64,000 nucleotides of DNA from positions 1 through 64,000 of the forward strand of contig JAKAVA010000089.1 of assembly GCA_021827645.1 (NCBI GenBank), written 5' to 3'. The notes beneath the pieces are model-generated. The model saw only the letters and a program-made list of their open reading frames with translations. It was not told where the DNA came from and did no database searches. The stretch is from Planctomycetota bacterium. GTDB lineage: Bacteria > Planctomycetota > Phycisphaerae > WQYP01. Of the stretch, positions 1 through 64,000 are shown in pieces (position 1 is the first letter of the stretch; every line of letters starts with the position of its first letter). A program made the position numbers and the translations under genes.

Positions 1-209
1 AGTCCGGTCGGTGCAGCGCCCCCGCACGACTGGAAGTGAAGCGAACGCCGCAATAAATGTCCTCCCGCGAAAGTTAATAACTTTTTCATCGCAGGGTTGA
101 CGAAGGTTCGCAGAGGTTCCGGGTGAGAATTCATGCGCGTTGTCGTACGGTCTGTAAAAGGCGGGAGTGGCCGGCGCCGGGCTTTGGGCGTTTCGGGCCG
201 CCGAAGGTT

Positions 210-1841
210 TTAATGCAGGAAGTGCCTGAAGCCGGTATGAATCATGGCCGCGCCCCGCTGATTGCAGAGTTCGACGGTATCAGCATCCCGTTTGGATCCG
301 CCGGGTTGAATCAATCCCGTGATCCCGGCATCGAGCAGCAATTGAGGCCCGTCGGCGAACGGGAAAAATGCATCGGAGGCCGCAACAGCACCTGCCAGTT
401 TTTCGCCGTGACCGTTAAGACGGGCGAGTTCAATCGCGAGGCGGCAACTGGTTACCCGACTCATCTGGCCAGCCCCCGCACCGAGCAACTGCCCATCTTT
501 CACGATGACAATCGCATTGCTTTTGACATGCTTGCAGATTTTCCACGCGATCTGCAGATCACGGGACATTTCGGCGGACGGTCGGGCGGTGGTGACAACG
601 CTGAACGCAGATGCGGGTTCAGGCAAATCATCCGCCTGCTGAATGAGAACCCCGCCGGAGATGGATGTAAATTTCAGGTTCCGGGAGGCGGTACCAGCGC
701 TCGCTGATGCCATGGGAACCGCCAAGAGACGGCAGTCGGCCCAGCGGCGGCGAAGAATCTCGAGTGCATCGGGCGTAAAATCTGGCGCGATGAGGACTTC
801 AAGAAATTTCTTGCCCGCCACGATCGCTGAAGCGAGGGGATGATCCACCACCCGATTCACTGCGACAATCCCGCCGAAAGCCGCCACCGGATCCCCGGCG
901 TAGGCAAGTTCAAACGCGACGGTCGGATCGGGAGCGGCGGCACATCCGCACGGATTGGCATGCTTGATCACGGCGGCGGCTGGCTGGTCAAATTCCGCGG
1001 CGAGCGAAAAGGCGGCATCGGCATCGAGCAGATTAATATACGAGAGCGTTTTGCCGTGCAGTTGTCGGGCTCCGGCCACACCAACCGAATTGCCACCATC
1101 TGCATACAAAGCGGCGGCCTGATGCGGGTTCTCCCCGTAGCGGAGATCGCTGATTTTGCGATAGCTCTGGATGAGTGTTGGAAAAAGTCCGGCGGCGGAG
1201 GCTTCCGAATCGTCGGCAAGTTGCCGGGCAAGGTAGCGATGCACGACGGCATCATAAGATGCGGTACGTGCAAAAGCACAGACCGCGAGATTAAGTCGAA
1301 ATGGCAGCAGGGTTGATCCGGAATTTTGACGCAGGTGATCAATAAAGCCGGAATACTGCGCCGGATCGGTCACCACCGCCACCGAGCGATAATTTTTGGA
1401 TGCCGAGCGCAGCATGGCGGGGCCGCCGATATCGATATTCTCGATGGCATGTTCAAGCTGTGTGTTCGGATCCGCCACAACTTTTTCAAAGGCGTAAAGG
1501 TTGACGACGAGCAGATCGATCGGGCGGATACCGTGAAGTTTCATTGCGTTAAGATGGGCCGGATGATCGCGCAGGGCTAGGAGTCCGCCATGAACGGCAG
1601 GGTGCAGGGTTTTGACCCGACCGTCCATCATTTCCGGAAAACCGGTAACAGCGGAGACATCTGTAACGGGAATACCCGCTTCGGCAATCGCGCGGGCGGT
1701 TCCGCCGGTTGAAATAATCTCGATGCCGAATTCGGCGTTGAGAACCCGGGCAAGATCTACCACGCCGGACTTATCGGTAACGGAGATCAGAGCGCGTTTC
1801 ACGGGGACGGCATCGATGGAAGTCACGAGAGGTGTCTCCAA
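210..1841 (-). CDS. purH: Bifunctional phosphoribosylaminoimidazolecarboxamide formyltransferase/IMP cyclohydrolase
   Basis: 543 aa; KRALISVTDKSGVVDLAR N-terminus, STGGTA, GRVKTLHPAVHGGLLA, LRYGENPHQ, KHANPCGCA, VKSNAIVIVKDGQLLGAGAGQMSR motifs. Confidence 0.97.
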   Translation of the reverse strand: METPLVTSIDAVPVKRALISVTDKSGVVDLARVLNAEFGIEIISTGGTARAIAEAGIPVTDVSAVTGFPEMMDGRVKTLHPAVHGGLLALRDHPAHLNAMKLHGIRPIDLLVVNLYAFEKVVADPNTQLEHAIENIDIGGPAMLRSASKNYRSVAVVTDPAQYSGFIDHLRQNSGSTLLPFRLNLAVCAFARTASYDAVVHRYLARQLADDSEASAAGLFPTLIQSYRKISDLRYGENPHQAAALYADGGNSVGVAGARQLHGKTLSYINLLDADAAFSLAAEFDQPAAAVIKHANPCGCAAAPDPTVAFELAYAGDPVAAFGGIVAVNRVVDHPLASAIVAGKKFLEVLIAPDFTPDALEILRRRWADCRLLAVPMASASAGTASRNLKFTSISGGVLIQQADDLPEPASAFSVVTTARPSAEMSRDLQIAWKICKHVKSNAIVIVKDGQLLGAGAGQMSRVTSCRLAIELARLNGHGEKLAGAVAASDAFFPFADGPQLLLDAGITGLIQPGGSKRDADTVELCNQRGAAMIHTGFRHFLH

Positions 1842-1932
1842 TGAATGATCAAGGGATAGACAGATGCCGGATATCGACGTTCTGAACGAAGACTCCGCAA
1901 AAATTACCGATTGTAATGATCAGGCATCCAGT

Positions 1933-3057
1933 TCAATCCAATGGATAGCGACGCACCAATGCCAAGAGAAAACCATTGGTGGATGCGACGTAAATGCGTT
2001 TTGAAACTGTCGATTTTGCATACACACACGGAGTCGATTCCGTTGCGCGGTAAATCACATCTCCATCGGCAGGCGAGATAATTAGAAGTTGATTCCGACC
2101 GGAGGCGGCAATTCTGTGACCGACCTCCCCGACAATACGTTTTGCGCCCTCTACCGGCCCCCACTGGATCGATCCGGTGGTTGGATTCAGGCTTATCAGT
2201 CCGGCGCCGCCGGTGCATATCATCAATCGTTTCCCAAACATGACGGGCTGATGGGTCAATCGGCCGGGCAGGCGTGTAATCCACGGCGCCAGTCCTGTTG
2301 AAGCATTAATGGCGTACAGATTGTGGTTGAGACATGGGACGAAAACGCGGTGGCCATCGGTGCCGAGATTCGCATCGACCGCACCGGATAGCGTTCGTCG
2401 CCACCCACCGCTTCCGTCCGTTGCAAGGTGACCCCAGACATGACCGTTCTGCGATCCGCACACCAGCATGCCGTCCAGAACCACCGGGCGGGATAAAAAG
2501 GCATCTCCGCTTGAATATTGGGCCCAGTGCATGAAGAGGGGAATATGCGGCGAGAGCGCATACATCCGATTATGATACGATCCGATGAACATGCGGCCAT
2601 TCGAGATGACCGGGCGGGTAGAGGGAGCAAATTTCAACGCCTGCGACTTGGTGACCGATCCGTCGGCCTTGCTGACAACCAACAGCTTGCTGCCGGCAAC
2701 GATCAGCAGATGTTTTTTACCATAGCGGATCGGTTCAAGTGTCGCCTGCCCGCGCACGGCGTATTGCTGAGTCCATTGGATGGAGCCGGACGAGGCATTG
2801 ATGCAAATCAGATAGCCATATTTGGTCAAGACATAGACGTTTTTCCCCAGCAACCAGACATGGGTGATCCGGTCGTGGGTTCGTGGCCCCAGGCCGAGGG
2901 GCATCTGCCAGAGTACTCTGAGACGTGCATGGTGAAGCACGGAACTGGAAAACGGGGCCGTAGCAGCCCGTGCGAATGTGGTTATCAACGTTATCGAGGC
3001 AATCACCACGATCATCATGGTGGCACCGGAGCGACTCCACCGCTTGGCATGCATCAA
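1933..3057 (-). CDS. PQQ-binding-like beta-propeller repeat protein, probably secreted
   Basis: 374 aa; N-terminal hydrophobic signal, repeated ASSGSIQW / NPTTGSIQWGP / DGDVIYR PQQ-like blades. Confidence 0.8.
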   Translation of the reverse strand: MMHAKRWSRSGATMMIVVIASITLITTFARAATAPFSSSVLHHARLRVLWQMPLGLGPRTHDRITHVWLLGKNVYVLTKYGYLICINASSGSIQWTQQYAVRGQATLEPIRYGKKHLLIVAGSKLLVVSKADGSVTKSQALKFAPSTRPVISNGRMFIGSYHNRMYALSPHIPLFMHWAQYSSGDAFLSRPVVLDGMLVCGSQNGHVWGHLATDGSGGWRRTLSGAVDANLGTDGHRVFVPCLNHNLYAINASTGLAPWITRLPGRLTHQPVMFGKRLMICTGGAGLISLNPTTGSIQWGPVEGAKRIVGEVGHRIAASGRNQLLIISPADGDVIYRATESTPCVYAKSTVSKRIYVASTNGFLLALVRRYPLD

Positions 3058-3352
3058 TTTAGCTCCTAAAACTTCAGCAACCGTTCGAATTTCATGCGGC
3101 TGTGCAAGTCGGCGAATACCGCCGCACCCCCGGCGATTGTTCTAACACCGCCTTTGCGTCTCCGCAATACCGATTCGCCAATCTTAACCGCCGGGTTTTA
3201 ATGGTCAACTTGCATCGATCGGCAGTTTCAAAATGCGGTTCAAGGCCTGCCGAGATTCGGCTTGTTTCGGAACCGCATGACGGAGTAAAGCGGACGCTGT
3301 GGAAGCGGTCCGAACTACATGACTGGAGGCAATGTCGCGGGGCCGGTATCCT

Positions 3353-4240
3353 ATGGAACAGATGAAGGTTCTGCTTATCGCCAATTCTGCCAAGCATGAG
3401 GCCGTTGCCGCCGGCCACCACTTACTGGCGGATTTTTCGCGTCGGATCGGCGTAAACGCCCGGTTTATGGAGGGGGTAGATGAGGCGAGTATCGGAAACC
3501 TGACCGACATACCGGATTTGATCGTGCTGCTCGGGGGTGATGGAACGATCCTGCAGGCGGCCCGGTTTCTGGCCCGGTACGGTGCCCCGGTCGCGGGAAT
3601 TAACTTCGGCAAGCTGGGTTACATGGCGGCCTTCACCCTTGATCAATTCAAGGAACATCTGCCTGCCCTTCTGGAGGGGAGATTCCAGACGACTGACCGC
3701 CTTATGCTGCTGGCGTCCATACGTGGACCTGAATCGGGGCCGGGCGGACGTGACATTCAACACGCGCCGAATCTGGAAGCCGAATATCTGGCACTTAACG
3801 ACGTGGTACTTAATGCCGGAGCTCCGTTTCGAATGGTTGAACTCACGGTGCGGGTAGACGATTCGGACACGGCTACTTTTCGAGGAGATGGAATCATCAT
3901 TTCCACCGCGTCGGGTTCAACGGGATACAACCTGTCAGCCGGTGGACCGCTGATTACACCGGACGTCAAGGCGATGGTGATTACTCCCATCTGCGCCCAT
4001 TCGCTCTCGTTCCGGCCGGTTGTGGTACCCGACGGGAGTGCCATAGGGATCAAACCGCGGCGACTGAACGATGGGACGCATCTGGTGATGGATGGGATGA
4101 TTATCCATCCATTGAATGTGAAACAATACGTGGTTGTTAAAAAGGCCCCGTACCCGCTGCGTCTGGTGATCAACCCACGCCAGACACACTGGGAATTACT
4201 CGCCAGTAAGCTGCACTGGGCAAGCCGTCCGACGGCCTGA
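3353..4240 (+). CDS. nadK: NAD(+)/NADH kinase (ORF open from 3332; start at MEQMKVLLIAN likely)
   Basis: LIVLLGGDGTILQAARFL (GGDGT), GINFGKLGYMAAF, STASGSTGYNLSAGGPLITP, ICAHSLSFRPVVVP motifs. Confidence 0.95.
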   Translation: MEQMKVLLIANSAKHEAVAAGHHLLADFSRRIGVNARFMEGVDEASIGNLTDIPDLIVLLGGDGTILQAARFLARYGAPVAGINFGKLGYMAAFTLDQFKEHLPALLEGRFQTTDRLMLLASIRGPESGPGGRDIQHAPNLEAEYLALNDVVLNAGAPFRMVELTVRVDDSDTATFRGDGIIISTASGSTGYNLSAGGPLITPDVKAMVITPICAHSLSFRPVVVPDGSAIGIKPRRLNDGTHLVMDGMIIHPLNVKQYVVVKKAPYPLRLVINPRQTHWELLASKLHWASRPTA

Positions 4241-4272
4241 CATGAAGTGTTCCAGTTGGTGAAGATGGACAG

Positions 4273-6024
4273 GTGGAACTGACTATGACAAAACAGATAA
4301 CGACGCCTCCAACACCCCCCGGAAGCGAGGGCGCGGCATTCCGCGAAAGTGTCATGGATTTTCGTTACATATTCCGGGCATTTCGAATATCCATTGAACC
4401 GGGCATCTGGGTGCTGGCTCTGCTGGCGCTGGTGATCATCTACACGGCTGGGAGGGCGGTTGATGGCCTCTGGGGGCCGCAGGTGTTACCCGGGGAAATA
4501 TCAGCGTTTCATGATCCGTCACCGGGGGCGTACCGGGAGATGATCATTCAGGATCGACTAAATCGCCAGGCGGCGTTGGCGGAGATGCTGCAGGACTACG
4601 CAACTCCGCTGCACTCCAAGCAGATTGAGGCGTTGGAGCATGATCCGCGGGCGGCGGAGAGTGCGGTCGTGGCGGGGATGGAGCGGCGTTTCCATCATCG
4701 GCTGGCGGCGCTGGCCAAAGAACAACCCGCCCTGTCGGCGCGAGCCCTGCATCGGCGACAGCGTCGATTGGCCATGGAATTGCTCGGGAATGTGAGGCAG
4801 GTGCAACGATCCGTGGGACGCGGGATATTTGACGCGGCCATGCATGAGGAACTGAAGGAATTTCACGATCTCGTATTCAATGTTCTCAATCCACTGCGGA
4901 TCGAGACAACCAAGGCTGTGCCGCCGGCGGGAGGACGACCCTCGGGATTCGAGATATCGGTTGCGGTCACACCGCGAAGTTCTGCCGTGGCGTGGCAATC
5001 CGACACCGTATGGGGTTGCCTGGCGAACATGTTTGTCACTGTGCCGGAATGGCTGATCGCTGGTGCGCCGCCGATGATTGCCCGACATTCGGAAAGCGGT
5101 TGGCGATTGGGGTTTGAGCGAGTCGGCTATCTGTTGACGATCCTTATTTTTTTCATCATTTGCATTGTGCTGCTGGCCCTGACGGGCGGAGCCATCTGCC
5201 GCTACACGGCGCTGCGACTGGCGGGAGAGGATCCGTCGATTTTTTCCTGCCTCGTCTTCGCCATACGGCGTTTCTGGTATTTCATCCGTGCGCCTCTGCT
5301 GCCGATCGGACTGGTGGTGGTGCTGGGGGCGGTGATGATTGCGATTTCGCTTATCGGCGCCATACCGTGGGTCGGGCCGATCTTGCTGGGCATGCTGTTC
5401 ATTGTTCTGCTGCTGGGCGGATTTATGATCATGCTGGTGGTGCTGGGGTTTGTGGCGGGCCTGCATCTGATCTACCCCTGCCTTTCAGTCGAAGCGTCGG
5501 ATGGGTTCGACTCCATCAGCCGCAGTTTCAGCTACATCTACAACAGTCCTTGGCGAGCGGCCTTTTATACGATTGTCGCACTGGTCTACGGTGTCCTTAC
5601 CTGGTTCTTCCTGCTGGTGGCAATGTATGTGTTGCTTTCGGCCACACACTTTTGCGCCGCCATCGGGATGAGTTTTTTTGGTTTGGAGCACGGGACTTAT
5701 TCGGGTGTTTCGGTGCTGGAGACCATCTGGCGCACGCCACATCTGGAGCGTTTGATCGCGCCGATCAACTGGTGGGCGATGGGTTGGACTGAATGGATTG
5801 CGGCCATTTTTGTCTATTTCTGGCTTTTTCTGCTGGTGACGTTGCTGGGGGCATACGTGGTGGCGTATTATTTTGCATCGAGCACCATTATTTATCTGTT
5901 GCTGCGACGTCATGTGGACGGGCAGCCTCTGAGTGATCTTGAACACCTGGAGGATTCCACGACGGGACAGGCTGCGATGAGCGGCGGCGCTGCGGCCCGG
6001 CCGGCTTCGGGGGGATCAGCCTGA
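4273..6024 (+). CDS. Multi-pass membrane protein of unknown function
   Basis: 583 aa with several long hydrophobic segments; no confident family. Confidence 0.7.
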   Translation: MELTMTKQITTPPTPPGSEGAAFRESVMDFRYIFRAFRISIEPGIWVLALLALVIIYTAGRAVDGLWGPQVLPGEISAFHDPSPGAYREMIIQDRLNRQAALAEMLQDYATPLHSKQIEALEHDPRAAESAVVAGMERRFHHRLAALAKEQPALSARALHRRQRRLAMELLGNVRQVQRSVGRGIFDAAMHEELKEFHDLVFNVLNPLRIETTKAVPPAGGRPSGFEISVAVTPRSSAVAWQSDTVWGCLANMFVTVPEWLIAGAPPMIARHSESGWRLGFERVGYLLTILIFFIICIVLLALTGGAICRYTALRLAGEDPSIFSCLVFAIRRFWYFIRAPLLPIGLVVVLGAVMIAISLIGAIPWVGPILLGMLFIVLLLGGFMIMLVVLGFVAGLHLIYPCLSVEASDGFDSISRSFSYIYNSPWRAAFYTIVALVYGVLTWFFLLVAMYVLLSATHFCAAIGMSFFGLEHGTYSGVSVLETIWRTPHLERLIAPINWWAMGWTEWIAAIFVYFWLFLLVTLLGAYVVAYYFASSTIIYLLLRRHVDGQPLSDLEHLEDSTTGQAAMSGGAAARPASGGSA

Positions 6025-6026
6025 CG

Positions 6027-7289
6027 ATGATCAGCAGTCACTTTCTGAGCGTACTTAAGACCCTTTGTGATCTTCCCACCGCCCCTCTACACGAAGAACA
6101 TGTGCTGGGGTGGATTGCGGCATTTGTAGAAACGCTTGCACCCCCGGGAAAATTAGAATGCCATTTTGACCGGGCGGGAAATCTGCGGGTGGATCATGTC
6201 GTGCCGGATGATGCATCGGCGAAAGCGGGTACCGAGGGACTGCAGCGAGGGGTGTCGGAGAGAGGTCGCCGAAAACTGGTATTTGAAGCCCATGTGGACC
6301 ATCCGGGTTTTGTAATCGGTGAGATGCTCAGCGAAGAAGATGGATTGCTGCAGGCGGAATTTCTGGGGGGAGTCAAGCCGTCATGTTTTGCGGGTGCCGG
6401 CGTGCGGCTGTTTTATCCGGATGACGCATCGGCTTGGAGTTTGGCGGTTGTGACGGACGAACCGAAGCGAGCGGAGAATTCTGACACGCTGAGCTGCGTG
6501 CTGAAATTGCGGAAGCCGGGGCAACGGATTCCCGCCGGCGTGATTGGGATGTGGGATATTCCGGATGCCACCGTATCAGGCGAGTATTTCATGGCGCGAG
6601 TGTGCGATGATCTGACGGGCGCGGCGGCCATGCTCTGTATGCTTGATGAAGTTTGCCGGCGCGGGATCAGGGAGCCGTTCTCACTGCTTTTCACGCGCGG
6701 GGAGGAGATCGGGTTTCTTGGTGCCATTGCCGCCATTGAAGACGGGACATTGGCAACTCCCGTTGAGCGGGCAAGCTGGTCAGTGGTCGGTCTGGAAAAT
6801 AGCCGGGCCCTGCCGCAGGCGCGGATGGGCAACGGACCGGTGGTGCGTGTGGGTGACCGCACGGGCATATTCAGTTCGGCTTTAACGCGATTTATCAAGC
6901 TATGCGCAGATGATCTGGCGGATGCCAAGCCCGAATTTCATTACCAGCGAGCATTGATGGATGGTGGTACATGCGACAGTACGGCTTTTGATGCGGCGGG
7001 ATTCGATTCCGCGGGGCTGACATTGCCTCTGGCCAACTACCACAATATGCTTTCTGAAGAGGAGCCGTGCAGCAGTGAAGCACCTCGAACTGGTGAGAAA
7101 ATCGCCGCCGAGGCGATTCATCTTGGCGATTTTGCTAATCTGGTGGAGTTGATGCTGCAGGTGGTAATCCGATTTCCAGCGTACACGGGGGATCATCGCG
7201 GACTTCAGGAGCAGTTCCGCAGTCGCCTGTCCCGCTGGGCCGATCAACTTTATGCCACCGCCCGGGTGCACCGGAAGATGGATGATTAG
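6027..7289 (+). CDS. M42-like zinc aminopeptidase
   Basis: EAHVDHPGF, VCDDLTGAAAMLCMLDEV, FTRGEEIGFLGA, GGTCDSTAFDAAG, YHNM motifs. Confidence 0.8.
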   Translation: MISSHFLSVLKTLCDLPTAPLHEEHVLGWIAAFVETLAPPGKLECHFDRAGNLRVDHVVPDDASAKAGTEGLQRGVSERGRRKLVFEAHVDHPGFVIGEMLSEEDGLLQAEFLGGVKPSCFAGAGVRLFYPDDASAWSLAVVTDEPKRAENSDTLSCVLKLRKPGQRIPAGVIGMWDIPDATVSGEYFMARVCDDLTGAAAMLCMLDEVCRRGIREPFSLLFTRGEEIGFLGAIAAIEDGTLATPVERASWSVVGLENSRALPQARMGNGPVVRVGDRTGIFSSALTRFIKLCADDLADAKPEFHYQRALMDGGTCDSTAFDAAGFDSAGLTLPLANYHNMLSEEEPCSSEAPRTGEKIAAEAIHLGDFANLVELMLQVVIRFPAYTGDHRGLQEQFRSRLSRWADQLYATARVHRKMDD

Positions 7290-8507
7290 ATGACCAGAAT
7301 GAACAAAACGGTCCGGCCGCCGCAGACAGCGGACTTTATCTGGATCGATTCCGAGCCGGAACTGGTAAATTTCTGTCGGCAGCTTGCTCACGCCGGGGCC
7401 TTTGGATTTGATACGGAATTTATCGGTGAGCGCACCTATCAGCCGGAACTCTGTCTTATTCAGTTGTGCGGTGCGGAGCAGGTGGCGCTGGTCGATCCGA
7501 TGGCCCTGAACGATCTGACGCCGTTGGGAGAGTTGATAGTCGACGCGAATATCATTAAATACTGCCACGCTGGCGAGCAGGATATTGCCATCATGCACCA
7601 GTGCGGTTTTACGCCTGCGTCGGTCTTTGATACGCAACTGATGGCGGGATTGCTGGGCTTGGTTTATCCGATATCGTACGCCAAACTGGTTGAACACATC
7701 TGCGACGTACAGTTGGACAAAGCGCACACCTACAGCGCTTGGGATCGGCGCCCGCTGGCCAATGCCCAGCTGACTTATGCGGCTGATGATGTGCGTTACC
7801 TACCCGCGGTTTACGGGCGGCTCCGGGAACAGATCGAATCTCGCGGGCGGGTGCACTGGATGAACGAGCTATGCGCCGAAGAATTAAAGCAGGCCGTCGA
7901 ATCGCCGGACCCTCGCCGCCTGTGGCTGAAAATCAAGGTGCCGCGATCCATGAGCCGGGAACAATTGGGAGTTCTGCGTGAACTGGCGGCATGGCGGCAT
8001 CAACTGGCGTATGAACATGACGCTCCCGTGAGAGCGTTTATGACGGACGCAGCGATTCGGGATATTGCCAAGATGATGCCCCGCAGCATGGCGCAGCTTT
8101 CGCGTATTGAAGGGATCAGCGGACAGGAACTGCAGTCGTACGGCCCATTTATTCTGGATTTAATACAGAAGATGCGTGAGGCCCCACGTGAAGAGTTACC
8201 GGAACCACCTAAGGAACCGAGAGATTCGCTGGAGAGCAGCCAGTACATCGAGCGTGTCTGGGCGGCGGCGCAGGTCATCTGCCTGGGGCAGAGCGTAACG
8301 ACCGGACTGGTAACCAGTCAGGCTGCCATAGCGGATTGGGCGGCACGAAAGATGGTCGGCGAGAATCTCGACACACATGAATTGATGCGGGGGTGGCGGC
8401 GCGAATGTCTGGGCAAACCCCTGCAGGAATTCGCAGAGGGGCACAGCCGATTCACGATCTCGATGGATGGGAATGAATTCAAATCGTCGATTCAGACGGG
8501 GAATTGA
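7290..8507 (+). CDS. rnd: Ribonuclease D
   Basis: FGFDTEFIGERTYQPELCLIQL, YCHAGEQDI, DTQLMAGLLG, YAADDVRYLPAVY DEDDy motifs; C-terminal HRDC-like part. Confidence 0.93.
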   Translation: MTRMNKTVRPPQTADFIWIDSEPELVNFCRQLAHAGAFGFDTEFIGERTYQPELCLIQLCGAEQVALVDPMALNDLTPLGELIVDANIIKYCHAGEQDIAIMHQCGFTPASVFDTQLMAGLLGLVYPISYAKLVEHICDVQLDKAHTYSAWDRRPLANAQLTYAADDVRYLPAVYGRLREQIESRGRVHWMNELCAEELKQAVESPDPRRLWLKIKVPRSMSREQLGVLRELAAWRHQLAYEHDAPVRAFMTDAAIRDIAKMMPRSMAQLSRIEGISGQELQSYGPFILDLIQKMREAPREELPEPPKEPRDSLESSQYIERVWAAAQVICLGQSVTTGLVTSQAAIADWAARKMVGENLDTHELMRGWRRECLGKPLQEFAEGHSRFTISMDGNEFKSSIQTGN

Positions 8508-8510
8508 TGA

Positions 8511-10403
8511 ATGTGCGGCATTGCCGGATTCGTCGGCTGGAATCGGGGGGAACGTTCTCAAGCTGAACTGAGCCGATTGGATGCGCTGCTTACGTACGCG
8601 GCACATCGGGCCGATGAATTACTTCAACATCGCGGACCGGACGGCCGCGGACAGTGGAGTGAGTTGAGCCGAGGTGCGCTGGCGGCCCGCGTATGTCTGG
8701 TGCATCGTCGCCTCAGCATTATTGATCCCGCCGGCGGGCAACAGCCGATGGGCAATGAAGACGGCCGCGTGCAGGTGGTATTTAACGGCGAAATTTATAA
8801 CCATCGTGAACTCCGCAGGGAGTTGGAAAGTCTCGGGCATGTGTTTCAATCGGATCATTGCGACACCGAGGTGCTGGTGCACGGCTGGGAGCAATGGAAG
8901 ACGGAATTGCCGCCGAAGCTGCGCGGAATGTTCGCCTTTGCCATCTGGGATGGACATTCGAATGAGTTGTTTCTGGCACGGGATTATTTTGGTCAGAAGC
9001 CGTTGTTTTATGCAGCGGACGAAAATCGGCTCGCCTTCGGGAGCACCATTCCGGCGGTGCGCTGCTGGCCAGGCGTGACGGCGACGGTATCGAGGTCATC
9101 CTTGGCCCGATATCTGCATGCGGGATATCTATCGCCCCCGGAAACGGTTTACCGGGAGATTAAAAGTCTTGCGCCGGGCAGCTACCTGCGAGTGACCGGG
9201 GAGCGGTTATCGACTGGAAGTTTCTGGAATCCGAAAATCTCCGCGGCGGAGCAAAGCGGAGCGACAGACACGATGGGCGATGCGGAGATTGCGACGCTGC
9301 GGCAACTGATTATGAATGCGGTGGGGTCGCAGCTCCACGCCGATGTTCCGATGATCGGGTTCCTGTCGGGGGGCATTGATTCAGCGATTATCTGCGGGGT
9401 GGCGAAAAAACTTCTGGGTGATTCATGTCCGCTGCAGGTGATTACGGTCGGCTTTGAGGATGCGGCCTTCGATGAGATGGCCCTGGCGGGAGAAACCGCC
9501 CGGCTGCTTGGATTGCGGCATCATCCATGTCGAATTGATATGGAATCATCGGCCATGGCCACATTGGAATGGCTGACCGCGTTTACGCTGGGACAACCGT
9601 TTGCCGATTCTTCCATCCTGCCGACTTATTGGGTGGCCAATAGTGCGAGGCAACTGGCACCTTGCGCTCTGTCTGGAGACGGCGGAGATGAAATCTTCGG
9701 CGGATATGATCGATATCGCGCCATGCGTATGCTCGGTAATGGTTTGCGAATCCCCGCGTGGTCGTATAAATCTGAACGGCTGAGGCGCATGGCGGCGGCT
9801 GGCCGAGAAAAAAGTTGGCAGGCTCAATACGCCGCGATCCTGGCACTTTTCAGCTCGGAATCACTCGCGCCACTGGGTGCAGCAGACGACACCTCGCGTT
9901 GTGACGCGCCGCGAGATTATGACATCATCCGTGAGTGCATGCTGCGTGATCAAAGTAACTACCTGCCGGGAGATGTGCTTTGGAAAGTAGATGGTGCATC
10001 GATGGCGTGCGGACTGGAAGTGCGCAGTCCGCTGCTGGATCATGAGCTGGCAAACTGGGCGAATCGATTCAACGGCCATGCGATGATGAATTGGCGGCGC
10101 GGCAAACTTCCACTTCGGCGAGCTATGGGCGATATGCTGCCGAAGGCTGTGCAGCGGGGCCGCAAGCATGGGTTTGGCGTTCCGATAGGGCGCTGGTTCC
10201 GGACATCGCTGCGGCATGCGACCGCAGAGTATCTTCTTGCCGGTGATTCCCTCACTTCGGAATTGGGCCTCGGGATGCTGGCGGCGCGGATATGGGAAGA
10301 ACACCAGGCAGGCAGGCGAGATCATACGCATCGGATTTTCGCTCTGCTGATGATGGAAATCTGGCGGCGGCAAAACACGGACATCGACTGTAATTCACGG
10401 TAG
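8511..10403 (+). CDS. asnB: Asparagine synthase (glutamine-hydrolysing)
   Basis: MCGIAGFVG Cys-2 N-terminus, HRRLSIIDPAGGQQPM, VFNGEIYNHRELR, GFLSGGIDSAII, SGDGGDEIFGGYDRY. Confidence 0.96.
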   Translation: MCGIAGFVGWNRGERSQAELSRLDALLTYAAHRADELLQHRGPDGRGQWSELSRGALAARVCLVHRRLSIIDPAGGQQPMGNEDGRVQVVFNGEIYNHRELRRELESLGHVFQSDHCDTEVLVHGWEQWKTELPPKLRGMFAFAIWDGHSNELFLARDYFGQKPLFYAADENRLAFGSTIPAVRCWPGVTATVSRSSLARYLHAGYLSPPETVYREIKSLAPGSYLRVTGERLSTGSFWNPKISAAEQSGATDTMGDAEIATLRQLIMNAVGSQLHADVPMIGFLSGGIDSAIICGVAKKLLGDSCPLQVITVGFEDAAFDEMALAGETARLLGLRHHPCRIDMESSAMATLEWLTAFTLGQPFADSSILPTYWVANSARQLAPCALSGDGGDEIFGGYDRYRAMRMLGNGLRIPAWSYKSERLRRMAAAGREKSWQAQYAAILALFSSESLAPLGAADDTSRCDAPRDYDIIRECMLRDQSNYLPGDVLWKVDGASMACGLEVRSPLLDHELANWANRFNGHAMMNWRRGKLPLRRAMGDMLPKAVQRGRKHGFGVPIGRWFRTSLRHATAEYLLAGDSLTSELGLGMLAARIWEEHQAGRRDHTHRIFALLMMEIWRRQNTDIDCNSR

Positions 10404-10548
10404 CCTCATTCCGGGCAATCGCAGCGAAAGATGCTGTGAGAAGATTCACGGCTAACTGAACCTGGAAATTCGCCGGAGCGGCGGCCGGGAGCGGCAGGAG
10501 TTTTCTGCGGCATTTACGGATAGAATGGGAGTGGAGTTCCGATAGCGG

Positions 10549-12363
10549 ATGGTTGTGAAAAGGCTTTCAGATTTAATGAAGATTAGAAATTTCTGTATCA
10601 TTGCCCATATTGATCATGGCAAATCAACTCTGGCGGACCGGATATTGGAGCGTACCGGCGCCATTACCGAGCGGGAAATGCAGGCTCAATTTCTGGATGA
10701 TTTGGATCTGGAACGTGAGCGTGGAATCACCATCAAGGCCAGTGCCGTTACCGTGCCGCATGAATTCGGCGGCGAAAAATATATGTGGAATCTGATTGAT
10801 ACGCCGGGCCATGTGGATTTCCATTATGAGGTGGCCAAGGCGCTTCAGGCGTGCGAAGGGGCGTTGCTCGTGGTGGATGCCACGCAGGGCGTTCAGGCCC
10901 AGACGGTTGCCAACGCGTACGCCGCCATCGAGGCGGGGTTGGAGATTGTGCCGGTGATCAACAAGATCGATCTGCCCAGCGCTCAGCCCGATGCCGTTGC
11001 GGAGGAGATGGAGCAGGTGCTGGGGATCGATGCGCTTTCGGCCGTGCGGATATCGGCCAAAAGCGGTATCGGAATCCCGGAGCTTTTTCAGGCGATTTGC
11101 GAGCGGCTGCCCGGGCCGCGGGGGGATGTCAACGCCCCACTTCAAGCGCTGGTGTTTGACAGTAAATATGACGATTACCGCGGCGTGATCGTTTATGTGC
11201 GTGTGTTTAACGGACGGCTGACCATGGGGCAGAAACTGCGGTTCATGGGGCAGCAGCGGATTTATCAGGTCACGGGTTTGGGAAAGTTTACACCGCGGGC
11301 AGTGGCCGTGGATTCCATCGGAGCGGGTGAAGTGGGCTTTCTGGTGGCCAATATTAAAACATTGGGCGATGTGACCATCGGCGATACGGTAACCGACGCC
11401 ATGGCGCCGGCGGCCGAACCTCTGCCCGGTTACCGTCCTCCCAAACAGATGGTCTACTGCGATTTTTATCCCGGCCCCGATACGGAATATACCCAGCTCC
11501 GGGAAGCGCTGGAAAAACTGCGGCTCAATGATTCCTCTTTTACCTTTGAGCCGGAAACATCCGATGCGCTGGGCTTCGGTTTCCGGTGCGGCTTTCTGGG
11601 CCTGCTTCATATGGAGATTGTGCAGGAACGCCTGGAACGTGAACAGAAGGTGCAGGTGGTGCAGACCGCCCCCACCGTTCCCTACGAAGTTGTACTGGCC
11701 GATGGTACGGTGAAGATGATTGATTCCGCGTCGGGCCTGCCGGATTTAAGCAAGGTCAAGGCGGTCCGGGAGCCGATGATCCGCGCCAGTATTATTGTGC
11801 CGGCGGAAAATATCGGCGATATCTCCAAGCTCTGCCAGGAACGACGGGGCGTTTATCGAAAGACGGAATATCTGAGTGCGTCGCGGATTATCATGGAATA
11901 TGATCTGCCGCTGGCGGAGGTCATCTTTGATTTTTTTGACAAGCTGAAAACAGCAACCCGCGGGTATGGAACGTTGGATTACGATCTGATCGGCTTCCAT
12001 GAGGAAGATCTGGTCAAAATGGATATTCTGGTCAACGGGCAGCCTATTGACGCCCTGAGTCTTATCGTGCATCGGTCCAAGGCTGAATCCCGCGGCCGCG
12101 CGATCATCCGTAAACTTAAGAGTGAAATTGGGCGCCATCTCTTTGAAGTGCCGCTGCAGGCGGCCATCGGATCACGTGTTATCGCAAGAGAAACCATCAG
12201 TGCCATGCGGAAGAATGTTACCGCCAAGTGCTACGGCGGCGACGTAAGTCGTAAGCGGAAGCTGCTGGAAAAGCAGAAAGAGGGGAAGAAGCGGATGAAA
12301 CAGGTGGGACAGGTGGAGATTCCGCAGGAGGCCTTCATGGCCGTGCTGGAGCCGGGGGAATAA
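10549..12363 (+). CDS. lepA: Elongation factor 4 (LepA); internal start at [18 protein letters not shown] also possible
   Basis: [50 protein letters not shown]-terminal [25 protein letters not shown]. Confidence 0.98.
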
Positions 12364-12851
12364 GGGCGTATCGCCGCATTAAACCAACATAGATATCGGT
12401 TATCGGACATCCTGCGCCGCCGCCTTGAATTATTGTTCTGTTATTTGATATTCCATCATCGCAGATCATTTCATAAGTCCATTACGGCGAAAAATCTCAG
12501 CTTGCGCATCCGAAGCGATGGTTCTCGGACGCCGATCGTTGAAATTTAATAGTGTGCAGCCCCATGGCGCTGCGAGATTCATTCAACCCAGCAGCGGCTT
12601 TGGCCGATGAAACTTGTCGGCTCGGCTGGCCAATGAATCGCCACCGGCCCGGCGTTGATTGTGGGTGGTGCGGGGTGCCACTGAACAGAGTGCTGTTCAG
12701 GCCTCGCGAAAGAATACGCCTGCGGTCAACCTTCGGCAAACCAGGTATGTAAACGATTTCGACATGGGTGACCGGTCGACCCACCCGAGTTGAGACGCTT
12801 AAGTATCTGGCCAGCCCTGCCGAAATGTGTCCTGATCCGGAGAACCAGTTA

Positions 12852-13814
12852 ATGAAACGCTCATCAGCAAAAAATAAAGGTTTTACGCTGATTGAACTGC
12901 TCGTGGTGATTTCGATTATCGCCCTGCTCATCGCCATTCTGCTGCCCAGCCTTGCAAAGGCGAAAGAGCTTGCCAACCGAGCGGTCTGTTCAGCCAATGT
13001 CCGCGGCATCATCCAGTCCATGGTGATCTACGCGCAGAGTAATGAAAGCCAGTTCCCATCGGTGATGCCACCCGCCAGCACTTCCTACGATAACAGTGCA
13101 GGCACTGGTACACCCACTGTGAACGCCAGCGCTCCTGCCGAGATTAATGCCATCTATTCGACGCCCCTGGAACAGGGAAATCCGATGGCATGCATGTGGC
13201 TTCTGGTGCTTAATGGTCAGATGACGCCCAAGAGCTTTATCTGTCCGTCGGACCCGATTGCAACGTCGCCATCAGCCGAGTTCAACTCCACGCAGGAATA
13301 CTATCCAAACTTTGGCATGATCGGCTCGGCAACCTCGCCCAGTACCACCGGTGAAGGTGAAAGCTACTCGATCGCCTATCCTTGGTTCGGTAGCCAGGTC
13401 GGTGCGTGGTGGAATGACAATGCCGCCACCAGCGATCTGCCGCTGGTCAGCGATATGGCTCCGGCGGATGTCACGGGCGCGGGTAATACCAACCGCATTA
13501 CGACAACCGCGCAGTCGAATACGTACGGTCCGTATATTTACAATTCGGGTAATCACGGTGGCGATGGTCAGAACGTCGGCTTCGGCGATGACCATGTCAG
13601 TTGGGAAACCAATCCGTACGTCGGCGAAGCAGGTGATAATATTTTCACCTATGAGAGTACGGTACCGGCCAGCGGATCGACTCCAGCGTCGACTTCCCAA
13701 ACAGGGCTCACGGCGACCGGCAGTGGCGCCACCGCCCCAACCATCTCAGTTGACGTAGCGCCCTACGACACCTGCATGGTTCCGGTGCGTAACGTGGCAA
13801 CGGGGGCGTGGTAA
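12852..13814 (+). CDS. Type II secretion/pseudopilin-like protein with prepilin N-terminal cleavage-methylation signal
   Basis: KNKGFTLIELLVVISIIALLIAILLPSLAKAKE; C-terminal NHGGDGQNVGFGDDHVSW resembles the planctomycete H-X9-DG motif. Confidence 0.9.
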   Translation: MKRSSAKNKGFTLIELLVVISIIALLIAILLPSLAKAKELANRAVCSANVRGIIQSMVIYAQSNESQFPSVMPPASTSYDNSAGTGTPTVNASAPAEINAIYSTPLEQGNPMACMWLLVLNGQMTPKSFICPSDPIATSPSAEFNSTQEYYPNFGMIGSATSPSTTGEGESYSIAYPWFGSQVGAWWNDNAATSDLPLVSDMAPADVTGAGNTNRITTTAQSNTYGPYIYNSGNHGGDGQNVGFGDDHVSWETNPYVGEAGDNIFTYESTVPASGSTPASTSQTGLTATGSGATAPTISVDVAPYDTCMVPVRNVATGAW

Positions 13815-13843
13815 TCCCCGGCAAAATCTGATAATTGCTCCCT

Positions 13844-13880
13844 GGCGGCCTGACCACACTCGGTCAGGCCGCCTTTTTTT
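13844..13880 (+). terminator. Rho-independent terminator after the pseudopilin gene
   Basis: GGCGGCCTGACC-ACACTC-GGTCAGGCCGCC (12-bp perfect stem) followed by TTTTTTT. Confidence 0.93.
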
Positions 13881-13911
13881 ATTTATTCCGCTGCCGCCGG
13901 AGGCAGCGCGG

Positions 13912-15051
13912 TCATGACGTTCCGCCACACCATGCTGAATATATCTCCACAAGCTGTTCGGCCATCCGTCGGGGTGAATATTGAGTGACGCGCCGACGCC
14001 CCGCCGTCCGAAGGTGATCTGCAAGTGTTTTATCGGTGAGGACGCGTGCCATCGCCCGAGCCATCGCGTCGGGATCCGTGGGGTTAACCAGCAGTGCGGC
14101 ATCCCCACAAGCCTCCGGCAGGCTGGATCGGTCGGAGGACACCACGGGCACACCCGCCGCCATGGCCTCCAATACAGGCAGGCCGAAACCCTCGTAAAGG
14201 CTTGGGCATACGAAGAGAGATGCACGGCTGTAAAGCTCTGCCAGATCAGAATCGGAAATATAACCGGTAAAAGTTACCAATTCGTTCAATCCGAGTTTTG
14301 CCGTGAGCGATTCCGGCTCACCATAGCGTGGATCGGTGGGGCCGATAATAACCAAACGACAGGGGGAAGGGCATGTCTTAACCAATTGCGCAAAAGCCTG
14401 AATCAAACCGGAGAGATTTTTATACGGCGCCCGCCTGCCGACGCTCAGGATAAGTTGCCGGTTGTCGAATGGGAACTGAGAAAGATGCGCGGATTCGGTT
14501 GCCGGCCTCCGGGAATCTGCCTGATAAAGAGCCGGTGGTACGACATGAATTTTGTCGGTCTTGACATGCAGTACTTTTATAATATCTTTGCGGGAATTCT
14601 CACTGATGATGACCATGCGATCGGCCCGGCTGCATTGCAGTTTAAGCCAATTTTTCCAGAGCCATTTGTAACGAGACTTGGCCCCGCCGGCTTCACGGGG
14701 GGAGAGAACAAGGGGAATGACATCGTGGCAGGTTGTAATCTGCCGGGAGCGGGCGAAAAGGGGTGCATGTACATCCACCGTATGCAGGCACCTGATGTTG
14801 TGGCGGGTGATGATCGAAGGTAACAGCCGCTGATGGCGAATGCTCATCGGATTGCCGGGCAAATCAATAAAATTGAACTTTGCATATTGGGCAACCGCCA
14901 TCGGCAACGAGTCGCGTCGATTGACGATGACGTGAATGCTTTCCGGATAATCCAATTCCATCAGTCCCGCCAGCAGGCTGTGGGCATAGGTGGCGACACC
15001 GCTGCCGGAAGTTCCATACCAGCGGGCATCAATGGCAAATGGGGCGTACAA
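13912..15051 (-). CDS. Glycosyltransferase family 4 (group 1)
   Basis: LILSVGRRAPYKNLSGLIQAF, LFVCPSLYEGFGLPVLEAMAAGVPVVSSDRSSLPE. Confidence 0.93.
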   Translation of the reverse strand: MYAPFAIDARWYGTSGSGVATYAHSLLAGLMELDYPESIHVIVNRRDSLPMAVAQYAKFNFIDLPGNPMSIRHQRLLPSIITRHNIRCLHTVDVHAPLFARSRQITTCHDVIPLVLSPREAGGAKSRYKWLWKNWLKLQCSRADRMVIISENSRKDIIKVLHVKTDKIHVVPPALYQADSRRPATESAHLSQFPFDNRQLILSVGRRAPYKNLSGLIQAFAQLVKTCPSPCRLVIIGPTDPRYGEPESLTAKLGLNELVTFTGYISDSDLAELYSRASLFVCPSLYEGFGLPVLEAMAAGVPVVSSDRSSLPEACGDAALLVNPTDPDAMARAMARVLTDKTLADHLRTAGRRRVTQYSPRRMAEQLVEIYSAWCGGTS

Positions 15052-15084
15052 GAATTACCTTTCGATACGAACACCGAATGCTCG

Positions 15085-15591
15085 CTAGCCGCCGTTCTGG
15101 GGTCTTGCTTCGCGTATGTGATCCAGAAAGTCGCATTCGGGGAGATGCTCCTCCCTGACAAGCCGCCAGTCGGCGGTGTTGAAGGACGGAAACCAAGTGT
15201 CAATCGTCGCCTGAGTGGGGACTCGAATCATCGTTACATACATTCGGGTGGCCAACGGCAGACAGGCGCGATAGATCTCCCCCCCACCGCAGATGAAGAG
15301 TTCGGTTTCGCCTGCCATCCGGGCGGCATCGATGGCATCCTGAATACTTGTCCACCACTCCACACCTGGCTGCGGTACACCCGCCTTACGCGAAATCACC
15401 ATATTGTGGCGGTTCGGCAGAGGTTTGCCGAGAGAGTCAAACGTCTTACGCCCCATGAGGACCGTGTGGCTGGTGGTTAATTGTTTGAAGCGCTTTAAGT
15501 CGGCACTGACGTGCCATGGCAGCCGATTGGCCGATCCAATTCCGCGGTCGGGCGTCATGGCGACGATGATGCTGATATCCATTGGGGTCAT
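15085..15591 (-). CDS. folA: Dihydrofolate reductase
   Basis: ISIIVAMTPDRGIGSANRLPWHVSADLKRFKQLT, VLMGRKTFDSLGKPLPNR, FICGGGEIYRA. Confidence 0.96.
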   Translation of the reverse strand: MTPMDISIIVAMTPDRGIGSANRLPWHVSADLKRFKQLTTSHTVLMGRKTFDSLGKPLPNRHNMVISRKAGVPQPGVEWWTSIQDAIDAARMAGETELFICGGGEIYRACLPLATRMYVTMIRVPTQATIDTWFPSFNTADWRLVREEHLPECDFLDHIREARPQNGG

Positions 15592-15618
15592 GGTACCGGT
15601 AATCCTTAAGATGGAAAA

Positions 15619-16482
15619 TCAGACCGCGACCTTGAATTTGATCGGCGGATGCGGGTCGTAACCGATGATCTGAAAATCTTCAAACTGGAGTTGATCCATC
15701 GGCTTACGGGCAATTTCCAGGCGCGGAAGCGGGCGCGGCTCCCGCTGCAACTGAAGTTGCAGGCCGCGGAGATGGTCATATTCCGCCATGGGAGAATTTT
15801 CGTCCGCGACGTAGATGTGGGCGTCCACAATGGAATGGGCGAAATGCCCGACGCGCAGGCCGGTCTCCTGCGCGATCATCTGCGTAAGCGTGGCATAACA
15901 GGCCAGATTAAATGGAATACCCAGAGCAATGTCGCCGGAACGCTGCGAGAGATGGCAATTCAATCGGCCGTCCAACACCTGAAAAACAAAACTGTAATGG
16001 CACGGGGGCAATCGGCTGCTCTGCGCATTGCCCGGCTCCCACGCGCTGACGACCAAACGCCGCGAATGGGGATTGCGCCTGATTTCATCGACCACATAAG
16101 CGATCTGATCGATTTCGCGAACCGGACAGGTGGTTTCGCCGGTTTCGGATATCGGGGCGTGCGACTTCTGCACCGGATGCGGAAATCGTCGCCAGTAGCG
16201 GCCGTAGGCGGTTTCCAATTCTCCGCGCTCGTCGGCCCAGTCATCCCAGATCTTGGTATGAGCGCGGAGTTCACGTATGTGCTCCTGCCCGGAGAGATAC
16301 CAGAGGAGTTCTCGCAGCACGGCAGCATAGTTGACACGTTTGGTGGTCAGCAGAGGGAATCCCGCCGAGAGATCCACCCGGTAAAACGCTCCGAAATAGC
16401 TGATGGTGTCTACGCCCGTGCGGCTGGGCTTGCGAATGCCTTTTTCCATCACCTGACGGACAAGATCGAGATATTCCTTCAT
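15619..16482 (-). CDS. thyA: Thymidylate synthase
   Basis: MKEYLDLVRQVMEKG..SRTGVDTISYFG, LPPCHYSFVFQV, QRSGDIALGIPFNLA, IVDAHIYV. Confidence 0.97.
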   Translation of the reverse strand: MKEYLDLVRQVMEKGIRKPSRTGVDTISYFGAFYRVDLSAGFPLLTTKRVNYAAVLRELLWYLSGQEHIRELRAHTKIWDDWADERGELETAYGRYWRRFPHPVQKSHAPISETGETTCPVREIDQIAYVVDEIRRNPHSRRLVVSAWEPGNAQSSRLPPCHYSFVFQVLDGRLNCHLSQRSGDIALGIPFNLACYATLTQMIAQETGLRVGHFAHSIVDAHIYVADENSPMAEYDHLRGLQLQLQREPRPLPRLEIARKPMDQLQFEDFQIIGYDPHPPIKFKVAV

Positions 16483-16568
16483 CGACGCGCGATCCTCAAC
16501 AATACCGCGCGAATTCTATCGCAAGCATGGTCGACTTGCGACTGCGATGCATCGAAACCCATACCCGC

Positions 16569-16784
16569 TCATCTGGCCCAATGGCCGGGGATCCATTGAT
16601 ATCGCCCCCAGCGAGGGCGCCAGACGTAATGTCCACGAACCCAGACGGCGCCGGGCCACGGGGCGACATACACAACATGAGGCGGTGGCGGCCCCGGTCT
16701 GGCCACCACAACGGTACGGCAGCCGGCCAACATAAAAAGTCCGCAGATACCGAGCCCAACAACGCATAACCGTAATTTACTCAT
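16569..16784 (-). CDS. Small lipoprotein with YQWIPGHW-type motif
   Basis: 71 aa; signal peptide plus LAGC lipobox; GHYVWRPRWGRYQWIPGHWAR. Confidence 0.6.
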   Translation of the reverse strand: MSKLRLCVVGLGICGLFMLAGCRTVVVARPGPPPPHVVYVAPWPGAVWVRGHYVWRPRWGRYQWIPGHWAR

Positions 16785-17028
16785 GGCTTAATCCCCCAAT
16801 CATCAAACCGTTAAGGACACTCAGAGGTGTAACGTGGAAGAACGGACAACGTTGCGGAGTGGCAACCGGCACCTGTAAACCACCGAGCCGGCAACAGGGG
16901 CGGACCAGATCAGTGGGATTTTCCGCCGTCCGCCCCGTCGTCAGATATCTCTCCTCCACACCTCCATTGTCACTTTTATCGGTCGGAAAGATTTGCCGGA
17001 GCGCCTTGGTGCGGGGGACCGATAGCCA

Positions 17029-20000
17029 TCAATCTCGGTTTTGTTCGGTATCCACACCGTGCCCCGGCTTGTTCGCAAAGAGCATCCAGTAAACGGTTGG
17101 GATTACGAGCAACGTAAAGGCAGTGGATGCAAAAAGGCCGAAGATCAGCGCCCACGCCAAACCGGAGAATATGGGATCGCTCAATATGGGGATTGACGAA
17201 AGCATGGCGGCCGCGGCGGTCAGCAGGATCGGGCGCATGCGCACCACAACACTTTCAATGATTGCTTCCTGCAGACCGCGCCCCCGCTTCAGAGCGCGAT
17301 GGATAAAATCCACCAGGATCACGGCGTTGCGGGTGACGATACCCGCAAGCGCGATCATGCCGATCATAGCGGTTGCCGTAAAGAGTATTGGATCGCGATA
17401 GCCGTCAATGGTGCGGCTGGTAAAAAGATTCAGGAAATAGAAGCCCGGCATAACGCCCGGAATCGTGAGCGGGATGGCCAGTTCCATCACCAACGGGAGA
17501 AGGAAGGAACCGGTCTGGGCGACAAGTAATACGTAAATTCCCACCATCGCAGCGGCGAAAGCGATACCGAGATCGCGGAAGACATGCTCGGTGATGCGTA
17601 GTTCACCCTCGCCTGAAAAATCCACATGCACGCCCGGCCGCAATTGCCACGCGATACCCGAGCCATCGGAGAAAAACGTCCGACCGCTGAGAGGACGTGG
17701 CTTGGCCGTCAGATTGATCCACCCATCGCCAACGGGCTTAAGTTGAGCGGCGGACGGGTGATAAGCGTCGGGCAGCCGGTCGGCATCGACGTCCACAATG
17801 GCATTGATCGGCGGCCGGCCGGCGGTGTCGGCATACACATACACCACACGGCGAAGATTTTTATGATAGATCGCCTGGCCAGCTGTCTTGGTCTGCCAAT
17901 GCCCGAGTTCCGCCAATGGCACAAGGGCGCCGCTATCTCCTTTTACATAAAGTTCATCCAGATCAAACCGGCTGGAATGACGAGAGATCGGCAGCGTCAC
18001 AATGATATTGAGCGATCGGCGCTGCCGTGGTGCGTGGATGGTGCTCACCGCAAGACCCGAGACGGCCATGTCCAAGGTGCGGGCAATCTGCTCACTGGTT
18101 ACCCCGTTGAGCGCCGCTTTGCGTTTATCGACAACAAACTCCACTCGTTTTTCAGGCGCCTGAATGCTGTCGTCCACATCCACGACACCCGGTTCAAGTT
18201 CGAGACGCTTCTCCAGAGTCCGGGCCGCAAGCTGCATCCGGTGGTAAGACGTACCGGGCGCACCGTAAATCTCTCCCACGATAGTATCAAGCACCGGCGG
18301 TCCGGGAGGTGCTTCGACGATCTGGATCCGAACGTGATGGCGTCGGGCGATGGCGGTGAGGGCGTTGCGAATCCGCAGAGCGATGGCATGCGTCTGACTG
18401 GCGCGACGATTTTTGCCGGCCAGATCAACCTCAATCTGCGCATCGTTGGCACTATTGCGAAGATAATAATGCCGTACCAGACCGTTGAAATCCATCGGGG
18501 CGGCGACGCCGACATAGGCGGTGATATCTACCGTTTCGTTAAGCCGCCGCAGATAGTGGACCAGCGCACGTGCGGCTGAATCCGTCTGCTGGACGGTTGT
18601 CCCGCGGGGAGCATGGACGACCACGAGCAGATTACTCTGATTACCGAACGGCAGCAGTTTGAGGGGCACCAGCCGCCAGGCGGGGAGCAGAATCGCGACA
18701 AGCGTCACCACGCCGATTGCTCCGAGAAATATCCAACGGGCGGCACGGCGACCGCACAAAAGACGAAGCACCGGGGCGAATATCTTATAGAGCCGGGTGT
18801 GTTGAATATAACTGGCGGCAGCGTCTTCAAGGTCCTCGCCATGGTGGTGGTGCGCCATTTCTTTGAAGCGACGTTTTTTGAGCAGATGGTAACTGATCCA
18901 GGGCGTGATGGTCAGCGCGACCAGCATCGACATCAGCATGGCCACCGGCACGTTAAAGGCCATGGGACGCATGTAAGGCCCCATCATGCCGGTGATAAAA
19001 AACATCGGTACGAATGAAATAATAACCGCCAGCGTGGCCACCACCAGCGGGCGGAGTATTTCGATAATGGCCCCGAAGGCGATACGGCGGGATGCCCGGC
19101 CGGCCATTTCAAAGTGGCGGGTGATATTTTCCACATCGACGATGGGGTCATCGACCAGCAGCCCCAGTGAGAGAATCAGCGCGAAGAGGGTAACGCGGTT
19201 GATGGTAAAGCCCAACGCCAGATTACACGCCAGGGTAAGGCCGAAAACGACGGGTATCGCCACCGTCACCACTGCCGCCTCCCGCCAGCCGAGCGAAAAC
19301 GTCAAGAGCAGCACCACAATCACGATGGCGGCCATCAACCCTTCGATGAGGCCGTTGACCTTGGCGTTTGCGGAGAGTCCGCTGTTTCGCGTCACGATAA
19401 GGGTCATACCGGGCGGGAGGATGGTTCGGGCGAGTTTGCGTGCTTTCTGGATGACCTGCTGGGCGACGACGACGGCATTGCTGCCTGCTTTTTTTGCGAT
19501 GGCGATGGTAATGGCGGGAACCTGACCGCGGTGATGAAAATCGGCCCGGCCGGCGAGAACCGCTCCGGGAAAATCTGCCGCTTCAGGCTTTCCGGCTGCT
19601 GCCCCCCAATCATGCCATTCATAGGATGTCACCTGCATCGGGCCGTCCACGATTCTGGCGACATTTTTCAGATAGACCGGCTGCTGATGCCAGACGGCTA
19701 CGACCAGCCGACCGAGCTGATGGGCATTGCGAAAGGCCCTGCCCGTGAGGACTTGTATCTCGCGGTTATTGCGCGCATAACTGCCAGCGACATTATTAAT
19801 ATTTGCCGCCTGGATATCGGAACCGATCTGCAGAGCGGTAAGATGATAGGCACGCAGACGAGCGGCGCTGAGATAGACGTAAACGACGCGCGGCCGCCCA
19901 CCGACAACATAAGCCCGCGATACATTGGCGACGTCAGCCAGACGGACGGAGAACTCTTCGGCAATCTGGCTCATGAGTACCGGAGGAGCACGGGGGCTTG

Positions 20001-20475
20001 CCAGCGTGAGGGTTACGATGGGAACGTCATTGATGGTTTCCGGCTTGACGACCCAGCCGGTTACACCCGGCGGCACGACGGATAAATGGGAATTGATTTC
20101 ACGATATACCTTGAGCACACTGCGCTCGACATCCTGCCCTACATAAAATCGAACGGTTACCAAGGCGCTGTTCCGCTGACTGGTGGAATAGATATCCTCC
20201 ACCCCTTTGATCTGATACAGGAGTTTTTCCAGCGGAGTGGTAACCAGTTGGGCGGTGCTTTCGGCACTGTGACCGGGAAACTGTACGAATACATCCACCA
20301 TCGGCACGAGAATCTGCGGGTCCTTTTCGCGCGGTGTCAAAGCCAGAGCGGCCACACCCAGCAGAAGTGAAAGAATAATCAGAACCAGCGCCAGCCGACT
20401 GTGGAGAAAAATGTGCACCAGACGCGCGAGCGGACCGGTCGACTCCGATTGGGATTGAAAATTATTATTCTGCAT
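17029..20475 (-). CDS. Efflux RND transporter permease (AcrB/CusA superfamily)
   Basis: 1148 aa; LILSLGLLVDDPIVDVENI TM4 motif, repeated RND architecture. Confidence 0.95.
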   Translation of the reverse strand: MQNNNFQSQSESTGPLARLVHIFLHSRLALVLIILSLLLGVAALALTPREKDPQILVPMVDVFVQFPGHSAESTAQLVTTPLEKLLYQIKGVEDIYSTSQRNSALVTVRFYVGQDVERSVLKVYREINSHLSVVPPGVTGWVVKPETINDVPIVTLTLASPRAPPVLMSQIAEEFSVRLADVANVSRAYVVGGRPRVVYVYLSAARLRAYHLTALQIGSDIQAANINNVAGSYARNNREIQVLTGRAFRNAHQLGRLVVAVWHQQPVYLKNVARIVDGPMQVTSYEWHDWGAAAGKPEAADFPGAVLAGRADFHHRGQVPAITIAIAKKAGSNAVVVAQQVIQKARKLARTILPPGMTLIVTRNSGLSANAKVNGLIEGLMAAIVIVVLLLTFSLGWREAAVVTVAIPVVFGLTLACNLALGFTINRVTLFALILSLGLLVDDPIVDVENITRHFEMAGRASRRIAFGAIIEILRPLVVATLAVIISFVPMFFITGMMGPYMRPMAFNVPVAMLMSMLVALTITPWISYHLLKKRRFKEMAHHHHGEDLEDAAASYIQHTRLYKIFAPVLRLLCGRRAARWIFLGAIGVVTLVAILLPAWRLVPLKLLPFGNQSNLLVVVHAPRGTTVQQTDSAARALVHYLRRLNETVDITAYVGVAAPMDFNGLVRHYYLRNSANDAQIEVDLAGKNRRASQTHAIALRIRNALTAIARRHHVRIQIVEAPPGPPVLDTIVGEIYGAPGTSYHRMQLAARTLEKRLELEPGVVDVDDSIQAPEKRVEFVVDKRKAALNGVTSEQIARTLDMAVSGLAVSTIHAPRQRRSLNIIVTLPISRHSSRFDLDELYVKGDSGALVPLAELGHWQTKTAGQAIYHKNLRRVVYVYADTAGRPPINAIVDVDADRLPDAYHPSAAQLKPVGDGWINLTAKPRPLSGRTFFSDGSGIAWQLRPGVHVDFSGEGELRITEHVFRDLGIAFAAAMVGIYVLLVAQTGSFLLPLVMELAIPLTIPGVMPGFYFLNLFTSRTIDGYRDPILFTATAMIGMIALAGIVTRNAVILVDFIHRALKRGRGLQEAIIESVVVRMRPILLTAAAAMLSSIPILSDPIFSGLAWALIFGLFASTAFTLLVIPTVYWMLFANKPGHGVDTEQNRD

Positions 20476-20519
20476 GGTCGATCGCCATTAATTGCCAAAT
20501 TCCCATGACACCGGCGCTA

Positions 20520-21632
20520 TCAGTTGATCGGCTTCGGTGCGGCCGAGAACACCCACACGCGCTGCCCAGCCGTAAGTCCGGCAAGGATTTCACGAAACAC
20601 CCCTACCTTGCGCCCCGTCTGAACCGCCTGCATACGGCGGCGCTTACCAAGGGCGACATCCACGACGGAGAGTTGGCCGACATACTCAATGGCCGCCTGC
20701 GGCACGACCAGGATCCGATGCATTCCCAGCGGCAGGAGCACGTGGCCGAAAACACCGGGCCAGGCGCCCCGGGGAAATTTAGCGGAAATCTTGACGATAA
20801 AACTGCGGGTCTGCTTACTGACACGCGGAACGATCTGTCGCACGCGGCCGTTCACGCTTCCTGCAAAACCTGAGAGTTGCAGCAGAAGCTTTTCACCCAG
20901 ATGAAGCCGCGCGGCCAACGATTCCCGCACCGTAGCATCCAATTCAAGTTGGGCGGGATCGTATAACTGAGCCAGTACTTCGCCGGGCATGACCGTATCA
21001 CCGACGCTGACCATTTTTTCAGTAACAATGCCGTTGATGGGCGAAATAATCTGTGTGTGGCTCAAAACCACGGCGGCACTGCGTTGAGCGGCAACGGCAT
21101 TGGCAAGCGACGCCTTGTCGGTTGCGACCGCGGTATCGGCAAGATCCATGGTCTGCCGAGTTACATCCCCGGTGGCCAGCAGTTTTCGATCGCGCCGCTG
21201 ATCAATAAGAGCCTGATGCAGATGGGCTTTGGCCATCTGAACCATGGCCGCCGCCGCAGCGAGCTGAGCGCGCAGGCGGGTATCATCCAATCTGACGAGC
21301 GTTTCACCTTTGATAACTTTTTCGCCGTCATACAGTTCACATTGGACGACGCGCCCGGAAATTCGGGCGGCAAGATTGACCGGATCGATGGGGGTTACCG
21401 TGCCGACGGCGCGAAGCGAACGTCGGATCGACAAAAATCGCACCGCCGCCCAATGCCCGGGAATCTGCGATTGCGGCGCCAGCGGTTGCCGACCGGGGAG
21501 AATTTCACCCGCGCCGCGGTGCCGATACCAAACCACCGAAATGACTGCCGCTAACACCAGCACGACGACAACCATCGCCTTGATGCCCGGAAATTTGAAT
21601 TTCTTCCGCTTTTCGGCTGCCGCCATCATCAA
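20520..21632 (-). CDS. Efflux RND periplasmic adaptor subunit
   Basis: Single N-terminal TM, ARISGRVVQCELYDGEKVIKGETLVRLD, IISPINGIVTEKMVSVGDTV. Confidence 0.92.
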   Translation of the reverse strand: MMMAAAEKRKKFKFPGIKAMVVVVLVLAAVISVVWYRHRGAGEILPGRQPLAPQSQIPGHWAAVRFLSIRRSLRAVGTVTPIDPVNLAARISGRVVQCELYDGEKVIKGETLVRLDDTRLRAQLAAAAAMVQMAKAHLHQALIDQRRDRKLLATGDVTRQTMDLADTAVATDKASLANAVAAQRSAAVVLSHTQIISPINGIVTEKMVSVGDTVMPGEVLAQLYDPAQLELDATVRESLAARLHLGEKLLLQLSGFAGSVNGRVRQIVPRVSKQTRSFIVKISAKFPRGAWPGVFGHVLLPLGMHRILVVPQAAIEYVGQLSVVDVALGKRRRMQAVQTGRKVGVFREILAGLTAGQRVWVFSAAPKPIN

Positions 21633-21672
21633 TCGCCTTTCACTGCTTCCAGGTCATACTGTAAAGCCGACA

Positions 21673-21894
21673 TCAGCTCTTTGCATCCGGCTTGGGACCG
21701 CAGGCCCCGCCGCAGCCGATTTTCCTGAGGATTCCCTCTGCCGGGCAGAAACCGGTGAAGGAGGACTGAAGCAGGTTCAATCCGACGAAGGCGGTCAGAA
21801 TGAGAAACCATTCGCTGACCAGAACAGCCAGGGCCACACTGATGAGAATCATCAGACCGGCCATCATGCGTACACCATTTTCCACTTTCATCAT
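21673..21894 (-). CDS. DUF2892 (YgaP-like membrane domain) protein; ORF open to 21951
   Basis: MMKVENGVRMMAGLMILISVALAVLV..FVGLNLLQSSFTGFCPAEGILRKIGC; RBS-like AAAGGAG just before MM. Confidence 0.85.
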   Translation of the reverse strand: MMKVENGVRMMAGLMILISVALAVLVSEWFLILTAFVGLNLLQSSFTGFCPAEGILRKIGCGGACGPKPDAKS

Positions 21895-21967
21895 CAAACT
21901 CCTTTCGAGCATTCGGGCGAGCCTCTTGAACACAAAAGACTGGACACCCAATGATTACTATATTACA

Positions 21968-21979
21968 ATATCGTGATAT
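21968..21979. promoter_or_regulatory. Candidate ArsR-family operator in a divergent promoter
   Basis: ATATC-GT-GATAT dyad between the divergent DUF2892 and arsR genes. Confidence 0.45.
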
Positions 21980-22005
21980 AGGCATAATGTCAAGGAGTCC
22001 ATGCC

Positions 22006-22359
22006 ATGAGAAAAAAACCCCCAAGCGAATCGCAACTGGCGGATATCGCCGGGATATTCGCCATTCTGGCGGATCGGAGTCGCCTGCTGCTGCTCAATAC
22101 CCTGCGTGAAAGCCCGTGTTATGTGACCGAGCTTTGCCGGAAGACGGGGCTCAAGCAGGCGAATGTATCCAAACAACTCGGGCTGCTGAAATCGGCGGAG
22201 CTGGTCACCACCCAACGCGATGGGAATCTGGTGCAATACTCCATCGCGGAACCGATGATTTTCGATATCTGTGAGCTGGTGTGTTCAAAAATTGAGCGTG
22301 ATGCCCGGCGTCGAATTCAGGCCTTCCGCACGGAGCGGACGATAGCGGCCCGGCGTTAA
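22006..22359 (+). CDS. ArsR-family HTH regulator
   Basis: IFAILADRSRLLLLNTLRESPCYVTELCRKTGLKQANVSKQLGLLKSAELVTTQRDGNLVQYSI winged helix; Cys in recognition region and C-terminal helix. Confidence 0.93.
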   Translation: MRKKPPSESQLADIAGIFAILADRSRLLLLNTLRESPCYVTELCRKTGLKQANVSKQLGLLKSAELVTTQRDGNLVQYSIAEPMIFDICELVCSKIERDARRRIQAFRTERTIAARR

Positions 22360-22653
22360 ACTTTTCAGCAAACTGGGCCGAGCTGGATCAGTGCGCCTGC
22401 TTGTAAATCACGCGAACCGCGAATTGCCGCAAATAAATTTGCTGCGATCGATCAGTGGGCATGGATTATTTTGGCACCATTGGCGGCGACGGAAATGGCC
22501 ATAGGTTATCCAGCAATGAAAGTAGAGAGTTGAGAGTAGACCGCAGGAGGTGTTGCGTTTCAGCGGCAGCCGCCCATTTGTCTCATCCTTATTTTGCTCT
22601 ACTATCGACTCTCTCGAAACTCCTGCTCTATTTTTTCGGCTTTGCCGAAAAAA

Positions 22654-22756
22654 GGAAGCCGTAGCCACGTGGGAATGGTTCGGTGAGGGCACAGACACTG
22701 TCAGCGAAGGAAATGGCTTTTTGATAGACGATGAGTTTTTCAAAGGTGAAGGCCAT
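22654..22756 (-). pseudogene. 5' fragment of four-helix-bundle gene (deleted copy 1)
   Basis: Encodes MAFTFEKLIVYQKAISFADSVCALTEPFPRGYGF, then runs into the palindrome. Confidence 0.85.
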
Positions 22757-22907
22757 AGGTTATCCAGCAATGAAAGTAGAGAGTTGAGAGTAGACCGCAG
22801 GAGGTGTTGCGTTTCAGCGGCAGCCGCCCTTTTGTCTCATCCTTATTTTGATCTACTATCGACTCTCTCAAAACTCCTGCTCTATTTTTTCGGCTTTGCC
22901 GAAAAAA

Positions 22908-23010
22908 TGAAGCCGTAGCCACGTGGGAATGGTTCGGTGAGTGCACAGACACTGTCAGCGAAGGAAATGGCTTTTTGATAGACGATGAGTTTTTCAAAGG
23001 TGAAGGCCAT
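22908..23010 (-). pseudogene. 5' fragment of four-helix-bundle gene (deleted copy 2)
   Basis: Same truncation point as copy 1, a few substitutions. Confidence 0.85.
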
Positions 23011-23161
23011 AGGTTATCCAGCAATGAAAGTAGAGAGTTGAGAGTAGACCGCAGGAGGTGTTGCGTTTCAGCGGCAGCCGCCCTTTTGTCTCATCCTTAT
23101 TTTGCTCTACTATCGACTCTCTCAAAACTCCTGCTCTATTTTTTCGGCTTTGCCGAAAAAA

Positions 23162-23264
23162 GGAAGCCGTAGCCACGTGGGAATGGTTCGGTAAGGGCAC
23201 AGATACGGTCAGCGAAGGAAATGGCTTTTTGATAGACGATGAGTTTTTCAAAGGTGAAGGCCAT
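23162..23264 (-). pseudogene. 5' fragment of four-helix-bundle gene (deleted copy 3)
   Basis: Same truncation point as copies 1 and 2. Confidence 0.85.
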
Positions 23265-23418
23265 AGGTTATCCAGCAATGAAAGTAGAGAGTTGAGAGTA
23301 GACCGCAGGAGATGTTGCGTTTCGGCGGCAGCCGCCCTTTTGTCTCATCCTTATTTTGCTCTACTATCGACTCTCTCAAAACTCCTGCTCTATTTTTTCG
23401 GCTTTGCCGAAAAAATGA

Positions 23419-23781
23419 TCACGCTTTACGGTTTTCCAGGCCATTGATCAGTCCGGAGAGCATTTTGGAAATTTCCTCAAGATCAGAGCGGAGTTGAACA
23501 TGGGCGTCCAAGGTTAGCAATCTACGGCGGAAGGCGATTTCCAATAGTGCTACACATTCCTGCACGGAGCCTCGGGCGATCATGAAAAAGTTTTTACGGT
23601 CCCGAACGGTGAACCGTCCATTGCCTTCGGCAATGTTCGCGGCGACGGAAACGGAGGCTCGATTGAGTTGGTCGGAAAGGAAGCCGTAGCCACGTGGGAA
23701 TGGTTCGGTGAGGGCACAGACACTGTCAGCGAAGGAAATGGCTTTTTGATAGACGATGAGTTTTTCAAAGGTGAAGGCCAT
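23419..23781 (-). CDS. Four-helix-bundle protein (S23/23S rRNA IVS-type family), intact copy
   Basis: 120 aa: FEKLIVYQKAISFADSVCAL..FLSDQLNRASVSVAANIAEGNGR..KNFFMIARGSVQECVALLEIA. Confidence 0.92.
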   Translation of the reverse strand: MAFTFEKLIVYQKAISFADSVCALTEPFPRGYGFLSDQLNRASVSVAANIAEGNGRFTVRDRKNFFMIARGSVQECVALLEIAFRRRLLTLDAHVQLRSDLEEISKMLSGLINGLENRKA

Positions 23782-23932
23782 AGGTTATCCAGCAATGAAA
23801 GTAGAGAGTTGAGAGTAGACCGCAGGAGGTGTTGCGTTTCAGCGGCAGCCGCCCTTTTGTCTCATCCTTATTTTGCTCTACTATCGACTCTCTCGAAACT
23901 CCTGCTCTATTTTTTCGGCTTTGCCGAAAAAA

Positions 23933-24008
23933 TCGGGGCGACAGGATTTGAACCTGCGACCTCTTGACCCCCAGTCAAGCGCGCTAAACCAGGCTGCGCC
24001 ACGCCCCG
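23933..24008 (-). tRNA. tRNA-Pro (anticodon GGG)
   Basis: Minus strand CGGGGCG..CTTGA-CTGGGGG-TCAAG..GGTTCAAATCC..CGCCCCG-A; closed acceptor, anticodon and T stems. Confidence 0.96.
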
Positions 24009-24432
24009 AGTACGGATGTGACTTGAAAGTCTAATCCAAATCGGCATTTACCGAAAGTACTGCGGGTCGATGAGGATGTTTTTCGATACGCACCGGACCC
24101 GGCGAGAGGAGCAATGGGTTTAACCGCAGGGGACGCAGGGGAACGCTGAGGACGGGGGAATACTCACATCTCACGCGGAGCCGCGAAGATCGCGGAGGGG
24201 AAACCGGTTTAACCGCAGGGGACGCTGGGGAACGCAGAGGATATGGATTAACTATACATTACACGGAGTTGGCGCGACCAAGCGTGCAGACACACTGCCA
24301 ATACCTCTGCGAACCATTGCGACCTTTGCGGTAAAAAAAACACTTTACATCATGCCGGAGGCATGAAACGTGCCTGCTCTACTTTCTACTGTTCGACTTT
24401 CACTTTTCTGGCCGGCACTGCCGGCCATGTCT

Positions 24433-24501
24433 CACACCAAGCCACTAAGAACACGAAGATGATACGATGAAGCGGATGAACCCGCTGCTGGAGTCTTAGC
24501 G
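24433..24501. repeat. Dispersed repeat X, copy 1
   Basis: cacaccaagccactaagaacacgaagatgatacgatgaagcggatgaacccgctgctggagtcttagcg; about 62/69 identical to 25582-25650. Confidence 0.9.
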
Positions 24502-24502
24502 T

Positions 24503-24558
24503 ACCTCTGAGCCCTCTGCGGTGAATAAAAACTATTTACATCATGCGCCAGCATGAGA
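24503..24558. repeat. Dispersed repeat Y, copy 1
   Basis: acctctgagccctctgcggt..actatttacatcatgcgccagcatgaga; near-identical to 25519-25573, diverged relative near 24303-24360. Confidence 0.9.
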
Positions 24559-24644
24559 GGTGCTTGCTCAACTCTCGCCTGTTCTGCCGGCCCGCCGGCG
24601 CGGGTTTGACGCACCTTCCGCACTGAAGTAGACTACGCCCCTCG

Positions 24645-25076
24645 ATGGGTGATTCCGAAGGGACAAGACGCAGCTACTTGGAGATCGAAGCTGTCGATCC
24701 AAGCCATGGTCGCCGGACGACGGTTATCATATCACACGACCGGCTCCAGGCCGTCGCGAGGCGCGGCACGGCGCACATCCATGAAGCGGCGTATATTGTC
24801 CCCGAAATACTCCAGCGTCCACAGGCCGTGTTCGAGGGGCTCTGTGAAGACATGGACGAAGACCGTCGGGGCGTGGGTTGGCGATGCTACTGCGGAATCC
24901 CCTCGCGGGCCTTCTCTCGGGACGGCTCCGAGCGCCCCACGTACCCCGGCAGCGTCTACCTCGTGTTTGTAAACGCTGATAGGGTGGCCTATAATTGGCG
25001 ATGGGAAAAGGCGGATGAAAACGCCCCCGACCTGCCGATAGGCCATGAGACGAGGTTCAAAAGAAGGCTTTTATGA
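24645..25076 (+). CDS. Hypothetical protein; possible small nuclease/toxin-like fold
   Basis: 143 aa; AAYIVPEILQRPQAVFEG..GVGWRCYCGIPS..VYLVFVNADRVAYNWRWEKAD; ATGA overlap with next gene. Confidence 0.6.
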   Translation: MGDSEGTRRSYLEIEAVDPSHGRRTTVIISHDRLQAVARRGTAHIHEAAYIVPEILQRPQAVFEGLCEDMDEDRRGVGWRCYCGIPSRAFSRDGSERPTYPGSVYLVFVNADRVAYNWRWEKADENAPDLPIGHETRFKRRLL

Positions 25077-25492
25077 CCCCGATGAGCGATTCTCAGTTTG
25101 CCAAAGAGGTTTTGAGCCGCTTCCCGCCGGCCCCGGAGTTTAAGCCGTTCGCCATCTACGATTCCGACGGGGATTGCATCGAATTCTTTACCTCCGGCGA
25201 CAGCTTTTATGGCGAGCGCGTGGACGATCTGCTGACCGTCTACCGCAGCCAGGATACCCGTGAGATTATCGGGTCGCTGGTGAAAGGTGTATCAGGCCTC
25301 TTTCGAAAGCTCGATAAGAACCTGCCGGGCCTCCGCATTGAGATCGAAGCTGGCTCAGTGAAGCTTGAACACCTCTTTTTGCTTGCCCAATGGGCGCGAG
25401 AATCTCCGGAAATCCGGACCATAACCTACAAAGAACTCATCGGCCTCGCCGAGGAGAGTAATGTTTCCGTCGAGATGAGCCTCTCGGCATAA
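25073..25492 (+). CDS. Hypothetical protein, translationally coupled partner of preceding gene
   Basis: 139 aa acidic protein; start overlaps upstream stop (ATGA). Confidence 0.65.
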   Translation: MTPMSDSQFAKEVLSRFPPAPEFKPFAIYDSDGDCIEFFTSGDSFYGERVDDLLTVYRSQDTREIIGSLVKGVSGLFRKLDKNLPGLRIEIEAGSVKLEHLFLLAQWARESPEIRTITYKELIGLAEESNVSVEMSLSA

Positions 25493-25518
25493 CAACTCCA
25501 ACCCTATTCCCTCTGCGA

Positions 25519-25573
25519 ACCTCTGAGCCCTCTGCGGTTAGAAAAACTATTTACATCATGCGCCAGCATGAGA
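25519..25573. repeat. Dispersed repeat Y, copy 2
   Basis: acctctgagccctctgcggttagaaaaactatttacatcatgcgccagcatgaga. Confidence 0.9.
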
Positions 25574-25581
25574 CCAGATAT

Positions 25582-25650
25582 CACACCAAGCCACAAAGAA
25601 CACGAAGACGACGCGATGAGGCGGATGGACCCGCTGCTGGAATCTTAGCG
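25582..25650. repeat. Dispersed repeat X, copy 2
   Basis: cacaccaagccacaaagaacacgaagacgacgcgatgaggcggatggacccgctgctggaatcttagcg. Confidence 0.9.
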
Positions 25651-25689
25651 CCTTTCACCCTCTTCTAACAAAGTCAAGCTGGTGAGAGT

Positions 25690-27845
25690 GAGGGGATGCT
25701 CATGCCATTATCCAAGCAGTGGATGTGGCCTTTGAAAGCTCCCCGAGGGGAGCTTTCAAAAACTTCGTTTTCCAACTGCCTCCAACTCCATTACCACCGA
25801 TCATCCTCAGTTGCGAGGGTGATCGTCTGCCACGAACCGCTCGTCGGCCATTGGCCTCTCCAGGATCCTGTGGGGGGCCGACCCGGATTCCTCCATTCTC
25901 TTCGAGCCTCGAATGTCCGGCCCTCAGGCCGCCATCAAATTGGCTTCATCGGAGATTTCATCGGGTGATCCCGCACCAGGCGCTTCAAAACTTAGCGTGG
26001 CGATCATTCAAGTCGCAGAGAGTGAAACGGAAGTCGCCGGGCAGGATCCTTGGTGGATCGGCGATGTCCAGGCGGATCGTGTTACCTGGAACTCAGTTCA
26101 TCTCATCCGAAAAGCCTCCTTCCCGCAGTTGCTGTTGCTTCCGTCGTGATGACTTCCGTATGGCATTTTTTGGCCGCCGTTGCGGTTGTTGGTGTCATGA
26201 CTCACCGTCGGCTCCTTCTCCGGGGGTGCGTTCCACTCTTTGCCCCGGCTGCTGCTCCGGTTGCCGTTGTTGTCCCTGACGGCATCGGCGTTGCCGTCGG
26301 TCTGGACTTCGGCACGCGCCTATCCCCATTGACTTTCTTCCCACCCGGTGAACCCCGGTCGGACTGCGCCGTGGCCCGTGCGGCGGTGTCTCCGACGGCA
26401 ACCCCCTTAGAGTCCCCCGTCGATAAATCATGGGGTCTCTCTGCCCTCCCGACACTCACCCCCGCCATCAACGCCCCCATACGCCTCCTCCGCCGACGAT
26501 GCCTCCCGGACCGGCGATTCTGAAAGACATGCTCATTTTTGAATACCTCGCCCGTCCGACAACAGTGATAAATCCCCAACGCCAACTTCCGCATCACCCC
26601 CGTCACCGCCTTGCCCCGGCGACCCCCGTCACGCTTCACCTTCGCCGCGTACCAACGCTCAATCGCCGGATCCTCCAGTTGACGCAGTGCCGAAAGGTAC
26701 AACCAGCGCCGCGCCTCCGGACTGCCCCGTTTGCTGATGTGCAGACGACCCACATATTGCCCGCTCGATCGCTCCACCAAATTCAATCCCAACGCCTTCA
26801 GGTACGCACCGCCGCTGGAATAATTCCCGGGATCACCCGCCGCCAGATGCAGCACCGCCATCGTCGCCTTCCCCAATACCTCGCCGGCCACTCTCACCGC
26901 TGAGAGACCCCCGCTGAGCTTCTCCAATTCCCGGTGGTGTTCGCCCAATCTCTTTTTGGCCTCCAGCAGACGCGTGGCGATCTCCACCAGATGCCGCGCT
27001 TCCCCTGCGCCCACCGGAACCCCACAGGTACTGCGGGCACTCTGCACCACCTCCTGAATCTTTTGCGGAGTCAAAAATCGGCCGCCCCACTCGGCCAGAC
27101 GCTCGGCAGCTCCCCCATCCGACCCCAGAGCCGCCGGCGATCCGTGGGCGATCAGGGCCTCCAGCAACGTCCGGCTGTCCAAATCCAGAAGCCCCAATGC
27201 CTCCGGCCAGTGTCGCGCCAGAAGAGCCTCCAACCGACCACGCCACGCATCCACCTGCTGCTGATAGTTCCCCATCAGGTCCGCGTGCATCGACAGAAGC
27301 TGCTCCTGCTCACTGGCCGGGCTCCATGGCCACGGCATCGATTTGCCTATGGCGCAGAGTTCCGCAATCACGCCCGCGTCCTTACCGTCATGCTGACTGG
27401 GAACCCCGTCGTACACCTCCGCATGACGATTCGACGCCTGCGGCGGTACCCACTCCACCGAAAGGCCCGCCCGGTGACATGCATATCGAAAAGCATCTCC
27501 ATACGTGCCCGACGGCTCCATCGCCACACGCAGTTCCCGGCCCACCGAGAGCTTCTGCAGAAAGCCAATCCCCGCACCGATCTGCGACGGCTGCGATACC
27601 ACCACCGGTGAGGAGGTCACGCCGTTGGCCCAGCGGATCACCAGATACAGTTTGCTCTTGCCTACATCCACACCGACCACGCATCGTTGCCCCTCCCGGC
27701 CCAACAGCATGGACCCCAGATCCATCGACTCGACATTTTGACTCCGATAGGTTCTACTTCCCGTCATGGGGATGACCTCCTGTAAAAGCGTTCATCGCCG
27801 GCGGACATTCCGCCGGACACCAAACGCATTTTGAGGCATCCCCTC
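25690..27845 (-). mobile_element. IS110-family insertion element (approximate limits)
   Basis: Transposase 26202-27767 bracketed by 10-bp inverted repeats GAGGGGATGC (25690-25699) and GCATCCCCTC (27836-27845); limits provisional. Confidence 0.6.
26202..27767 (-). CDS. IS110 family transposase (DEDD N-terminal and Transposase_20-like C-terminal domains)
   Basis: CVVGVDVGKSKLYLVI, VAMEPSGTYGDAFRYACHRAG, QHDGKDAGVIAEL, LKALGLNLVERSSGQYVGRLHISKRGSPEARRWLYL. Confidence 0.92.
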   Translation of the reverse strand: MTGSRTYRSQNVESMDLGSMLLGREGQRCVVGVDVGKSKLYLVIRWANGVTSSPVVVSQPSQIGAGIGFLQKLSVGRELRVAMEPSGTYGDAFRYACHRAGLSVEWVPPQASNRHAEVYDGVPSQHDGKDAGVIAELCAIGKSMPWPWSPASEQEQLLSMHADLMGNYQQQVDAWRGRLEALLARHWPEALGLLDLDSRTLLEALIAHGSPAALGSDGGAAERLAEWGGRFLTPQKIQEVVQSARSTCGVPVGAGEARHLVEIATRLLEAKKRLGEHHRELEKLSGGLSAVRVAGEVLGKATMAVLHLAAGDPGNYSSGGAYLKALGLNLVERSSGQYVGRLHISKRGSPEARRWLYLSALRQLEDPAIERWYAAKVKRDGGRRGKAVTGVMRKLALGIYHCCRTGEVFKNEHVFQNRRSGRHRRRRRRMGALMAGVSVGRAERPHDLSTGDSKGVAVGDTAARATAQSDRGSPGGKKVNGDRRVPKSRPTATPMPSGTTTATGAAAGAKSGTHPRRRSRR

Positions 27846-27885
27846 TTTTCTTTGCCAGTCCTCTCATCACCTTCTTATAGCCAAC

Positions 27886-29079
27886 TTGGGGCGTTACGCC
27901 TTTGACGGCCTGACACCCCTGTTCCTCGCAGTTGCCAACGTAAGAGGGTCGGGCAAGACCCTAATGATTCAGGTTATCAGTCGGATCTTGCACGGAGGCG
28001 ACATTTCGGTCTTCAGTTATGCTCGTGACCCTGACGAAATGCGAAAAAGAATCACCTCGATTGCCATCGCTGGTGATAGTATGGTACTGCTCGATAATTT
28101 GGTGGGTGTTTTCGGTAATGAGGCGCTGAATCGGGCACTTACCGCCACTTCCTGGAAAGATCGGCTTCTAGGAACACACGATATTGTCGATGTGCCGCTG
28201 AAGATAATCTGGTATGGAACCGGCAACAACACCACTGTCGAAGACGACTTGGCCCGCCGGACCGTCCCTATTCGACTGGAAGTGATGGAGGAGCATCCGG
28301 AGGATCGGCGGGGATTCACCCATCCGAATCTGCTCGCATGGGTGAGGAGCAATCGGCCTCGCCTGCTGGAAGCCGCGTTCACAATCCTGGTTGCATACTG
28401 CCAAGCGGGGAGACCAACACAGAATCTCACGCCGTTCGGGAGTTTCTCGGATTGGTCCGAGCTAATCCGGGGAGCTCTTGTCTGGGCGGGGCTACCGGAT
28501 CCCCTTCAGGCCAGAGGAGAATTTTTGGCGATGTCCGATACGGGTTCTGATGCACTGCGGCAACTTATTGCCGCGTTGCATAGTTACGGGTATTCGACGA
28601 GTGGATTTGTTGTGTCTTCGCTGCTTGCCGATCTGTATTCCTCTACCGATTCCAACGACCCTGTGGGTGCCGCGATGCGTGCTGCCATTGAGGAATTTTG
28701 CGGATGCGCGGCCGGGAAAAAGCCTTCGGCAAGGCAATTCGGAAACAAACTCAGGAGTGTGCGGCGACGGGTATGTGATGGATGGTATCTTGATATTGAT
28801 ACCAGCCAAAAAAATCGGATCGGCTCCGTCTGGCGATTAAATCGAGGCACATCTGGAACGGCCAATTCACGGGAAAACACCAGTGCCGGGGAGGGTATCA
28901 ACCCTGAAGCACTCGGGCCACCAATCGTGTCGCCACTGCCAAGCGGGGGAAATAAAGATTGTTTTTCAAAGTATCAATCACAGCATTTTGAGATTAGCGA
29001 TTTTGAAGAGCCAGATGAATTTTGTGAATCCAGCGAATCTGGAGTATCTGTTTCACCACCCCTGAAAGAAATTTCATGA
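27886..29079 (+). pseudogene. 5'-truncated phage/plasmid-type primase-helicase (AAA ATPase portion)
   Basis: ATPase begins almost immediately: LFLAVANVRGSGKTLMIQVISRI Walker A, DSMVLLDNL; open frame upstream only to 27835 next to the IS end. Confidence 0.7.
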
Positions 29080-29589
29080 CATAAAGAAAAAACAAACAAA
29101 AGCTGGCAGATGAGTCGCTAGAGTCTCCAGACTCGCAACTACCTCATCTGTATTCGAAATCGGAGAAGCTTGTCAATTTATTTCTTTTCAAGAAGGAGTT
29201 TCCTATGTGTAACCTCGCCACAGAGATGGCACCCCTCGAAGTTTGGGATATCGAAACTTCGTCCAAAAACACCAGGGGTGTTAATTCAGACGCACATTCA
29301 AGAATTTGCCCGGATGGCCGAGAGTCTGGCTTGTTTGGTGAGGGTCATCGGCCCGCCAGCTGACTGTGAAGTCATTCTGGCCGATGACTCTGAATCCGTC
29401 CGCATCTATTGAGTAAGTAAAGGCAGTGTACGATGTAACGCGTCGATTCTGGCATCGTTGCAGCATGGGTTACCTGAAGACATCGGGGCCAATGGGATTC
29501 AGATCAATGGAATATCGGAGACCAGAATCATTGTCCGCATGTGCAAGTTAAGCTAAGATATTAAATGATATCGTAAAAAGAGGTTCACC

Positions 29590-31119
29590 ATGCGAGTTTT
29601 CAAAAGCAGCTACAAAGACCGAACCACTGGCAAATCGCGGCAAACCGCACGGTGGTATGTGGAATTGCGGGACCATCGCAATATCATCCGGCGTCTACCG
29701 GCATTCACCGACAAGAATCAATCCCTGGCGCTGGGCAGGACGGTTCTGAAGTTGGTTGAAAATCGGCAATCCGGCGAACCGCTGACGGTGGAATTAAGTC
29801 GTTGGCTGGAAACCGTGTCCGATGCAACCAAAGCAACTTTGGCCCGCTGGGGGCTCATTGACCAGAGCAGGTTGACCGGCAGTAAACCACTGACGGGGCA
29901 TATATCCGACTGGAAAGCAGATATGTTGGCGCAGGGCAATACAGCCAAGCACGCAAACTTGTCCGCCAGTCGGGTTGAACGGCTAACTGCTGATTGCGGG
30001 TTCAATTTTTACAGCGACATATCTGCTGCCAAAATTCAACAAAAACTGGCCGACTACCGAAAAAATACTTTGGATGCAAGGGGTCATGCTGAAACTGGTA
30101 TCGGTTTGAAGACCACCAATTATTACCTGCGTGATCTGAAAAGTTTCTGTCGCTGGATGATGCATGAGCGTCGGGTCAATGCAAACCCGGTTGAATACTT
30201 GGATGCGTTGAATGCTAAAGTCGACATTCGCCGTCAACGCCGGACATTGTCCGAGGTTGACATGCGGAAGTTGTTGACTGCGACACGCAATGGCCCGGAG
30301 CGTCGTGGTATGAGTGGGCAGGAACGAGCTTTGGTCTATGAGCTTTCAGCAACAACGGGGTTACGGGTAAGCGAACTGGCCAGCCTAACCGTAGCCTCAT
30401 TCACACTGGACGAATCACCGAGTGTCACCATTGATGCCGCTTATGCCAAAAACCGACGACGAGATACGCTCCCATTGCGAGCGGATATGGCCGAACACTT
30501 GCGAAACTTTTTGGCGACCAAACTGCCGGGCACCAAGGTTTTTCCCAAACTTAGCAACCATAATTCCGCGCAGATGATCAAGGCCGACCTTGAAGCTGCT
30601 GGATTGCCTTTTGAGTTGGATGGTAAATATTTTGATTTTCACTCCCTACGCCACCAATTCATATCCGGGCTTGCCGCTGTTGGCATTCATCCAAAGACCG
30701 CGCAACAACTGGCGAGGCACAGCACCATTACCTTGACCATGGACAATTACACACATGTTTTCCGTGGCGAGCTTGACAAGGCTGTCAACGCGTTGCCAGA
30801 TTGGCATACGCCAACACCCGAACTGGCCCGAGCCACCGGTACGGTGAATCAATCGGCTGCAGTAGGCCTTCGACCGCTGGCACCCGTGGTCGCCAAAGCG
30901 TCAAGCAGGTCGAAAGAAAAAAGCTCGGCGTTCTGCTTGGCGCTTTCCAACGAAAAAGAGCAATCTCTGACGGACTCAGACGAACTGAAATCCGACGAGG
31001 TGCCGAGCGAAGAAAAGCATTGCGAACACGAGAAAATCCGCATGGATATTGGTGATTCTGATAAAGGCCGGAGTGGGATTCGAACCCACGACAAACGGAT
31101 TTGCAATCCGCCCCCTTAG
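29590..31119 (+). CDS. Tyrosine-type recombinase/integrase
   Basis: ATTGLRVSELASLTV, FDFHSLRHQFISGLAAVGIHPKTAQQLARHSTITLTMDNYTH (R..HxxR..H..Y); 3' end antisense to tRNA-Cys. Confidence 0.95.
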   Translation: MRVFKSSYKDRTTGKSRQTARWYVELRDHRNIIRRLPAFTDKNQSLALGRTVLKLVENRQSGEPLTVELSRWLETVSDATKATLARWGLIDQSRLTGSKPLTGHISDWKADMLAQGNTAKHANLSASRVERLTADCGFNFYSDISAAKIQQKLADYRKNTLDARGHAETGIGLKTTNYYLRDLKSFCRWMMHERRVNANPVEYLDALNAKVDIRRQRRTLSEVDMRKLLTATRNGPERRGMSGQERALVYELSATTGLRVSELASLTVASFTLDESPSVTIDAAYAKNRRRDTLPLRADMAEHLRNFLATKLPGTKVFPKLSNHNSAQMIKADLEAAGLPFELDGKYFDFHSLRHQFISGLAAVGIHPKTAQQLARHSTITLTMDNYTHVFRGELDKAVNALPDWHTPTPELARATGTVNQSAAVGLRPLAPVVAKASSRSKEKSSAFCLALSNEKEQSLTDSDELKSDEVPSEEKHCEHEKIRMDIGDSDKGRSGIRTHDKRICNPPP

Positions 31120-31138
31120 TCCACTCGGGCATCCGGCC
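31065..31138 (-). tRNA. tRNA-Cys (anticodon GCA)
   Basis: Minus strand GGCCGGA..GCGGA-TTGCAAA-TCCGT..GGGTTCGAATCCC..TCCGGCC-T; U73 typical of Cys. Confidence 0.96.
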
Positions 31139-31226
31139 TTCTTGGCAGACATCCTATTGCCGAGAGGCTTATTACTCAAGGTCAGATTCGTAACGGTGAC
31201 GGGGCCGCCGTCTGGCGTTGCGGCTC

Positions 31227-32684
31227 CTACGGCAGCGTGGTGGAGCCCATCAGATAGCGATCGCATTCACGCGCCGCTCCACGCCCCTCGTTAATCGCCC
31301 ACACCACAAGGCTCTGCCCCCGGCGACAATCGCCGGCTGCGAATACCCCTTCAACCGAGGTCGCAAACTTTCCATATTCAGCCGCAAAGTTACTGCGTGG
31401 ATCGGTTTTCAGCCCGAGTTCCTTTACCAGTGTGTCTTCCGGACCAAGGAAGCCCATCGCAAGCAGCACCAGATCCGCCGGCCATTCTTCCTCGCTGCCG
31501 GGAATTTCCGACATACTTACCTTGCCGTTGTTATTGCTCCAATTGACGCGCACCGTCTTGATGGCGCGGACGGCACCGTTTTCATCACCGATGAATTCCT
31601 TGGTCAGTATGGTGAATTGCCGAGGATCGCTTCCAAACTTCGTCCGCACCTCTTCATGCCCGTAATCCACGCGGTAAATTCGCGGCCATTGCGGCCATGG
31701 ATTATCCGCCGCTCGAGTTGCCGGGGGCTGTGCGAGGAGCTCAAAATTCACCAAGCTCTTGCATCCATGCCGCATCGAGGTGCCGATGCAGTCATTGCCC
31801 GTATCACCACCGCCGATCACAACAACATGCTTGCCCTCGGCGCTGATGAAATTTCTATCACGATGGTCGGAATCCAAAAGACTTTTGGTATTGGCGTGCA
31901 GAAATTCCATTGCAAAGTGGATACCGGAAAGTCCGCGGCCCGGCACCGGCAGATCGCGAGGCTTGGTGGCGCCGCAGGCCAGCACAATCGCGTCATATTT
32001 ATGCAGCAGATCATGGATGCTGATGTCCTGGCCCACATGGACGCCGGTGATGAACTCCACACCTTCCTGCTCCATGATGGCAAGGCGCCGCTGCACAACG
32101 GCCTTTTTATCCAATTTCATGTTGGGAATGCCGTACATCAGCAGTCCACCGATGCGATCTGCCCGCTCATAGACCGTCACGTTATGACCCGCTTTGTTAA
32201 GCTGATCGGCGGCGGCGAGGCCCGCAGGACCGGACCCGATCACCGCTACGGTTTTACCGGTGCGGTGCTGCGGGGGATGCGGTCTAACCCAGCCATTTTT
32301 CCAGGCGTGTTCAATAATTTCCTGTTCGATATTTTTAATCGTAACGGGTGGTTCGTTGATCCCCAATACGCATGAACCTTCGCACGGAGCGGGGCATACC
32401 CGGCCGGTGAATTCCGGAAAGTTGTTGGTCCGCCAGAGTCGATCGATGGCGTCGCGCCACTGATCTTTGTAGATCAGATCATTCCATTCCGGAATGAGGT
32501 TATTAATCGGACAGGCGCTGTTGCAGAATGGTACCCCGCAATCCATGCAGCGAGCACCCTGCTGCCGAAGTTTTTCGCCCGGCAGATGCTCATGAAATTC
32601 CCGCCAATCCAACACCCGCAGGCGCGCCGACCGGTTCGGCGCCGCTTCCCGCGTGTGTTCCATAAATCCAGTGGGTTTACCCAT
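31227..32684 (-). CDS. gltD: Glutamate synthase small (beta) subunit
   Basis: [62 protein letters not shown]. Confidence 0.96.
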
Positions 32685-35600
32685 GTTGAACTTCCTCGAC
32701 AACGTTGTTTTCGGCCGCTTCCCTGGCCATTTGCTGCAGCGCCCGGCGATAATCAATCGGCATCACCTTTCGGAAGGATGCGAGTTGGGCCGACCAATCC
32801 TTCAATATCCGTTCCGCAACCGTACTGCCGGTGTGGCGACAGTGTTCTTCAATCAGCGTTTTGAGTTCGGCGACATCGGATGGCTCCGCCACCGGCTCAA
32901 GTTCCACCATGGCCAGATTGCACCGTGCAAGGAATTGATCCTCCGGATCGTACACATACGCTATGCCGCCGGACATACCCGCTGCGAAATTTCGCCCGGT
33001 CGGCCCGAGGATTACCGCTCGACCACCGGTCATATATTCGCAACCATGATCGCCGACGCCTTCCACCACCGCGGATGCACCGGAGTTGCGGACACAGAAT
33101 CGCTCACCGGCAACACCGCGGAAGTAGGCATAGCCGCTGGTGGCGCCGTAAAGTGCGACGTTACCGATGAGGATATTTTCCTCCGGTTTGAAGGTGCTGC
33201 GGGAATCGGGGTAGACGACGATCGTGCCGCCGGAGAGGCCCTTGCCGACATAGTCGTTAGCGTCCCCTTCCAATTCCAGTTTCACACCGCGTGCCAGCCA
33301 TGCGCCAAGGCTCTGCCCGGCTGAACCGGAGAGCTTGATCTCGATGGTCGCATCCGGCAGTCCTTCGCCCCCATAGCGCTTGGATATTTCGTGGCTCAGA
33401 GTGGTGCCGACGGTGCGATGGGTGTTTTTGATCGGATACGCCAGTTTCACGTGGGTGCCATGTTCAATCGCTTCACGGGCATCCTGCACAATCTGGTAAT
33501 CCAACGATTGCTCCAGACCATGATCCTGTTTGCGCACACATCGCACCTCAACACCGTCATGGAGTTTGACGGCAGGGGAGAGAATGGGTGTTAAATCCAA
33601 TCCCTGGGCCTTCCAGTGTTTGATTGCGTCGCCCACTTCCAGGCGATCCACGCGGCCGATCATTTCATCCATGGTCCTGAAGCCCATGAATGCCATGATT
33701 TCCCGTACTTCTTCGGCGAGCAGGAACATGAAATTAACAACATATTCCGGTTTGCCCGCAAATTTTGCCCGCAGAACCGGGTCCTGCGTAGCGATGCCGA
33801 CGGGGCAGGTGTTCAGGTGGCAGACACGCATCATGATGCAGCCGAGCGTAACCAGCGGCACGGTCGCAAAGCCGAATTCTTCAGCTCCCAGCAGGGCCCC
33901 GATGACCACATCCCGACCGGTCTTCAACTGACCGTCTACCTGCACCACGATCCGGCTTCGCAGATCGTTGAGGACCAGAGTCTGATGCGTTTCCGCCAAG
34001 CCGAGTTCCCACGGCGCACCGGCGTGTTTGATACTCGTCAGCGGTGATGCCCCGGTGCCGCCGTCATGGCCTGCAATCACCACGTGATCCGCGTGGGCTT
34101 TTGATACGCCCGTCGCCACCGTGCCCACACCGACCTCCGAAACCAGCTTGACGCTGATTCGTGCGGCGGGATTGGCGTTCTTCAGATCGTAAATCAGCTG
34201 CGCCAGATCTTCGATGGAATAAATATCATGATGTGGTGGGGGACTGATCAACTGCACGCCGGGCGTCGAATGCCGCAGCTTGCCGATGTAGCGATCCACC
34301 TTGTGCCCGGGCAACTGTCCACCCTCGCCGGGTTTGGCTCCCTGGGCCATCTTGATCTGTAATTCATCGGCGTTGGTCAAATAGTGGCTTGTGACGCCGA
34401 AACGTGCGCTGGCCACCTGTTTGATGGCCGATCGCCGCAGGTCGCCATTTGCATCGGGTTTGAAGCGCCGCGGATCTTCGCCACCTTCGCCGGTGTTGGA
34501 TTTTCCGCCGATGCGATTCATCGCAATCGCCAGTGTCTCATGGGCCTCGGTGGAAATCGATCCGAGGCTCATGGCCCCGGTGGCGAATCGCTTGACGATT
34601 TCACTCGCCGGCTCCACTTCCGCCAGCATCACCGGCGCATCCGCCGGCTTGAGCTTAAATAAGCCGCGCAGCGTGCAGAGGCGACCGGATTGTTCGTTGA
34701 TCAGCTTGGCGTAGCGGGCGTAGGCCTCCCGGCTGTTGGTACGGGCGGCGTCCTGCAGCGCGGCGATGGTATCGGGATTCAGCAGATGCTGTTCACCGTT
34801 TTTGCGCCACGCATACTGACCGCCTTCCGGCAGTACGCTGAGTTGCACCGCGTTGATCTGGGATGGATAACCGATCTCGTGACGCCGAAACGCCTCGGCG
34901 GCCAAAACGTCAAAATTGACCCCGTCGATCTTGGAGACCGTACCGGCGAAGCACTTATCGATCACCTGCTTATTAAGGCCGATGGATTCAAATATCTGGG
35001 CTCCCTTGTAGCTCTGCAGGGTGGAGATGCCCATTTTGCTCATCACCTTCAGAATGCCTTTGCCGCAGGCCTTGATGTAATTTTTAATGATTTTGTCATC
35101 ATCCAGCGACGGATCGATATTTCCCTCACGTCGCAGATTCCACAATATTTCAAACGCCATATACGGGTTAATGGCGTCGGCCCCGTAGCCGATAAGCATG
35201 CAGTGGTGATGCACTTCCCGCGCTTCGCCGGTTTCCAGCACAATGCCCAGACGCGTTCGCGTCTCGCTGCGGACGAGATGGTGATGGACGGCTCCGCAGG
35301 CAAGCAGCGCCGGAATGGCGACGCGGCCCTCGCCCAGTTGCCGATCACTGAGCACAATGAGGCTGCATCCGTCGGCAATCGCCTGATCCGCTTCAGCGCA
35401 GAGTCGATCGATCGCCTCCGGCATCCCCTTTTCACCCGCGCGACGGTCGAAGGTCATATCGATCACCCGCGACTTCCACCCACGGTGATTCAATTCTTTC
35501 ATCTGTGCGAGCTGGCAGTTCGTCAATATCGGCTGCGAAAGCAGCAGTCGGTGTGCATTTTCCGCAGTCGGTTCCAGCAGATTACGCTCCGGACCGACGT

Positions 35601-37263
35601 AACATTCCAAGCTCATCACAATGGATTCTTTATCTGAATCCAGCGGCGGATTGGTCACCTGCGCAAAGGTCTGTTTGAAATAGTCATACACCAGTCGCGG
35701 CTGGTCGCTCAGACACGCCAGGGCCGCATCGTTACCCATGGAGCCGAGCGCCTCAAGTCCTGCGGCTCCCATCGGCAGAATCAGCTTGTACACGTCTTCG
35801 GTGGTGTATCCCAGGCACTGCGCCCGCGTGAGAAGATTCTCAGGGTCAAATTCGGCAACGCCTTTCGGTTTAGCCAAGTCCTCAAGCGTCAGCTTCTGTT
35901 CCTGCAACCACTGACCGTAGGGGTGCTCGGCCGCCAACGCGGCTTTGAGTTCAGAATCATCGATGATCCGACCCTGCTCAAAGTCAACCAGAAACATCCG
36001 CCCCGGCTGCAACCGACCTTTTTTCACCACATTCGCCGGATCAATCTCCAATACGCCCACTTCGCTGGCCATGATGACCAGATCATCCTTGGTGACGTAA
36101 TAACGGCTGGGCCTCAGGCCGTTGCGATCCAACACGGCACCGATGTAGTGGCCGTCAGTGAATGCGACGGAGGCCGGGCCGTCCCACGGCTCCATCATGC
36201 AGGAGTGAAATTCATAAAATGCCCGCCGGCGCGGGTCCATCGACTCATGATTCTGCCACGCCTCGGGGATCATCATCATCACGGCGTGTGGCAGACTTCG
36301 ACCGGTCTGCAGCAGCATTTCAAGACAGTTATCAAAATCACCAGAATCCGAATTGCCCGGTTCGATCACCGGCTTGATCCGGTCAATGTCCCTGCCGAAA
36401 ATCCGGCTCTGGAACATCCCCTCGCGGGCGTGCATCCAGTTTACGTTACCGCGGCGGGTATTGATTTCACCGTTGTGTGCCATGAATCGCAGCGGCTGCG
36501 CCCGATCCCACGACGGAAACGTGTTGGTGCTGAAACGCGAATGCACCAGCGCTATGTGGCTGATGTAGTCCGCGTCACCCAGATCGGCGGCAAAATACTC
36601 CCGCACCTGCGGCGAAGTGAGCTGGCCTTTGTAAATAATCGTTTTGGTCGACAGACTGCATACATAGAAATATTCCGCCTGAGGCAGGTCGGAACTGCGG
36701 ATCTGATTACCGGCCGACTTGCGGGCCACGTACAACTTTCGTTCCAGCTCATCCTGCGATACTTTTGTATCAGTTTCGGCTGCCGTGACAAAGATCATCC
36801 GCATTTTGGGTTCGGTGCGTCGGGCGCTGGGGCCGATCCCATGGTTATCGACCGGCACATCGCGCCAGCCGAGCAACTTAAGTTTGCAGGCCTTGATGCA
36901 CTGCTCGAGTTGCTTCTCACACCACTTCCGTTGCTCATTATCAGACGGCAGGAAAACGATCCCGGCACCATATTTGCCCGGATCGGGTAATTTGATTCCT
37001 GCATCACGGGATGCAATTTTGGCCAGAAATTTGTGCGGCATGGCCGTCAAAATGCCGGCGCCATCCCCGGTATTTTCCTCACATCCGCACGCCCCGCGAT
37101 GCTCCATATGCTCCAGCATCGTGAGTGCGTTGATCACAATGTCGTGGCTCGCCTTGCCCTTGATATGAGCAATAAAACCAACACCGCAACTGTCGTGTTC
37201 AAATTCTGGATCGTAAAGACCCATTTTGCCGGGCCTTAGGCCAAGCTTTTCGGTAGAAGTCAA
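32677..37263 (-). CDS. gltB: Glutamate synthase large (alpha) subunit; TTG start at 37263 preferred (GGAGG 7 nt upstream)
   Basis: [31 protein letters not shown]-like, [69 protein letters not shown]. Confidence 0.97.
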
Positions 37264-37597
37264 CGTATAACCTCCGTGTGTGAGGCGTGCCCTCGGCTTG
37301 TAAACCACCGCTCCGCCCACGCGACTCCAACAAAGAATCGCGAACCATATATAGTACTAACTTACCTGCGTCGTATCAACTTGCGCGAGAGCGGACTCCC
37401 ACCCTTTTTTGCGGGGAGTGATCAGGGGTGGATCGCGATAAAAGCGGTCTTCCCCAATCCCACATAATTGCCCTGATCGCATCCGGTGGTTGTTCGTCGT
37501 TCCGATCAGCGAAGGGTAGCCGGCACATTCAATTATTCTGAGTTTGCCGCCCCGTCGCAACGGAAAATATTTCTTCATGCGAGCGGTGTTTCACGGA

Positions 37598-40195
37598 TCA
37601 AATAATATCGACCGCAGGCGCGTCTGACTTTGTCCACGCCGGACGACCACTTTGGATCAGCCGACCGTTTGCTTCGTCCCAATGAAGGTGTGTGATGTCA
37701 TATATGCCATCCTCATACTGGTAAGTTTCGCCGTCGTCCTGATAGATATCCATATCCGCATCGGCTCCCCGATATACCCGGATGGACGCAATCTTCTGGG
37801 GTTGTTGTGTATCGAGTATAGCGCTTCCAAACGGAACAATCGATCCAGCACGGACAAACAGTGGAATGACGTCGATGGGCGCGGCCGCATCGATGATTTG
37901 CCCACCATGCAGCCGTTCATTGGTCCAAAAGTTATACCAGTCGCAGCCTGACGGCAGATAAACGGGGCGGCTCGTGGCCCCCTGTTGCGTCACCGGTGCG
38001 ACCATAAATGCAGGCCCGAACATATGTTGATCAGAAATATTACTCACGTTCGGGTCCGCAGGAAAGTCCATCCATAAGGCTCGCATGTATGGAGCTCCGG
38101 TGCGATACGTTTTGTAGGCAAGGGAATACGTGTACGGCAGTAATTGGTATCGAAAGCGAAGATATTTTTCAAGGATCGGCGTTGCCTCCTTGCCAAAGGC
38201 CCAAACCTCGTTGTGTTTTCTTTCACCATGTACTCGCGTCACGGGTTGAAATACACCCCACTGAAACCACCGAACAAATAGTTCGGGGTAATCCGAATAG
38301 GCACCAACCGTACGTTCCGCCCCGTCCGGGCTGACCAGTGGCTTATGAGGGGGACGATAATAGGCATGATTCGGTGGTCGCATAAAACCCCCGATGTCCG
38401 TACTCCAATAAGGCATGCCGCTGGCCGTAAAGTTCAAGCCAGCGGTGATCGATCGTCGAAGCATATCCCATGTGTCGAAGATATCGCTCGACCAGAATAA
38501 TGTTCCATGCCGCTGGGCACCGAGATAGGCGGCTCGCGCCAAAATTAATACCCGTCGACTCTTGCCATAATCACGCCGAAAGCCGTCATAAATTGCTCCC
38601 GTCTCAAACAATGGGTACACATTAAAGTACCGGTTACCCGCACCCACATATAAAAATTGATGCTCGGGGCTGGTATCCGGCTCGGTTTCATCCAGCCAGA
38701 TGTAACTGAAACCGTCTTTCTTTACATAGTTATTACGAATAGTGTCCCAAAACCATCTGCCCGCGTGCGGATTGGTCGCATCAAGGTTCGGCCCGGTCTG
38801 ATCTCGGGCCCACCCAAAATAGGGGCTGCCGTCCGCTTTTTGGATAAACCAGCCGTTCGCCTTGAGCAGCTTGTAATATCTTGAAAACGTCGCAAAATGG
38901 GGCCAGACACTTATCATCGTCTTAATACCCATGCGACCAAGCTCGCGATTCATAGCCGCCGGGTGAGGCCAACGCGTTGGGTCCAGATCGATATTTCCCA
39001 TGACGGTGAAATTCAGGAAGTCCACCACCAACACATCAAGTGGAAGATTTCTTTCCCGGTATCCCTTGGCCACATCGATCAATTCTTTCTGCGTTGGATA
39101 GATGCACTTACTTTGTATGTAGCCGTAGGCACCCTTTGGCAGCATATGCGTTACACCCGTCAGGTGTCGGTATCCCGTGTATATCTCATCGACCTTATCA
39201 CTGCGGATTACAAAAAACGAAATCGCGTCTCCAACCTCAGACCGCCATTCATTGTTTTCGTTAATTGCCATCTTGATCGTGGTCTTCGACGCATTATCCC
39301 AGATGAATCCATAGCCTCGACTCGAGACCATGAACGGAACCCCGACCCGCTCCCCACCCATTGCCCCGTAGCTGTGCCAGCATTTGATCAGTTGATCGCG
39401 TAAATCCAGATTGCCCAACTGATGCTGCCCCAAACCGTAATAGTGTTCGTCCGATGGCGAGTCAAAGGTGGCGGATATCCGGTAGCCGGGATCAAGCTTC
39501 CTATGAGCTTCCGTGATGTTCTCACCGGAATAGGGGCTATTTTTATACATCGACCACTTCCACAACGTCAGAAGCGTTTTGCCTTCCGGAGTCTCGATGG
39601 TGACGACATCAAATCGGAGATTATTATTGATTACAGGCTTTCGCGGCGGCCGAAGCTTATCTCTCACCTGCTGATAGACGGGATCACGGGGCATGAGAGT
39701 CGGTGGCGGTGGGGATCCCGGCGAAACACGCACCACCAGACCGGCCGATCGCATAACATCAAATCCGTCTGAACCTCTGCTGTGGCTCCAGCCGCTGCCG
39801 GAGGGTTTGGCGATGAACCCGTACCCCGGTTTGGCCAGAGCACCATCTTTATTCAAGCTCAACGTGATTCGCACGATGTTGGCGGCGTATGGCTCCACCA
39901 AGATGGTGGCGTTGCCGCGGGTCAGGACAAAGCGTCCGTTCTGATGCTGAAAACCCGCTTCAACGCCCCTTGGCACAACCCGGGTACCCGCAGCAAAACC
40001 GAGGGGTGCAACGGCGTAAACGGATGCCGCGGCAATCCCCCATATCGCCTCGCGACGTGTAACTGAGAAATCTGGGACGCTGAGGGAAGTTTTCGATGGT
40101 ATCAGTTTCACTTCTGCAATACCTCCATGAACAGACTCCCAAGATTCATCATCTACGGCATCAATCTGCGTGCAACACCCGCACTCCAACTGCAC
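37598..40195 (-). CDS. Glycoside hydrolase family 31 (alpha-xylosidase/alpha-glucosidase type)
   Basis: MISVWPHFATFSRYYK, FSYIWLDETEPD, YWSTDIGGFMRP, RWFQWGVFQPVTRVHGE; twin-arginine-like N-terminus. Confidence 0.93.
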   Translation of the reverse strand: MQLECGCCTQIDAVDDESWESVHGGIAEVKLIPSKTSLSVPDFSVTRREAIWGIAAASVYAVAPLGFAAGTRVVPRGVEAGFQHQNGRFVLTRGNATILVEPYAANIVRITLSLNKDGALAKPGYGFIAKPSGSGWSHSRGSDGFDVMRSAGLVVRVSPGSPPPPTLMPRDPVYQQVRDKLRPPRKPVINNNLRFDVVTIETPEGKTLLTLWKWSMYKNSPYSGENITEAHRKLDPGYRISATFDSPSDEHYYGLGQHQLGNLDLRDQLIKCWHSYGAMGGERVGVPFMVSSRGYGFIWDNASKTTIKMAINENNEWRSEVGDAISFFVIRSDKVDEIYTGYRHLTGVTHMLPKGAYGYIQSKCIYPTQKELIDVAKGYRERNLPLDVLVVDFLNFTVMGNIDLDPTRWPHPAAMNRELGRMGIKTMISVWPHFATFSRYYKLLKANGWFIQKADGSPYFGWARDQTGPNLDATNPHAGRWFWDTIRNNYVKKDGFSYIWLDETEPDTSPEHQFLYVGAGNRYFNVYPLFETGAIYDGFRRDYGKSRRVLILARAAYLGAQRHGTLFWSSDIFDTWDMLRRSITAGLNFTASGMPYWSTDIGGFMRPPNHAYYRPPHKPLVSPDGAERTVGAYSDYPELFVRWFQWGVFQPVTRVHGERKHNEVWAFGKEATPILEKYLRFRYQLLPYTYSLAYKTYRTGAPYMRALWMDFPADPNVSNISDQHMFGPAFMVAPVTQQGATSRPVYLPSGCDWYNFWTNERLHGGQIIDAAAPIDVIPLFVRAGSIVPFGSAILDTQQPQKIASIRVYRGADADMDIYQDDGETYQYEDGIYDITHLHWDEANGRLIQSGRPAWTKSDAPAVDII

Positions 40196-40239
40196 CCAAC
40201 AGTACCGCGCCGCGATGCCACCTCTATCGCTAACCGGCG

Positions 40240-42183
40240 TTACTGGGTCGCATGCGAGCCGCCGTGGGCTTTGCAGAAGGCCTGAGCCTCTTTGAGCCTC
40301 CGAGCGATGTCTGCATTCTCAAGAGCTATCATAAACATATGGCGTTCGTAGCCGTTCAATACCGTGGGCGATTGGCTCCGACGGCCGGTATAAGCTTGGT
40401 AGAGTTGGTTCATCGTCCAGTGGTCACTACGCTGGATCGCCAGCGGCAGATTCGCTACCCCTGTTGTTACAACATTACCCATCGGATTTCTCGACCAGGC
40501 GTAGCGATACGCAACAGGATCAGGAACAAATGGGCTTGAGAGCACAATCACATTCAACTGATCGCCTCGGCGATTTGGATTTTTTCCATATACGGCTTTG
40601 GCCGGATAGAACCTGCGGTTGTGGCCGGCGATCGCAAAACCATGAAACGTTCCGGCATGATTGTGATAGGGGGTGACGTCCTGAGTCAGCGTCAGAATAA
40701 TTTTGTTGCCGGCGATCTTCATGCTTTTGATGATCGGGGGGAGCCATGGGATCTGCCGACTGTAGCCGTACTGCGTCGCCAGAGCCCAGCGTGCGATACG
40801 CAACCCCGCCGGTATTTTAATCTGCGGATGGTACCAATTCATACGGAAATCGAAGGTGCTGCAGAAGCCTATATTTTTGTCTCCCGCTTTGCGCATCTTG
40901 AGAAACGTGCGATATTGCGCCCATCGGACGTAGCAGCCGTTATCGGCCAGACCTTCCAAAAAATGTTTATTGGTCTGCGGTGCACCATCCGTACATAGTG
41001 ACAGAATGCCGAATGGCAGATCCGGCGAATTAAATGCTTTGCGCCAGGTTGCAATCATCTTCGGGAATATCTGTTCGTACATTTCTCCACCGGTGGTTCT
41101 GTTGCCCAGCGAATTATTAAAGCCTTGGTGCCAGATGACGCCTTTGACTCTAAGCCCCGCCATCGGGGCCAACATACCGTTGTAGCAGGTGCCGGGGCGG
41201 TTGAAATCCTTGGCCGGCCCGGGTTGCAGAGTGGTAGGTGGATGTCCCGGCTTCGCCTTACCGATTTTGACGCGGTAATCATAAAACTTGATACGCCGCT
41301 CAAGATCAGCTTGCGGATTGTAGTCCGCGATTTTCGTCTTCCATTTCTGCAACATCGTCTCAACGGCCGCCGTATGAATACTTTTGAGTACGGCCATGGG
41401 TGTCCAAGTTTGAAGTGTCGATCCCCCGCGTGAAACGTTGATGACTCCGATGGGAACGTGCGTGGTCATGTATATCTGCCGTGCAAATATGAAAGCAATG
41501 GCCGAAAAGGATGCGACCGATCTCGGCGTGCACACACGCCAGAATCCCCGGCGATAGTGGCGGCCCCACCAGCCACTCCACTGCTCAAGTTCCGGAAAAT
41601 TTTTGAGCGGTTTGGTCGTATTGTTTTCAGGGATGGTCAAGAGACGGATATTCTTGAAATTGGCAGCCTCGACCGCCAAATCCCCGTTGTGCACCCCTTG
41701 GACTGGAAAATCCATGTTACTTTGTCCCCCCGCAACCCATACATCTCCAATAAGTATATTGTCCAGCGTGATGGTTTTGCCATCACCTTGGATGACCATG
41801 GTTCTTGGTTTGTCGCTCGCGGTCATGGTCGGAAATGTGACCCTCCATGATCGGTCGGCCCCAGCCGTGACCGATCGTTTGAGCCCGGCAAAGGTTATCG
41901 TTATCTTCTGCCTAGGCGGCGCCCATCCCCATATGGCAATCGGTTTACCGCGTTGCAGCACCATGTTGGACTGAAACAGGTTGTTCACGCAAAGCCCATT
42001 GCTCATGGCAGGCACATAAATGACATCCTTACCACGAGGCAAATTCTCTGCTCTTACTCCGGCCCATGCTCCAGTCAGTATGACCACGAACAAGCCAGCC
42101 CATACGTACAAACCTGTCGTTTTACGCATCATCAAATCCTTTCTACTGCTGCCTTCAAACGCTATGCTTTCCGCCAAATACAC
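40240..42183 (-). CDS. Sialate O-acetylesterase-like (SASA) esterase, secreted; signal start nearer 42132
   Basis: LFQSNMVLQRGKPIAIWGWA, GDVWVAGGQSNMDFPV, GVIWHQGFNNSLG. Confidence 0.9.
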   Translation of the reverse strand: MYLAESIAFEGSSRKDLMMRKTTGLYVWAGLFVVILTGAWAGVRAENLPRGKDVIYVPAMSNGLCVNNLFQSNMVLQRGKPIAIWGWAPPRQKITITFAGLKRSVTAGADRSWRVTFPTMTASDKPRTMVIQGDGKTITLDNILIGDVWVAGGQSNMDFPVQGVHNGDLAVEAANFKNIRLLTIPENNTTKPLKNFPELEQWSGWWGRHYRRGFWRVCTPRSVASFSAIAFIFARQIYMTTHVPIGVINVSRGGSTLQTWTPMAVLKSIHTAAVETMLQKWKTKIADYNPQADLERRIKFYDYRVKIGKAKPGHPPTTLQPGPAKDFNRPGTCYNGMLAPMAGLRVKGVIWHQGFNNSLGNRTTGGEMYEQIFPKMIATWRKAFNSPDLPFGILSLCTDGAPQTNKHFLEGLADNGCYVRWAQYRTFLKMRKAGDKNIGFCSTFDFRMNWYHPQIKIPAGLRIARWALATQYGYSRQIPWLPPIIKSMKIAGNKIILTLTQDVTPYHNHAGTFHGFAIAGHNRRFYPAKAVYGKNPNRRGDQLNVIVLSSPFVPDPVAYRYAWSRNPMGNVVTTGVANLPLAIQRSDHWTMNQLYQAYTGRRSQSPTVLNGYERHMFMIALENADIARRLKEAQAFCKAHGGSHATQ

Positions 42184-42507
42184 TTGAAATGCGGCTGCGA
42201 GCCAGCCACGTTATCCTGATGAAATCAATTTAAACCATCGGCATTATGAACACGTACAAGCAAAAACAGTCTGCATTATCTCGACAACACCACAGCGTTC
42301 AACCATCTGAGATTTCAAAAAGGAGGGCACGCGAAACATGATGCCAACGTCCATGATCCCTTACCAGTAACCCTAATGATCCATAACGACAACAACCACG
42401 ATTCATCTCAAACCCAAACTCGAAAAATGCACCACAAGAAACCTGCCTGAGATCCGCGGGGCGTTGGATGCGTCGTCCCGTGCTGCGAAGGCAGAATGTG
42501 GTCCCGG

Positions 42508-44403
42508 CTATCGCAGCGGCGTAAGCTCGAAGTACTTGATCGTGGCTGAGAAAAAGTTGGTGGACGCGTTAAATTTGATAACGTTACGCCCCTTCTTCAG
42601 GGTGATATCAACCGGCTTTGATTTTTGCCATGCGCCATCAGTCCACTGCATCGTCATGGGTGTCGCGTGGGCAGCGTGATTAACTGTGACCGCCAAAAGT
42701 CCGGTCGGCTTAAGAACAACGATTTTAGCGGTCAAGGCATACGTGCCCGCATGCGGTGCCTGAACAACATACGTAAGTGTTGGTGCCGGATTGACGTCGC
42801 TTTGTTTCGTCCACGGATGGACATGTCGATAGTAATGCAACTGCAGACCACCGAGATAACTTTTAACAAAAACAGCACCCCGAATGGTCTTTTTCGGCTG
42901 AGAGCAGGCAGCCACAGGAATATGGATGTCTCCCTGTTGATCAACCGAAATCTTATACGCGGATGGTGGGACGGGTTGTGCCTCGACTTTCTCGGCAAGG
43001 GTTGGACCGTACTTCGCCATCAGCTTTTTATAGTAATTAACGCAGGTCGGCCGCAATTCGCTCTGGAAATGATTGGGGCCGTATTTGTCCAAGGTCGCCA
43101 CCGGTGAATGGGAGGCGGCAACAATGGCCCGCTCTTCGCAGTCGGCCAAGGCGTACCAAAAACCGCCGGTACCAGGCACCATCCCATTCGGAGCCTTCTC
43201 GCCAAGTGCTGCACCAATCCATTGTAAGCGCACTGCCTTCATAAATTCTTTCGGATAACTTCGCGCCTCGGTTTCTCTTTGAAAAACATCCCCACGGATA
43301 TGATCCCACCAGTTGACGGCAAAGCCCGCACTAAAAGGTGCAATCCAGCCATGGGGCGTCCACTCGGCCATTGCGGCATGGCCGTCCTGCTTGACCCCCC
43401 AGACGGGAATGCCGAAGGCCCGTTCTGCCGCGCGGCCGATCCAAGCTCGCATGCCGCACTCGCCGCCGCCGGCTATTCCGGCCGCCAGAAAATTACCGGG
43501 GCATTTTTCGTACGCATTGGGATTGCCATATTTCACATCGGTATGGACAATATCAAGATACTGTCTGTCATAAATCAGGTTGGGCTCATAATTTTTCAGT
43601 GCGTTGCGAAACCAATCCAACTCCGCATTATCGTGAGGATCATCGATGACCCAGCGATAGTCCCAAGTGGTTAAAACCGGAAACGCGGGGTCAAGTTCGC
43701 CGGCGAGATACGCCTTTTCATAGTCGCGATATCGCTGCAGCGGGGTAAACTTCGACCCCTGATTGAAACCGAGACGCGATTTCTGACTCAGGGCCGTGGC
43801 CAATGCCAGCCGTTGGAACATCCCGCTGTGAGCACGCTTGCTGGCGTGTTCGATTGTTTCGTAGATTTTCATCGTCAGGCCATAGTTGCCATGACGGGCA
43901 CCATCAGCAACCTGCATCTGGATCATCAGCTTCGGATCTGACAACAGGTGAGTAATCAACTGTTGGTTGGCGGCAGACTTCTGCGCAAATGCCGCCAGTC
44001 CTTGCGGCGTAGCTTCGGCAATGATAGAGGCCTCGGCTAACCTCGCGTCCAAGGCATCGCTGGATATCACGCTGTCAGCCATGTGCAATAGAGGGGCTGC
44101 TCTCTGCTGGCAACGCTCAACGTCCTTCATATAAACCGGACTGTCGGGATTATACGGTTTTACGGAAGCTTCAGCACGATAGTCGTGCATGAACGGATGC
44201 GTCATACCCGGGTCCATGGATGGGAGCGACTGATATATCTCGGAGCTTAAATTGCTCAATATACTGGAGTAGTGCGCCATCAATTTTTCACCAGTCGGCG
44301 TGAGGTGCGTTTGGCTACTCTTAGCCGCAGCAACGCCTGCCGACCCAATGACCACAGCAGCAAACACCACACTTGTAAACTTTGATTTTATTCCGCGACG
44401 CAT
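42508..44403 (-). CDS. Secreted protein with transglutaminase-like core and C-terminal carbohydrate-binding-like domain
   Basis: GGGECGMRAWIGRAAERAFGIPVWGVKQDGHAAMAEWTPHGW (Cys/His arrangement); C-terminal LTYVVQAPHAGTYALTAKIV..DGAWQKSKPVDITLKKGRNVIKF. Confidence 0.6.
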   Translation of the reverse strand: MRRGIKSKFTSVVFAAVVIGSAGVAAAKSSQTHLTPTGEKLMAHYSSILSNLSSEIYQSLPSMDPGMTHPFMHDYRAEASVKPYNPDSPVYMKDVERCQQRAAPLLHMADSVISSDALDARLAEASIIAEATPQGLAAFAQKSAANQQLITHLLSDPKLMIQMQVADGARHGNYGLTMKIYETIEHASKRAHSGMFQRLALATALSQKSRLGFNQGSKFTPLQRYRDYEKAYLAGELDPAFPVLTTWDYRWVIDDPHDNAELDWFRNALKNYEPNLIYDRQYLDIVHTDVKYGNPNAYEKCPGNFLAAGIAGGGECGMRAWIGRAAERAFGIPVWGVKQDGHAAMAEWTPHGWIAPFSAGFAVNWWDHIRGDVFQRETEARSYPKEFMKAVRLQWIGAALGEKAPNGMVPGTGGFWYALADCEERAIVAASHSPVATLDKYGPNHFQSELRPTCVNYYKKLMAKYGPTLAEKVEAQPVPPSAYKISVDQQGDIHIPVAACSQPKKTIRGAVFVKSYLGGLQLHYYRHVHPWTKQSDVNPAPTLTYVVQAPHAGTYALTAKIVVLKPTGLLAVTVNHAAHATPMTMQWTDGAWQKSKPVDITLKKGRNVIKFNASTNFFSATIKYFELTPLR

Positions 44404-44953
44404 GATATGCTCCTTTGTTAACAGCACGCCAGAGTCTGGAAGTAGATCAGACAAGAAGAGATTAACCAGAGCGACATTACAAGTCAAACATCCGAGCGTT
44501 GCTTGGGGCTTGTGGCCTCGGGCGATCTTTTACCGAGAGTCACCTTTGAACACAGACCGCCGCATAACCGAGGGGGAATTTATTCCATTTTGTCAAAACC
44601 GTCGACCGAAACACACCGCCAACTTTCATGAAATGCTGGACAGATATTCCCAACTTGACGCCGACGACGCCTACCCGATAACATCCATGGGTACTACGCG
44701 AGCCGACTGCATTTTGGCAAAGATTGCCAATTGTGAATAAGTCGTGGAGACGGTAAGCTGTGATATCTCATCGATACTGAGCCTTGAAACGTAGCCGCTC
44801 GGCACGGCACACGATCGCGACATGAAGATGAATAGGGCATTTGTGTCCCCAAGACTGAACTGCTGAGTCACATTCAGCGGGCGGACTCACTGGAAACAGG
44901 TATATGCCCCGAAAAGTGAGCCGCTGCAGCGCATCTTACGAAAGGATAATGTT

Positions 44954-47155
44954 ATGAAACGTGGATCACCCCGGTGCTTCGGTTTGCGGCATACGTTCGT
45001 TGCCTTGGCTGGGATTCTGTCTCTGCTGACACTGGCAACAGCACCGGTTACCGGTGCCCCAGCCAAACATCCCCTCATCGGCCCTTTTTATACCGGCGAT
45101 CCAGAGGGCTTGGTGATGATTCCTAATCCGCGAGCGACGCACCCGGTGGCTTACCGTGTCGGCATTGGTTGGGTGGTCAATGGCCATTATCAACATGGCT
45201 ATGGCCGAGTGACGGCGTTTCAATGGCATCTCAAGGCTATGCGCTGGGGACGCAAAGATGGGATCAGTCGCATGTACTGGCTGATCGCAAACAACAATGC
45301 TCTTCATGTTGATTGGCAGCGGGTGAAGGGAAATTTGGCAGCGGTTGCCTCGATATCCGTTAAACATCCCCTGCAAGTCGTACTGGAATGTGTGCCAGCG
45401 TGGAGTGGTTACGGCGCGGCTTATCGCGCCACAGCGAATCAAATTACTGGCGTGCCGCAGGTGGCGGGTTCGGCACTGCCGGGTTTTGATCTTTCAACGC
45501 TGCGGCATGCCGATGGCATCGCCGTTGCCAATAGCGCCAAATCCTTTGGCGCCGCGGTACTGCATGGTAGCAGTCCGGCGGCTGCAAAGGCTGCACCCTA
45601 CGTGGGACTGATCTTTCATGTTACGCCTCAGCATCCACTGACATTTATGGTGCAACTCACGTCCGCGCAGATCAACCGCCATAAAATGCTCGCTACTGTC
45701 CGGGAACTTGTTAGAAGGGGATGGTCTGCGTACCGCAAGTTGAGGCCATATGCCACTGGTGATTGGGGTAATTTTATCTCGCCAATCGGTACCGCCTCGG
45801 ATGACGGCATCGTTTATCTGCCACCACTTAGAAATATATCCGGCACGATTTCGCGAGGCTGGTGTCTGCCCCAAAGCTGCATATTTTTTGAATGGGATAC
45901 TTTTTTTAATTCTTTGCTGCTGTCCGTCAATGATCGCTCCGCATCCTCCTGGCTTATGCGAAGGCAGCTTGCTGGCATTTTTCATTTTCAGATGCCGGAC
46001 GGGTTAGTGTGTAATTATTACGATTGGCACCGGAACATAAAATCGATTGATCGCAGCGAACCGCCGGTCGCAGCCATGTGCGTGTGGCAGGAATATCAGC
46101 GATGGCCGAATAAGAATTTTTTGAAGGAATTTTACAAGCCGCTGGTTCGATACCATCATTGGTGGTTTGCCATCAGTCCGCATACGCACCTGCCCCGTCG
46201 TGACGGCAATAAAGATGGCCTGCTGGAATGGGGTTCGTCAACGGGTGTCTGGCAGTGCGCCCGATGGGAAAGCGGCATGGATGATTCGCCGATGTACGTA
46301 AAAGGCAAGGTAAAGATGATGCCGTCCTCCGACACATTCGATCTGGACGATGTGGGGCTCAACTCGCTTTGGGCCGCAGATGCCATGTATCTGTCAAAAA
46401 TTGCCGCCGTTCTGGGGCATAAAAAAGCGGCTGCACATTATGAAGCGGAGCGTCGGGTAATGGCAGCACGGATCAACGCGATGTTGTGGAGTCACCGACT
46501 GGGAATGTATTGCAATCGTTACTGGTCACGAGGTCCCGGGCATCATTTGCTATCACGTCGGTGGTCGCCGACCAATTTTTACCCGATGATTGCGAAAGTT
46601 CCCGATGCGGCCCGGGCGCAGCGTATGTTGGCGGTGCTCGTGAGCAAGAAATACTTTTGGGGCAAATGGGTACTGCCGACGATATCGCGCAACAATCCAG
46701 CGTTTGTCCACCAGGAATATTGGCGCGGCGATATTTGGGGTCCAACCAATTATCTTGCGTTTCAAGGGTTGTTGAATTATGCACCTGCGCCCGTCATCCA
46801 TGCGTATGCACGCAAAAGTGTGAAGCTGTTTATGCGTAACTGGACCCGTAAGGGTATATGGAGCGAGAATTATCTCGCCACCACCGGCATCGCATCGCAT
46901 GACCCGCACTACGGTTGGGGTGCTCTGCTGCCGACGATCGGCCTGCAGGCGATTTGCGACATTACACCTGACAACAAGGTGCGACTGGACGGCACGTGGA
47001 ATCTCCATGCCAAGTTGTACAACATCCCCGTATTGGGCTACCGCTATGAAATCGTCGTCAAGCCGGAACTGACTGAGATGTTGCGGCATGGACATGTTGT
47101 GGCTTCGGCCGCAAACAAGGTGGAATTTCTGACATTGCCGCAGCGGCCGATGTAG
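44954..47155 (+). CDS. Secreted GH63/trehalase-like (alpha,alpha)6-barrel glycosidase
   Basis: CIFFEWDTFFNSLLLS, LLEWGSSTGVW, LGMYCNRYW, YWRGDIWGPTNYLAFQGL. Confidence 0.8.
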   Translation: MKRGSPRCFGLRHTFVALAGILSLLTLATAPVTGAPAKHPLIGPFYTGDPEGLVMIPNPRATHPVAYRVGIGWVVNGHYQHGYGRVTAFQWHLKAMRWGRKDGISRMYWLIANNNALHVDWQRVKGNLAAVASISVKHPLQVVLECVPAWSGYGAAYRATANQITGVPQVAGSALPGFDLSTLRHADGIAVANSAKSFGAAVLHGSSPAAAKAAPYVGLIFHVTPQHPLTFMVQLTSAQINRHKMLATVRELVRRGWSAYRKLRPYATGDWGNFISPIGTASDDGIVYLPPLRNISGTISRGWCLPQSCIFFEWDTFFNSLLLSVNDRSASSWLMRRQLAGIFHFQMPDGLVCNYYDWHRNIKSIDRSEPPVAAMCVWQEYQRWPNKNFLKEFYKPLVRYHHWWFAISPHTHLPRRDGNKDGLLEWGSSTGVWQCARWESGMDDSPMYVKGKVKMMPSSDTFDLDDVGLNSLWAADAMYLSKIAAVLGHKKAAAHYEAERRVMAARINAMLWSHRLGMYCNRYWSRGPGHHLLSRRWSPTNFYPMIAKVPDAARAQRMLAVLVSKKYFWGKWVLPTISRNNPAFVHQEYWRGDIWGPTNYLAFQGLLNYAPAPVIHAYARKSVKLFMRNWTRKGIWSENYLATTGIASHDPHYGWGALLPTIGLQAICDITPDNKVRLDGTWNLHAKLYNIPVLGYRYEIVVKPELTEMLRHGHVVASAANKVEFLTLPQRPM

Positions 47156-47295
47156 TTGAGTCAACTGAGCCTGAAATTCTGGTCGCATTTCCGGCAATGA
47201 GCTTGGTTGCTTATAGCCCGGATTATTCACGGTCATCGCGGCAGTGCTGACATATGCGCGTTTGTAGATGTGTCGGTGATATTGACGCTGTTTTT

Positions 47296-47541
47296 TTACG
47301 ACTGTGGGCAGAAAGCCCCCTTACCCCCATTGACCGATCGGGTTGTGATGGATTCAGGCGGTGGAACGAAAGATGTTGGAACGTTCGGCGACCAGCTGAT
47401 AGAAGTGCCAGCAGGGCCAGTTGCCGGAGGGTTTGACGACCATCCGGCGTCGGAGGTGATCTGGCCGGCAGAGCGTTCCACGATCAGTTCTCGGGAGGGG
47501 AGAAAATCGAAGAGCAGTGGCTGACAACGTGGGGCAGGCAT
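47296..47541 (-). pseudogene. Probable N-terminal remnant of an IS1380-like transposase
   Basis: PLLFDFLPSRELIVERSAGQITSDAG, then frame is lost. Confidence 0.4.
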
Positions 47542-47796
47542 AAGGCACTCCTAACCGCGAAACATCGCAGCCGGATACAATACTACAAATCTAATACTCT
47601 GTCCACTCGCTTCCGGTTCACACAAGTCGGCAGATGGAGAGCGTGAAATGGAGCATGGGTACCCAAAATCGAATGGAAGCTGCCCTTGCAGATTGCACGC
47701 CGGAACTCAGTCCGGCCACGGAGACTAACCGTCTGCAAACACGACACTTACGACCTCCACCCCCGCAATCTCGCGCCGTTTCTTGAACAATCAGGG

Positions 47797-49614
47797 CTAG
47801 CCGAAACCGCCAAACTCTTTCAACGTTTGACGCATAGCCGATGGAGGTGTGTTCGCATAGACCGGGTTGCCGATGCGATTGATGATGTGATCGATCCGGC
47901 TCCCTTTTCTTCCGTTGAGCCAAACCGTTGTCAAGTCGTGCAATTTTACGCCGCTGGTGACCGGAGCTTCAATAGCACTCTCGCATTGAATGACGGCGTC
48001 ACGAAAATAACAGTAAACTCCCAATCCCCAGGCCTCGTGCCGTGTCACCGTGTCCGCCACTTTGTAGGATGCATATCCATCAGTCCGGCCCGCCATCCAC
48101 GATGCCTGATCAGGCGGATCGTAAGGCATTTCTGACTGATACATGTAGACACGTCCGGCGTTACCGTTCCAAAGTGTCTGGTATTGCTCATGGTGCTCGT
48201 TGAAGAGTCCATAACAGGTCACACCATCGCCATTGACCACGAGTCCATGCTTTGTCGGATTTTTCGTCCAACCGACGCCTCTGCCATGATCCGCCCGCCA
48301 TATCCAGACGTTATCCATCACAACATGGTTGCTGTTAATGATAATCCCGGTCTCGTTCCTGCCGGCCGCCGGCCCGGCGGTACGCACCGTCAAATCGTAA
48401 AGGAAGCTGGGATTGGCCGCATGATCAGCCGAACTGCGAGTCGGCCCCATTTCAAGCAGGCAACGGGAGTTGACCGGGCCCGCATCAATGATGAGCCCGG
48501 CGATCTTTACACCGCCCACGTCAGCAACTGAAATGGCGGACCCGCCGGTCATGGCCGTCAGCGATGGCACACCTAACCCCAGCAGTATGGTGTCGGGCCT
48601 CGTGACTCTTAGTGTGTCATTTAACCGATAAGTGCCCGGCGTAAAAATAATGTTCTTACCGTCCGCCAATGCCCGGTTAAGACTTGAAGCTGAGTCTTTC
48701 ACGCATTGCGCAATGTAAAACTGTTCTACGGGGATCGATTCACCGGGCGTAGAGCCTGAAGCCCACGATACCCCATTGCTGTTGCGGCGTATCGCCGGAA
48801 CAAAGACAGCAAAATCGCCGGATCGGTCTACGTACAAGTAAGGCTTTTCACGGATCACGCGCGTGCGATTCACCACCGTGTAGGCTGGATTGGGAAAGGT
48901 GTTACCGGGAGTATTTTGACACCCTACAAAAACCATATTCCAAACGGCATTGCTCCAAAGCCCCCACCTGCTGTTTCGCGACAACCATTGCTGCTGTGAT
49001 GCGGGCACCACTTTACCATCCACCAACGTATCAGCGAGGAAACCTCCACTGGCATAACCGGCGCCGCAATGACATGACTTCCATACATCGAACAAATTAA
49101 GATTGCCTTTCACGTGCATGCGGCGCATCGGCGATGCCTGCGACACCGCGAAGCGAGCTGCACCACCGCTTGCCGAAGGTACTAAGGCAAAGTTACTGAT
49201 CGTTCGCCAGAAGTTGTCCAGGGCGGCCCCGCCACTCCATTGTGCATTGACATTCACGCCGCCATCAATCAGCACATCGTCCGGATTTTGCCCCAACCCC
49301 GCGACTTCGGTATAGAAGCCGACATTAAAATTCAGTCTGTATCTACCCGGTTTGAAAAGTAATGCATACCCCTGGGGCGCAAACTGATTCGACTCCATTT
49401 TTTGGAAAATATCCCGTGCGATGTGATGAATCCCCACCGCCGACATCGCGGCATCAAAAACATATACATTTTTGCCAAAAACCGTCTTGTTTGCACGGGA
49501 AACGGTTCTCACGCTTTCAGCGGATGACCGTGGCGTCGAATCGGTTTGTGCGGCCGCTATAGATGCTACCGCCGCAGTAGACACAAGTTTCATAAATCTT
49601 CGTCGATTGGTCAT
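47797..49614 (-). CDS. Secreted right-handed beta-helix protein (pectate lyase superfamily/GH55-like)
   Basis: TAT-like MTNRRRFMKLVSTAAVASIAA; ALADGKNIIFTPGTYRLNDTLRVTRPDTILLGLG; VMDNVWIWRADHGRG. Confidence 0.8.
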   Translation of the reverse strand: MTNRRRFMKLVSTAAVASIAAAQTDSTPRSSAESVRTVSRANKTVFGKNVYVFDAAMSAVGIHHIARDIFQKMESNQFAPQGYALLFKPGRYRLNFNVGFYTEVAGLGQNPDDVLIDGGVNVNAQWSGGAALDNFWRTISNFALVPSASGGAARFAVSQASPMRRMHVKGNLNLFDVWKSCHCGAGYASGGFLADTLVDGKVVPASQQQWLSRNSRWGLWSNAVWNMVFVGCQNTPGNTFPNPAYTVVNRTRVIREKPYLYVDRSGDFAVFVPAIRRNSNGVSWASGSTPGESIPVEQFYIAQCVKDSASSLNRALADGKNIIFTPGTYRLNDTLRVTRPDTILLGLGVPSLTAMTGGSAISVADVGGVKIAGLIIDAGPVNSRCLLEMGPTRSSADHAANPSFLYDLTVRTAGPAAGRNETGIIINSNHVVMDNVWIWRADHGRGVGWTKNPTKHGLVVNGDGVTCYGLFNEHHEQYQTLWNGNAGRVYMYQSEMPYDPPDQASWMAGRTDGYASYKVADTVTRHEAWGLGVYCYFRDAVIQCESAIEAPVTSGVKLHDLTTVWLNGRKGSRIDHIINRIGNPVYANTPPSAMRQTLKEFGGFG

Positions 49615-50010
49615 GTTACCGTGCCTCAGTGAATGAAATCATTTGCAACCTATCGGTCCGCCAAATCTACCGTAAGGCTGACGGAGATATAGACTAAACA
49701 CACTGAAGAAAAAAACAACCGCCTCGACAGCATGTAATTTGCAATTCAACAACCAGAATGCATGGCGTCTGATGAAAAGAGTTTCGGTGAGCCATCCTGA
49801 AAGATGAATGAATTAATGGATGCTGCAAAATGACATCGCTACCAGTGTGAGGCAGATACGTCAACCACTCCGTAACCGGAGTCGAGGCCCATCGTAACCG
49901 GCTGAAGGACCAGTTGTCCCGGTGTCCTACAACGCGACTACTGCCGCATTGCCCTGTAAAAGAAAGTGAGGATAATCCGGGGTTGATGCTGGTGCCCACC
50001 TCGGCGGATA

Positions 50011-50556
50011 GTGGGATCACCAAATGGTTTTAAGGATTCGATGATGGAAGGCACTCCAATCGTCTATAAATGGGGTCGGCACGCTACGGCCGTTCCCGCA
50101 GCGTCGAGCTCTCGTAACACGATCATATTCCGGCTCATATGCCTCGCGGCGGCCGTCCCAACCGGCGCGACCTGGTTCATCGGCTGCTGGCTCAATCCCA
50201 ATTACGGCCCGCTCGGCATTGAGCGGCAACTGGGCACGAGCCGCTGCGGCTTTTACACCCGATATGGCATTCCCTGTCCCACCTGTGGCTGGACGACTGC
50301 CGTGAGTCATCTTTATCACGGGCAGGTGATTCAGGCGTTTATGACTCAACCGGCCGGTGCCATTTTTGGTCTGCTGATGTTAGGGTTGTTTTCGCTTTCT
50401 CTGGGTGGTGTTTTGGTGGGGCGGTGGTTGGGACCGAGTCTGCCATGGCTATGGACTCGTCGGTATCGGCTCATCGGGTGGACCGTTTTGATACTGGCGG
50501 TGTCTTGGGGATATAAGATTTGGGCGGTACACTGTTGGCCGTCAACGATGCAGTAA
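50011..50556 (+). CDS. DUF2752 membrane protein
   Basis: CGFYTRYGIPCPTCGWTTAVSHLYHGQVIQAFMTQPAGAIFGL. Confidence 0.88.
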   Translation: MGSPNGFKDSMMEGTPIVYKWGRHATAVPAASSSRNTIIFRLICLAAAVPTGATWFIGCWLNPNYGPLGIERQLGTSRCGFYTRYGIPCPTCGWTTAVSHLYHGQVIQAFMTQPAGAIFGLLMLGLFSLSLGGVLVGRWLGPSLPWLWTRRYRLIGWTVLILAVSWGYKIWAVHCWPSTMQ

Positions 50557-50749
50557 CAGCATCGATTTATGCTACGGGGTGCTCTAATATGAACCGGGCA
50601 GCCGGAATGGCCTGTCGGTTTGGGTCGCACGGCGACGGTTATTGGGGCGGTGCCCTGATCACTGCGGAATGGTCAGGCATCGACGCGGTGGACCGTAGAT
50701 CGCCCTGATGGGTCATTTGGTTCGTGGTTTCTGTTACGGAGCCGAATAA

Positions 50750-51022
50750 ATGCGGGGAGCGTTTAATCGAAGACGAACTTGCGGCCGCAGGCGAATCGTG
50801 TTGTTGGGGTTTCTGATCACTTCAACACTCGCGGGGTGCAATTATTACGGTGGTGGATATCCTGATGCAGTGAACTCGCCGATGTCCGTCCAATGCGCCG
50901 GGATGGGTGGGGCGGCGGCGGGCCACCGTATCGAACTGAGTTGGGATCACAGTTGTTGGAGCGGTGGATCTGGTACCCCTGGCTGTTCGGATAATAACGC
51001 GGTGGACCCGCGATCTCGCTGA
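50750..51022 (+). pseudogene. Decayed paralogue of the adjacent lipoprotein gene
   Basis: LITSTLAGCNYYGGGYPDAVNSPMSVQCAGM parallels LVLTSTFAGCNFFGGVFSDVAGQPVPAQYTGM of the next gene, then diverges. Confidence 0.65.
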
Positions 51023-51063
51023 TTGGGAATTTTATTTGTTTTGCCCGTTTCGGAGCCGGACGA

Positions 51064-51717
51064 ATGCGTGAAAGATTAAATGAACGGCGATTCTGGAGCC
51101 GTGGTCCGCTGTTGTTATTGCTGCTTGTGCTGACTTCAACCTTTGCCGGGTGTAATTTTTTCGGCGGTGTATTTTCTGATGTGGCGGGCCAGCCGGTGCC
51201 AGCCCAGTACACCGGGATGAAGAAAAAGAGCATTCTCATTCTGGTCTATACCGACAGTTCGACGGAATTTGTCTATCCACAGGCCCGCAGGGAAGTATCA
51301 TCGTTTGTCGGTTTCGAGATTCGCAAACATCTGCCCAAGAGTAAACTGCTTGATTCCTCTACAGTCATTGCCTATCAGAATAATACCCCCGGGTGGGATG
51401 CCCTGCCTGTCAAAACCATTGGTAAACATTTCGGTGTTGACCGTGTTCTTTATATCGAAATTATTCACTATCACACTCACTCACCCGGAGCCCGGCATCT
51501 GATGCAGGGGCACATCGAGGCACACGTAGCAGTCTACAACACGCATCTGCCCGGCAGCGGCCGCGTTTTTTCAACCCTGATTAACACATATTGGCCCAAA
51601 TCGGGTCCCGAACCGGTGTATGATACCGACAGCAATGCCGTGCTCTATAACACGCTGCAGCGATTCAGTCGGTCGGTGGTAAGGTGTTTTTATCCATGGA
51701 CGGCGCATCCAGAATGA
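51064..51717 (+). CDS. Lipoprotein of unknown function
   Basis: Lipobox TFAGC; KKKSILILVYTDSSTEFVYPQARREVSSFVGFEIR. Confidence 0.75.
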   Translation: MRERLNERRFWSRGPLLLLLLVLTSTFAGCNFFGGVFSDVAGQPVPAQYTGMKKKSILILVYTDSSTEFVYPQARREVSSFVGFEIRKHLPKSKLLDSSTVIAYQNNTPGWDALPVKTIGKHFGVDRVLYIEIIHYHTHSPGARHLMQGHIEAHVAVYNTHLPGSGRVFSTLINTYWPKSGPEPVYDTDSNAVLYNTLQRFSRSVVRCFYPWTAHPE

Positions 51718-52379
51718 AAAATAACTATGCATCATGCAGGCTCATCGTTGGTGCGGTACTGACGCTGGTATTCCTTTCGTGCGGTGGCTGCCAGTTGGAA
51801 TATCTTCTTGCCGGAAACGGCGTCGATCAGAGTGTCTACCATATCAAAAAGAAGGACCGTGTTCTGGTTCTGGTTGATTCCTCATCCATCAGTCCCCTGA
51901 GTATTCACGCCATGTCGCAGCTGATCACCGCGACCAATCAGGATCTTTACCGGGCGGGTGTTGCCAAAAATCTTGTGCCGGCATATCGGCTTATTGCCTT
52001 GATGAAGAGCCACCCGATCAGTTATCGGGAAATGGGCATCGCGGATATTGCCAAGGCACTTAACGCCAATCTGGTTATCTACCTGTATATTGAACGATTT
52101 CGAAACCGATTGCTGAGTGCCAAGCAGATATCAGAAGGCGATGCACAGGCGTATCTCAAACTGGTAAGTGAATCCGGTAAGCGACTCTGGCCGAAGACCG
52201 CTGCGCCGGGACAACTGATTACGGCCAAAGTTCCGCCGAATCTGGCCATGACGCAGACGCACACGGCAGTGGAAGATTCGCTTCTTGCCCAACTTGCCAA
52301 TACCACCGCAGGTTTCTTCCATGCGCACGCCCGGAGTTATTCGCAGGCGGAAAAAGCAAATATGACATCTCCTCCGTGA
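51714..52379 (+). CDS. Lipoprotein of unknown function, paralogous to preceding gene
   Basis: LSCGGC lipobox; KKKDRVLVLVDSSSISPLSIHAMSQLITATNQDL; ATGA overlap with previous gene. Confidence 0.75.
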   Translation: MKNNYASCRLIVGAVLTLVFLSCGGCQLEYLLAGNGVDQSVYHIKKKDRVLVLVDSSSISPLSIHAMSQLITATNQDLYRAGVAKNLVPAYRLIALMKSHPISYREMGIADIAKALNANLVIYLYIERFRNRLLSAKQISEGDAQAYLKLVSESGKRLWPKTAAPGQLITAKVPPNLAMTQTHTAVEDSLLAQLANTTAGFFHAHARSYSQAEKANMTSPP

Positions 52380-52425
52380 CGGATGTGAATGACCGGCTCG
52401 CAGATGAAATTGAGTCGGCAAGGAT

Positions 52426-54339
52426 ATGGAAGTGAACTCTGAATCTAAACCCGCCGATTTGCAGGGCCGGTTGGCCCGACTCGAGCGGATGAGCAATCGG
52501 CAACTCGTGGGGGAGATGCTGCAATTTGTCCGCCCCGTGCGATACACCGCCGCGATGGCCTGTCTGCTGGTGGGTTTGGCCGTCTTCCTGGAAATATTTG
52601 GCGTTGATCTCACTCGCGTGATCATCAATACGCTCAGCCATCTGGCTTATCCCGAAAAGAAAGCTTCTTCCCCGGGCGCGGTCCGCCTGCACGCCGCCGG
52701 AGGGACAATCTTCAATTCGACGGGGCTGGGAGCTGTTGAATCGCTTCTTGTTCTGCTGGCCATAACCACGATATTGCTGGCGGTGACCAATCTGCTCCGA
52801 TCGTTGGCCAACACCAAGTTGAGCATGGACATGGTGTATTTCATGCGATCGCAGGCCTACGATCGCCTGCAGCATCTTGGATTCGGCTTTCATGATCGGC
52901 ATTCAACCGGACAGATCATCAACCGCGCCCTGTCAGATCTGCACAACATCCGCTTTTTCATGAATCTTTCGCTCGTATCGTCGGCGGAAATCATCGGATA
53001 CGTGATCGGCTACAACCTGCTGGTTGCCGCCATTAACCCATGGATGGGCCTCGCGGCACTTGCCCCCATTCCATTTTGGCTGCTCTATATCCGCTATTTT
53101 GGCCGAAAAATGCAGCCGATCCAGAAATCGCTCATGGATACGGGCGATCAAATGGTGAGTATTTACAGCGAGGCGGTCGCCGGCGTTCATGTGGTCAAGG
53201 CCTTCGCCACTGAAAATATGGAAATAAAAAAATATCAGATTAAAACTGATCAGCTTTTCGATCAGACCATGCAGACCGTTGGTATGTGGGCGGCATTCGT
53301 CCCGACGATCCGCGGTATCGCCACCGCCGCCAACCTGCTTCTGTTTTTCATCGGCGGAATTATGGCGGTTCACGGTATCCTTTTTGCCGGCGATATCTTC
53401 GTTTTCGGAATCGCGATGGGCGCTGTGCTCTCACGCCTTCAGCAGATTAACCAGATATCCAATCAATATCAGACGGCCATTGTCTCCTCCCGACGCTTTT
53501 TCGAAATCGTCTATGCCGAACCGACCGTGGAGGATATCCCCGGGGCGCCGGAACTTCCGCCCGGAAAGGGAGAGGTGGAATTTCGACACGTGACCTTCGG
53601 CTATAAACCGGAAAATCCTGTTCTGCGAGATATTTCCTTCAGGGTACCCGCAGGCTCGATGGTTGCCGTGGTCGGCCCGACTGGCGCAGGAAAAACCACC
53701 CTCATGCAGCTGCTTGCCCGCTTTTATGATCCGCAGCATGGCTCCATCTGGATCGACGGGGCCGACATCCGACGCACCTCACTCGCTTCGGTGCGGCATT
53801 CGGTGGGCGTGGTGTTTCAGGAGACTTTTCTGTTTTCCGACACCGTGGCCGCCAACATACGCTACGCCCACCCCGACGCTCCGATGGAATTGGTTCGGCA
53901 CGCCGCGCAGCTTGCCCAGGCGGACGAATTTATCGCGCAGTTGCCGGAGGGATATAACACGATTCTCGGTGAGCGGGGAACCACGCTCTCCGGCGGTCAG
54001 AAGCAGCGGATTGCCATCGCGCGGGCGATTTTGGCCGATCCGCGAATACTGATTCTCGACGATGCTCTCGCCGCCATTGACCCGGGTACCGAATCACTGA
54101 TTCGCAGCAGCCTGCGCGAATTACTCCGAAATCGCACACTGTTTGTCATTGCGCACCGCCTGAGCACCGTCAAGTCTGCTGATCAGGTGCTGGTACTTGA
54201 AAATGGCTTTGTTACGCAGCGCGGGACCCATCAGGAACTGCTCGCCGAGTCGGGCCATTATCGGGATATCGCCCGTATTCAGCTTCTCGGTTTTGATTCC
54301 TCGCTGGTGGAAAAGCCTGCCGTCGAGGTGCGCTCATGA
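52426..54339 (+). CDS. ABC transporter ATP-binding/permease protein (exporter half 1)
   Basis: VVGPTGAGKTTLMQLLARFYDP, TTLSGGQKQRIAIARAILADPRILILDDALAAIDPGTE. Confidence 0.95.
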   Translation: MEVNSESKPADLQGRLARLERMSNRQLVGEMLQFVRPVRYTAAMACLLVGLAVFLEIFGVDLTRVIINTLSHLAYPEKKASSPGAVRLHAAGGTIFNSTGLGAVESLLVLLAITTILLAVTNLLRSLANTKLSMDMVYFMRSQAYDRLQHLGFGFHDRHSTGQIINRALSDLHNIRFFMNLSLVSSAEIIGYVIGYNLLVAAINPWMGLAALAPIPFWLLYIRYFGRKMQPIQKSLMDTGDQMVSIYSEAVAGVHVVKAFATENMEIKKYQIKTDQLFDQTMQTVGMWAAFVPTIRGIATAANLLLFFIGGIMAVHGILFAGDIFVFGIAMGAVLSRLQQINQISNQYQTAIVSSRRFFEIVYAEPTVEDIPGAPELPPGKGEVEFRHVTFGYKPENPVLRDISFRVPAGSMVAVVGPTGAGKTTLMQLLARFYDPQHGSIWIDGADIRRTSLASVRHSVGVVFQETFLFSDTVAANIRYAHPDAPMELVRHAAQLAQADEFIAQLPEGYNTILGERGTTLSGGQKQRIAIARAILADPRILILDDALAAIDPGTESLIRSSLRELLRNRTLFVIAHRLSTVKSADQVLVLENGFVTQRGTHQELLAESGHYRDIARIQLLGFDSSLVEKPAVEVRS

Positions 54340-56282
54340 AGCACCGGGATGCTCCGCTGAAAACCCGTCCGTGGCTGCGTCGCCGTCATGATCCCGGCGT
54401 GAAGGGGGCGGCGTCATTCAAACCGGATTTTGAAGCCGACTATCGGGCGCTGGACGGAAAAATACTCCGGGGTGTATGGGAATGGATGGCGCCCTACCGC
54501 AACGGGTATCTCCTCATGGCTTTGGCCGGTCTGTTGATGAGCGGACTGGAACTCATCACGCCCCGCTTTTTGCAGCAATTGGTCGATACGGATATCCCCG
54601 GAGTCCAACTGAACATTTTTTCATCCTGGGTTCTGGATTTTGCGTCTTGGATCGGTCGGCCGGTGAACACCTCACGCTGGCCCCGACCTGATGTTGCCTA
54701 TTTGAATATCGCCACCACGATCTTCGTTTGGGCCCTGACTATGGGAGCCGCTCTGCTGATTCAGCGGCAGGTCATCTGGTACACCACCTATTACGGCCAG
54801 CGCGTGCTCTTCAATCTGCGGGCAGCGGTGTTCCGTCAGTTGCAGCGGCTATCGATGAACTATTATGATCGTACCCGCTTCGGTCGCATCCTTACCCGCG
54901 GCACCGGCGATATTGATTCCATGAGTAATTTCATAGTGTGGGGCATCAATACGCTTGTCAATAATCTTGCCATGATGTTGCTGGCGGCTGCCATGATGCT
55001 TTGGCTGGACTGGCGGATCGCGCTGGCGGTGCTCTGGCTGGGCCCCGTGCTCTATATCACCAACATTCTCTACCGGCGTCGCATCGGCCATGCCTGGCGG
55101 CTCACCCGCGAGGGGTGGACGCGCGTGAGTACCAATCTGGCGGAAAATATCTCCGGCATGCGTGTGGTCAATGCCTTTAACCGGCAATACGAGAATCTCG
55201 ACGTGTTTAACGATCTTCAGGCCGTCAACACCGCCAACAACATGCACGCCGCGCTGATCAACGGTATCTATCAGCCGCTGCTGGGATTGATCAGCTTTCT
55301 GGGGCGCCTCATCATCATCGCTCTTGGGGCATGGATGCTCCTACGCGGCTCCGGTGCCGCTGAGGCATTTCATATCGGCAAATTGATTGCGGTTTATGTC
55401 TACTGGGATTGGTTCATGGGGCCGGTTATTAATTTCGGCAATTTTTACAACGACACCATGATGGCGCTGGCCTGCGCAGAACGGGTACAGACTCTGCTGG
55501 CGGAGAAACCGCAGGTGACCGATGTACAGACCCCGGTCGTTATCGAGTCGCTTCGCGGCGAGGTGATATTTGATCATGTTACTTTCGGCTACGACCCCGC
55601 TCATCCGGTTATCCATGATGTCAGCTTTCGCGCCGCCCCGGGAGAGGTTATATCGCTGGTCGGCCATACCGGCTGCGGTAAAAGCACCATTATCAGCCTG
55701 ATCTGCCGCTTCTATCTGCCGCAACAGGGACATATCACCTTTGACGGCATCGACATCCGCGAGATCGAAGGGACGAATCCGCACCGGTTTCTCGGTATCG
55801 TCTCGCAGAATAATTACCTCTTTACCGGTACCGTCATGGAGAACATCCGTTATGCACGGCCCGAGGCGTCTGATCAGCAGGTGCGTACAGCACTGTCTGA
55901 TCTCGGTTGTCTCGAACAACTCGAATCCCTCCCCGACGGCCTCCAAGCGCAGGTCGGCGAGCGCGGTGGGGCGCTGAGCCTTGGGCAGCGGCAACTCATC
56001 TGCTTCGCCCGTGCCTTTCTGGCTGATCCGCGCATTCTTCTGCTGGACGAAGCGACCAGCGCCATTGATACCTACACCGAACTGGTTATCCAGCAGGCCC
56101 TCGCCCGACTGGTTAAAAACCGCACGACGTTTATCGTGGCACATCGCCTGAGCACCATTACCGGCAGTGACTGCATTCTGGTTATGGATCACGGGCAGAT
56201 ACGGGAACGCGGCAGCCACGGTCAACTTCTCGCGCTTGGCGGGATGTATGCGGAACTCTACCGGCAGTTTATATCGCCCTAA
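54336..56282 (+). CDS. ABC transporter ATP-binding/permease protein (exporter half 2)
   Basis: LVGHTGCGKSTIISLICRFYLPQ, LSLGQRQLICFARAFLADPRILLLDEATSAIDTYTE; ATGA overlap with half 1. Confidence 0.95.
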   Translation: MKHRDAPLKTRPWLRRRHDPGVKGAASFKPDFEADYRALDGKILRGVWEWMAPYRNGYLLMALAGLLMSGLELITPRFLQQLVDTDIPGVQLNIFSSWVLDFASWIGRPVNTSRWPRPDVAYLNIATTIFVWALTMGAALLIQRQVIWYTTYYGQRVLFNLRAAVFRQLQRLSMNYYDRTRFGRILTRGTGDIDSMSNFIVWGINTLVNNLAMMLLAAAMMLWLDWRIALAVLWLGPVLYITNILYRRRIGHAWRLTREGWTRVSTNLAENISGMRVVNAFNRQYENLDVFNDLQAVNTANNMHAALINGIYQPLLGLISFLGRLIIIALGAWMLLRGSGAAEAFHIGKLIAVYVYWDWFMGPVINFGNFYNDTMMALACAERVQTLLAEKPQVTDVQTPVVIESLRGEVIFDHVTFGYDPAHPVIHDVSFRAAPGEVISLVGHTGCGKSTIISLICRFYLPQQGHITFDGIDIREIEGTNPHRFLGIVSQNNYLFTGTVMENIRYARPEASDQQVRTALSDLGCLEQLESLPDGLQAQVGERGGALSLGQRQLICFARAFLADPRILLLDEATSAIDTYTELVIQQALARLVKNRTTFIVAHRLSTITGSDCILVMDHGQIRERGSHGQLLALGGMYAELYRQFISP

Positions 56283-56418
56283 AAACCCAATGCGGCCGGC
56301 TGAAAGCGTATCCTGATCACCTGCGGGCCAAAAAAACTTTACTTTTGCAACTTTCACCATTCAGGTGTGTTCTATAATCAGTGAGTTTGAAGTGTACTTG
56401 ATTGGGGTTAGTTAAAAA

Positions 56419-56976
56419 GTGCAAGCATTCCCAACATCCAGTTCCTCCGATATTGATGCACCCAGCCGTGCATTTACAGCCGCAGTTGACGCCGAGCAGT
56501 TGGCGGGCGTCTATCTGGCGGTCATACCCCAGTTGATGGGCTTTGTTCGCCGAAATTTGAATCACGACCCGCAGATTGACCTGAGAATGGGGCAATTTCG
56601 TATGATGCATGTTTTGCACCAGAATCTCGCTGATTCCATTTCCGAAGCGGCAGGGGTGCTGGGGGTGACCCTCTCGTCGGCATCCAAAATGGTGGATGAT
56701 CTCGAATGTCTCGGCCTGGTGACTCGTCGTCCCGACGAGCGCGACCGGCGCCGCACGATCGTATCGCTGACGGACCAGGGACGCGCGATCTACCAGCAAG
56801 CTGTAAATTCCATTCGCGAACAGATTGCAATTAAATTTCAGTTGCTGACTTCCACGGAGCGAGGGGTTCTTTTCTGCGCGGCACTCAAACTGGCGGAACT
56901 GTTTCAGACCTCGCTGGCGCCGTCCACTCAACCTTCGCATCCCGATAACGTAAACCTCGTAGCGGAGCATGCCTGA
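56419..56976 (+). CDS. MarR-family regulator
   Basis: MGQFRMMHVLHQ..SISEAAGVLGVTLSSASKMVDDLECLGLVTRRPDERDRRRTIVSLTDQGRAIY. Confidence 0.9.
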   Translation: MQAFPTSSSSDIDAPSRAFTAAVDAEQLAGVYLAVIPQLMGFVRRNLNHDPQIDLRMGQFRMMHVLHQNLADSISEAAGVLGVTLSSASKMVDDLECLGLVTRRPDERDRRRTIVSLTDQGRAIYQQAVNSIREQIAIKFQLLTSTERGVLFCAALKLAELFQTSLAPSTQPSHPDNVNLVAEHA

Positions 56977-58296
56977 ATGAAATCGATCATCAAGTGGGTT
57001 GTCATCTTACTTATCATCGCTGTTGCGGGCTGGTGGGCGAGTCGATTTTTCGCCAAAGGCACAAATTCAGATGCGCAGTTTCTCACCGCCGCCGTCCGTA
57101 AAGGGAATCTTTCCGCAACGGTGAGTGTCACCGGCACGGTAGAGCCGCGCAATGTTGTCGATGTCGGTGCCCAGGTCAGCGGAACCATCGTCAAATTTGG
57201 CACCGATGCGGATGGACATGAGGTCGACTACGACTCGCCCGTCAATAAGGGCACAGTGCTGGCGATTATTGATCCGGCCAATTATGCGGCCCGTGTGGAC
57301 TCCGATAAGGCTGCTCTGGCCGAGGCGCAGGCCAATGTGGCTGTGGCCAAAGCAAAATATCAGACTTATGTCGCGGCTTACGAAGATGCCGCCGCCGACT
57401 GGAAGCGCGCGCAAAAGCTGGGCGATCAGGGCATGGCATTGCCCGTGACACAGTACGATTCCTACAAATCCACCTATCTGCAGACAAAAGCCAATCTGGC
57501 CCTCGGCAAGGCGTCCATCGTGCAGGCGCAGATGGCGGTAAATGTGGCCAAAGCTACGCTGAAAAATGACGAAATCACGCTCTCATATTGCACCATCACC
57601 TCACCGGTCAAAGGCGTTGTGATAGATCGCGATGTGGATATCGGGCAGACCGTCGCGTCAAGTTTCAACACGCCGAGCCTTTTCCTGCTCGCGGAAAACC
57701 TGAAAAAAATTCAGGTCTGGGCATCCGTTAATGAGGCCGATATCGGGCGGATTAAAAAAGGGCAGTCGGTCACGTTTACCGTGGATGCACTTCCCGGAAA
57801 AGTATTTCACGGTGTTGTGTCGCAGGTACGGCTCAACGCGACTGTGGTTCAGAATGTCGTAACCTATACGGTCGTCATCGACACCAACAATGCCAACGGC
57901 GAGCTCCTCCCTTACCTGACCGCTCAGGCGGAAGTGCTTGTGGCGCAGAAGAAGAACGTCCTCATGGTTCCCAACGCCGCTCTTCGGTGGGTGCCGCTCC
58001 AATCGCAGATTGCTCCCGGCACAGCCCCTGAAAAACATTCCTCAACCGGCAGCGGGGGTTCGACGCTTCTGACTCAGACGCCGACCGGTACATTGTGGAT
58101 CGCCGATGGCAAATTTGTCCGGCCGCTGGTCGTCCATACCGGGCTTTCTAATAACTATTTCACACAGATCATTTCCAAAAAGATCAAGCCGGGAATCCAG
58201 GTCGTCATCGGCGATGTGTCCCACAGCGCCTCGCACGGATCAGGCGCCGTGAACCCGTTTATCCCGCAACCGTTCAAACATAAAAAACCAAAGTGA
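56977..58296 (+). CDS. MacA-like periplasmic adaptor
   Basis: Single N-terminal TM, VSVTGTVEPRNVVDVGAQVSGTIVKF, ITSPVKGVVIDRDVDIGQTVASSF. Confidence 0.92.
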   Translation: MKSIIKWVVILLIIAVAGWWASRFFAKGTNSDAQFLTAAVRKGNLSATVSVTGTVEPRNVVDVGAQVSGTIVKFGTDADGHEVDYDSPVNKGTVLAIIDPANYAARVDSDKAALAEAQANVAVAKAKYQTYVAAYEDAAADWKRAQKLGDQGMALPVTQYDSYKSTYLQTKANLALGKASIVQAQMAVNVAKATLKNDEITLSYCTITSPVKGVVIDRDVDIGQTVASSFNTPSLFLLAENLKKIQVWASVNEADIGRIKKGQSVTFTVDALPGKVFHGVVSQVRLNATVVQNVVTYTVVIDTNNANGELLPYLTAQAEVLVAQKKNVLMVPNAALRWVPLQSQIAPGTAPEKHSSTGSGGSTLLTQTPTGTLWIADGKFVRPLVVHTGLSNNYFTQIISKKIKPGIQVVIGDVSHSASHGSGAVNPFIPQPFKHKKPK

Positions 58297-58323
58297 TGGA
58301 TGGCACCCGCAACGGAAGAAATC

Positions 58324-59058
58324 ATGGCCAACGTTATTGAAGTTCGAGATATCATCAAGACCTACCAGCTTGGCGGTAGTCCCGTTCAGGTGCTCAAAGG
58401 GGTTTCGATGACCGTCACAAGCGGCGAAATGGTCGCTCTGATGGGGGCCTCGGGATCCGGCAAAACGACGCTGATGAATATTCTCGGCTGCCTGGACCGT
58501 CCAACTTCCGGCAGTTACAAGCTCGACGGTCGGGAAATCGCCACCATGAGCGTTGCGCAGCGGGCCAAAGTACGAAATGAAAAAATAGGTTTCGTATTTC
58601 AGAATTTCAATCTGCTGCCTCGCACGACCGCCCTTGAAAATGTCCTTTTACCCATGTCATACGCTCAGGGGGCTCCGGCCGGCGCGAAGCTTCGCCGGCG
58701 CGGTGTTGAGATGCTCGAAAAAGTGGGACTCGGGGACCGGGTCGATCATCATCCCTCACAACTTTCCGGCGGACAGCAGCAGAGAGTGGCGATCGCCCGG
58801 GCGCTGATTAATAATCCGACACTATTGCTGGCGGACGAACCCACCGGCAATCTCGATTCGCGCACCAGCGAAGAAGTGCTCCGTATGTTTCAGCAACTCA
58901 ATACCGAACAGCATTTGACCGTTCTTCTGGTCACCCACGCACCCGAGGTGGCGCATCATGCCACACGTGTCATCCATATAAAGGACGGGCTCATTGAATC
59001 CGGTTCGCCTCAATTTGCACCCGTCGGTCAATCTTCATCTTCAGCAGGAGTAACCTGA
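58324..59058 (+). CDS. MacB-type ABC ATPase (ORF open from 58300)
   Basis: [58 protein letters not shown]. Confidence 0.95.
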
Positions 59059-59059
59059 C

Positions 59060-60427
59060 ATGCCTGCGATAACGGCTACGGCTGTAACATCCGTCAAAGC
59101 ACTTCGCCGCAATCCATTGCGCTCGGCACTGACCACACTCGGCATCATCATCGGTATTGCATCGGTCATCGCGATGGTACAGATCGGCGAAGGCTCGTCC
59201 GCCGCCATCAAGCAGACCATTAAAAACATGGGCGCCAATACGCTCATTATCTTCCCCGGTGCCGCTGCGAGCGGCGGCGTAAGCTTCGGTGGCGGCAGTG
59301 CCGTCACCCTCACCTCGGCCGATGCAGCCGCCATTGCGCGCGATTGTCCGTCGGTCAGTGCCGCCGCACCCGTCGTCAATGCCCGCATGCAGCTTGTTCA
59401 TGGCAGTCAGAACTGGGTGCCCCAGTTTCTCGTTGGCAGCACACCGGCATATTTCAAAGTGCGCGACTGGAAACTCAAAAGCGGCCGATTTTTCAATAAT
59501 GATGATGTTCGCAACGCCAATGAAGTCTGCGTTCTCGGACAGACGGACGTCAAAGCGCTGTTCCCTTCCGGCCGACCCCTTGGCAAGATCATTCTCGTGC
59601 AGCAGGTTCCGCTGCGCGTCATCGGCGTTCTGAAGCGCAAGGGCGCCAACATGATGGGCATGGATCAGGACGACATTGTCGTGCTCCCGTGGACGACGCT
59701 TAAATATCGCATCTCCGGCAGCGCCCTGATGAATCAGAATCAGAACGCCGCTTCGTCATCCACCACCACGTTTTCTCCTTCCCAGCTTTATCCGCAGACA
59801 TCACAGAACCTTTATCCGGCGGTTTCCAGTGTGCAGGCGGCCGATACACCCAATCCTGTCAGTTTTCCCAACGTCAATAACATACAGGTCGCCACGCCCG
59901 ACTCGGCGGCATTGCCGCAGGCCATGGCCGAGATAAACGCTCTACTCCGCCAGCGGCATCATCTGCTGCCGGGGCAACCGGACGATTTTAATATTCGTGA
60001 TCTGGCTGAAATATCTCACGCGTTGGGGAAAACCTCCACCCTCATGACCGATCTGCTCACCGGCGTGGCCCTGATCTCCCTTGTTGTCGGTGGCGTTGGA
60101 ATCATGAACATCATGCTGGTGTCGGTAACCGAGCGCACGCGGGAAATCGGCCTCCGGATGGCGCTGGGCGCCAAACCGACCGATATCCTCAGCCAGTTCA
60201 TCATTGAAGCCGTCGTCCTATGCCTGTTCGGTGGAGCCATGGGTATTCTCATCGGACAATTACTTTCGACGGTCGTGCAGTCGGTATTCCATTGGCCGAT
60301 TCAGGTCTCCATGCCGGCGGTGGTGGCGTCATTTGTGGTCTCGGCGGTGGTGGGCATCACCTTTGGCTATTATCCGGCGTGGAAGGCTTCCCGCCTGGAC
60401 CCGATTGAGGCGTTACGATATGAATAA
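59060..60427 (+). CDS. MacB-type ABC permease
   Basis: ALRRNPLRSALTTLGIIIGIASVIAMVQIGEG, GGVGIMNIMLVSVTERTREIGLRMALGA. Confidence 0.95.
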   Translation: MPAITATAVTSVKALRRNPLRSALTTLGIIIGIASVIAMVQIGEGSSAAIKQTIKNMGANTLIIFPGAAASGGVSFGGGSAVTLTSADAAAIARDCPSVSAAAPVVNARMQLVHGSQNWVPQFLVGSTPAYFKVRDWKLKSGRFFNNDDVRNANEVCVLGQTDVKALFPSGRPLGKIILVQQVPLRVIGVLKRKGANMMGMDQDDIVVLPWTTLKYRISGSALMNQNQNAASSSTTTFSPSQLYPQTSQNLYPAVSSVQAADTPNPVSFPNVNNIQVATPDSAALPQAMAEINALLRQRHHLLPGQPDDFNIRDLAEISHALGKTSTLMTDLLTGVALISLVVGGVGIMNIMLVSVTERTREIGLRMALGAKPTDILSQFIIEAVVLCLFGGAMGILIGQLLSTVVQSVFHWPIQVSMPAVVASFVVSAVVGITFGYYPAWKASRLDPIEALRYE

Positions 60428-61988
60428 AATGCTTTGTTATCCCTCTCGCTCGTCCGTCAGGCGGGCTATAACCTCCGGCATGATGATCGGCGCCATGCTG
60501 CTCCTCACCGGCTGCGAAGTCGGGCCGAATTTCCATCGACCCAAACAGATAATGCCCAAAACCTTCAGTCCATCGGCCATGCAATCGGGGCAAATGGAAT
60601 CGAAAAAAAATGGGGTTTTGGCCGCCGAAAAAGCCGCGCAGAAGGCCGGTATGGTTTCGCTGGTCATCGACACCAAGCCCGCCCATCTGGCACATTGGTG
60701 GCAGAGTTTCCATGATCCGGTGCTCAATCGTCTGATCACCATGGCCACCCGGCAAAATCTCTCACTCGCGCAGGCTCGGCAGGCCATTATTCAGGCCCGC
60801 GAGGTGCTCAATTCAACCGCCGCCAATCTCGGGCCCTTTGTCAGCGCCGTCGGATCGTACAGTCACAGCCGCGGCAGTAAAAATTTGATACCCGGCCGCA
60901 CCTCTACCGGTCCTTCGGAATCTGATAATTATTCCGCTGGCCTCGATGGCACCTGGGAACTTGACTTTTTCGGTCAGGTGCGGCGGGGAATTCAGGCCGC
61001 CAAAGCCAGTCTGCATGAAGCGATCGACAATCGGCGCGTCATCCTGATCACGCTTCTTTCGGAAGTGGCGAGCGACTACATCAATCTCCGCGGTGTACAG
61101 GCCCAGATTGCCATAACCGAGAATAATCTTCAAACACAGCAACATACCGTCTCGCTCCTGAAGCAGCAGGTCGGCGGCGGCATTTCCACCGAATTGAGTG
61201 TTGCGCAGGCACAGGCACAGGCCGCGACCACGGCCGCACAGCTCCCCGTGCTGGAAACGCAGGCCCATCAGTTGGCCTATGCCATCGCGGTGCTGCTTTC
61301 CATGCCGCCCGGCACACTGGATAAATTCCTCGATGTGCCAAAACCTATTCCGCCCGTCCCACCGGAAGTGCCCATCGGCTTGCCTGGACAACTGCTCCTG
61401 CGCCGCCCGGATGTGCGCGTCGCTCTTGATCAATATGCCGCTGCAGTGGCCAATGTCGGCGTGGCTGAGGGTAATCTTTACCCCAAATTTACCATCAGCG
61501 CCAATCTCGGCTATTCCGCTGCCACCGCCGAGCAATGGTTCAATACCGCCAGCCTTGCCTATGGGATCGGCCCGAGTGTGTCCTGGTCGATATTAAATTG
61601 GGGCCAGGTGGAGTCTCAGATCGGCCAGCAGAAGGCCGTCGCCCTCCAGGCCCTTTTCAATTACCGCCAAACGGTCATTCAGGCGCTGGATGATGTAGAT
61701 TCCGCGCTCGTGGCCTACACCCGCGAGCAGGCGCATTATCGTGCGCTGGCGGCAGCCGTAGCGCAGAATCAGCGAGCGGTTAAGCTATCCGTCGAGCTAT
61801 ACCGCAACGGGCTGACCGACTTTCTCAATGTTCTCACCGCGCAGCAATCGCTCTATACATCACAGGATGCCTTGATTCAAAGTCAGCAGGCGATATCGGC
61901 GGATCTCGTCACGCTGTATCAGGCACTCGGCGGCGGCTGGCAGACTCGTGCCCATAAATCCACCGCTAAGCACATGACCCATTCCTGA
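60420..61988 (+). CDS. TolC/NodT-family outer-membrane efflux lipoprotein (start at MNKMLCYPS)
   Basis: LLTGCEVGPNFHRP lipobox, GLDGTWELDFFGQVRRGIQAAKASL, RRPDVRVALDQYAAAVANVGVAEGNLYP. Confidence 0.93.
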   Translation: MNKMLCYPSRSSVRRAITSGMMIGAMLLLTGCEVGPNFHRPKQIMPKTFSPSAMQSGQMESKKNGVLAAEKAAQKAGMVSLVIDTKPAHLAHWWQSFHDPVLNRLITMATRQNLSLAQARQAIIQAREVLNSTAANLGPFVSAVGSYSHSRGSKNLIPGRTSTGPSESDNYSAGLDGTWELDFFGQVRRGIQAAKASLHEAIDNRRVILITLLSEVASDYINLRGVQAQIAITENNLQTQQHTVSLLKQQVGGGISTELSVAQAQAQAATTAAQLPVLETQAHQLAYAIAVLLSMPPGTLDKFLDVPKPIPPVPPEVPIGLPGQLLLRRPDVRVALDQYAAAVANVGVAEGNLYPKFTISANLGYSAATAEQWFNTASLAYGIGPSVSWSILNWGQVESQIGQQKAVALQALFNYRQTVIQALDDVDSALVAYTREQAHYRALAAAVAQNQRAVKLSVELYRNGLTDFLNVLTAQQSLYTSQDALIQSQQAISADLVTLYQALGGGWQTRAHKSTAKHMTHS

Positions 61989-62028
61989 CCCCGTCTGTGA
62001 GATTCTCGCCGTACGGTTGCCGCCCATA

Positions 62029-62769
62029 TCAGTCCCCGGCCCTTGGCTCGATATCGTCGCGTAGGCGATAGCCGACACCGATTTCCGTCGATATGCAGCT
62101 CTGTCCCTTTTCGCCGGTCTGAAGCTTGCGCCGGAGACTGTTCATATAAATTCGCACATAGTGCGTTCGATTTCCATAACCCGATCCCCACACCTCCCGG
62201 AGCAAAAACCGATGCGTCAACACCCGTCCCGCGTGCCGAACCAGCACCTCAAGCAATTTGAATTCCAGCGGCGTGAGACTGATCGGGTTACCGCGGAGCG
62301 TGACCTGATGTCGGACAATATCCATGGTGATGGGGCCGGCTGCCAGTACCTGTTCCGCTGACGAATCGTCCTGCTTCCGACGCATAACCGCTCGCAGGCG
62401 TGCCAGCAGTTCACCGGTACTCAACGGCTTGGTGAGGTAATCGTCGGCACCCGCATCCAATGCCTCAATCTTACTCCGCTCCTGACCCCGGGCGGAAATA
62501 ATGATAATCGGCACGCCGAACGTCGTGCGGATCTCCCGCAGCAGATCGATTCCATCGCGATCGGGAAGTCCCAGGTCCAGTACAATCGCCCCGACCGCTT
62601 CAGAGGCCAGTTGCTTCATCGCGGTACCGGCGTCCGCCGCCTCCAGATAGCGGTACCCGGCGGCCTCCAATGCGATTCGTAGATACTTTCGGATGGCGTA
62701 ATCATCTTCCACCACCAGAACCGTCGGCGGCGCAATGCTCAGATTCGGTGGCGACGAATGGATACTCAT
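62029..62769 (-). CDS. kdpE: KdpE-like OmpR-family response regulator (ORF open to 63033)
   Basis: VLVVEDDYAIRKYLRIALEAAGY, IVLDLGLPDRDGIDLLREIR, HYVRIYMNSLRRKLQ. Confidence 0.9.
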   Translation of the reverse strand: MSIHSSPPNLSIAPPTVLVVEDDYAIRKYLRIALEAAGYRYLEAADAGTAMKQLASEAVGAIVLDLGLPDRDGIDLLREIRTTFGVPIIIISARGQERSKIEALDAGADDYLTKPLSTGELLARLRAVMRRKQDDSSAEQVLAAGPITMDIVRHQVTLRGNPISLTPLEFKLLEVLVRHAGRVLTHRFLLREVWGSGYGNRTHYVRIYMNSLRRKLQTGEKGQSCISTEIGVGYRLRDDIEPRAGD

Positions 62770-62779
62770 CAAATCTCCA

Positions 62780-64000
62780 TCATGTTTTATCTCTGTTCTC
62801 CGGTAAATCGTCCAAAGCGGCAACGGGAATTCTGACCGCAAATTCGGCTCCCCCCTCCGGATGATTCCGAGCGCTGATTTGGCCGCCGTGAAGCTGTACG
62901 ATGGTTCGACATATCGCCAGCCCAAGCCCCAGCCCCTGCCGCAGGTGATTCCGCGGCGAACGGTAAAATTTTTCAAACAGATGAGGCACCTCGTCCTCCG
63001 CAATGCCTCGGCCATGATCACGAACCGTGACACTTATAAATCCACCATCCGCCCTGGCACTTACCACGACCGACTCGTCGCTCTCGGATATTCCGTGTTC
63101 GGCGGCATTTTCAATAAGATTCACCATCACCTGCTCCAGCAACTCCGGATCCCCCCGGCATGGCGGAAGATCAGCCCCAGATTTCACCTGAATTCGCAGA
63201 TGGGGCTCATGTTTGGTGACACGTTCAATCGCTGACGCAATCAGTTCCTCGACCGGCAGAATATCCTGACGCACGTCCATCTTGCCGGATTCCAGCCGGG
63301 TCATACGCAATAATTTATCAATAAGGCGATCCATTCTGTCAGCTTCGGCCGTTATCGACCCGGCCAACTCACGTAAATGGGCGCTATCCAAATCGGGACC
63401 GGCTTCCTGAAGGCCACTCGCGGCGGCCGCAATCGCCGCCAGCGGCGTGCGCAGATCATGCGATACCGAAGTTAACAGCGTGTTGCGGATAGACTCCCTC
63501 TCGGCGTTCGCCCACGCGCGACGCGATTCCTCTGAAAACATCAGCCGGTCAATCGCCACCGCCAGTTGCTCGCACAGTGCCCGCAGCGAATCAATCGCCG
63601 GCGGCTCGATCAGTTCCTGCATACTCTCGCTTGTGAGTGCCAGCGCCCCGACCGTTCCACGCACGCCCCGGAAGGGCATGACAAAAAATCGCGACAGCGG
63701 CAGAGTATCGGTCAACGCCCCGGCCGGGCGGCCGTTCTGAATGACCCACGCCGCAACACCCAGGTCCTTGTCATCGAGTTGAATGCCGTTACTCTGATGC
63801 ACCATTCGCGGCTTGCCCGCTTCGGCCACAATAACGGCGCTCTGCGCCCGCAGATGGGTCTGTACCTGTTTCACGGTGGAACGGGCAAGCTCATCGATAC
63901 TCGTCGCCCCCGTAATCGCCTGCGTCATCTCCATGAGAGCCGCAATGCTCGCGTGCCGGTTGCGGGCCAGCAGTTCCTGCTCCCGCAGGCGGGTGGTGAC
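62780..64000 (-). CDS. kdpD: KdpD-like sensor histidine kinase, C-terminal part; continues past the window
   Basis: LLTSVSHDLRTPLAAIAAAASGL, MVNLIENAAEHG, VRDHGRGIAEDEVPHLFEKFYRSPRN. Confidence 0.9.
   Translation of the reverse strand, partial: VTTRLREQELLARNRHASIAALMEMTQAITGATSIDELARSTVKQVQTHLRAQSAVIVAEAGKPRMVHQSNGIQLDDKDLGVAAWVIQNGRPAGALTDTLPLSRFFVMPFRGVRGTVGALALTSESMQELIEPPAIDSLRALCEQLAVAIDRLMFSEESRRAWANAERESIRNTLLTSVSHDLRTPLAAIAAAASGLQEAGPDLDSAHLRELAGSITAEADRMDRLIDKLLRMTRLESGKMDVRQDILPVEELIASAIERVTKHEPHLRIQVKSGADLPPCRGDPELLEQVMVNLIENAAEHGISESDESVVVSARADGGFISVTVRDHGRGIAEDEVPHLFEKFYRSPRNHLRQGLGLGLAICRTIVQLHGGQISARNHPEGGAEFAVRIPVAALDDLPENRDKT

Follow-up and report, generated by a model that had tools for sequence, protein, structure and literature searches.

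This locus raises the question of why a small gene and a short repeat alternate in tandem at one point of a planctomycete genome, and to what kind of element the two belong. The window, which is the whole stretch of 64,000 nucleotides analyzed here, contains a single tandem array as judged by Tandem Repeats Finder, at positions 22474–23932. As the initial annotation had proposed, the array is built on five nearly identical copies of a 151-bp segment, I, which show 98–100% mutual identity and are spaced by 254, 254, 254, and 517 bp. The gene lies on the minus strand. The copies can be distinguished by SNPs, and their exact number is uncertain because the source genome is a draft of 119 contigs. 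What the annotation missed is the neighbor of the array: read on the minus strand, on which all of its features lie, the array starts where a tRNA-Pro(GGG) gene without an encoded CCA ends (23933–24008; ARAGORN; Rfam tRNA, 62.7 bits), and the order is tRNA-Pro(GGG)-I-G-I-g'-I-g'-I-g'-I, followed by a last remnant of the S23 gene. The first I (23782–23932), which begins one base past the tRNA discriminator and reaches the S23 start codon, forms the left end of the element, and copies 2 to 5 occupy 23265–23415, 23011–23161, 22757–22907, and 22503–22653. G (23419–23781) is, as had been claimed, an intact four-helix-bundle gene of 120 aa (PF05635, E = 1e-28; TIGR02436, E = 3e-27), and the three g' (23162–23264, 22908–23010, and 22654–22756) are its deletion derivatives, which retain S23 codons 1–35 (the annotation had given about 34) and continue directly into the next P0 palindrome. 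Because g' runs into the next P0, the 263-bp gap between the 517- and 254-bp units represents an internal deletion ending at P0; the junction, GGCTTCCTT joined to TTTTTCGGC, confirms the loss of the same 263 bp that had been deduced from the unit lengths. In the fourth S23 remnant, found after the I at the lowest coordinates (22474–22502; repeat family D6), the start codon region is joined to about codon 43, and the deletion is different from and larger than that in g'. The array looks like the product of tandem growth and internal deletion at one tRNA-Pro gene, and was probably multiplied by unequal exchange between copies of I.

The S23 four-helix-bundle protein was earlier known mainly from rRNA insertions. 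Such proteins are common and their structures have been solved, while to our knowledge no job has been assigned to them. The protein encoded by G is a full-length member of PF05635/TIGR02436, scoring 100.1 bits (cut-off 33.8) and 95.1 bits (cut-off 24), respectively, and is related to the solved structures 2gsc and 2rld. Against the profile of the diversity-generating retroelement (DGR) protein Avd, NF033474, it scores 22.5 bits versus a cut-off of 80, and thus is not Avd by score. Comparison with relatives gave dN/dS values of 0.04–0.25, and the gene is under purifying selection and conserved as a protein. When about 85,000 species genomes were scanned, the subfamily (alignment A1) proved almost confined to Planctomycetota; only distant S23 proteins, with <60% identity and mostly cyanobacterial, were found on plasmids, and no relative was found on viral contigs.

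Next to the tRNA discriminator base, which is nearly always A, the left end opens with the palindrome P0, which in the window has the sequence TTTTTTCGGC-AAA-GCCGAAAAAA and is flush with the tRNA 3' end (23910–23932). The initial annotation had reported the palindrome as TTTTTTCGGC-TTT-GCCGAAAAAA, along with a GCGGC/GCCGC hairpin and crossed arms, and all of these are present. P0 is followed by AGAG and then by two pairs of arms in crossed order, namely P1 (GCAGGAG, 23899–23905, and CTCCTGC, 23822–23828) and P2 (heptad-like purine repeats, 23877–23893, and pyrimidine heptads, 23803–23819). A flush stem of at least 6 bp was found in 74 of 83 left ends compared with 0.4% of shuffles, the former being an upper estimate because the left ends were picked partly for having P0, and the arms of P0 extend into the tRNA end in some copies (L052, L081, L292, and L295). 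The sequences of P0 differ in 59 of 62 cases. Adjacent units in L047 have wholly different, equally perfect P0 beside an identical 60-nt body, and such unlike P0 on identical bodies point to turnover of P0 as a block, not to slow compensatory change. Neighboring units with identical bodies and either inverted P0 loops (GAA versus TTC) or wholly different P0 are seen in L044 (around 3000–3516) and L047 (around 2822–3524).

With the arms fixed by position, and by permutations that ignore relatedness, the pairing of P1 was 6.45 of 7 within an element versus 4.75 between elements (reached by 0 of 10,000 permutations), and that of P2 was 11.82 of 14 versus 10.97 (0 of 2,000). Compared with shuffled sequences, the nested part of I has the better fold (z = -2.95). 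G-U pairs and A-C mismatches are equally frequent (9/8 in P0, 11/11 in P1, and 32/29 in P2), and therefore the paired form may be RNA, single-stranded DNA, or duplex DNA; although the arms co-vary strongly, we do not claim an RNA pseudoknot as the selected form. Several candidate identities were rejected. P0 does not fit an intrinsic terminator, since its T-runs are not on the side of the stem where a terminator would have them; an HDV-like ribozyme, considered for the strand order P1, P2, P3, P1', P2', is not claimed in view of the lack of P4 and of any Rfam hit; and as for known RNA families, Rfam at gathering score detected only tRNAs, with IMES-5 (16 versus 96 bits) at chance level.

The position behind a tRNA is not peculiar to the array. 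The source genome has seven copies of I at three loci, and all three of its tRNA-Pro genes (GGG, CGG, and UGG) carry an I starting at the same base. The S23 genes at the CGG and UGG loci are broken differently, with only codons 1–48 retained on contig C12 and another internal deletion on C93, and the I sequences of C80 and C12 are 98.7% identical. The initial annotation had taken confinement of I to this site as a reason to abandon its idea of an element, and empty sites as a means to define one: of the 27 other family genomes examined, 22 contain I, in up to 21 copies, and tRNA-Pro genes without the element exist in relatives. Nearly all genomes compared are metagenome assemblies, and 78 of their S23-subfamily loci include sufficient DNA upstream of the gene. 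In 49 of these, a full tRNA gene of the same orientation directly precedes it (42 Pro, 4 Met, 2 Ala, and 1 Arg), where chance adjacency is estimated at <1% (roughly 50 tRNAs in 3 Mb). The remaining loci comprise 3 at the 3' end of tmRNA, 13 with a conserved motif plus a copy of a tRNA 3' end, 7 with another tRNA 3' fragment, and 6 with nothing recognized. The element invariably has the same orientation as the tRNA. A phylum sample drawn regardless of tRNAs yielded anchors of 7 Pro, 1 Ser, and 1 Gly, and the S23 proteins in that sample with ≤47% identity to the subfamily had no tRNA anchor; as a control, tRNA neighbors were found for 0 of 24 more distant S23 genes of the same bacterial family. 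A few copies of I lie away from tRNA 3' ends, as in L197 (G020, contig C120, 3024–3394), where three tandem I stand near tRNA-Leu(GAG) and not at its 3' end. These copies are exceptions to the 3'-end rule and count against a cassette specific for such ends.

At several loci, AAAAAGTTCAAYTGGTGTC lies downstream of S23, and after it the tRNA 3' end is repeated. The right-end pattern gave 29 matches in 16 of the 28 family genomes, and the reversed pattern gave none. The last ~8 bases match the host tRNA, which is Ala in L066, while the matching bases are TCATCCCG in L067 and CTCGCCCCGA in L093, and the bases preceding them can differ from it. A clear right end is located within 1.5 kb for about 10 copies only, out of about 58 that are anchored at a tRNA. 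At most right-end sites another P0-I follows at once to give tandem units, three of which stand after tRNA-Pro(TGG) on contig C10 of G020. The smallest units, of about 0.55 kb, contain S23 only (L061, L064, and L067); the cargo of others includes a Gp49/HTH pair (G013 and G005), a DUF429 protein (L046), a 420-aa exported-type protein, and a protein common to G010 and G020 that reads as nuclease-like and has no Pfam match. Pfam detected no tyrosine integrase among eight cargo proteins from units of 0.5–3 kb. In L061, L066, and L067, the last right end is followed by a terminator-like hairpin similar to the native trailers that empty tRNA-Pro genes have in six genomes (G004, G005, G007, G008, G011, and G015), and empty tRNA-Pro sites retain the native terminator.

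In two comparisons, units from different genomes resemble one another more closely than the EF-G genes do. A 2.2-kb stretch containing the tRNA and the cassette is 97.8% identical between tRNA-Pro(TGG) of G020 and tRNA-Pro(GGG) of G027, versus 92.7% for EF-G. Between G020 and G021, which belong to different genera, the S23 unit shows 91–92% identity over 555 bp (pS 0.06–0.08) versus 79.5% for EF-G (pS 0.63), and the match is bounded by the tRNA 3' end and the S23 stop codon. Movement of the cassette between genomes is supported by the high identity of these units across species and genera and by the existence of empty sites, matched by tRNA type.

The position, both ends, the duplication of the tRNA 3' end, the tandem units, and the cross-genus pattern of similarity are all observed features of these loci, and we consider it likely that the array is a member of a family of small site-specific mobile cassettes at the 3' ends of tRNA genes. 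From the tRNA 3' end onward, a complete unit would consist of P0, AGAG, crossed P1/P2, S23, optional cargo, and AAAAAGTTCAAYTGGTGTC, followed by the copy of the tRNA 3' end. Such a cassette would sit just after the discriminator base, leaving the tRNA intact and displacing its own terminator, and roughly the acceptor 3' strand would be duplicated at the far end so that the next cassette can stand alongside and tandem arrays can form; while this anatomy is seen in the genomes, the order in which cassettes land is what we infer from it. Expression is probably achieved by readthrough from the tRNA promoter, because the element is on the tRNA strand and P0 is no intrinsic terminator, and S23 probably binds the crossed repeats, as its RNA-linked relatives suggest. 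No recombinase is found in the units examined, and therefore the enzyme that moves them probably acts in trans; by analogy with other tRNA-gene islands, the best candidate might be a tyrosine recombinase. Tyrosine recombinases are encoded in every family genome, and therefore their presence does not discriminate between mechanisms. A reverse transcriptase or a Y1 transposase was rejected as a necessary partner, neither being consistently present.

These findings retain part of the interpretation in the initial annotation, which had likened the layout to an autonomous element with MITE-like derivatives and regarded I as the mobile or recombination unit. I does recur in the genome and in relatives, S23 and I go together, and g' are derivatives, but I does not scatter as MITE-like insertions: it forms the left boundary of an element whose fixed place is the tRNA 3' end. 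The P0-I and AAAAAGTTC ends of this element are unlike, as opposed to the terminal inverted repeats that MITEs have in common with a transposase-bearing parent, and the units examined contain no transposase.

Another explanation of the right-end motif and the tRNA copy is that they are the attachment scar of ordinary tyrosine-integrase islands, and that I-S23 pre-existed downstream and was displaced or carried along. Integrase islands with ~47-nt tRNA repeats do exist in the same tRNA-Pro genes (contig C62 of G004, with an integrase, and C37 of G009), in keeping with the ubiquity of tyrosine recombinases in the family. That on C62 (L240, 534–10459) is a 9.85-kb integrase island with a ~47-nt repeat of tRNA-Pro(CGG), and P0-I follows the far repeat, so that two element types are stacked on one tRNA gene. 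Integrase islands are thus the main rival source of the right-end scar and could account for part of the picture. However, the ~47-nt repeats lack the AAAAAGTTC motif, whereas cassette junctions have ~8–13 nt plus the motif; the smallest cassette units carry S23 alone; and I-S23 is also found behind Met, Ala, Arg, Ser, and Gly tRNAs and tmRNA, all of which makes this explanation unlikely. It is also conceivable that a transcript linked to the tRNA undergoes cleavage at the tRNA 3' end and that a reverse transcriptase supplied in trans copies it back, with S23 in the part of Avd. The start of the element at the tRNA 3' processing point, its constant orientation on the tRNA strand, and the distant relationship of Avd to S23 (PMC10053308) agree with such a route, but an RVT_1 gene is undetectable in G020 (95% complete, with 21 copies of I) and in G014, and the equality of G-U and A-C in P0, P1, and P2 gives no sign of RNA selection on the repeats; we regard RNA-mediated copying as quite unlikely.

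The purifying selection on S23, the strong preference for tRNA-Pro, and the occurrence throughout the phylum might instead reflect an inherited host module, in which the tRNA-Pro trailer and S23 form a regulatory or processing unit and the copies at other tRNAs are rare duplications. Such inheritance is very unlikely given that the subfamily (E ≤ 1e-25) occurs in only 17 of 294 sampled phylum genomes, that empty tRNA-Pro sites and decayed genes are frequent, and that cross-genus transfer is indicated. Lastly, a Y1 (HUH) transposase acting in trans might move a single-stranded DNA element comparable to REPINs or derivatives of IS200/IS605, with left cleavage after the target and a target-like right end. 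The logic of the ends is the same, that is, a target, a hairpin, and a target-like end, with palindromes near the end; yet Y1 hits in the source genome are limited to two below the threshold, G003 has none, different tRNAs provide different targets, and the end hairpin has no conserved sequence; we therefore hold this mechanism to be very improbable.

If the preferred reading, a mobile cassette at tRNA 3' ends, is applied to the window, its array is probably a worn, locally multiplied version. The right-end pattern (the conserved 19-mer with the repeated tRNA 3' end) has no match in the source genome, and the window copies are therefore probably relics; the right end would have been lost, and the then-remaining unit multiplied and internally deleted in place. 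The window also contains other features. A second interspersed repeat (TTTAACCGCAGGGGACGCAGGGGAACGCTGAGGA ... CTCTACTTTCTACTGTTCGACTTTC) at 24106–24600, directly upstream of tRNA-Pro, has pyrimidine heptads like those of P2, and similar stretches occur on many contigs (C65, C79, C96, and C46) as well as upstream of tRNA-Pro(UGG) in L009. An ORF of 521 aa at 26202–27767 on the minus strand reads as an IS110-like transposase. In the region 30247–31139, a tyrosine integrase gene (30247–30762, plus strand) lies beside tRNA-Cys (31064–31139, minus strand), with a primase/helicase-like ORF (27886–29079) nearby, and the integrase and this ORF probably represent an integrative island in tRNA-Cys.

The cassette combines two known kinds of element, S23 insertions in stable-RNA genes and tRNA-gene islands. 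The intervening sequences of 23S rRNA with S23 ORFs in Coxiella and Leptospira (PMC4990558) likewise have an S23 ORF after heptameric repeats in a stable-RNA gene where processing should make the insertion harmless. They differ in that the host here is a tRNA or tmRNA 3' end, the right end is conserved with a duplicated tRNA 3' end, and there are cargo and tandem arrays; furthermore, the array adjoins tRNA-Pro and no rRNA was found in the window, whereas intervening sequences are inserted inside the 23S rRNA gene, and the ORF in Coxiella is decaying (PMC4990558), in contrast to the purifying selection on S23 here. With tDNA islands (Islander, PMC4383910) and tycheposons, the cassettes share the occupancy of tRNA/tmRNA 3' ends, the intact tRNA, and the displaced 3'-end copy; in relatives both boundaries are found, the intact tRNA on one side and the displaced copy on the other, but in the window the right end is absent. 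Unlike those islands, which have their own tyrosine integrase, the cassette units are about 0.5–3 kb with no recombinase, their repeat is short (~8–13 nt), and their left end is always the palindrome, crossed repeats, and S23. Integron gene cassettes resemble them in the tandem short units, the recurring end site, and the varied cargo including toxin-antitoxin-like pairs, but here the units are tRNA-anchored and the end site is a tRNA 3' end of different architecture. DGR Avd is a distant sequence relative in the same four-helix-bundle superfamily, but S23 falls far below the curated cut-off and no reverse transcriptase was seen in the units examined. The open-access literature searched contained descriptions of rRNA intervening sequences, DGR Avd, and tRNA-gene islands (PMC4383910), and none of S23 at tRNA ends. 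We offer only tentatively, and with more doubt than confidence, the broader proposal of an integron-like gene-capture platform of a kind without earlier description, in which S23 and the crossed repeats would direct short cargo units exactly after the discriminator base in Planctomycetota.

The association of a conserved S23 with one exact tRNA position in a two-ended, cargo-bearing cassette provides a testable context for the function of S23. It also suggests one theme for the rRNA and tRNA insertions, which is placement where the processing of stable RNA makes an insertion harmless. If cassettes accumulate at tRNA genes, they would represent an overlooked route of gene capture.
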